From contig CAJQPE010000104.1 in NCBI GenBank assembly GCA_905480125.1, forward strand, positions 1 through 36,460: DNA of 36,460 bases, written 5' to 3'. The notes under the pieces were generated by a model. That model did no database searches. It had not been told where the DNA came from and saw only the letters and a list, made by a program, of their open reading frames with translations. The position numbers and the translations under genes were made by a program. The DNA is from an uncultured Flavobacteriales bacterium (GTDB lineage Bacteria > Bacteroidota > Bacteroidia > Flavobacteriales_G > NORP312). Positions 1-36,460 of the stretch are shown here, in pieces (the stretch's first letter is position 1; each line of letters opens with the position of its first letter).

Positions 1-3000
1 CGCGCATAAGCCATTAGGAAATGCCACAGCCTCAGCACACATGGTCTGCCCCATAAGAACACTACAATCTACGAAACCGAAAATATAAATCCATGATGTA
101 AATTCATATGGTGCTAAATCACCAACATTAAATATTAATGAATTTCCACTTTGAGCATCAGGCGTTGGATTCCCCCCCGTGATAATAAACTCAGCCGGTA
201 TTTCTACTTCTATGTAAGCACCAAAGGCAGTATCTGTTCCATTGTTAGTTACTCCAACATAATATGCGCCACTAAAACAAGGCCGCATATTACCAGACCA
301 AATTTCAACTGACAAATCCGAGCAACTAATTACTGGTTGAAATCCAAAATCTAGGTTATCAATTATTGAGTCGTTTGCGCCAAGATTCAACGTGTATGAA
401 TTTGAACCAGGACACAGTGGATCTCTCAAATTTTCATCATCAATTACTGACATAGTGTAATTACCACTATCTAAATACATTTCGTAATCACCAGCCGAGT
501 TGGTGTTAGCATAGTGAGGTCCAGGAGTTGCAACAATTGTTTTATTGAACATAGCATTTTCTGAGGCATCATTTATACAATCCGCTGACAAATCATCAAA
601 CACATTACCTGAAATATGATTTGGCGCACACCAATTATCGATTACGACACTAGAAGTTGACGCACACCCAGATGCATCTATAATTGTAAGCCCATAATAT
701 CCCGGAGACAGGATACTAAACATTGAATTAAAATAAACATAAGACGGTGCGCTACTCCAACTTAATGTATATGGACCAGTGCCATTCGAAACTTGCGTAT
801 AGACAGTTCCATAATCTCCGCAATACCATGGTTGATTTACTGTATTCAACACACTCAGTGAAACAGAATCTACCGTAACAGAATCATAAGCTTCACACAA
901 GTTAGCATCTTGAATAGCTACATAATAAAAACCTGTGGGCAAACTATCTATGGAAGAACCTAAAAACCAGGTCATACCAGAATCAGAACTTGATTGAAAG
1001 GGAGCTGTGCCTCCAGTAACAGCGAAATTAATTTGACCAAAACCTAGCCCACAAACTGCGTTAGAAGTTGCATTAAATACTAAAGGAGCCGGTTCGCCAA
1101 TATTAGAGGTTACAACAAAACTACAACCCGAATTGTCGGTAATTGTACAAAAATATGCACCTGCTACGAGCCCGGTAGCAACTTGCGAGGTTTGCCCAGA
1201 AGGGTTCCATAAATAGGTATAAGGACTTACTCCTCCTCCTGGAGTTGCTGTCGCGGTGCCATCTGCTGAACCATTACATAATGCATCTATAGATACAGCA
1301 GTACCAACCAAACCAGAAAATCCACTGGCAACAGTTAAAATAGAATCGACTGAACAAGAGTTACCATCGGTAACGGTAACAGAATAATTTCCTGCACATA
1401 AGCTTGTAGCAGTAGAATTAATTGCTCCGCTTGGCCACCATGTATAACTATAAGGTGATACACCACCACTTACTGCTACAGTAGCATCTCCATCGCAAGA
1501 GCCACAATTAGCGGCATTAGAGCTTGCAGCTAATGTTAAAGAAGGATCAATTCCTACAGTACCTGAAGTCATCCCAGCACACCCATTCATATCATAAACC
1601 GTTACCATATAAGTTCCTGCGGTAAGTCCTGTTGGGTTAAGTGTAGTTAAAGAACTATCGCTCCATGAAAACGAGTAGCCTGGCGTGCCTCCATTTACTA
1701 CAATTCCCAAGCCACCATTATTTAAATTACATGACTGATTAGTTACATTATTAACCAATACTATTACAGGCGAGGGTTCAACAAGCGTAGAAGAAACGAC
1801 CACAGAACAGCTTAAGCTATCAGTTACAGTCAACTGGTATGCACCTGCACATAAATTTACCGCTACACTTTGCTGCTGTAGGCCTGTTGCCGCATCCCAC
1901 TGATAAGAATAACCCGAATAAGAAGGTACGCCACCACTCGTTGTGGCCATTATCATTCCATCGCAAGAGCTAAAGCAAAAGGGGTCAACTGGCCCTAATG
2001 TAACCACAGGAGATCCTAGGGCAGATACAATTACTGACGTTACAAAATTGCACCCTCCTGCATCGCTAACAGTTAATTGATAACTACCAGCCGAGACTCC
2101 TGTTAAATTAGAAGTCGTAGCAGCATTGCTCCATACATAGCTAAACGGGCTTATGCCACCAACTATACTTGTTGAAATAACACCATTCGGTTGGCCACAG
2201 TTAGGTTGCGTGATGGATGGATTAACTGAAGTAATTCCTTGACCTAACACATTAATAGTGTCGGTTGCAGTGCAACCTAAGCTATCCGTAACTTGAATAA
2301 TATAATTGCCCATGCAAAACCCCATTGCTGTTTCATTTACACCTCCACTGCTTGTCATACCATTACCCCAATCGTAGCTATACGGACTAGCTCCACCGGC
2401 TCCTACTTGCACACTTATTTCGCCTACACATTGACCACAGGTGTCGGCTGCAGCTGTAGTCGTAATATTAAGGCTACCTGCACAGCCATCAATCATATCA
2501 TTACCCACAGCCATACAACCGTTAGCATCGACAACAGTAACCACAACCGGCCACGGCGTTGCACATAATCCAGTAGCGGTTACTGTATTCGATCCGTTAG
2601 ACCACATGTAAGTATAAGGCGTTGTTCCGCCTTGAACAATAGAATTAGCTGTTCCAATACATTGGCCAGTGGAGTCGGCTGTTGTGGATACATTTACAAT
2701 AAGGGGAGCGGGTGCACCTATTGTTACATTTGCAATTTGTTGGCACCCATTGTTATCGGTAACCGCAACGCTATGCACACCATTGCATAACCAAATAGCG
2801 GTTGCTGAAACTTCCCCATTGCTCCATCCATACCAGTATGGTGCATTACCTCCGACAGCCATAGCCTGTGCCATGCCATCGCACATACCAAAACAAGTTT
2901 CATCAGTTGAATTGATACTTACAGAAAGTTGAGTTGGATCGGTTACCGTATAATTAAACACAGAATCAACTACAGTTCCATTATCGGAAATAGATACCGT

Positions 3001-3243
3001 ATAAAGTCCAGGAAATAATCCAGCAATACTGCTAGAGTCGGCCCCATTCGACCACAAGAAAGTGTATGGTGCAGTTCCTCCAGTAACAGATAGGTCTACC
3101 GAACCATTACCATCACCGAAACAAGTAGGATCGGTTACTACCTCGTTTACGGTAATCTGCGAAAAAGATGCCGAAGCAACAAAAATTGATAAAACGGTTA
3201 GATATGTCTTTATGTTTTTCGTAATGAATGAGTTAGATTTAAT
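1..3243 (-). CDS. SprB-repeat secreted adhesin-like protein, 3' end outside window
   Basis: This is the N-terminal 1081 codons of a large secreted protein, open to the window edge. A signal peptide is visible (lysines, then YLTVLSIFVASASFSQ). About 11 SprB/PKD-like repeats of 70-85 residues follow, to roughly residue 860, each with a G-G-x-x-P-Y/F-x-Y-x-W core and a Y-x-V-T-V-x-D-x-x-G-C end. Next come an SdrD-B-like segment (about 868-960) that ends in a DFGF motif, and a DUF11-like beta-sandwich. The family architecture predicts a C-terminal sorting domain beyond base 1, so export by Sec then T9SS is inferred. SprB repeats are known from the Flavobacterium gliding adhesin, but this fragment is not SprB itself. 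No ATG, GTG or TTG lies in frame between the upstream TGA (about 3278) and the signal peptide. I placed the start at ATT 3243, which gives M-K-S-N-S-F-I-T-K; ACG a few codons later is the alternative. Confidence 0.85.
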   Translation of the reverse strand, partial: MKSNSFITKNIKTYLTVLSIFVASASFSQITVNEVVTDPTCFGDGNGSVDLSVTGGTAPYTFLWSNGADSSSIAGLFPGLYTVSISDNGTVVDSVFNYTVTDPTQLSVSINSTDETCFGMCDGMAQAMAVGGNAPYWYGWSNGEVSATAIWLCNGVHSVAVTDNNGCQQIANVTIGAPAPLIVNVSTTADSTGQCIGTANSIVQGGTTPYTYMWSNGSNTVTATGLCATPWPVVVTVVDANGCMAVGNDMIDGCAGSLNITTTAAADTCGQCVGEISVQVGAGGASPYSYDWGNGMTSSGGVNETAMGFCMGNYIIQVTDSLGCTATDTINVLGQGITSVNPSITQPNCGQPNGVISTSIVGGISPFSYVWSNAATTSNLTGVSAGSYQLTVSDAGGCNFVTSVIVSALGSPVVTLGPVDPFCFSSCDGMIMATTSGGVPSYSGYSYQWDAATGLQQQSVAVNLCAGAYQLTVTDSLSCSVVVSSTLVEPSPVIVLVNNVTNQSCNLNNGGLGIVVNGGTPGYSFSWSDSSLTTLNPTGLTAGTYMVTVYDMNGCAGMTSGTVGIDPSLTLAASSNAANCGSCDGDATVAVSGGVSPYSYTWWPSGAINSTATSLCAGNYSVTVTDGNSCSVDSILTVASGFSGLVGTAVSIDALCNGSADGTATATPGGGVSPYTYLWNPSGQTSQVATGLVAGAYFCTITDNSGCSFVVTSNIGEPAPLVFNATSNAVCGLGFGQINFAVTGGTAPFQSSSDSGMTWFLGSSIDSLPTGFYYVAIQDANLCEAYDSVTVDSVSLSVLNTVNQPWYCGDYGTVYTQVSNGTGPYTLSWSSAPSYVYFNSMFSILSPGYYGLTIIDASGCASTSSVVIDNWCAPNHISGNVFDDLSADCINDASENAMFNKTIVATPGPHYANTNSAGDYEMYLDSGNYTMSVIDDENLRDPLCPGSNSYTLNLGANDSIIDNLDFGFQPVISCSDLSVEIWSGNMRPCFSGAYYVGVTNNGTDTAFGAYIEVEIPAEFIITGGNPTPDAQSGNSLIFNVGDLAPYEFTSWIYIFGFVDCSVLMGQTMCAEAVAFPNGLCA
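655..3175 (-). repeat. about 11 tandem SprB/PKD-like protein repeats
   Basis: Translating the minus strand gives successive units with cores such as GGTAPYTFLWSNG, GGTTPYTYMWSNG, GGASPYSYDWGNG, GGISPFSYVWSNA, GGVSPYSYTWWPSG and GGVSPYTYLWNPSG. Units are 210-250 bases apart. They are diverged at the DNA level, with no long identical stretches, so they look old rather than freshly amplified. Each unit usually carries two cysteines (D-x-x-G-C and L-C-A-G). Unit boundaries are approximate. Confidence 0.8.
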
Positions 3244-3331
3244 GTATTGACGAAAACAAAAATCAATAGTTGCTTTCTGTCAAAATTATAAACGTATATT
3301 TTTGATAAAAAGGGACAAAAAAAAGAAAAAC

Positions 3332-3350
3332 AGAGGGCTAAGCCCTTTTT
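3332..3350. terminator. hairpin with T-tracts on both strands between divergent genes
   Basis: AGGGC (3334-3338) pairs with GCCCT (3342-3346) around a TAA loop, extendable by one G-U and one A-T pair. T5 follows on the plus strand. On the minus strand the hairpin is followed by T5, then C, then a run of T (the A-rich plus stretch 3317-3330). This is the form of a bidirectional intrinsic terminator, but the flanking genes diverge from here, so no annotated gene ends at it. It may end a short unannotated transcript or insulate the two promoters. Confidence 0.5.
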
Positions 3351-3363
3351 CAATATCCAATAG

Positions 3364-3391
3364 ATCATTCATTGCTAGGTTAATCATTCAT
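3364..3391. repeat. 9-bp direct repeat upstream of murB
   Basis: ATCATTCAT occurs at 3364-3372 and again at 3383-3391, start to start 19 bases, in the gap between the divergent repeat adhesin and murB. The spacing of nearly two helical turns would suit a regulator binding one face of the DNA. The sequence is AT-rich, so coincidence is possible. Confidence 0.25.
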
Positions 3392-3484
3392 CGTTAAAAA
3401 ACAATCTTTAATCGCAAAAGCAAATGAATAGCTAATAGTAAAGCGTTCAAAAATCAATTTTAGAATATCCACAACTGTTTTTAC

Positions 3485-3492
3485 TATTTTTG
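3485..3492 (+). promoter_or_regulatory. -7 element TATTTTTG before murB
   Basis: TATTTTTG fits the Bacteroidota TAnnTTTG element. It ends 7 bases before the GTG at 3500, so transcription would begin at or next to the start codon and the mRNA could be leaderless. No TTG is found at the expected 17-23 bases upstream, so this is a half-site only. Confidence 0.3.
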
Positions 3493-3499
3493 GCAAGCT

Positions 3500-4510
3500 G
3501 TGATTAACCAAAACATTTCTTTAAAAGACTTCAATACCTTTGGTATTGAAGCATCTGCAGAACACTTTGCTCGATTCTCATCTATCAAGCAGTTAGCTGA
3601 ACTTTTTTTAGACAAGCGATTTCAAGAACCAAAACTAATTATTGGGGGCGGCAGTAATTTGTTACTTACTAAAAATTTTAACGGCCTTGTTCTTAAAAAT
3701 GAAATAATAGGAAAAGAGGTTGTACTCGAAAATGAGCAGGAGATTATTCTAAAAGTTGGAGCAGGAGAAATCTGGCACAATTTCGTGCTATTTTGCGTAG
3801 AAAGTAATTATGGAGGAGTTGAAAATATGTCACTAATTCCAGGAAGTGTTGGAGCTGCACCTATGCAAAATATTGGTGCGTATGGCGTAGAACTAAAATC
3901 TGTTTTTGTGAGTCTTGAAGCCTTTCACATCGAAACGGGAAAAGTTCATTCTTTCGATAAAGAGAAATGTAAGTTTGGCTACCGAGATAGTATCTTTAAA
4001 AACAGCCATAAAGACCAATATATAATTACATCTGTTACTTTCCGGTTAACTAAAAAACCAACGTTTAATACTTCTTATGGAGCAATAAATCAAGAATTAG
4101 AACGCATGGGTGTCACTGAGCTTTCAGTAAAATCAATTAGTGATGCTGTTATAAATATTAGACGAACTAAGTTGCCCGACCCCGCCAAAATTGGCAATTC
4201 TGGTAGTTTCTTTAAAAACCCTGTGCTAACAAACAAAGTTTTTGTCAACATAAAACAAAATTATCCAGAAATTGCCTCTTACCCCAATGGAGAAAATCAT
4301 ACTAAAGTAGCTGCTGGGTGGCTAATTGAACAAGCAGGGTGGAAAGGAAAGACCATCGGTAATTACGGAGTTCATAAAAATCAAGCTTTAGTGTTGGTCA
4401 ACTATGGTGGAGCTACTGGGAGTGAAATTTATGAGCTATCGCAGAAGATTATTGATTCAGTAAAGGCTAAATTTGGTGTCGAATTACAACGAGAAGTAAA
4501 CATCATTTAG
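3500..4510 (+). CDS. murB: UDP-N-acetylenolpyruvoylglucosamine reductase (MurB)
   Basis: MurB is the FAD- and NADPH-dependent enzyme that reduces UDP-GlcNAc-enolpyruvate to UDP-MurNAc, the second committed step of peptidoglycan synthesis in the cytosol. The 336 residues align along the whole E. coli type I enzyme (342). Visible are the FAD-binding stretch IIGGGSNLLL (47-56), LIPGSVGAAPMQNIGAYGVE (112-131), the YRDSIF loop with Arg162, GNSGSFFKNP with the proton-donor Ser236, AAGWLIEQ, and catalytic Glu332 near the C-terminus (LQREV). The start is GTG at 3500; there is no upstream in-frame ATG, and I-N-Q-N-I-S-L-K-D-F-N-T-F-G matches where the family begins. One base separates its stop from the next gene, so the two are probably translated from one mRNA. 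Confidence 0.96.
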   Translation: MINQNISLKDFNTFGIEASAEHFARFSSIKQLAELFLDKRFQEPKLIIGGGSNLLLTKNFNGLVLKNEIIGKEVVLENEQEIILKVGAGEIWHNFVLFCVESNYGGVENMSLIPGSVGAAPMQNIGAYGVELKSVFVSLEAFHIETGKVHSFDKEKCKFGYRDSIFKNSHKDQYIITSVTFRLTKKPTFNTSYGAINQELERMGVTELSVKSISDAVINIRRTKLPDPAKIGNSGSFFKNPVLTNKVFVNIKQNYPEIASYPNGENHTKVAAGWLIEQAGWKGKTIGNYGVHKNQALVLVNYGGATGSEIYELSQKIIDSVKAKFGVELQREVNII

Positions 4511-4511
4511 T

Positions 4512-6719
4512 ATGGCTAAGAAAACTCGAAAAGAGAAACAACAAGAGCAACATCAGCCGGAGGTAAATACTGCTCAAAAAAATGTTGCTTCGAATTCAAG
4601 TGATTCTTTTAGTAGGAATATAAGTATCGTATTAGCATCAATTTTAGGGTTAACTTTTCTTGCTTTTCTTCCTTCATTATGGAACGATTTTGTGCTTTGG
4701 GATGATCCAGAATATGTTTTCCAAAATCCATTTTTTAAGGATTTTAGCTTTGCTACAGTTTTCTCCATAGACACATTTTATATGGGTAATTATCACCCTT
4801 TGACTATTCTCTGGCTGTATTGGGAATCTCTATTTTTTAGCGGTGGCGACCCAACCATAAACAATGGATTTGAACCATTTGGTTTTCATTTAAATAATTT
4901 ATTGCTCCATTTAGCGAATACTGCTCTAGTGTTCTTTATCATAAAAGATTTTATAGGTCAAAAGAAATGGCAAATTGCAGCAATTACAGCTGTACTTTTT
5001 GGCATTCATCCCATGCATGTTGAGTCTGTAGCTTGGATAAGCGAAATTAAGGATGTACTTTATGGTTTCTTCTATTTAGCAGCCTTGCTAGCATATGTTA
5101 GATATCAAAATACCGAAAATAAAAAATACGTTGTTGCTGCTTTTATTTTATTCGGCTTGTCTATGCTCGCAAAAGCTCAAGGAGTAACACTTCCTGTGCT
5201 TTTTGTGTTAATGGATTTATATAAACAAAGAGGATTTAGTTTGCCTTATTTTTCTAATTCAACCGATGATAATTTGGATAAAGGAAAATTCAAACTATCA
5301 GTTTTCTTAGAAAAAATTCCGTTTTTCGCACTATCGGTTTTCTTTGGGTTATTGGCGATTAAAGCCCAAGAAGCTGAAGCTGCAATTAATCCTAACTTTG
5401 AAGGCATTGATACACTGTTTTATGGTTCGTATGGCATCTTGCATTATATCCAACAACTATTTCTCCCGATTGGACTATCTGGAGCTCATCCATACCCATC
5501 TAACCCAGTTTTTGAACCGCTACCGGGGTACTTCAAGCTTCTTCCTCTTGGAGTTATAATTTTAGGAATAGTAACGTGGTTTTTTGGTAAGAAAAATAAA
5601 GATATCTGGTTTGGTGTATTATTTTTTCTTATCACTATTTCCATTGTATTAAAATTGGTTCCAGTTGGCGATACCATTGTTGCAGAAAGATATACATACA
5701 TTCCATATATTGGATTGTTCTTCGTTTTAGGCTCCTTTATGCATCGATTATCGCAAAACCAAAAGCTCAAACAACCGCTACAATATTTAACAGTTGGGGT
5801 TGTTCTTCTTTTAAGCGTTATTACCTGGCAACGAACTAAAGTATGGGAAAGCACTTTTACTTTTTGGAGCGATGTAACAGAAAAATATCCGAATTATTGG
5901 AGAGGTTACAATTGCATTGGTCAGGAATATTCTCAGATGGGCAGTGCTGCTGCTAAAAACGGAGAAACAGAATTAGCTCAAGAGCATTATAAAAGTGCAA
6001 TAGCTAATTTAACCTTGGCTTGCACGAACGACAAATGGGCGCCACCAATTCCTTATATGCTTCGGGGAGCAATTTATATCGATAATCTCAAAGATTACGA
6101 CCTTGCTATTAAAGATTTTCGAAAGGTAATTTCTTTCCCAAACCCCAATGATCCAACCCAATTAGATGCTAGGTATAATTTAGGGCTAGCCTATATCCGG
6201 AAAAAAGAATTTCCTGCTGCTGTTGAAATCTTGAACCAATCTATAAATATGGCCCCGAACAATCCAAAGGGACATTACTTTATGGGCCTTGCTTTAGCGG
6301 GAGCAAAGAATTATGCCGCTGCGGAACAAGCTTATACTAAATCGATTGGCATTAACCCCAATTATATACCAGGTTACTTGAATCGAGGTGTATTATATAC
6401 CGACCAGCTTAATATTCCTGCTAAGGGAATTGACGACTTTAATCAAGTATTGGCGCGGCAACCCAATCATAGAGATGCACTCATAAATATTGGCATTTGC
6501 CTATACAAGCTTGGTAAGCTCAGCGAATCGATTCAGCAATACAACAAATGCATCCTAATGATGCCAAATAACGGGCGGATTTACTATTTGCGTGCACTTG
6601 TTTATGCGCAAGGTAACGACTTTACGAATGCATATGCTGACGCTCAAAAAGCAACCATGTTAGGTATGCAAATGAATCCACAGCAACTCGCTCAATGGAA
6701 AACTAAGGCAGGTGTTTAA
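4512..6719 (+). CDS. TMTC-like GT-C membrane glycosyltransferase with C-terminal TPRs
   Basis: This is a 735-residue polytopic membrane protein. A charged N-tail (1-35) precedes about 10 hydrophobic segments between 36 and 440, then a soluble TPR region of about 6 repeats (460-735). Family marks of bacterial TMTC/O-mannosyltransferase-like proteins are visible: the acidic WDDPEYV motif (Asp64, Asp65) in the first extracytoplasmic loop, N-Y-H-P-L-T (93-98), FHLNNLLLH, GIHPMHVESVAW (164-175) and AERYTYIPYIG (391-401). The GT-C fold usually uses a lipid-linked sugar donor on the periplasmic side. The donor and acceptor here cannot be read from sequence; protein O-glycosylation of exported proteins is one possibility. 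The ATG follows the murB stop after a single base. Confidence 0.85.
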   Translation: MAKKTRKEKQQEQHQPEVNTAQKNVASNSSDSFSRNISIVLASILGLTFLAFLPSLWNDFVLWDDPEYVFQNPFFKDFSFATVFSIDTFYMGNYHPLTILWLYWESLFFSGGDPTINNGFEPFGFHLNNLLLHLANTALVFFIIKDFIGQKKWQIAAITAVLFGIHPMHVESVAWISEIKDVLYGFFYLAALLAYVRYQNTENKKYVVAAFILFGLSMLAKAQGVTLPVLFVLMDLYKQRGFSLPYFSNSTDDNLDKGKFKLSVFLEKIPFFALSVFFGLLAIKAQEAEAAINPNFEGIDTLFYGSYGILHYIQQLFLPIGLSGAHPYPSNPVFEPLPGYFKLLPLGVIILGIVTWFFGKKNKDIWFGVLFFLITISIVLKLVPVGDTIVAERYTYIPYIGLFFVLGSFMHRLSQNQKLKQPLQYLTVGVVLLLSVITWQRTKVWESTFTFWSDVTEKYPNYWRGYNCIGQEYSQMGSAAAKNGETELAQEHYKSAIANLTLACTNDKWAPPIPYMLRGAIYIDNLKDYDLAIKDFRKVISFPNPNDPTQLDARYNLGLAYIRKKEFPAAVEILNQSINMAPNNPKGHYFMGLALAGAKNYAAAEQAYTKSIGINPNYIPGYLNRGVLYTDQLNIPAKGIDDFNQVLARQPNHRDALINIGICLYKLGKLSESIQQYNKCILMMPNNGRIYYLRALVYAQGNDFTNAYADAQKATMLGMQMNPQQLAQWKTKAGV

Positions 6720-7290
6720 CTTGATACGTGTCTGTATAATCATATTATTTGCAGCATTTTCATTTTCCTCCTACAGTCAATATATGAAGGCTAACTCTAT
6801 GTATATTGGTGTCAAACCTAGGTCGGACTATAACCCTTATGAGAAATCTTCTTCAACATCAGTAAACATTCTACCGTTTATCTACGAGTATCGCCACGAG
6901 GAATATAAAGGAATTCAGGTAAGACCAATATTAGATTTAAGATTTGGTGGAGGGGCATCACAAATTTCTGCATTTGGATTAACAGGTGCATACAATATCT
7001 ATTTTAGTGATGCTATAAAACGTAATTATTTTATTAAACCAAATGCAGCAGCTGCGTTAACATACAGCTACAACCGATTAGATGAATTCAATGGCCTTTC
7101 CCTATCGCTAGAGCCAAGCATAAGTATTTTAGCAAACCCAAATTTCTTGATTACCGCAGGGCTTAATCCTAGCTTGAGTTATTTTATTGGCAAAAATGGA
7201 AAAGCCGCTGCAGGAAACAGTTCCGGATTTAAAGCGGATTGGGGTTTCTTTTTACACTTGGGCTACAATATGTTTAGTGTGATGTATTAG
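6712..7290 (+). CDS. small outer-membrane beta-barrel-like protein
   Basis: This is a 192-residue protein of unrecognised family. A signal peptide is clear (LIRVCIIILFAAFSFSSYSQ). The rest alternates polar and hydrophobic residues with many aromatic and Gly positions (YIGVKPRSDY, LDLRFGGG, YFIKPNAAAALTYSY) and ends GFFLHLGYNMFSVMY, as expected of a small outer-membrane barrel. The start is GTG at 6712, overlapping the previous stop by 8 bases; TTG at 6721 is equally possible and gives M-I-R-V-C. It closes a three-gene run with murB and the glycosyltransferase, so it is probably co-transcribed. It converges on the peptidase gene with only 10 bases between. The function is unknown. Confidence 0.8.
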   Translation: MFNLIRVCIIILFAAFSFSSYSQYMKANSMYIGVKPRSDYNPYEKSSSTSVNILPFIYEYRHEEYKGIQVRPILDLRFGGGASQISAFGLTGAYNIYFSDAIKRNYFIKPNAAAALTYSYNRLDEFNGLSLSLEPSISILANPNFLITAGLNPSLSYFIGKNGKAAAGNSSGFKADWGFFLHLGYNMFSVMY

Positions 7291-7300
7291 AGGTGAATTG

Positions 7301-9013
7301 CTACAATTTACCTAACTCTCCCTTTACAAATTCGGCTAGTTCTTTTACATAAGACGCAGAAAAATCGAATTTAACCCCAGCTGTTTCGTAAATTACACCA
7401 ATAGATTTAGTGTAACCTAATTTTAAAGCACTCATATACTGCTCAACTGCCAGAGCTGGATTAGACTTATAGTTTCTCCATACCGCAATGGCACCCAATT
7501 GAGCCATACCGTATTCGATGTAGTAAAAAGGTACCTCGTACAAATGCAGCTGCTTTTGCCAGGCAATCGCTCTTACCTCATCAAAACCCGACCAATCGGT
7601 TATACCTGCACTAAATTCATCAGAAATTGAAGTCCATTGAGCTAATCTTTCTTCTACAGAGTGTGTTGAATTTTCGTAAACCCAATGCTGAAATTTATCA
7701 ACCATAGCAATCCACGGAAGTATGCCCAATATCTTTTCCATGTGCTCTTTTTTGGCACGTTTTAGATCAGCTTCATTTGGGAAGAAAACATCCCAATAAT
7801 CCATTGTAATCAGCTCCATACTCATAGAAGCTAACTCTGCAACTTCAGAAGGTGTGCTCTTAAAGTCGGTAATTGCCAAATCTCTACTTAAGAACGAATG
7901 AACAGCATGACCAGCTTCATGAATCATGGTTATTACATCTCTAAACGTTCCAACGGAATTCATATAGATAAATGGCACGCCAACTTCGTAAAGCGGGTAG
8001 TTAAACCCTCCTGGAGCTTTACCCTCTTTAGAATCTAAATCTAAATGCCCCATTTTGTCCATTATTTGGATGCATTCTCCAAAATACGGATTCACCCTAC
8101 CTAAACACTCTACAGATTTATCAATCAACTCTCTACTACCTTCGAAAGGTTTTAAGGGTGCTTTACCTGATACATCAACATCCCCATCCCAAGGTCGAAG
8201 AGTGTCTAGTTTAAGCTTTTCTTTTCTCTCTTTAGAAAACTGAGCCGTAATTGAAACCAACTCGTCTTTAATAGAGTCGTGAAAATTGAAGCAATCCTCT
8301 TTAGCATAATCGAAACGCCCCATTGCTGAGAACATGTAATCTCTGTAATTCTCAAAATCAGCATTTTTTGCTACCTGTTGTCTTTTCTCGATTAATTCAG
8401 AGTAAAGTGTATTCAATTCATTCGAATCTTCAGCTCTTCGAAAGTTCATCAAACGAAATACTTCTTCACGCTTTGCTCTATCGGTATTTTTAAAAAAGGT
8501 AGCCGCCTTTTGCATGGTCACGCTTTCGCCATCTATCTCAACCATCATTTTTGCTGAAATAACACCGTATTTCTGCGACATGGTTTGCAACTCCGTTTGA
8601 ATAGGAATGTTCTCTTCTCTAAACAATTCAATTGCGCTTTTTACACCTCTTAAATAGATGAAATACTTCTCAGCATCTAGTTCTTCAAGATGCGGGGAAG
8701 CAACCAATTTTTTGTTGAAGTCATTAGAATAAGGAGCTATTTTAGGAGAAATTTCGCTTACAAAGAAGTTAAACGATTTTGATAGTTCTTCATCCCTGGT
8801 GTCAATATTCATTTTGATATAACGCCAAGCCATATCTTCTTCTAACACAGCATCCATTTCACTGCGGTCTAAAATCCACTTTTCTAATTCCGAAACGGAA
8901 TTAAGTTCTCTTGAATTTAAATTTTCAAAAAAAGGCTCTAGCCCCTGCCAGGAATCAATAACAAATTCTTCTGGAAGAAATGTTCGTTTCTCCCTTTGCA
9001 GTATTTCTGCCAT
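7301..9013 (-). CDS. M3 family oligoendopeptidase (PepF-like)
   Basis: This is a cytosolic zinc metallopeptidase of the oligoendopeptidase F / thimet type, which cuts short peptides. The 570 residues carry no signal peptide. The N-terminal helical half (about 1-300) is followed by the catalytic domain with the zinc motif HEAGH at 365-369 (His365, Glu366, His369). The third zinc ligand is expected in TPSEVAELAS (387-396), most likely Glu393. The active-site tail SEVAELASMSMEL and the later YYIEYGMAQLGA match family members. The length is normal for the family. The start ATG lies 14 bases after the stop of the DUF5606 gene upstream, so the two probably form an operon. Its substrate in this organism is not known, but peptide turnover is the expected role. 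Confidence 0.93.
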   Translation of the reverse strand: MAEILQREKRTFLPEEFVIDSWQGLEPFFENLNSRELNSVSELEKWILDRSEMDAVLEEDMAWRYIKMNIDTRDEELSKSFNFFVSEISPKIAPYSNDFNKKLVASPHLEELDAEKYFIYLRGVKSAIELFREENIPIQTELQTMSQKYGVISAKMMVEIDGESVTMQKAATFFKNTDRAKREEVFRLMNFRRAEDSNELNTLYSELIEKRQQVAKNADFENYRDYMFSAMGRFDYAKEDCFNFHDSIKDELVSITAQFSKERKEKLKLDTLRPWDGDVDVSGKAPLKPFEGSRELIDKSVECLGRVNPYFGECIQIMDKMGHLDLDSKEGKAPGGFNYPLYEVGVPFIYMNSVGTFRDVITMIHEAGHAVHSFLSRDLAITDFKSTPSEVAELASMSMELITMDYWDVFFPNEADLKRAKKEHMEKILGILPWIAMVDKFQHWVYENSTHSVEERLAQWTSISDEFSAGITDWSGFDEVRAIAWQKQLHLYEVPFYYIEYGMAQLGAIAVWRNYKSNPALAVEQYMSALKLGYTKSIGVIYETAGVKFDFSASYVKELAEFVKGELGKL

Positions 9014-9027
9014 AATAAATTTTGTTG

Positions 9028-9567
9028 TTATTTGGACTTAAGCGAAGTAGACTTGGTCACTTTACCTTTTGCTCCTGTTGCTTTTGGAGCCTTAGTTTTT
9101 GCTACTTTTGGTTTGGCCGTTTTTGCCTTTGGCTTAACCTCTTTTTTTGTCTTTGCTTCTAAATTGGGCTTTTCTTCCTGCTCTTCAGGTTTTAATAGAC
9201 CCGATTCAATTAATAGATTGTACCAGCGTACTACCTTTTTAATATCAGAAACGTAAACGCGGTCTTGATCATAATCAGACATCGACTTTAAGAAAAATGC
9301 TTTTAATTCATCAGCAGAAGACTTATGACTAACACCTGCTTTTCCCTTGTTTTGATCATATATCTTTTGAAATACATCTTTAAGAGGAACATCTTCAGTT
9401 TCGCTAAATATACTGATATCATCTAAAGCGCTGACCTTGTGTGTTGCATAAGCAGCCATTCTCTTGCCATCTTCTATAGACTCAACAACGATTCCGTTCT
9501 TGGTTGAGCCAACTACTTTGTGCAATCCTGAATAGCCTGCTATTGATATAATATTTTCTAAATCCAT
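9028..9567 (-). CDS. DUF5606 protein with Lys/Ala-rich histone-like tail
   Basis: This is a 179-residue cytosolic protein. The N-terminal region (MDLENIISIAGYSGLHK...VVESIEDGKR...YATHKVSALDDISIF...EDVPL) is the Bacteroidota-specific DUF5606 domain, to about residue 130. The last 50 residues are low-complexity and strongly basic (PKAKTAKPKVAKTKAPKATG), resembling histone H1 or HU tails, and follow an acidic hinge (PEEQEEKP). DUF5606 has no established function. The tail suggests nucleic-acid contact, but this is inference. It lies upstream of the peptidase in the same direction, with a -7 element TATGTTTG 20 bases before its ATG. The upstream subtilase terminator separates it from that unit. 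Confidence 0.9.
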   Translation of the reverse strand: MDLENIISIAGYSGLHKVVGSTKNGIVVESIEDGKRMAAYATHKVSALDDISIFSETEDVPLKDVFQKIYDQNKGKAGVSHKSSADELKAFFLKSMSDYDQDRVYVSDIKKVVRWYNLLIESGLLKPEEQEEKPNLEAKTKKEVKPKAKTAKPKVAKTKAPKATGAKGKVTKSTSLKSK

Positions 9568-9587
9568 GTATTAATTTTTATGAACTA

Positions 9588-9595
9588 CAAACATA
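9588..9595 (-). promoter_or_regulatory. -7 element TATGTTTG of the DUF5606-pepF unit
   Basis: On the minus strand TATGTTTG fits TAnnTTTG and stands 20 bases before the ATG at 9567, just downstream of the preceding terminator. A TTG at the expected -33 distance is not seen, as that region is occupied by the terminator. Confidence 0.35.
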
Positions 9596-9612
9596 AGCAA
9601 TGGATTCCCCAT

Positions 9613-9649
9613 AAAAAAAGGGAGACAATCAATTTATCTCCCTTTTTTT
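9613..9649 (-). terminator. intrinsic terminator of the subtilase unit
   Basis: GGGAGA (9620-9625) and TCTCCC (9637-9642) pair around an 11-base loop and are flanked by A7 and T7, giving up to a 13-bp stem. Read on the minus strand it comes 19 bases after the stop at 9668 and ends in T7. The A7/T7 symmetry means it could also work on the plus strand, although no plus gene ends here. Confidence 0.85.
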
Positions 9650-9667
9650 AACAATTTGTTAAACTTT

Positions 9668-12469
9668 TTAGTACAGTGTCACTTTTTTGGTCGAAATCTG
9701 TCCGCCAGTATTCAATTCATAAAAATAAACACCTGAATCTAGATTTGATAAATCGAAAGAGTAATTGTGATTACCTTCAGCTAGAGATTCGGCAATTAAA
9801 GACTTAACTATTTTACCTGTAACATCATATATTGATAAATCAACATTTTGATTTTTAATATTGTAAAAGCTAATATTACTTAAGCCAGTTGAAGGATTCG
9901 GGTAAACAACAAGTTTTGCTGAATTGGAGGTAGTAGTTTTAACGCCAGTTTCTGGCAATGTATTGTTGTTGTATTGAGCATAAGCAGAATCTGCGCTAGA
10001 TTCTAAATCAGCCAAATCGTCCCCTGCAATCAAGGCAAACGCAACCGTTACGCTATCGCCATTAGCTAAATTAAATGGGCCAGTAGATACAACGTTGGAA
10101 ACGTCTTCTCCTCCAACTGCCGCTACACTAGTACTCATAGCTGTATATTTTTGAGCGGAAGTAAAACTAATATTTGGGTTTATCCCAGGGGGGCTATTAT
10201 TCAACATAGCGTGATGAATAAAACCATCATTAGTTAATAACTGAACACCAGCATATACTCCTCCAACACTAAGATCATATGTGTATCCCATTTGTTTGGA
10301 AACACTTGTAGCGCAATTATTGTTGGCAGCATCGGCAACATCCCAATCTCCATAAATTCCAGCATACATATCAGAAAGGGCAGCACCACTTTGATTACGA
10401 ACTGTGTACTCAACAATAATATATTTCTGATGCCCTTGAGTTGTCCAAGCAAAGGCTTTATGCCCAACCTCTATACCCAATTGATCTGCTGTTGCATTGG
10501 CATCATTAAAAACACCTTCAACATCAAATTCCGAGACTACTGGTGTTATTAATTTACTAACATTAGTATATGGAGTGAAATCCTGATCACTAGTGCCAGA
10601 AGCTCCACGAACCATGTCCACAACTTTCCCAGGTATACCTACCATAAATGCAGCATCCCAGAGAATAGAAACTCCTTGCATGTAAGTAAACCCAATACCC
10701 TCCGCTTGACTATCTAAATTGTAACCAATCATACCTTTACTGGTTATTGAAGTCGCCACATCGTTAATATCAATATTGATATAATCTACATTAACCGTCA
10801 CGTTAATATATTCAACCCAAGAATATGTTCCATCGGTTATGTCAATTTGAAACAAAATTGGCTCGTTTAAAGGCGTTCCCGAAAGAATTTCAGCAGTAAA
10901 GGGAGCGATACCGTTATCAACAGAAGCCATCATTCCTAAAGTCCCAATTACGTAGGTGTCATTTGTAATATTAATATAAGATGACGTTGTTGACATGGTT
11001 GCTGTTAAATTTCCAGATGGGGCCAAATAATTAATAAAAGTCCCAGACAAAGACAACACATCTCCAATAACAAAAGCATCATCTCCATTATCTGTAACAA
11101 CTTTATTACTCATATCAATTGAAGGCTGCGTTACAGGTCCTATTGCATTGGCAAGATTAATTCTTCCTGTACCTAGCATATCTGCATAACTACTATTTAA
11201 AGCATAAATATCGTCAGCAGTAACTTTTAATTGTTCCCCAACTTGCAAAGCATTCATCCAAGAGTTTTGAGATTTTACAAGCGCAGCAGAACCTGCAGCT
11301 ACTGGAGAAGCCATAGATGTTCCTGTCATACTTCCATAACCCCCACCATCATAAGTTGCCCAAATAGTACCTGGCGCACAAACATCAACAGTATAACCAT
11401 AGCTAGAATAACTGGATTTAATATCTGAAAGATCAGTTGCTGCAACACTTAAAGCGTAATCAAAACCAGAAGGGAAATTATTATCTTGGTCGTTATCATT
11501 ACCAGCAGCGCACACAACTAATGCATCTTGATTAATAGTTGCATAGGTAATTGCATCTTGACCCGATTGACCACCTCCTGGCCCACCCCAAGAACAGTTT
11601 ATAACATCAGCTCCCTGGTCTGCACAGTATACAATACCTTCATATCCAAAAGGAATAGTTTGACCACCTCCAGCTTTAAAAGGCAATAACATACAATCAA
11701 AACCTGGCCCAGCAACACCTAATCCATTATCAGTACTTGGCGCAGCGCAACCCGAAACATGAACTCCGTGCTGAGCACCTGGGGTTGCTTGCGGGTCGTT
11801 ATTATCATCAAACATATTCCAGCCATTAAAGTTATCTACATAACCATCATTATCATCATCTACGCCATTAATTGGATCGTTATAATTGTGCTTTAATTCA
11901 TCTTGTAAATCTTCGTGATTGTTATCCCAACCCGAATCAACAATGCCAATAACAACATTTGTGTCTCCCTTATTAATATTCCAGGCATTATATGCATTAA
12001 TCTTTGATAGGTGAGATTGAGATCCTAGTTCTGGGTCGTTTGGACTATAAGACAAATGATATATATAGTTGGGTTCTGCGTACTCAATAATTCCAAAGGA
12101 GTATAAGTGGTTAATTACCTTTAAAAGATTAATAGATGATGAATATTCAAATTCATATATTAATGATAAATCGGCCAACTTCAATCCGTACTTATTGAAC
12201 TCCATTTCTGGTTTTGTTGTTCTTTTAAATTTCTTTTTCAGCTTAACCAGCCCAAGACCATTAATGTAATTAGTAAACTCCTGTATTGCAACATCTGTTT
12301 CAGTACAATAGATTCGTTGTGACTCTTTAAACTTAACAACCACAGTTTTGGACATATAATCACTGTCAACTATGCCTTTTGGCATTGTAAATCGATTTGG
12401 TTGTTTTTGATATTGTGCAGAAACCAGCACACTTATGGCAAGAAGCCCAATTGTAAATATTTTTTTCAT
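9668..12469 (-). CDS. secreted S8 subtilisin-like peptidase with T9SS type A sorting domain
   Basis: This is a secreted serine protease of 933 residues. The signal peptide is MKKIFTIGLLAISVLVSAQ. A propeptide-like region (about 40-140) precedes the S8 domain. The triad is intact: Asp178 in VIGIVDSG, His237 in QHGVHVSG, Ser385 in GTSMASPVAAG, with oxyanion Asn324 in AAGND. An Asp/Asn-rich stretch (200-228, DDDNDGYVDN) resembles calcium-binding loops. Beta-sandwich regions follow, and the C-terminus (about 850-933) starts YPNPSTG and ends KKVTLY, a type A T9SS sorting signal. Export by Sec, T9SS passage and attachment or release at the cell surface are inferred from that. It starts 11 bases after the stop of a second subtilase gene, so they are co-transcribed. 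Nutritional or surface-protein processing roles are both possible. Confidence 0.93.
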   Translation of the reverse strand: MKKIFTIGLLAISVLVSAQYQKQPNRFTMPKGIVDSDYMSKTVVVKFKESQRIYCTETDVAIQEFTNYINGLGLVKLKKKFKRTTKPEMEFNKYGLKLADLSLIYEFEYSSSINLLKVINHLYSFGIIEYAEPNYIYHLSYSPNDPELGSQSHLSKINAYNAWNINKGDTNVVIGIVDSGWDNNHEDLQDELKHNYNDPINGVDDDNDGYVDNFNGWNMFDDNNDPQATPGAQHGVHVSGCAAPSTDNGLGVAGPGFDCMLLPFKAGGGQTIPFGYEGIVYCADQGADVINCSWGGPGGGQSGQDAITYATINQDALVVCAAGNDNDQDNNFPSGFDYALSVAATDLSDIKSSYSSYGYTVDVCAPGTIWATYDGGGYGSMTGTSMASPVAAGSAALVKSQNSWMNALQVGEQLKVTADDIYALNSSYADMLGTGRINLANAIGPVTQPSIDMSNKVVTDNGDDAFVIGDVLSLSGTFINYLAPSGNLTATMSTTSSYINITNDTYVIGTLGMMASVDNGIAPFTAEILSGTPLNEPILFQIDITDGTYSWVEYINVTVNVDYINIDINDVATSITSKGMIGYNLDSQAEGIGFTYMQGVSILWDAAFMVGIPGKVVDMVRGASGTSDQDFTPYTNVSKLITPVVSEFDVEGVFNDANATADQLGIEVGHKAFAWTTQGHQKYIIVEYTVRNQSGAALSDMYAGIYGDWDVADAANNNCATSVSKQMGYTYDLSVGGVYAGVQLLTNDGFIHHAMLNNSPPGINPNISFTSAQKYTAMSTSVAAVGGEDVSNVVSTGPFNLANGDSVTVAFALIAGDDLADLESSADSAYAQYNNNTLPETGVKTTTSNSAKLVVYPNPSTGLSNISFYNIKNQNVDLSIYDVTGKIVKSLIAESLAEGNHNYSFDLSNLDSGVYFYELNTGGQISTKKVTLY

Positions 12470-12480
12470 CGTTTAGTAGT

Positions 12481-15366
12481 TTATTTCTTAATTACTTTTT
12501 GCACCCAATTTTTTTTATTCCCTCGAAAGTATAAAAAGTAAACCCCTGATGAGAAACCGTTCATACCAATTTCAGTATTTGTTGAATTTTCAAAGTCAGA
12601 ATTAGGAACTGACAGCAACTTCATCCCTAATTCGTTATACACTTCAATGTTAGTTATGCCGTTACTTTTATCTATTTCCAGATACAATATATCATCAAAT
12701 GGATTAGGATATATTGCAATTTGATTATTTTTACTTGCAGCGATATTAGATACCAAAGGAATAGCTACAAATACAGAATCAGAAATTGCAGAACAACCAT
12801 TTAGATGAAATACTTCAACGTAATAATAACCGGAATCCTGAGCGTATAATATCTGCGAAACTTCATTTGGCATTAAAGCAATATCAAAATACCATTGATA
12901 CAGCGAAGAAACTGTAGATGTTAAAATTGTGTCATTAAGCACTGATATAGATGGTGTTGGTGGATTTATCAAAAAGGTTAAATCGACCGTATCTGAATAT
13001 GCTTTACAGCCATCTATATCTGTAACTAATACTCTATAACTACCAGTATTACTCGTAGTGATGGTTGGAGAATTCGCCCCTGTTGACCATAAATAGCTAA
13101 AATAGGGATTAATCGTAGCGATTGTTATTGGATCGTTTTCGCAACTTAAGCTATCATTAATATTCAAAGTTGGGGCAGTTATAGTGAATGGATCTACAAC
13201 TAATTCAACGGTATCTGAACTTTGCAAACAGCCATTAACATCAATTCCGCTTCCATAGTACAATCCGGACGCTGAAACGGATATAATAACTGAAGAATCA
13301 CCCGTGTTCCATCGTTGTCTAAGAAATTGCTGACTCATCTCTATTTGATCACCGGCACAAACAGATAATGAGTCTTCGAGGATTGTTCCTGCACTACCTA
13401 TTAAAGAAACTTGAGAACTTGTTTGCAATATACTTTTCAACGCATCAACTTTCCCGTAACCATAATAATTATTTGGTGTGGGTCCAGTGTTATTATCCTC
13501 TTTTGCTCCATTCGTTAGGGCTGATTTAATATGAGCGTAATCATAATCAAGGCAAGATTCAAACAGTAAAGCCACCACCCCGGCAACGCCAGGCGAAGCG
13601 ATAGATGTTCCGTTGGCCGTTCTATGCATACTATCCGGCGCTAATTTACTAGGCTGGTTAATTAACATAGATGCTAAATCTACCATTCGTGTTGCCGCCA
13701 TTGTTGTTGATCCTGGGCCAACTAGAGTTGGCTTAGTAACTCCAAGTCTTGTTGGCCCTTTTGAAGAGCTTGAATAAAGCTCTCCTGTAGGCTGTCCGAT
13801 TGGCGTTTGAAGATTTCCTTGAACATCAATATAACTATTAAGATTAACATAATTGCCAACTGTTATTACATCTGGTAAACAAGTAAAACTACTTACAATT
13901 GACTGTAGCAAATCCGGATACCTATAAAATGAGCTATCAACTAGCACTGTTGAGTTTGGTATACTATCAACCATATCAGAATAACCCAATATGCCATTAC
14001 TAGTGCTCCAAACATCAAATTTACCCTGTCCAGTTGTTAAAAAGCTCCATTCGTAATCTGTATGCAATGAATCTGGGTCAATGATAACCTGCATAACATA
14101 AGTTTCGTCATCATTTACTTTATAATAACCAATTGCAACATCAGCTATCTTTTGACCAGATATGTTAATTATTGAATCAACAAAAACTCCGTTTCCATCT
14201 ATAAATGCAGAATAGGATCCATCATAAAAACCGGGCATACTTAGGTATTGCATAGTTCCTCTGTTTTTGTATGGAGTAACAATTAAATCAGCCCCAAATG
14301 AGAATAATGCATTGTCAAAATCAGCAGTGTCTGCATACAATTCGAAATACACACAACCACTTGGCGCGTATCCAGGTATTACAATGGACGAATTGAATTC
14401 AAACCATGTAAAACTAGTATCGCCTGACAAATCATACCCAAGATGAAATGCGGCTTGCGAACCTGCGTTTCCAGCAGCGCAAACCAAAGCTCGCCCTGTT
14501 TGCGCTTTCATTAGCGAATCAATTCGTAAAGCATCTAAATCCAACCCATCGTGCGAACCACCATAAGTCCCTGCACTTATATTTATGACACACGGCAAAC
14601 CCATTGAATCAGCTTTAGAATATATATATTCCACTGCGTCGGCAACGGTTCCCAACCAATTGGCAGAATTAAAATCACTAGCTACAACAATCAAATTGGC
14701 ATCAGGAGCCGCACCATAATGGTTGTTCGTTGCATTTCCATTTGATGCAGCCATTCCACTAACATTAGTTCCATGCCCATAGTAGGAAGACAGATCTACA
14801 TGAGTGCAAATACCTAGATTAATGTCTGTGCTATCCCATTCTTGTCCATAACTAAAACTAGCCGGTGTATTTGATGGTGAGCTAATTGTTTGATCCCAGA
14901 TATACATCACTTTGGTATTACCCAGTGAGTCGATAAAATCTGGATGCGTAAAATCTATACCTGAATCAATAATACCGACGACAACACCTTTACCTCTGTA
15001 TGGACTAGATAAAGGAGCTTCTCCATGATAAACTGAAACAACATTACTTTTAGCTCTCATAGAATCTGACAACAATACAGGTTTATGATACTGAAAAGAT
15101 ACCTGCTCTACGCACTCTAACTTTATAAATTCATGAATTTCGCTAGACTCCAATGCAATTGAAACATATCCATGAAAAATATGCCGATACTCTCCACCCC
15201 TGTCTTCCACCTCCGCTATTATTTGAGGGTTATCACCTTTTACGTAAAAAATTATTTGCTCGTCCGGTTCTGATTCATAAATCGCCCGCGCAAGAGGTAT
15301 GCTTATTGATTGAGAGAACGAAAAACTAGAAGCAAATAGGATTAAGGTGGTTATTAAAATTCTCAT
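12481..15366 (-). CDS. second secreted S8 peptidase with large insert, Ig-like domains and T9SS domain
   Basis: This is 961 residues from the ATG at 15366, which begins a textbook signal peptide (MRILITTLILFASSFSFSQ). An in-frame ATG 84 bases upstream adds 28 residues and would overlap the previous gene, so I rejected it. The triad is complete: Asp134 (GIIDSGID), His198 (GHGTNVSG), Ser588 (NGTSIASPG), with Asn300 in CAAGNAG. Almost 290 residues separate Asn300 from the serine; this insert reads as a beta-sandwich and is typical of larger subtilases. Two Ig/PKD-like domains with WNTGDSS and WSTGANS cores follow. The C-terminus, from YPNPFDD to WVQKVIKK, is a type A T9SS sorting domain. It probably has its own promoter in the gap after the HsdR-N gene. 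Confidence 0.92.
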   Translation of the reverse strand: MRILITTLILFASSFSFSQSISIPLARAIYESEPDEQIIFYVKGDNPQIIAEVEDRGGEYRHIFHGYVSIALESSEIHEFIKLECVEQVSFQYHKPVLLSDSMRAKSNVVSVYHGEAPLSSPYRGKGVVVGIIDSGIDFTHPDFIDSLGNTKVMYIWDQTISSPSNTPASFSYGQEWDSTDINLGICTHVDLSSYYGHGTNVSGMAASNGNATNNHYGAAPDANLIVVASDFNSANWLGTVADAVEYIYSKADSMGLPCVINISAGTYGGSHDGLDLDALRIDSLMKAQTGRALVCAAGNAGSQAAFHLGYDLSGDTSFTWFEFNSSIVIPGYAPSGCVYFELYADTADFDNALFSFGADLIVTPYKNRGTMQYLSMPGFYDGSYSAFIDGNGVFVDSIINISGQKIADVAIGYYKVNDDETYVMQVIIDPDSLHTDYEWSFLTTGQGKFDVWSTSNGILGYSDMVDSIPNSTVLVDSSFYRYPDLLQSIVSSFTCLPDVITVGNYVNLNSYIDVQGNLQTPIGQPTGELYSSSSKGPTRLGVTKPTLVGPGSTTMAATRMVDLASMLINQPSKLAPDSMHRTANGTSIASPGVAGVVALLFESCLDYDYAHIKSALTNGAKEDNNTGPTPNNYYGYGKVDALKSILQTSSQVSLIGSAGTILEDSLSVCAGDQIEMSQQFLRQRWNTGDSSVIISVSASGLYYGSGIDVNGCLQSSDTVELVVDPFTITAPTLNINDSLSCENDPITIATINPYFSYLWSTGANSPTITTSNTGSYRVLVTDIDGCKAYSDTVDLTFLINPPTPSISVLNDTILTSTVSSLYQWYFDIALMPNEVSQILYAQDSGYYYVEVFHLNGCSAISDSVFVAIPLVSNIAASKNNQIAIYPNPFDDILYLEIDKSNGITNIEVYNELGMKLLSVPNSDFENSTNTEIGMNGFSSGVYFLYFRGNKKNWVQKVIKK

Positions 15367-15389
15367 AATAATTTGATAATTTAATGTAC

Positions 15390-15421
15390 CGAATATACTA
15401 TATATTCTGCTGTTTAACAAA
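15390..15421 (-). promoter_or_regulatory. promoter of the two-subtilase unit
   Basis: On the minus strand TTTG (15421-15418), a 20-base spacer and TATATTCG (15397-15390) fit the Bacteroidota TTTG / TAnnTTTG promoter with one mismatch (C for T). It begins directly after the stop of the HsdR-N gene and lies 23 bases before the ATG at 15366, supporting that start. Confidence 0.5.
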
Positions 15422-15874
15422 TTACAATTCATGAAAGAAAGGTATTTCATTTAAAAAAGCATATGCATTATTTAAATGATCAATTTTACAGCAATAATGA
15501 TTCATACCGTTTGTAATAATCATATATTCTAATTTCAAAGACATATTATACTGAGCTGCTTGATCAAAAACTTCTTGTTTAATTTTTATCCCAGGAGCTT
15601 TGCATTCAACAATTAATTTTGCCGCACCATCTTTACCAAAAACAACAATATCCCCGCGCTTACTCAAGCTATTATATCTGAGCGAATACTCAAAAACTAA
15701 AAGCGAAGCAGGAAAATCTTTTTCTTGAATCAAAAACTGGGCGAAATTTTGTCTCACCCATTCTTCAGGCTGCAATACAACGTACTTTTTTCGAATAGCA
15801 TCGAAAATTTGCTTTTTTTCGCCATCAACTTTCTTAATTTTGAAAGCATATTCGGGTAAATTTAGCCGCTGCAT
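15422..15874 (-). CDS. stand-alone HsdR N-terminal domain (PD-(D/E)XK nuclease fold) protein
   Basis: This is 150 residues, equal to just the N-terminal nuclease-fold domain of type I restriction HsdR subunits (HSDR_N_2 type). Visible are the PEEWVRQNF helix (36-44), RGDIVVFG with Asp75, and LIVECKAP with Glu90 and Lys92, which together form the PD-(D/E)XK site, then QAAQYN and YMIITNG. There is no helicase domain, methyltransferase or specificity subunit nearby, so this is not a restriction system. It diverges from amn-holA with 21 bases between. From memory, such short proteins sit beside holA in many Bacteroidota genomes, which suggests a replication or repair role; that is inference. The ATG at 15874 lies 5 bases after a TATTTTCG element, so its mRNA may be leaderless. 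Confidence 0.88.
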   Translation of the reverse strand: MQRLNLPEYAFKIKKVDGEKKQIFDAIRKKYVVLQPEEWVRQNFAQFLIQEKDFPASLLVFEYSLRYNSLSKRGDIVVFGKDGAAKLIVECKAPGIKIKQEVFDQAAQYNMSLKLEYMIITNGMNHYCCKIDHLNNAYAFLNEIPFFHEL

Positions 15875-15879
15875 TAATG

Positions 15880-15887
15880 CGAAAATA
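15880..15887 (-). promoter_or_regulatory. -7-like element TATTTTCG before the HsdR-N gene
   Basis: TATTTTCG on the minus strand differs from TAnnTTTG at one base. It ends 5 bases before the ATG at 15874, so the transcript would start at or beside the start codon. Confidence 0.25.
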
Positions 15888-15895
15888 ATTAGATA

Positions 15896-16672
15896 ATGAA
15901 GACCAAAGAAGAAATAGTCAAAAATTGGCTTACAAGATACACAGGAGCAGCACTTAAAGATTTTGGGAAATACATACTATTAACTAATTTCCAAAATTAT
16001 GTAGATATGTTTGCTGAAATAACTGGTGCTGAAATAAATGGACTAGAAAAAGCTATGCCCAATGCTACATCTGGTGACATTACTTTGATTAATTTTGGAA
16101 TGGGAAGTGCTAATGCTGCTACAATAATGGATTTATTGAGTGCTATTAATCCAAAAGCAGCCCTATTTCTTGGAAAGTGTGGGGGCTTAAAAAAGAAAAA
16201 CAAACTAGGTGATTTGATTCTTCCAATTGCTGCTATTAGAGGTGAAGGGACGTCAAATGACTACTTTCCGCCAGAAGTTCCAGCTCTGCCCGCTTTTAAT
16301 TTACAAAGAGCTGTCTCTAGTACCATTCGAGAGCACGGCTTAGATTATTGGTCTGGAACAGTTTACACTACTAACCGAAGAGTTTGGGAACATGATAACG
16401 AGTTTAAGGACTACTTAAGAGAAACTCGATCAATGGGGATTGATATGGAAACCGCGACTATCTTTATTGTTGGTTTTGCTAATGAAATTCCCTCAGGGGC
16501 GATTCTGCTTGTTTCTGACCAACCAATGGTTTCTGAAGGTGTTAAAACATCTGATAGTGATAAGCAGATAACTCGCGACTTTGTAAATAAACATGTTGAA
16601 ATTGGAATTGATTCGCTTAAAGAATTAATAAACAATGGAAAATCTGTTAAGCACCTCAAATTTGGCTACTAA
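15896..16672 (+). CDS. amn: AMP nucleosidase, short form
   Basis: AMP nucleosidase hydrolyses AMP to adenine and ribose 5-phosphate in the cytosol. The 258 residues form a nucleoside-phosphorylase fold: INFGMGSANAA (65-75), ALFLGKCGGL (89-98), and the substrate-binding segment GIDMETATIF with Glu185, then LLVSDQP with the catalytic Asp208. E. coli Amn (about 484 residues) has an additional N-terminal regulatory domain that is absent here; the short form is common in Bacteroidota. The start ATG follows the divergent HsdR-N gene by 21 bases. The holA frame overlaps its 3' end by 38 bases if the first ATG is used. Confidence 0.92.
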   Translation: MKTKEEIVKNWLTRYTGAALKDFGKYILLTNFQNYVDMFAEITGAEINGLEKAMPNATSGDITLINFGMGSANAATIMDLLSAINPKAALFLGKCGGLKKKNKLGDLILPIAAIRGEGTSNDYFPPEVPALPAFNLQRAVSSTIREHGLDYWSGTVYTTNRRVWEHDNEFKDYLRETRSMGIDMETATIFIVGFANEIPSGAILLVSDQPMVSEGVKTSDSDKQITRDFVNKHVEIGIDSLKELINNGKSVKHLKFGY

Positions 16673-17684
16673 AATTCAAAGTTTCGAGCAAATCATGCAG
16701 GGCTTAAAAAGCAAAGCCTATCAGCCAATCTATTTTCTTACCGGAGATGAGCCATATTATATAGATATCATCTCAAATTATATTGAAAATAACGTCCTTG
16801 AGGAATCTGAAAAAAGCTTTAACCAGACCATTCTCTATGGAATTGATTTAAAAGTTGAGCAAATTCTAGAAAACGCCAAGAGGTTTCCGATGATGTCAGA
16901 AAAACATGTTGTAATCATTAAAGAAGCTCAGAATATTAAGGACGTTAAAAACCTTATTTTACTTCAAAGCTATATAGAAAAACCGCTCGATTCAACCATT
17001 TTGGTTTTGTGTTATAAGTACAAGAAAATAGATTTAAGAACTGCCTTTGGAAAAAAAATAAACACATCTGGATTCCTATTTAAATCAGATAAAATCAAAG
17101 ATTACAAACTTGGAGAATGGATTACACAATATGTTCATTCAAAAGGATACAAGATCAGTCCGAAAAATTCAGCACTGTTATCAAATCATATCGGCAACGA
17201 CTTAAGTCGGGTTGTAAACGAAATTGAAAAAACATTTATTCACCTTAGCAAGGGTGACGAACTAGCAGAAGATTGTATCGAAACTAATATTGGCATAAGT
17301 AAAGATTTCAATGATTTTGAGCTTACTGCGGCACTTTCTGCTAAAAACTATCTAAAATATAACCAGATAGTTGATTACTTCAGTAAAAATCAAAAAGACC
17401 ATCCGATGATTAGAACGGTTGGGATTTTATACAATTTTTTCATAAAAGTTCTGATATTGCATTATACAAAAGACAAATCGGAAGGCAATCTTGCTTCGGT
17501 TCTGAAGGTTAATCCATTTTTTGTAAAAGATTACCAAACTGGCGCTCGAAACTACAACGCACGAAAGGTGCTCAAAGTAATTAGTTTACTTCGTGATTAC
17601 GATGCGCAATCAAAAGGGTACAATAACTCTAGCACATCTAATGGAGAATTGCTAAAAGAACTAGCATTTAAAATAACACATTAA
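16635..17684 (+). CDS. holA: DNA polymerase III delta subunit (HolA)
   Basis: HolA is the clamp-loader subunit that opens the beta clamp during replication. The 349 residues match the family length. Visible are QPIYFLTGDEPYYID (30-44, the degenerate Walker-A-like region), MMSEKHVVIIKEAQ, SNHIGNDLSRVVNEIEK (a conserved family stretch near 185-200), and a C-terminal helical collar with YNNSS and LKELAFKI. The ATG at 16635 overlaps amn by 38 bases; TTG at 16662 or ATG at 16695 are possible starts, the latter leaving only about 10 residues before PIYFL. Coupling to amn is likely. There are no other replication genes nearby. Confidence 0.92.
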   Translation: MENLLSTSNLATKIQSFEQIMQGLKSKAYQPIYFLTGDEPYYIDIISNYIENNVLEESEKSFNQTILYGIDLKVEQILENAKRFPMMSEKHVVIIKEAQNIKDVKNLILLQSYIEKPLDSTILVLCYKYKKIDLRTAFGKKINTSGFLFKSDKIKDYKLGEWITQYVHSKGYKISPKNSALLSNHIGNDLSRVVNEIEKTFIHLSKGDELAEDCIETNIGISKDFNDFELTAALSAKNYLKYNQIVDYFSKNQKDHPMIRTVGILYNFFIKVLILHYTKDKSEGNLASVLKVNPFFVKDYQTGARNYNARKVLKVISLLRDYDAQSKGYNNSSTSNGELLKELAFKITH

Positions 17685-17775
17685 AGTCAAAATTCCGCTC
17701 ATCCTCCAAAACAGCCATTCAATCATTGCATCAAAACAGCGACACATCTTCACAAACTTCTCTCTTATTAATTCA

Positions 17776-17783
17776 TACATTTG
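17776..17783 (+). promoter_or_regulatory. -7 element TACATTTG before the TonB-dependent receptor
   Basis: TACATTTG fits TAnnTTTG and ends 23 bases before the ATG at 17807. No TTG stands at the expected -33 distance. The 122-base gap after holA and this element suggest an independent transcript. Confidence 0.35.
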
Positions 17784-17806
17784 ACGACTTTAGCAAAAAC
17801 TAAGAT

Positions 17807-20236
17807 ATGAGTAGAGGATTATCAGTAGTTATATTTTTGTGTGTTTCCGTTCTATCTATTGCTCAAGAAACTGGAGCAGTTAGGGGCTTTGTTTATGACA
17901 AGAAAACTGAGGAACCAGTAATTTTTACAAATGTTTTCCTGAAGGGTACAACCATTGGTGCAGCAACAGATGTAAATGGATACTTTATGATTTCAAAAAT
18001 TCCTGTCGGAGATTATGAACTATGTACTACATTTATTGGCTATGATACTGCCTCAGTTGTAGTGAAAATTAAAATAGGTGAAGTTATTACTCGGAAATTA
18101 TATATAGGTGAATCTTCTGTAAACCTGAATATTTTTGATGTTTCTGCAGAAAAACAAGAGGCACAAACTGAAGTAAAAATGTCGGTTGTAAAAATTACGC
18201 CCAAAGAAATTAAGGCGCTTCCCGCTATTGGTGGTGAGGCTGATATTGCTCAATATCTGCAGGTGCTGCCTGGCGTTGTTTTTACTGGTGACCAAGGAGG
18301 CCAGTTGTATATTAGAGGTGGGTCACCTATACAAAACAAAGTTTTACTGGACGGCATGATAATTTATAATCCATTTCATTCAATTGGTTTATTCTCTGTA
18401 TTTGATACCGATATTATTAGAAACGCTGATATATATACTGGCGGATTTAATGCAGAGTATGGTGGGCGTATCTCTTCCATTATGGACATTACAACAAGAG
18501 ACGGTAATAAAAAAAGAATTAGTGGTAAGCTTGGAATAAGTCCGTTTGGTGCAAAGGCACTTATTGAAGGTCCAATTATTAGGGCTAAGGAGCTTGGTGG
18601 TAGCTCTATGTCTTTTATTTTTAGTGGAAAAACATCGTATTTAGAGCAATCATCTAAAGCTATCTACAGCTACATGGACAACACAACTGATACTAGTGCA
18701 TTATTCAATACTTGGGATGCTCCACCGACCGGCAACCTTCCCTTTAATTATACAGACCTTTATGGGAAAATTTCTGTTAACGGCGCTAACGGGAGTAAAT
18801 TAAACCTTTTTGGTTTCAATTATAGAGACCGAGTTAATTACGTTGGTCTCACTGATATGAACTGGAATTCGTATGGTGGTGGAAGTAACTTTTTAATTGT
18901 CCCAGGAAGTTCAGAAGCTCTAGTTGAAGGTGTTTTTGCCTATTCTCAATACGAAATAAGCATGATTGAAGGTGATGACCCTGAAAAGAAAAGTTCTATT
19001 GGAGGATTTAATGGAGGATTAAACTTTACCTACTTCTTAGGTGAAAATGAATTAAAGTATGGTGTTGAGGTATTAAGTTTTGCCACTCTCTACCAATACT
19101 TTAATGAACTGGGTACTAAATTTATTGAAGAACAAAATACAACAGAAATGGCCGCTTATGTTAAATACAAATGGAATAAATCTGATAGCAAGGGTAATTC
19201 TAAAATTGTAGTTGAACCTAGTCTGCGTTTTCAGTATTATGCAACGCTAAACACACCATCATTAGAACCACGAATTGGAGTTAAATATAACGCCTCAAAT
19301 AACTTACGAGTTAAACTTGCTTTAGGAATGTATTCCCAAAATCTAATTAGTGCTACTTCAGATAGAGATGTTGTAAACTTATTTAACGGTTTCTACTCTG
19401 GACCAGATAATCTTCAAGATTCTGTAACTATTGGACCTAAACCATGGCAGTCTGATAATAAAATATCTCAAAGATCTGTAAAGCATTCTCTTCAAAAAGC
19501 AAACCACGCGATACTAGGATTCGAATACGATGTATCCAGAAGAATAAATGTTAATGTTGAGGGCTACTTTAAACAGTTTACACAACTCTCTAATATCAAT
19601 AGAAATAAAATATATGAAGATGCTACATCTAACGCAGATATTGAGGACGTTTATAAAAAAGATTTTATTGTTGAAACTGGTGATGCATACGGTCTAGATT
19701 TCGTTATTAAGTATGACTATAAGCGGCTTTATTTGTGGTTCGTTTATTCGCTTGGACAAGTCTCACGATTTGATGGTGTTCAGATAGATGACGCTGGAAA
19801 TTTGCGCTCTTATCATCCCGTTTTTGATAAAAGAAATAATTTCAATTTTGTTGGGACATACACTTTCGGTAAAAACTTAGATTGGGATTTTAGTGTTAGA
19901 TGGAACATGGGTTCTGGGTTTCCTTTTACTCCAACTCAAGGATTTTACGGCAACTATAATTTCAACAATACAGGTATTCAAAGTGATTATATTTCGGCTA
20001 ATTCTGATTTAGGAATTTATTATGGTAATCTAAATAGTCAGAGGTTGCCTTACTACCACAGATTGGATTTAAATATAAAAAAGAAAGTCGAATTTGCTGA
20101 AACTACTCTAGAAGTTAATGCTGGGGTGACAAATGCCTACAATAGAGAAAATGTTTTTTACTTTGACAGAGTGAAATTCAAAAGAGTAAATCAACTTCCA
20201 ATGCTACCTAGCTTTGGAGTTAATTGGAAATTTTAA
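17807..20236 (+). CDS. TonB-dependent outer-membrane receptor with carboxypeptidase-like N-domain
   Basis: This is an outer-membrane receptor of 809 residues that imports an unknown ligand using TonB energy. In order: signal peptide MSRGLSVVIFLCVSVLSIAQ, a CarboxypepD-reg-like domain (about 23-105, GFVYDKKTEEPVIFTNV, AATDVNGYFMISKIPVGDY), a plug (about 125-240, with LPGVVFTGDQGGQLYIRGG and NKVLLDGMIIYNP), and the beta-barrel to the terminal Phe809 (SFGVNWKF). The motif GGFNAEYGGRISSIMDI is typical of Bacteroidota receptors. There is no SusD-like lipoprotein next to it, so it is not part of a SusCD pair, and the neighbours give no clue to substrate. Spacing on both sides indicates that it is transcribed alone. 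Confidence 0.94.
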   Translation: MSRGLSVVIFLCVSVLSIAQETGAVRGFVYDKKTEEPVIFTNVFLKGTTIGAATDVNGYFMISKIPVGDYELCTTFIGYDTASVVVKIKIGEVITRKLYIGESSVNLNIFDVSAEKQEAQTEVKMSVVKITPKEIKALPAIGGEADIAQYLQVLPGVVFTGDQGGQLYIRGGSPIQNKVLLDGMIIYNPFHSIGLFSVFDTDIIRNADIYTGGFNAEYGGRISSIMDITTRDGNKKRISGKLGISPFGAKALIEGPIIRAKELGGSSMSFIFSGKTSYLEQSSKAIYSYMDNTTDTSALFNTWDAPPTGNLPFNYTDLYGKISVNGANGSKLNLFGFNYRDRVNYVGLTDMNWNSYGGGSNFLIVPGSSEALVEGVFAYSQYEISMIEGDDPEKKSSIGGFNGGLNFTYFLGENELKYGVEVLSFATLYQYFNELGTKFIEEQNTTEMAAYVKYKWNKSDSKGNSKIVVEPSLRFQYYATLNTPSLEPRIGVKYNASNNLRVKLALGMYSQNLISATSDRDVVNLFNGFYSGPDNLQDSVTIGPKPWQSDNKISQRSVKHSLQKANHAILGFEYDVSRRINVNVEGYFKQFTQLSNINRNKIYEDATSNADIEDVYKKDFIVETGDAYGLDFVIKYDYKRLYLWFVYSLGQVSRFDGVQIDDAGNLRSYHPVFDKRNNFNFVGTYTFGKNLDWDFSVRWNMGSGFPFTPTQGFYGNYNFNNTGIQSDYISANSDLGIYYGNLNSQRLPYYHRLDLNIKKKVEFAETTLEVNAGVTNAYNRENVFYFDRVKFKRVNQLPMLPSFGVNWKF

Positions 20237-20436
20237 CATCAAATATTTCATGATTTTTCTCATTAATCCTTTTTAAAGGAAATTAAGTCAGCCCATTACA
20301 TAATCAATAGATAACTGATTCTCCTCAAGCCATTTTAGATTTAACTTTAACTGCACACCTAAATTAAGTTATAATTTCTTCCAAATTAGCACGTGATGTG
20401 ACTTAAAATATTACTATTTTTACCCCCCGTAACTAA

Positions 20437-22071
<1,635 letters not shown>

Positions 22072-22115
22072 GCTTAAATCATATAGTTTCTTAGTGTAGA
22101 TTTTATTGATAATGT

Positions 22116-22123
22116 TACCTTTG
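22116..22123 (+). promoter_or_regulatory. -7 element TACCTTTG before yidC
   Basis: TACCTTTG fits TAnnTTTG and lies 24 bases before the ATG at 22148. No -33 TTG is evident in the pyrG-yidC gap, so yidC may have its own weak promoter as well as read-through from pyrG. Confidence 0.35.
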
Positions 22124-22147
22124 CCGCTTAATTTCAGGAATTGAGCG

Positions 22148-24079
22148 ATGGATAAAAATTCAATCATTGGACTATTATTAATTGGAGCCATATTTATTGG
22201 TTTCAATTACTATAACCAACCTTCGGAAGAAGAAATTGCAAAAGCACAAAATCAAAAAACAGAACAAGCGAAAGCAGATTCAATAGCTCAACTAATACAA
22301 GCGGAACAAATCAATGATAATGCCTCTGCTGATCAAAACACAATAAACATTTCTGATGAGAATACTAATTCGGTACTTCTAATAAAGGATTCTCTGCAAG
22401 ATTTAGAGCAACAATTCCGTTATGGGAGATTTGCCAAATCAGCTTTTGGAACAAAAGCATATATAACTATAGAGAACGAAAAAATCAAAGCTACAATTTC
22501 AACTAAAGGTGGAATGCTTGTTGGCGTTGAACTAAAAGAATATAAAACTTGGGATTCACTTCCACTGAATTTATTTGATGAGGACTCGTCAAAATTTGCA
22601 TTAAGTTTCTTTAAAAGCAATGCTTATAAGGGTTCTGGGGAAATACTAACCAACGAATTATTTTTTGAACCTCAATCAAGTTCCATTGAATTATTTGGTG
22701 CTGATAACGGCTCTGTAAGTATGCGACTCTATGGCTCTTCGAAAGACCAGTATATTGAATACATCTATGGATTAACTGGTGATTCATACGTGCTTGATTT
22801 CAATGTGAATTTTGTAGGTATGAATGACTTGTTGCGAGACAATAATAATGACATACGTATAAATTGGGATATGAATACGCTTTCACAAGAACGCACTATC
22901 TCTGCTGAAAATGCTATTACTACTGTTTTCTACAAGTATCTTGACGAAAAAGATGTGGATTATCTTTCTGAAACAAGCGATGATGAAGAAAATTTAGGGA
23001 GATCGGTACATTGGGTTGGATTCAAGCAGCAGTACTTTGCATCAGTGCTCATCTGTAATGATGGGTTTACGAATGATAATGATGCTAAGGTAAGAATAGA
23101 CCCATTAACCAGCTCTAAATATACAAAGGCAATGTCTGCAAATTTGCTGTTACCTTTCCAAAATGGGGCTGCTTCATCCGAAAATATGCAGTTTTATTTC
23201 GGACCAAATCATTACCAAACGCTTAGTGAATATGATATTCAATTAGAAGAAATGATAAACCTCGGTTGGCCGGTTATACGTCAAGTTAGTCAGTGGGTAA
23301 TAATCCCAATCTTTAATTGGTTAGATGACTTTAACATAAGCTATGGAATAATAATTCTAATTCTAACACTAGTTATAAAAATTGCGCTTTTCCCTATTAC
23401 ATATAAAAATTACAAGTCCAGTGCAAAGATGAAGGTGCTAAAACCTGAAATTGAAGAATTAAATAAAAAACACGAAAAGGATGACGCCATGAAAAAGCAA
23501 CAAGCTACCATGGCGCTTTATAGAAAAGCAGGTGTTAATCCAATGGCTGGCTGCCTGCCAATGCTCCTTCAAATGCCTATCTTATATGCTATGTTTAGGT
23601 TTTTTCCAGCTTCAATTGAATTGAGACAAGAAAGTTTTTTATGGGCTAATGACCTTTCTTCATACGACTCTATTTACGATTTCCCGGGAGGGTTTGAAAT
23701 TCCTTTTTATGGAGATCATATTAGCTTATTCACTGTCTTGATGGCTGTTTCTATGTATTTCTACACTAAATCTAATTCAAGCATGACAAGCATGGGAAGT
23801 GGGCCGCAAGCGGCTCAGATGAAAATAATGACCAACTTTATGCCATTTATGATGCTTGTATTTTTTAATAATTATTCTGCAGGATTAAGTTACTATTATT
23901 TCTTAGCTAACTGTATCACAATTTTCCAACAATTTGCCATTAAACAATGGTTTATTGATGAAGATGTTATTCATGCTCAGATTCAGGAGAACAAGAAAAA
24001 ACCAGCGAAGAAAAAATCTAGTTTCCAAAAACGATTAGAAGAGATGTCTAAACAACAAAGGGCTAAATCTCGAAAATAA
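22148..24079 (+). CDS. yidC: membrane protein insertase YidC
   Basis: YidC inserts and folds inner-membrane proteins, alone or with SecYEG. The 643 residues show an N-terminal membrane anchor (IIGLLLIGAIFIGF, 6-19), a long periplasmic beta-domain (about 95-370), and the conserved five-helix core (about 375-600) with LTLVIKIALFPIT, KAGVNPMAGCLPMLLQMP and the late pair of helices. The groove position that is Arg in E. coli YidC is Lys411 here, which keeps the charge. The C-terminal tail is strongly basic (KKKPAKKKSSFQKR), as in YidC forms that contact ribosomes. It follows pyrG in the same direction and precedes a small lipoprotein gene. Confidence 0.97.
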   Translation: MDKNSIIGLLLIGAIFIGFNYYNQPSEEEIAKAQNQKTEQAKADSIAQLIQAEQINDNASADQNTINISDENTNSVLLIKDSLQDLEQQFRYGRFAKSAFGTKAYITIENEKIKATISTKGGMLVGVELKEYKTWDSLPLNLFDEDSSKFALSFFKSNAYKGSGEILTNELFFEPQSSSIELFGADNGSVSMRLYGSSKDQYIEYIYGLTGDSYVLDFNVNFVGMNDLLRDNNNDIRINWDMNTLSQERTISAENAITTVFYKYLDEKDVDYLSETSDDEENLGRSVHWVGFKQQYFASVLICNDGFTNDNDAKVRIDPLTSSKYTKAMSANLLLPFQNGAASSENMQFYFGPNHYQTLSEYDIQLEEMINLGWPVIRQVSQWVIIPIFNWLDDFNISYGIIILILTLVIKIALFPITYKNYKSSAKMKVLKPEIEELNKKHEKDDAMKKQQATMALYRKAGVNPMAGCLPMLLQMPILYAMFRFFPASIELRQESFLWANDLSSYDSIYDFPGGFEIPFYGDHISLFTVLMAVSMYFYTKSNSSMTSMGSGPQAAQMKIMTNFMPFMMLVFFNNYSAGLSYYYFLANCITIFQQFAIKQWFIDEDVIHAQIQENKKKPAKKKSSFQKRLEEMSKQQRAKSRK

Positions 24080-24120
24080 GATTGGCAAACTTTTTGAATA
24101 CATTTAAAAAAACAAAAACT

Positions 24121-24726
24121 ATGAGAGTTACAAATTTTATTATCATTACTTCAATTACTAGCATATTTATTATAGGCTGTTCATCTTCGAAAGACACTAC
24201 AAAAATATCAGGAGAAAATAATAACGAGGTGGCGCTGATAAATGAGACTGAGGAAACCAAAGAAGGCGAAAAAATAAATACAGGAATTGTTTCTAAAGGC
24301 GAAAAAGAAGATCCAAGAGAAAAATTATTAGCAGATGCCATAGCTAACTACCCTGACTCTTTAATCGCTATGTTAAAGAAAACACCCTGCTATGGCAGAT
24401 GCCCTGTCTTTAGCTTTAAAATATATAGTAGCGGCTTTGTAGACTATTATGGCAAAGCCAATACCGAGATGGAAGGACTTTATTCAGGAAAACTGACTGA
24501 TGAAAACGTTGCTATTGTTCTTAAAAAAATTGAAAAAATCAATTTTTTTGAATTAAACAACATATACGATACTAATGTAACGGATTTCCCGTCTGTAAAT
24601 GTTTATGCAAATAAAGACGGCAAGAAAAAACAGATAATTGATCGCCAAGGTGGGCCAAAAGATCTAAAAGAGCTCGAAGCGCTTTTAGATGAAATGATTA
24701 AAACCGTTAAGTGGACAAAATCCTAA
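24121..24726 (+). CDS. DUF6438 lipoprotein
   Basis: This is 201 residues from ATG 24121. That start gives a proper lipoprotein signal peptide with lipobox ending at Cys20 (TSIFIIGC, then SSSKD). An in-frame TTG at 24082 would add 13 residues and is less likely. A linker of Glu/Lys-rich sequence precedes the DUF6438 domain (about 75-200), recognised by TPCYGRCPVFSFKIYSSG, G-L-Y-S-G, FFELNNIYDTNVTDFPS and a C-terminal LKELEALLDEM. The domain has no established function. The paired cysteines in CYGRC could bind metal or form a disulfide. It lies 41 bases after yidC and converges on valS. The mature protein should be anchored in the periplasm or outer membrane. Confidence 0.85.
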   Translation: MRVTNFIIITSITSIFIIGCSSSKDTTKISGENNNEVALINETEETKEGEKINTGIVSKGEKEDPREKLLADAIANYPDSLIAMLKKTPCYGRCPVFSFKIYSSGFVDYYGKANTEMEGLYSGKLTDENVAIVLKKIEKINFFELNNIYDTNVTDFPSVNVYANKDGKKKQIIDRQGGPKDLKELEALLDEMIKTVKWTKS

Positions 24727-24736
24727 TCTTATTAGG
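24722..24736. repeat. inverted repeat over the DUF6438 stop codon
   Basis: CCTAAT (24722-24727) and ATTAGG (24731-24736) pair around CTT. The stop TAA (24724-24726) lies inside the left arm. There is no T-tract, so it is a poor terminator, yet it is the only structure between the convergent DUF6438 and valS genes. Confidence 0.35.
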
Positions 24737-24776
24737 GGAATTGATTCATTACCATTGTAAAATTAGCTATCCTTGA

Positions 24777-27410
24777 TTAACCAATACCTATTAACTGCTC
24801 TTCTAAAACCTTTATTTTAGCTTCGGCATCTGATAGCTTTTGGCGCTCAATAATTACAACCTGCTCAGGTGCTCCTTGAACAAATCGTTCATTGCTCAAT
24901 TTTTTAGTAACACCTAGTAAAAAGCCCTTTGTGCGCTCAAGTTCATCGACCAGCTTCTTCTTTTCGGCGGCAATATCAATCATTCCTTCTTCAATAGGAA
25001 TAAAATACTCATTTGTGTTTACGATGAATGAAAATGCTTTATCTACTTTCTCCTTAACGTAGTTCAATTCGCTAATATTACACATCTTTTTAATAACAAC
25101 ATCAAGTGATTTATCCAACGGTTTATTTTCTTTAATAGTTAACAGTAATGAATCTTTCTGTGGAATATTCTTACTTATTTTAAATGCTCGAATTTCCGAT
25201 ATAACTTTTGTTGACTGTTCAAAGCTTGCAAGCAGTTCCTTATTTTGTTTTTCTATAATTGGCCAAGAGTTTAGCATCACACATTCCTTTTCTCCTCTTT
25301 TTGCGATAAGAGACCAAAGCTCCTCAGTAATAAATGGCGTGAATGGATGAAGTAGGTGAAGTAACTTTTCAAAAATAACAATAGTTTCATCCAATGTTAC
25401 CTTATCTATTGGATTTTGATATGCAGGCTTAATCATTTCTAAATACCACGAACAAAAATCATCCCATACTAGCTTGTAAGTCGACATTAAAGCATCTGAT
25501 ATTCTGTATTTAGAATAATGATCATCAATAGTAATAAGACTCTCTGCAAGTTTAGCTTCAAACCATTGTATGGCAATTTTACTCGATTGTGGTTGTTCAA
25601 TTTTATCATGAACCTCCCAGTTTTGAATTAGTCTAAACGCATTCCAAATTTTATTGGTAAAGTTTCTTCCTTGCTCACATAGTTGCTCATCGAATGGCAA
25701 ATCATTTCCTGCCGGAGAGCAAAGTAGCAATCCAACTCTTGTTCCATCTGCACTATATTTTTCTAATAAATCTATTGGATCTGGAGAATTACCTAACGAT
25801 TTCGACATTTTTCTTCCTAATTTATCACGAACTAATCCAGTTAGATAAACATTATTAAATGGCTTTTCTCCTTTATATTCATAACCTGCCATAACCATTC
25901 TGGCTACCCAAAAGAACAAAATATCTGGCCCCGTTACTAAGTCGTTAGTTGGATAGTAGTAGTTGATGTCTTGCCCTTTTGGGTTTTTAAATCCATCGAA
26001 AACAGAAATCGGCCATAACCAAGATGAAAACCAAGTATCAAGAACATCTTCGTCCTGTCTTATTTCAGCTAGCGAAATTGACCTACCTGATTTGTCTTCT
26101 GCTAATTTTTGAGCTTCTTCTTTGTTTTTGGCAACAACAAAATCGTTCGCTCCAGAACCAAAATACCAGGCAGGGATTTGCTGTCCCCACCATAATTGGC
26201 GAGAAACGCACCAGTCCTTAACATTCTCCATCCAATACCGGTATGTGTTCTTAAATTTTGCAGGGTACAATTGAATAGTATCGTCCATTACATTTTCTAA
26301 AGCTGGTTTCGCCATTTTACTCATATCGCAAAACCACTGTAAAGAAAGTTTTGGTTCAATAACTGCATCGGTACGTTCAGAGTATCCCACCTTATTTATA
26401 AGGTCATCAACCTTAACTAAATAACCTTGTTCGTCTAATTCCTTTTCTATTTCTTTTCGAACATCAAACCTATCTTGACCAACAAACAGCTTAGCCTTTT
26501 CATTTAATGTACCATTCTCATTAAAAATATTAATAGTTTCGAGATTGTGTTTAATTCCTAATTTGTAATCATTTTCATCATGAGCAGGAGTTACTTTAAG
26601 TGCCCCTGTGCCAAATTCTATATCAACATATTCGTCAAAAATTACAGGAATAGATCTATTCACTAAAGGAACTATTGCGCGTTTGTCTTTCAAATGAGTA
26701 TATCTTTCATCATCAGGATGAACACAAATTGCGGTATCTCCCAAAATAGTTTCAGGTCGAGTCGTAGCAACGGTAAGCCATTCATCATCTGTTCCTTCAA
26801 TTATATATCGTACATGAAACAACTTTGAATTTACTTCTTTGTGAATTACTTCCTCATCGGAAAGTGCTGTTAAAGCCTTTGGGTCCCAATTAATCATTCT
26901 AACTCCGCGGTAAATTAACCCTTTATTAAACAAATCAATAAACACATCAATTACAGCTTCTGATAAGTCTTCTTCAAGTGTGAAACGTGTTCTATCCCAA
27001 TCGCAAGAAGCACCTAATTTCTTTAACTGTTCAAGTATAATTCCACCATGTTTTTCTTTCCACTCCCAGGCGTGTTTCATAAATTCTTCGCGAGTGAGGT
27101 CTTTCTTTTCGATGCCTTCTTCACTTAATTTATTCACAACTTTTGCTTCAGTCGCAATTGAAGCGTGGTCAGTACCTGGCACCCAACACACATTCTTTCC
27201 TAACAATCTCTGTCTTCTGCATAATACGTCTTGTATCGTATTATTGAGCATGTGCCCCATGTGAAGCATTCCAGTAACGTTGGGTGGAGGAATCACAATT
27301 GTATATGGTTCTCTTTCATCTGGTTCTGAATGAAACATTTTATTATCCATCCAGAATTTATACCACTTCGCCTCTGCTTCTTTTGAACTATATGATTTTG
27401 GAATATCCAT
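24777..27410 (-). CDS. valS: valine--tRNA ligase
   Basis: This enzyme charges tRNA-Val with valine using ATP. The 877 residues contain the HIGH-type motif in [13 protein letters not shown] (41-53), the editing domain (about 200-345, [12 protein letters not shown] and [16 protein letters not shown]), the tRNA-synthetase core up to KMSKS at 534-538, the anticodon-binding domain, and a C-terminal coiled-coil arm (about 815-877), as in bacterial ValRS. The ATG at 27410 is preceded 20 bases upstream by a TAAATTTG element and then by a 19-base inverted repeat. No leader peptide or T-box is seen. It is transcribed divergently from the DUF1573 genes. Confidence 0.98.
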
Positions 27411-27430
27411 TGTTATGTTGTTTGAGAATG

Positions 27431-27467
27431 CAAATTTACTAATTCAAGTCAATCATATAATGATTGA
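27431..27467 (-). promoter_or_regulatory. valS -7 element with upstream inverted repeat
   Basis: On the minus strand TAAATTTG (27438-27431) fits TAnnTTTG, 20 bases before the valS ATG. Starting 11 bases upstream is a perfect inverted repeat, TCAATCAT (27449-27456), spacer ATA, ATGATTGA (27460-27467). It covers the position where RNA polymerase would contact the -33 region, so it looks like an operator or an activator site. No regulator can be named. Confidence 0.35.
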
Positions 27468-27585
27468 ATTAGATAATGATTAATTGAGTTTTCAACTATT
27501 TATAGCAATTAATGTTAATATTGATTTAGCCATGGTGACGGTGTTAATGTTTTGTTAAAACCTAAGATTATTCTTAACATTTAAC

Positions 27586-27593
27586 TACATTTG
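27586..27593 (+). promoter_or_regulatory. -7 element TACATTTG before the first DUF1573 gene
   Basis: TACATTTG fits TAnnTTTG and lies 39 bases before the ATG at 27633. The nearest upstream TTTG (27551-27554) is 31 bases away, which is too far for the usual 17-23 base spacer. Confidence 0.35.
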
Positions 27594-27632
27594 TTTTGAA
27601 TAATTTTAGATATTAAACTATAAAAAAATACT

Positions 27633-28097
27633 ATGAAAAAATTAACATTATCATTCGGATTAATTCTTGCTTTCGTTTTAGGGTCATTCGCTCAAGAAGT
27701 TAGCGGATCTGCTCCAGCAGCAGGAGGAGCCAGCGTTGAATTTGAAAAAGATGTCCACGACTTTGGAAACATGAAGCAGCATGGTGATGCATCTACTGAG
27801 TTTAAATTTACAAATACAGGAGCTGCACCTCTAATTATTTCTAATGCTAAAGGATCTTGCGGATGTACTGTTCCGTCTTGGCCAAAAGAGCCTATTATGC
27901 CAGGTGAAACTTCTTCTATAAAAGTAAAGTACGATTCTAAAAGAGTTGGACCAATTAACAAGTCGGTTACTATTAGCTCTAATGCGGCTAACGAGCCTAC
28001 TAAAGTTATTCGAATTAAGGGAATGATTGAAGCTGCTCCTAAAGAAGAAACTATGCCTGTTAAAGAAGCGCCAGTTGGTGCACCAGTTGAGAAATAA
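27633..28097 (+). CDS. secreted DUF1573 protein
   Basis: This is 154 residues. The signal peptide is MKKLTLSFGLILAFVLGSFAQ. The single DUF1573 (ASH/MSP-like beta-sandwich) domain runs from about 35 to 133: VEFEKDVHDFGNM, FKFTNTGAAPLIIS, GSCGCTVPSWP, PGETSSIKVKYDSKRVGP, KSVTISSNA, IRIKGM. A Pro/Ala/Glu-rich tail follows. The Cys-Gly-Cys motif is characteristic of the family and may bind metal or form a disulfide. The location is probably periplasmic or outer surface; the role is unknown. A paralogue begins 5 bases after the stop, and a strong terminator lies inside that second gene's first codons, which suggests this one is the more abundant product. Confidence 0.93.
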   Translation: MKKLTLSFGLILAFVLGSFAQEVSGSAPAAGGASVEFEKDVHDFGNMKQHGDASTEFKFTNTGAAPLIISNAKGSCGCTVPSWPKEPIMPGETSSIKVKYDSKRVGPINKSVTISSNAANEPTKVIRIKGMIEAAPKEETMPVKEAPVGAPVEK

Positions 28098-28102
28098 ACT
28101 AC

Positions 28103-28507
28103 ATGGTTTTTCACGAAACTCAAAAGCTCCAGCGAATAATCGTTGGAGCTTTTTTTATACTCTCTAGTTTAATCTGTCATTCTCAAGCCCAAATGAAATT
28201 TGAACAAAAAACTCAAAACTTTAGTAAAGTAAAACCAGGACATGTTCTTGAATTTGACTATGCTTTCTCTAATTATGGAGACGAACCCTTAATAATCAAT
28301 AACATAGAAGTGTCTTGCTCCTGTACAAAATTTATATTTCCAAAACGACCGATAGCAACGAAAGAAAAAGACACTATACATGTCACTTTCGATACTAATC
28401 ATAAAATTGGTTATCAAGACAGAATTTTATTGGTTAATTCAAATGCCGAAAATTCCCCTACCAAAATTAGGTTTAAAGGGATGGTAGATAATAAATCTGA
28501 AAAATAA
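28103..28507 (+). CDS. second, tandem DUF1573 protein
   Basis: This is 134 residues with a signal peptide (IIVGAFFILSSLICHSQAQ) and one DUF1573 domain (about 31-130): MKFEQKTQNFSKV, FSNYGDEPLIINN, VSCSCTKFIFP, KIGYQDRILLVNSNAENSP, KIRFKGM. The family Cys-Gly-Cys motif is Cys-Ser-Cys here. It is clearly paralogous to the gene 5 bases upstream, most likely by an old tandem duplication. The ATG at 28103 is the only usable start that keeps the signal peptide. An intrinsic terminator (28122-28156) occupies its codons 7-18, so full transcripts require read-through or melting of the hairpin by a translating ribosome. The function is unknown. Confidence 0.88.
   Translation: MVFHETQKLQRIIVGAFFILSSLICHSQAQMKFEQKTQNFSKVKPGHVLEFDYAFSNYGDEPLIINNIEVSCSCTKFIFPKRPIATKEKDTIHVTFDTNHKIGYQDRILLVNSNAENSPTKIRFKGMVDNKSEK
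28122..28156 (+). terminator. intrinsic terminator inside the 5' coding region of the second DUF1573 gene
   Basis: The arm at 28122-28135 (AAAAGCTCCAGCGA) pairs with 28140-28153 (TCGTTGGAGCTTTT) over 14 bp with a single G-U wobble and a 4-base loop ATAA, followed by more T to 28156. By shape it is as good as any terminator in the window. It sits 25 bases after the stop of the first DUF1573 gene and 19 bases into the second. Confidence 0.85.
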
Positions 28508-28520
28508 TTTCTTCATTTTG

Positions 28521-28528
28521 TATATTCG
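28521..28528 (+). promoter_or_regulatory. -7-like element TATATTCG before the aminotransferase
   Basis: TATATTCG differs from TAnnTTTG at one base, is identical to the -7 element of the subtilase promoter, and lies 20 bases before the ATG at 28549. No TTG is seen at the -33 distance. Confidence 0.3.
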
Positions 28529-28548
28529 CACACCGAAATAATATCATT

Positions 28549-29769
28549 ATGCCATCAATATCTAAAAAAGGCTTTCAAATGCCCGAATCGCCAATAAGAA
28601 AATTAGTTCCTTATGCCGAGCAGGCAAAAAAAAATGGAAACCACGTTCATCATTTAAACATTGGTCAGCCAGATATTGAAACACCGCAAATTGCTATAGA
28701 TGCTATTAGAAACTTTAAAGACAATGTAGTGGAATATAGTCATTCTGCTGGTTTTGAATCTTATCGAAACAAGTTGCGCAATTACTACAAGGAAGTTGGC
28801 ATAAATGTAAATTCTTCTGATATTATTGTTACAACAGGAGGTTCAGAAGCACTTCTATTTGGATTTATGACATGCTTCAATGATGGAGATGAATTGATTA
28901 TTCCTGAACCATTTTATGCCAATTACAATGGATTCTCTATTGCGTCTAATCTTTCAGTTGTTCCAGTTACTGCTACAATAGATACAGGTTTTGCTCTTCC
29001 TCCGATCGAAGAATTCGAAAAAAAGATTACAAACAAAACCAAAGGCATTCTCATTTGCAATCCAGGAAACCCAACGGGATACTTATATTCAAAAAAAGAG
29101 TTAGAGACGCTTAGAGATATTGTGAAAAAGCATGATTTGTTCCTTTTTGCTGACGAAGTCTATCGTGAGTTCTGCTATGATGGCAAAGAACATTTCTCTG
29201 TAATGAATTTGGAAGGAATAGAGCAAAATGTAGTTATAATAGATTCTGTATCAAAACGCTACAGTATGTGCGGTGCAAGAATTGGAGCTGTAATAAGTAA
29301 AAATACAAAAGTAATGGAAACCATACTAAAGTTTGCTCAAGCAAGACTTAGCCCTCCTACATTTGGCCAAGTTGCAAGTGAAGCAGCTTTAGATACTCCA
29401 AAATCTTATTTTAACGGCGTAATTACTGAATACGCTAAACGAAGAAACACGCTAGTAGAAGGTCTTAACGAAATTGATGGAGTAATATGTCCGAAGCCAA
29501 GTGGTGCTTTTTATGTTATTGCATCTTTTCCTATTTCTAATACAGAAAAATTCTGCCAATGGATGTTAGAAGAGTTTAATTACAATGGTGAAACAGTAAT
29601 GATGGCACCGGCAAATGGTTTTTATTCTGACCCTAATAAAGGAAAGAATGAGGTAAGACTAGCATATGTGCTAAACTTAGAATCTCTTAAAAATGCAGTG
29701 CGGTGTTTAAAAGAAGGACTTAAAATCTATAAAGAAACAGTTGAAAATACTATTACTATTAATGTTTAG
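28549..29769 (+). CDS. PLP-dependent class I/II aminotransferase (aspartate aminotransferase-like)
   Basis: This is a cytosolic fold-type I aminotransferase of 406 residues. Visible are LNIGQPDIETP (36-46), TTGGSEALLFGF (95-106), ICNPGNPTGYLYS with Asn174 (169-181), FADEVYREF with Asp202 and Tyr205, and the PLP lysine Lys236 in DSVSKRYSMCGARIG (232-246). The C-terminal Arg that binds the substrate carboxylate should be in NEVRLAYVLN. The sequence resembles Bacteroidota proteins annotated as aspartate aminotransferases, but amino donor specificity cannot be fixed from sequence. Its 3' end overlaps the convergent cytochrome-like gene by 11 bases. Confidence 0.93.
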   Translation: MPSISKKGFQMPESPIRKLVPYAEQAKKNGNHVHHLNIGQPDIETPQIAIDAIRNFKDNVVEYSHSAGFESYRNKLRNYYKEVGINVNSSDIIVTTGGSEALLFGFMTCFNDGDELIIPEPFYANYNGFSIASNLSVVPVTATIDTGFALPPIEEFEKKITNKTKGILICNPGNPTGYLYSKKELETLRDIVKKHDLFLFADEVYREFCYDGKEHFSVMNLEGIEQNVVIIDSVSKRYSMCGARIGAVISKNTKVMETILKFAQARLSPPTFGQVASEAALDTPKSYFNGVITEYAKRRNTLVEGLNEIDGVICPKPSGAFYVIASFPISNTEKFCQWMLEEFNYNGETVMMAPANGFYSDPNKGKNEVRLAYVLNLESLKNAVRCLKEGLKIYKETVENTITINV

Positions 29770-30214
29770 GTTGAATAAGAAGTTTCTTAACTTTTTCTAT
29801 TGGTCCTGGACAGAATTCTTGATGACAATTAAGGCATGCTTGTACTGTAAAATTGAAATACATTTCCTTGTTTACCTTTTCCAACAAAAGAGAATCAACT
29901 TTATCTAAAAAATCAACTGCCTTTCCCTCAAAAGCTGGCCCCAAAATGGTTGAATCAGTTGGAGAAGCCCAATGAGTTCTGCGGACATTATTAAACAAGA
30001 TTCTATCAACAGTTTTACCGGCAACAATACTATCCCTTATAACTTCAAAATTATCATGCATCTCGCGCATAAGAACTGTCATTTCACTGGTTGCGTTCGT
30101 CGGTACTTTGTTTATCTGCACATTACCATCATTTGATTTAGACACATTCGAATTACAAGCCATTACTATACTTGCTGAAAAGAAAGCCATAAATATATAT
30201 TGCTTATTACTCAC
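29759..30214 (-). CDS. monohaem cytochrome c-like lipoprotein
   Basis: This is 151 residues starting with GTG at 30214, which shares its first base with the end of the upstream stop codon (TAGTG). A lipoprotein signal ends at Cys20 (SASIVMAC). The body is largely helical, and a single haem motif CLNCH (127-131) lies near the C-terminus, the placement found in four-helix cytochrome c' or c556-type proteins. A further Cys135 follows (QEFCPGP). Electron transfer or gas/redox sensing in the periplasm is plausible, but the family cannot be named with certainty. It is translationally coupled to the DUF4920 gene. Confidence 0.82.
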   Translation of the reverse strand: MSNKQYIFMAFFSASIVMACNSNVSKSNDGNVQINKVPTNATSEMTVLMREMHDNFEVIRDSIVAGKTVDRILFNNVRRTHWASPTDSTILGPAFEGKAVDFLDKVDSLLLEKVNKEMYFNFTVQACLNCHQEFCPGPIEKVKKLLIQPKH

Positions 30215-30714
30215 TATTCTTTAATAATAACACCGTCAGCAACAAAAGCAACAACAATTTCTGATTCAGTTATATTGTCAATTTCCTCTTGAGATTTACC
30301 AGCGTCTTCAGCATAGTGTCTTAGTGTTTCGATGTCAACTGTATCACGAAAAGCTTTACCCTCAAAAATTGCAGTTTTTCCTTGTTGACCATCCGTTGGA
30401 ACAAAAAATCCGTAATCAGCAAACCTAACCATCATATCTTTTTCACCGCCTAAATCAACAGTCATCCAACAGCCTTTTTTGGAGCAAGTTTCATTTATTA
30501 CAGCTTCTAGCTTAATTAGCAAAGTATCTTGGTCCTTTATTTTCACACTCAACTCTTCAATTTTCAGAGCTCCATCGGCTTTAATTTTACTGCCGTATGA
30601 CATGTATGAAGTTTTAGTAACGGTTTCGGTGATATTCGTGTCGTCTGAACTAGCTAGTTCCTGATCACCACACCCAACCAAACCTGCAATTAATATTAAA
30701 TACAATTTGCGCAT
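30214..30714 (-). CDS. DUF4920 lipoprotein
   Basis: This is 166 residues. A short lipoprotein signal has its lipobox at Cys15 (IAGLVGC). The DUF4920 domain (about 35-165) is recognised by YGSKIKADGA, EAVINETCSKKGCWMTVDLG with Cys77 and Cys82, and MMVRFADYGFFVPTD. The domain has no established activity; the conserved Cys pair and Trp suggest a redox or metal-binding site. A well-formed promoter lies upstream, overlapping the end of the NamZ gene, so this gene and the cytochrome gene after it form a separate unit. The coupling with a haem lipoprotein supports a periplasmic redox role, as inference. Confidence 0.88.
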   Translation of the reverse strand: MRKLYLILIAGLVGCGDQELASSDDTNITETVTKTSYMSYGSKIKADGALKIEELSVKIKDQDTLLIKLEAVINETCSKKGCWMTVDLGGEKDMMVRFADYGFFVPTDGQQGKTAIFEGKAFRDTVDIETLRHYAEDAGKSQEEIDNITESEIVVAFVADGVIIKE

Positions 30715-30734
30715 AATACTATCATTTTATTAAA

Positions 30735-30768
30735 CAAAGATAACCATGTCTGCATTAAATCACTCAAA
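30735..30768 (-). promoter_or_regulatory. promoter of the DUF4920-cytochrome unit
   Basis: On the minus strand TTTG (30768-30765), a 22-base spacer and TATCTTTG (30742-30735) match the Bacteroidota consensus fully. The -7 element is 20 bases before the ATG at 30714. The -33 element is within the last codons of the NamZ gene. Confidence 0.55.
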
Positions 30769-32010
30769 GTCCTCATAAAGAATATATTTAATTCTCATTT
30801 TTTTAAACTCACGTAGCCTGGGCTCCCAACTCGTTTTTATTTGTTCAAGACTAGTACTTGAAACAATTTGCTCCATTAAGACGGTGTTACCTGCTAACAA
30901 ATTAAAAAAAGCATTCTCCAAAAAAAAGGACTCCTTTTCAGGATACTGATCATAGGCGTCTAAAATCCATTTCAAATGTAATTCCCGAACAGTTTTCATA
31001 TAATCTGTTCCATTTTTCGACAAATCCACTCCATAACATCTTTCACCTTTTAGTTTTGGATTTTTAGAACCTTCATGACTTGAAGGAACAAAACTATAAC
31101 CGTCGTCAGGTAGTTTTGGGTGGCCATATATTTGAAATGGCTCTGCTGTGCCTCTTCCAACACTAACTTTGGTTCCCTCAAAAAAACAAAGAGATGGGTA
31201 CAAGTAAATTGAAGTCATATTGGGTAGGTTCGGTGAAGGTTTGACAGGTAACTGATAATAATCTCTATGTGTATAATTTTCACATTTCACATACTCTAGA
31301 GCACAGCGAACTCCGTTTTTTAGCCATCCTTCTTCATTTACCATTATTGCGTACTCAGCAATTGTCATCCCATGTATAACAGGCACCTCGTGTAACCCAA
31401 CAAACGATTTATTCTTCTTCTCTAAAACCGGACCGTCCACATAAAATCCGTTAGGATTAGGCCTATCTAATACTAAAAAATCGGTTACGTTTTCAGCACA
31501 AGCTTCCATCACATAGCTCATAGTAGAAATATAAGTATAGAATCTAGCACCAACATCCTGAATATCAAAAACTATAATATCAATCCCTTTTAAATCGGTA
31601 AATTTTGGCTTTTTATTTCCTCCATAAAGCGAGACCAATGGAAGCCCTGTTTTAACATCTATACCATCGCTTACTAATTCCCCCGCGTCAGCTTTACCTC
31701 TAAAACCATGCTCTGGTGAAAACACCGTAACGATGTTAACACCCAATGAAAGAAGTGAGTCAACTAGATGTGTGCTATCAATCATTGACGTTTGGTTCGC
31801 AACAACTCCAACTTTTTTACCTTCTAGCAATGGCAGATAAACGTATGTTTGTTCTGCACCAGTTAATATATCTCTATCATAAAGAATTCTGCCCTCGTCC
31901 TGTCCCAAAACCTGTGAGGTTAAAAAAATAATAACAGCAAATATTTTGATAGTTTTACCCAAAATTGTTTCAGCGAAAGTAAATCGAAAATATCTTTGAT
32001 ATTTTTTCAT
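30760..32010 (-). CDS. NamZ-like (DUF1343) exo-beta-N-acetylmuramidase
   Basis: DUF1343 proteins include the NamZ (GH171) exo-muramidases that release terminal MurNAc from peptidoglycan fragments. Family marks are GVVANQTSMI, VFSPEHGFRG, LPLVSLYGG, DIQDVGARFYTY, FLVLDRPNPNG, PVIHGMTIAEYA, KPSPNLPNM, GRGTAEPFQIYGHP. A signal peptide ends near TSQVLGQ. The start is uncertain: ATG 32040, ATG 32010 (given here, 416 residues) or TTG 31962, which would give the most compact signal peptide (M-G-K-T-I-K-I-F). The product should be periplasmic or lipid-associated and act in cell-wall recycling or in feeding on foreign peptidoglycan. It diverges from the LolE-like gene. Confidence 0.9.
   Translation of the reverse strand: MKKYQRYFRFTFAETILGKTIKIFAVIIFLTSQVLGQDEGRILYDRDILTGAEQTYVYLPLLEGKKVGVVANQTSMIDSTHLVDSLLSLGVNIVTVFSPEHGFRGKADAGELVSDGIDVKTGLPLVSLYGGNKKPKFTDLKGIDIIVFDIQDVGARFYTYISTMSYVMEACAENVTDFLVLDRPNPNGFYVDGPVLEKKNKSFVGLHEVPVIHGMTIAEYAIMVNEEGWLKNGVRCALEYVKCENYTHRDYYQLPVKPSPNLPNMTSIYLYPSLCFFEGTKVSVGRGTAEPFQIYGHPKLPDDGYSFVPSSHEGSKNPKLKGERCYGVDLSKNGTDYMKTVRELHLKWILDAYDQYPEKESFFLENAFFNLLAGNTVLMEQIVSSTSLEQIKTSWEPRLREFKKMRIKYILYEDFE
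31965..31998 (+). promoter_or_regulatory. promoter of the LolE-like gene cluster
   Basis: TTG (31965-31967), a 23-base spacer and TATCTTTG (31991-31998) match the TTG-N17-23-TAnnTTTG consensus of Flavobacterium. The gene starts at 32052, giving a leader of about 45 bases. On the other strand TACTTTCG (31981-31974) lies inside the spacer and could serve NamZ if it starts at TTG 31962. Confidence 0.5.
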
Positions 32011-32051
32011 TGATACTCCAAATTTAATGCTGTTCTTCAAATAGCCAACTA

Positions 32052-33275
32052 TTGAACTTTGAACTTTTTATAGCAAAAAAAATTATTGGGGCCGAAAACC
32101 TTAATTCTAAAGGAACAAGGCCAATAATTAATATTGCCACAGCAAGTATTTCATTAGGTATTTCAGTGATGATTATTTCTTTAGCCATTGTTACAGGATT
32201 TCAAAATCAGATCAGGAACAAGGTGATCGGATTTGGTTCGCATATTCAAATTACTAGTTATGACATTGTAAACACTGTTGAGTCAAGTCCAATTGCTAAA
32301 CAGCAAAAATTCTATCCACATATAGATACTGTTAAAGGCGTCAATCATATCCAATATTATGCCACAAAAGCTGGAATACTAAGAACTCAGGATGATATTC
32401 ATGGGGTTATTTTAAAAGGAATTGGTCATGATTTTGATTGGACATTCTTTAAACAAAGAATGATAGAAGGAAATGCTATCCAACTTTCTGATTCTAATAA
32501 ATCGAATGGAATAATTATTTCTAAAACAATTGCTAAAAAATTAAAATTAAAAGTTGGCGACAAAACGACTGCACATTTTGTTCAAGACCCGCCGCGCGCC
32601 CGCAGATTTATAGTTAACGGAATCTACGAGTCAGGGATGGAGAAATTTGACAATTCGATTATACTTGTTGATATTCAACACATTCAAAAACTAAACAATT
32701 GGACTGAAGAACAAATAAGTGGTTTCGAAGTCATTCTAGATGATTATTCTGAACTGGAGAATATGGAAGAAATTATCTACAATCATATTGGGTATGAGCT
32801 GCGCACTTCACAAATTACTGAGCGTAACCAAGAAATATTCAGTTGGTTAGACCTACTAGACAAAAATGTTTACATTATTCTTATTTTGATGATTATGGTT
32901 GCTGGAATTAATATGATTTCGGCTCTATTAATATTAATTCTTGAAAGAACTAATATGATTGGCATGCTAAAAGCGTTAGGTGCCAAAAACAGCAGTGTTA
33001 GAAAAATTTTCTTATATAATGCATCGTATTTGTTAGGTAAAGGACTTTTTTTCGGAAACATTTTGGGATTAGGATTATGCCTAATTCAGCTTAATTTTCA
33101 ATTAATTAAACTTCCACAAGAATCTTATTATATTAATTGCGTTCCTATTCAAATTGATATTTTAGACACGCTAATTATCAATTTTGGAACGTTCGGTCTC
33201 TGTTTGTTTATGATGTTGATTCCATCTTTTTTTGTTACCAAGATATCTCCGGTTAAATCAATACAATTTAACTAG
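32052..33275 (+). CDS. FtsX/LolC-E family ABC transporter permease
   Basis: This is an inner-membrane protein of 407 residues. One membrane helix near 31-52 (SISLGISVMIISLAIVTGF) is followed by a large periplasmic MacB-like domain (about 55-265) and three C-terminal helices (about 272-300, 318-345, 372-396), the FtsX topology. The N-terminus (NFELFIAKKII) and the motif LILILERTNMIGMLKALGA are typical of LolC/LolE-like proteins that release lipoproteins from the inner membrane. No ATPase (LolD) gene is next to it, as is usual when the partner is elsewhere. The start is TTG at 32052; no in-frame ATG or GTG fits. It is first of a four-gene run with gaps of 26-42 bases. Confidence 0.88.
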   Translation: MNFELFIAKKIIGAENLNSKGTRPIINIATASISLGISVMIISLAIVTGFQNQIRNKVIGFGSHIQITSYDIVNTVESSPIAKQQKFYPHIDTVKGVNHIQYYATKAGILRTQDDIHGVILKGIGHDFDWTFFKQRMIEGNAIQLSDSNKSNGIIISKTIAKKLKLKVGDKTTAHFVQDPPRARRFIVNGIYESGMEKFDNSIILVDIQHIQKLNNWTEEQISGFEVILDDYSELENMEEIIYNHIGYELRTSQITERNQEIFSWLDLLDKNVYIILILMIMVAGINMISALLILILERTNMIGMLKALGAKNSSVRKIFLYNASYLLGKGLFFGNILGLGLCLIQLNFQLIKLPQESYYINCVPIQIDILDTLIINFGTFGLCLFMMLIPSFFVTKISPVKSIQFN

Positions 33276-33282
33276 TTTTTGG

Positions 33283-33290
33283 TACTTTCG
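33283..33290 (+). promoter_or_regulatory. -7-like element TACTTTCG before the CBS-type enzyme gene
   Basis: TACTTTCG differs from TAnnTTTG at one base and lies 18 bases before the ATG at 33309, in the 33-base gap after the permease gene. No -33 TTG is found. Confidence 0.25.
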
Positions 33291-33308
33291 CTACTCAAAT
33301 AACCCGTA

Positions 33309-34670
33309 ATGAAATACTATAAAAACATACTAGAAACCATAGGAAACACTCCTCTTGTAAGGATTAATAAGATGTGTAAAGAAGTTGATGCACTAGTTCT
33401 TGCTAAAATCGAAACCACAAATCCTGGTAATTCTGTAAAAGACAGAATGGCTCTTCAAATGATAGAAGATGCTGAAGAAGATGGTAGGTTGAAACCAGGC
33501 GGTACTGTTATTGAAGGAACTTCTGGAAATACCGGTATGGGATTGGCACTGGCGTGTATTATGAAAGGTTACAAATTAATTTGTGTACTTAGCGACAAAC
33601 AGAGTAAAGAAAAGATGGATATACTTAGAGCCGTTGGAGCAGTTGTCCATGTCTGTCCAACGAATGTTCAACCAGATGATCCGAAATCTTATTATTCTGT
33701 TTCTAAAAGCCTAGCCGAATCTACGCCAAATTCATGGTACGTTAATCAATATGACAACCCTTCTAATGCTAAGGCTCATTATCTTCAAACTGGACCAGAA
33801 ATTTGGGAGCAAACTGAAGGAAAAATTACACACTTTGTAGTTGGCGTGGGAACTGGAGGCACAATTTCTGGCGTTGCTAAATACCTAAAAGAGAAGAATC
33901 CTAGTATCAAAATTTGGGGAATTGACACATACGGATCTGTATTCAAAAAATATCATGAAACAGGCATTTTTGACCCAAACGAAATCTACCCTTATATCAC
34001 AGAAGGAATTGGTGAAGATATTCTACCTAAAAATGTTGATTTCAGTATTATAGATAAGTTCGAAAAAGTAACAGATAAAGACGCGGCAATATACCAAAGA
34101 AAGTTAGCTAAAGAAGAAGGAATTTTTGTTGGGAACTCTGCTGGATCGGCCATTAAAGGAGTTCTACAATTAAAAGGTGAATTAACGAAAAATGATGTAG
34201 TTGTCGTTTTATTTCACGATCATGGTAGTAGATATGTTGGAAAAATGTTTAATGATGATTGGATGCGTGAAAGAGGATTTTTAGATGAAGAAAAAACTTC
34301 TGCAATAGACTTAATAAAAGATCACCAAGGTAAACACTTGGTTCAAGTTTCATCCGAAGATCCTGTCTCACAAGCTATCTTATTAATGAATCAATATGGA
34401 ATTTCTCAAATCCCAGTGGTTCAAGATAATAAATTTGTTGGAGCCCTAACAGACAACAATCTTTTCGCTAAACTTTGTGAAAACCCTGAAATAAAAGAAT
34501 TGCCAGTAAAAAACATTATGGAAACAGCATTTCCTGAGGTAAATGAATTAACCTCTATACAGGAAATATCCAAAGTTTTCACAAATAATGTTCAGGCTGT
34601 AATTGTTAACTATGGGGACAATCAACACCACATAATTACCCGGCAAGACGTTATTAGGGCGATAGCCTAA
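33309..34670 (+). CDS. cystathionine beta-synthase-like PLP enzyme with CBS pair
   Basis: This is a fold-type II PLP enzyme of 453 residues. The catalytic domain (1-325) has IGNTPLVRI (11-19), PLP Lys44 in NPGNSVKDR, the substrate loop TSGNTG (71-76), the phosphate-binding GTGGT (181-185) and GNSAGS (275-280). Two CBS domains follow (about 333-390 and 395-453), the layout of cystathionine beta-synthase rather than plain cysteine synthase. It probably condenses serine, or O-acetylserine, with homocysteine or sulfide; sequence alone does not settle which. There is no N-terminal haem-binding segment as in the human enzyme. The CBS pair may bind an adenosyl ligand. A perfect 12-base palindrome covers the stop codon. 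Confidence 0.93.
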   Translation: MKYYKNILETIGNTPLVRINKMCKEVDALVLAKIETTNPGNSVKDRMALQMIEDAEEDGRLKPGGTVIEGTSGNTGMGLALACIMKGYKLICVLSDKQSKEKMDILRAVGAVVHVCPTNVQPDDPKSYYSVSKSLAESTPNSWYVNQYDNPSNAKAHYLQTGPEIWEQTEGKITHFVVGVGTGGTISGVAKYLKEKNPSIKIWGIDTYGSVFKKYHETGIFDPNEIYPYITEGIGEDILPKNVDFSIIDKFEKVTDKDAAIYQRKLAKEEGIFVGNSAGSAIKGVLQLKGELTKNDVVVVLFHDHGSRYVGKMFNDDWMRERGFLDEEKTSAIDLIKDHQGKHLVQVSSEDPVSQAILLMNQYGISQIPVVQDNKFVGALTDNNLFAKLCENPEIKELPVKNIMETAFPEVNELTSIQEISKVFTNNVQAVIVNYGDNQHHIITRQDVIRAIA

Positions 34671-34676
34671 TTAGGC
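34665..34676. repeat. 12-bp palindrome over the stop codon of the CBS-type gene
   Basis: GCCTAATTAGGC is a perfect palindrome that includes the stop codon TAA (34668-34670). It falls between this gene and the next, which starts 21-27 bases later. There is no T-tract. Confidence 0.3.
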
Positions 34677-34696
34677 CCGAACTGAAAATATTAAAG

Positions 34697-35467
34697 TTGA
34701 AAGATCAAATGGGAAGGAATGTTAACATTCCGAATTTCCCCAAAAGAATTATTTCTCTTGTCCCTTCTCAAACAGAATTATTATTCGATTTGGGCATAGG
34801 AGCTCGCGTAATTGGAATAACCAAATTCTGCATTCATCCAAAAATTTGGCATATTTCTAAAATCAGAATTGGAGGAACCAAACAGCTTAACATAGAGAAA
34901 ATTAACGAGCTCAATCCTGATCTAATTATTGGTAACAAAGAGGAAAATAACAAAAGCCAAGTAACGAATCTAATGAAGAAACATCCTGTTTGGATGAGTG
35001 ATATTTCTAACCTAGAAGATTCGTTTTCCATGATAAATTCAATTGGTGCAATCACTAATTCTGCTAATAATTCAGCAGCCATTGTATCAAATATTCGACA
35101 AGAATTTTCTAAATTAACTCCACTAAATTCATCGAAAAAAGTACTATATTTAATTTGGAAAAACCCTTATATAGCTGCAGGAAAAAAAACGTTTATCAAC
35201 AATATGATATTGGCGTGCGGACTAATAAATTGCGTTTTAAATACGAGGTATCCCCAGCTAACCAATAAAGAAATCAAACAGCTTAATCCCGAAATAATAT
35301 TTCTATCTTCAGAACCATATCCATTTAAAGAAAAACACATCATTGAGCTTCAAGAATTACTTCCAAATACCTTAATTATATTGGTTAACGGAGAACTCTT
35401 TTCTTGGTACGGATCTCGGTTGCTGCTTGCTCCAGCATATTTTCTAAAACTTTTGTCTAAAATATAA
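34697..35467 (+). CDS. helical-backbone metal-receptor-fold binding protein without signal peptide
   Basis: This is 256 residues resembling BtuF-type cobalamin/iron-siderophore binding proteins: two lobes joined by a long helix, with KRIISLVPSQTELLFDLG (16-33), VIGITKFCIHP, IGGTKQLNIEKINELNPDLIIGNKEEN, and a second lobe YLIWKNPYIAAGKKTFINNM and LNPEIIFLSSEPYPF. No signal peptide or lipobox is seen from TTG 34697, nor from the possible earlier CTG 34682 (M-K-I-L-K-L-K-D-Q). The protein should therefore stay in the cytosol, unlike transport-associated binding proteins. I recall signal-less homologues in other Bacteroidota, but their role is unknown. No ABC permease or ATPase is adjacent. Confidence 0.82.
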   Translation: MKDQMGRNVNIPNFPKRIISLVPSQTELLFDLGIGARVIGITKFCIHPKIWHISKIRIGGTKQLNIEKINELNPDLIIGNKEENNKSQVTNLMKKHPVWMSDISNLEDSFSMINSIGAITNSANNSAAIVSNIRQEFSKLTPLNSSKKVLYLIWKNPYIAAGKKTFINNMILACGLINCVLNTRYPQLTNKEIKQLNPEIIFLSSEPYPFKEKHIIELQELLPNTLIILVNGELFSWYGSRLLLAPAYFLKLLSKI

Positions 35468-35478
35468 TCTTCAACCTT

Positions 35479-35486
35479 TATTTTCG
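35479..35486 (+). promoter_or_regulatory. -7-like element TATTTTCG before the patatin gene
   Basis: TATTTTCG differs from TAnnTTTG at one base and lies 23 bases before the GTG at 35510. No -33 TTG is seen, and the region is the 42-base gap after the previous gene. Confidence 0.25.
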
Positions 35487-35509
35487 TCTTACGTATAGAA
35501 AGTTGCATT

Positions 35510-36460
35510 GTGATAAAAGAATTTTTATATATACTATTCGTTATTGGTGTACTTTTTACCTCTCAGAATACCCAGGCACAAAAAGTTGGGTTAGTATTAA
35601 GCGGCGGGGCTGCAAGTGGCATAGCTCATGTTGGTGTAATTAAGGCCCTAGAAGAAAACGAAATTCCGATTGATTACATTACAGGAACCTCCATGGGTGC
35701 ACTAATTGGTAGCATGTATTCTTGTGGTTATTCAATAGAAAAAATTGAAGCCATGCTTACCTCGGAAAAATTTATCAATATGTCTAAAGGTGAATATGAT
35801 GATAGATACAACTTCTACTTTAAAGAGGAGCCGAAAGATGCTTCGTGGATTAAACTAAAGTTTTCCCCAGATACAATCTTGTCCACCTCACTTCCAACTA
35901 GCGTTATTTCACCTATTGCAACAGATTTTGAGCTCATGGAATTATTATCAGGACCAGCAGCGGCAGCGAATTATAATTTCGACAATTTGTTTATTCCTTT
36001 TAGGTGCGTTGCCTCTGACATTCAAAACAAAAAATCCGTCATCTTTCGAAGTGGGCATTTAAGCCAAGCAGTAAGAGCATCAATGTCATATCCCTTCTAT
36101 CTAAGGCCCATCAAAATTGAAGGAAAAATTCTATTTGATGGTGGCTTGTACAATAATTTTCCGTCCGATATCATGCGAGATGACTTTAAACCTGATGTGG
36201 TTATTGGCTGCAACGTATCCTACAACTTCGCTCCACCAGATGAAGAAGATGTTCTCTCTCAAATTAAAGCAATGCTTGTAAACCAAACCGATTATTCTAT
36301 TCTGTGCGAAAAAGGGGTAATTATAGAGCCCAAAACTAGTGCAGGAACGTTTGAATTTGGCCGAGCTGTGGAGTTAATTGAACTCGGTTATCAAAGCACG
36401 CTTGCAAAAATTGACGAAATAAAAGCGGAAGTTACCCGTCGAACTTCTAAAGAAGATCTC
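35510..36460 (+). CDS. patatin-like phospholipase, 3' end outside window
   Basis: The first 317 codons are present and open to the window edge. The start is GTG 35510, giving a signal peptide (MIKEFLYILFVIGVLFTSQ...QAQ). The patatin domain shows the oxyanion loop SGGAASGIAHVG (31-42), nucleophile Ser61 in GTSMG, and catalytic Asp210 in LFDGGLYNNFP (208-218), so the Ser-Asp dyad is intact. Secreted Bacteroidota patatins of this type often continue into a POTRA and BamA-like outer-membrane barrel, as in PlpD; about 400 further residues are expected outside the window. The likely activity is lipid acyl hydrolysis. It is the last gene of the permease run. Confidence 0.92.
   Translation, partial: MIKEFLYILFVIGVLFTSQNTQAQKVGLVLSGGAASGIAHVGVIKALEENEIPIDYITGTSMGALIGSMYSCGYSIEKIEAMLTSEKFINMSKGEYDDRYNFYFKEEPKDASWIKLKFSPDTILSTSLPTSVISPIATDFELMELLSGPAAAANYNFDNLFIPFRCVASDIQNKKSVIFRSGHLSQAVRASMSYPFYLRPIKIEGKILFDGGLYNNFPSDIMRDDFKPDVVIGCNVSYNFAPPDEEDVLSQIKAMLVNQTDYSILCEKGVIIEPKTSAGTFEFGRAVELIELGYQSTLAKIDEIKAEVTRRTSKEDL

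Follow-up and report, generated by a model that had tools for sequence, protein, structure and literature searches.

How can a gene be expressed when its own first codons appear to contain a transcription terminator? This question is raised by a tandem pair of DUF1573 genes in the window, that is, the whole stretch of 36,460 nt analyzed here, which is contig C104 of a 2.63-Mb draft genome. Gene 1 (27633–28097, plus strand) codes for a secreted and strongly conserved DUF1573 protein, and gene 2 (28103–28507, plus strand), separated from it by 5 nt, codes for a paralogue of 134 aa; both products score above the curated cut-off of the DUF1573 family (PF07610; 119 and 89.6 bits, respectively, vs. 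26.1). Within the genus, gene 2 is under purifying selection (dN/dS 0.15–0.36), which is stronger still on gene 1 (0.035–0.063), and because of this selection gene 2 is presumably made despite the terminator. The pair is flanked by the divergent valS gene for valyl-tRNA synthetase (24777–27410, minus strand; Pfam tRNA-synt_1 417 bits, Val_tRNA-synt_C 44 bits) and, downstream, by a class I/II aminotransferase gene (28549–29769, plus strand; Aminotran_1_2 180.6 bits). Both neighbors are found elsewhere, valS upstream of DUF1573 genes and the aminotransferase gene after gene 2, each in several other families. The complete order of divergent valS, DUF1573 gene(s), gene 2, and aminotransferase (24777–29769 in the window) is shared by several families of Bacteroidia, which hints at an ancient operon or a functional link that has gone unrecognized.

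A hairpin within signal-peptide codons

The predicted terminator hairpin (28122–28153, plus strand) is made of a 5' arm at 28122–28135 (AAAAGCTCCAGCGA), an ATAA loop at 28136–28139, and a 3' arm at 28140–28153 (TCGTTGGAGCTTTT), and it is accompanied by a U-tract of 7 T (28150–28156, plus strand) that is kept in both sampled relatives of the genus and doubles as the Phe-Phe codons of the signal peptide. It occupies codons 7–18 of gene 2, 24 nt after the stop codon of gene 1. The stem of 14 pairs with one G-U, the 4-base loop, the T-tract, and their position had all been described in an earlier note on this DNA and are confirmed by the sequence, but the high GC content that the note ascribed to the stem is only moderate (6 of the 14 pairs are G-C). 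The region combines the features of an intrinsic (Rho-independent) terminator: a stable stem containing G and C, a short loop, a U-tract directly after the stem and, both in the genus of the window and in the family f43, compensatory conservation of the structure. Alone, the hairpin folds at −20.2 kcal/mol, and the segment 28097–28170 folds at −22.7 kcal/mol, vs. −9.0 ± 2.3 in shuffled sequences (z = −5.85; none of 200 as good). A scan of 16.5 kb yielded 10 terminator-like sites vs. 9.4 by chance, and the gene 2 hairpin was the sole site with more than 8 pairs. A chance origin was rejected on the grounds of the shuffles and of the control junctions and synonymous recodings described below. A search for Rfam leaders and riboswitches returned none at the gathering score, and a known Rfam element was rejected as well, the two matches spanning the terminator being below threshold (26 of 55 and 21.6 of 80 bits).

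The position of the start codon is decisive for whether the hairpin is translated. Ahead of the hairpin, the sole in-frame start is the ATG at 28103, and the signal peptide read from it is normal-looking (28103–28192, plus strand; MVFHETQKLQRIIVGAFFILSSLICHSQAQ, with a hydrophobic stretch after K/R). Because no other start would yield a signal peptide, the hairpin is placed within translated codons. Alternatively, gene 2 might begin after the hairpin, at an unusual start codon, and the terminator would then be ordinary intergenic DNA, an arrangement that is seen in 17 of the 70 relatives surveyed below. For the window this is hardly credible, since a start at any ATG, GTG, or TTG past the stem would remove the signal peptide, both here and in the genus relative G002; moreover, the next in-frame ATG (28193) corresponds to position one of the mature domain, where both genus relatives have ATA, and in f43 the frame is kept across the hairpin. 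A later start of gene 2 was rejected for this lack of a usable codon after the stem.

Conservation, probable selection, and probable repeated origin

The genus was sampled in three species, namely those of the window, of L018 (genome G002), and of L019 (G001), the last two labelled Flavobacteriales and with a gene 2 identity to the window of 83 and 63%, respectively. Both relatives retain the gene pair, the ATG at +5, and the hairpin. In the inner stem, the G-U pair of the window is A-U in both of them and one A-U pair is C-G in L019, in which a T-A pair of the stem has also become T-G; the outermost A-T pairs are not all retained, one being lost in each relative. The end of the 5' arm, the loop, the 3' arm, and the U-tract together encode RIIVGAFF, which is identical in the window and L019 (eight of eight; RLIVGAFF in L018), although the window and L019 share only 15 of 30 residues of the signal peptide. 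An alignment of this kind had been proposed in the earlier note as a check of dual function, and it came out in favor of the proposal, with the stem kept by compensatory changes and the signal peptide retained.

Relatives of gene 2 were detected in 73 of 395 Bacteroidia genomes (E ≤ 1e-20), and loci were taken from most of these 73, together with 30 of genus g58 (family f43) and 6 of genus g32 (f17). The scored set consisted of 70 distinct gene-2 junctions with an upstream DUF1573 gene; one gene 2 query (g2d) was out of frame, which could lose assignments and not add them. A hairpin with U-tract was present at 59 of the 70 junctions at ≤ −10 kcal/mol and at 56 at ≤ −12 kcal/mol, counts that are not unbiased frequencies because the sample was chosen by similarity to gene 2 of the window. 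Among the controls, also at −12 kcal/mol, such sites were present at 10 of 82 gene 1–gene 1 junctions and downstream of gene 2 in 3 of 77 places, and long ORFs had 0.14 per kb. When the junctions were sorted by the starts that give gene 2 a signal peptide (embedded meaning that there is no usable later start), 39 terminators were embedded in gene 2 codons, 17 lay between the genes, and 3 were ambiguous, with 11 junctions lacking one; leaving out the additional g58 genomes (L129–L157), the figures are 25 embedded, 13 between, and 11 without (n = 49). The embedded junctions span ten families (f1, f3, f14, f17, f21, f26, f32, f39, f43, and f46; the f39 case is weak). Given the 11 pairs without terminator, the element is not essential to the operon. 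Pairs of precisely this kind, with both genes and no hairpin, had been named in the earlier note as evidence against its proposal; they do exist, although in other families only, and every sampled member of the genus of the window keeps the hairpin.

Several lines of evidence suggest that this double use of DNA has been selected. None of 400 synonymous recodings of the window peptide was as stable a terminator, which makes selection likely, and which also contradicts the claim that the signal peptide cannot be encoded without these bases, as the recodings encode the same peptide. In redraws of the same type (400 each), p ≤ 0.0025 was obtained in 29 of the 39 embedded cases, and the mean share of synonymous draws reaching −12 was 6%. 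In f43, 17 hairpins of near-equal length have 92% of cells paired, with changes on both sides in 7 of 14 pairs; 24 cells have changes on both sides vs. 8.2 in shuffles, and the covariation score is 0.388 vs. 0.210 when shuffled (0 of 500 as high) and 0.06–0.17 with slid partners. In the same family, the distance from the gene 1 stop to the gene 2 core takes values of 85, 91, 106, 112, 115, 124, and 111, and equals 1 mod 3 in 21 of 22 embedded cases (mixed in the 5 non-embedded ones); therefore, the region grows or shrinks by whole codons, as expected if the hairpin is translated. In two species of g58 (L153 and L154), the stem sequence itself has changed, with GAGCTCCCTCCGC...GCGGGGGGAGTTT replacing AAAATCCC...GGGATTTT, and the position class and the open frame have been kept. 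Finally, a gene 2 tree (105 columns, with many forks open) requires the embedded state to have changed no fewer than 10 times, with well-supported branches forcing 5 of these changes, which suggests that the arrangement has arisen several times. The contention that the sequence has two jobs is in this way supported by codon choice, compensatory changes, and recurrence in ten families.

On the other hand, the overlap could be neutral: the start of gene 2 may have crept over the 3' end of gene 1, or the hairpin may have slid in, within a compact genome, so that the hairpin would have no role in the level of gene 2, which would live on leaky readthrough. Among the matches listed, gene 1 orthologues of the same order in which gene 2 is missing are followed, a short distance past the stop, by a strong terminator, so that the element is best regarded as belonging to gene 1; this is in agreement with a neutral origin, as is the switching of the embedded state within one genus. 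Embedded terminators were also sought in 20 stretches plus the window (about 394 kb from the genome of the window and a few other Bacteroidia), a match being a terminator that falls inside the opening 120 nt of one gene and no more than 60 nt past the preceding stop. Of the 7 matches, 4 were gene 2 of this DUF1573 family and 3 were others, so that the overlap of terminator and gene is rare but not unique, and these three, among 166 sampled short-gap pairs, are again compatible with neutrality. However, embedding is far commoner at gene 2 (39 of 70) than at the remaining co-directional short-gap junctions (3 of about 162), and terminators are enriched specifically ahead of gene 2 (80 vs. 12% at other DUF1573 junctions), so that a purely neutral account is rather unlikely. 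As a separate observation, the genome of the window has in L167 (G000:C80) two other candidate embedded terminators at about 11288 (plus strand) and 13874 (minus strand), which sit in the first codons of the downstream genes, encoding a hydrophobic N-terminus in one and MPGDQKTYKKLKLLKFKLF... in the other.

Probable transcription of the pair and the possible role of the ribosome

A candidate −7 promoter box of gene 1 (TACATTTG; 27586–27593, plus strand) is the only exact match in 27301–28600 to TAnnTTTG, which we take to be the −7 box of Bacteroidota, and it is common to all three genus members at the same place. No exact TAnnTTTG was found in gene 1 or before gene 2 in these three members, and on this exact-box search a promoter of gene 2 inside gene 1 was rejected. 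One promoter upstream of gene 1 would then serve both genes and, with this promoter as the only one, gene 2 mRNA would be produced only by readthrough. The best explanation, in which we have moderate confidence, is that the hairpin is the intrinsic terminator of gene 1, overprinted by the start of gene 2, and that it works as a partial terminator lowering gene 2. Most polymerases would stop at the U-tract (28150–28156), giving gene 1 mRNA, and a minority would read on to give gene 2 mRNA, possibly together with the aminotransferase. Because the gene 2 start precedes the hairpin and all gene 2 mRNA passes through it, the hairpin would set the ratio of gene 1 to gene 2. The overlap probably serves to keep the second protein scarcer than the first, and the high gene 1 and low gene 2 product anticipated by the earlier note would fit the strong predicted terminator between the genes. 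That transcription ends here in the cell, the degree to which it does so, the sharing of one promoter, and the ribosome-dependent readthrough discussed below are all inferences from the sequence.

Stem-loops between operon genes can also stabilize 3' ends or serve as sites of RNase processing. A hairpin prolonging in this manner the life of gene 1 mRNA over that of gene 2 mRNA would likewise give more gene 1 than gene 2; nevertheless, a U-tract, which marks intrinsic termination, is needless for stabilization, and the enrichment described above is of hairpin plus U-tract, a run of U being part of the criterion of the scan, all of which renders this possibility very unlikely.

If the hairpin is a partial terminator, readthrough should increase whenever the polymerase is closely trailed by a ribosome that is completing gene 1, or that re-initiates 5 nt further on, and that covers the 5' arm of the hairpin. 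In E. coli, a terminator placed within ~100 bp of the start of a coding region is efficient, as the newly started ribosome trails RNA polymerase too far, and ribosomes finishing an upstream gene repress a terminator located less than about 27–30 nt past the stop; for tR2, sequence-dependent values of about 0.12 and 0.8 have been reported at 17–18 nt, with the maximum beyond about 27–30 nt (PMC4824070). The gap between the gene 1 stop and the hairpin is 24 nt in the window and 17 nt in most of f43, and under this distance rule the last ribosome of gene 1 is the likelier brake on termination. Ribosomes that complete gene 1 would therefore probably matter more for readthrough than those that initiate on gene 2, although the rule from E. 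coli may be inapplicable in Bacteroidota. Further points count against the partial terminator. Terminated transcripts on which gene 2 translation has started would lead to non-stop ribosomes, a cost, although cells are known from brfA to handle non-stop mRNAs by trans-translation (PMC6881298); and in the 17 of 70 junctions where the terminator precedes the gene 2 start, gene 2 could have its own promoter.

A different possibility, which is the model of the earlier note in a regulated form, is an attenuator in which initiation or elongation on the first codons of gene 2 responds to a signal (the rate of translation, the secretion load, or the level of an amino acid or nucleotide) and selects either termination or readthrough, with the signal-peptide codons acting as the leader peptide. 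In all 39 embedded cases the start codon is ahead of the hairpin, and in the 22 of 22 that belong to f43 it is situated at −14 to 0 from the gene 1 stop, overlapping or abutting it, which suggests re-initiation and coupled translation; the location of the terminator within translated codons, upstream of the body of gene 2, has a precedent in the pyrBI terminator inside its leader peptide (PMC4824070). Nonetheless, ribosomes in E. coli do not repress known terminators in the first 100 bp unless polymerase and ribosome are coupled by a pause site (PMC4824070), no Rfam regulator was found at threshold, and the terminator is wholly untranslated in 17 of the 70 relatives; a regulated attenuator is consequently considered unlikely. 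The same doubt extends to the broader proposal that across Bacteroidia the signal-peptide codons of gene 2 form an attenuator, the export peptide being also the leader that decides the transcription of its gene. If true, such an attenuator would have no separate leader peptide, would have arisen repeatedly, and might report the state of translation or secretion.

Comparison with known systems

The arrangement, in which signal-peptide codons overprint a predicted intrinsic terminator, appears to be conserved and recurrent, and it varies on attenuator and terminator systems that are already known. In the ampC attenuator of E. coli, a terminator between genes is relieved by ribosome binding without a long leader peptide, but it precedes the ampC start and is not inside the downstream coding region, as is the case here. 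In the orfE/rph–pyrE attenuator, a terminator immediately past the stop of the upstream gene is controlled by the ribosomes that complete that gene; this one is intergenic, whereas the DUF1573 hairpin overlaps the next gene. The pyrBI attenuator of E. coli is similar in having an intrinsic terminator in translated codons, and a ribosome on the pyrL codons can prevent the hairpin (PMC4824070). However, pyrL has no known function beyond that of a leader peptide, while these codons would specify the signal peptide of a real operon gene, and a UTP pause site and established regulation are features of pyrBI, regulation of gene 2 being hypothetical. Another example is brfA of B. subtilis, with an intrinsic terminator within the coding region that is removable by synonymous changes, but at the 3' end of the gene, so that a nearly full protein is made under tmRNA control; here the terminator is in the first 20 codons (PMC6881298). 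Like brfA, arfA of E. coli is made from non-stop mRNA. The tR2 series (Li et al., PMC4824070) resembles the present case in that terminators were placed 0–50 nt past a stop or in the first 100 bp, although in a synthetic construct and not in a natural, conserved arrangement. In the open-licence literature, no paper was found that links DUF1573 to a terminator, nor any that combines terminator, signal peptide, and attenuation.

The DUF1573 pair is a natural and apparently repeatedly evolved instance of one stretch of DNA that carries an RNA signal on top of a protein signal. A signal-peptide stretch may tolerate a terminator because the U-tract encodes phenylalanine, which fits the hydrophobic core. 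Genome annotation that moves starts past terminators, or that discards terminators inside genes, would miss such cases. The natural variants (embedded, intergenic, or absent, some of them in one genus) are suitable for tests of the coupling of transcription and translation in Bacteroidota. A further placement was observed in two families: in L020 (G010:C113) and L056 (G064:C122), the terminator is located further into gene 2, about +104/+105 nt past the upstream stop and at matching codons of the mature domain (KVKAGEMLSFDF, KAGEILGFAY), and the signal peptide is encoded without a hairpin.
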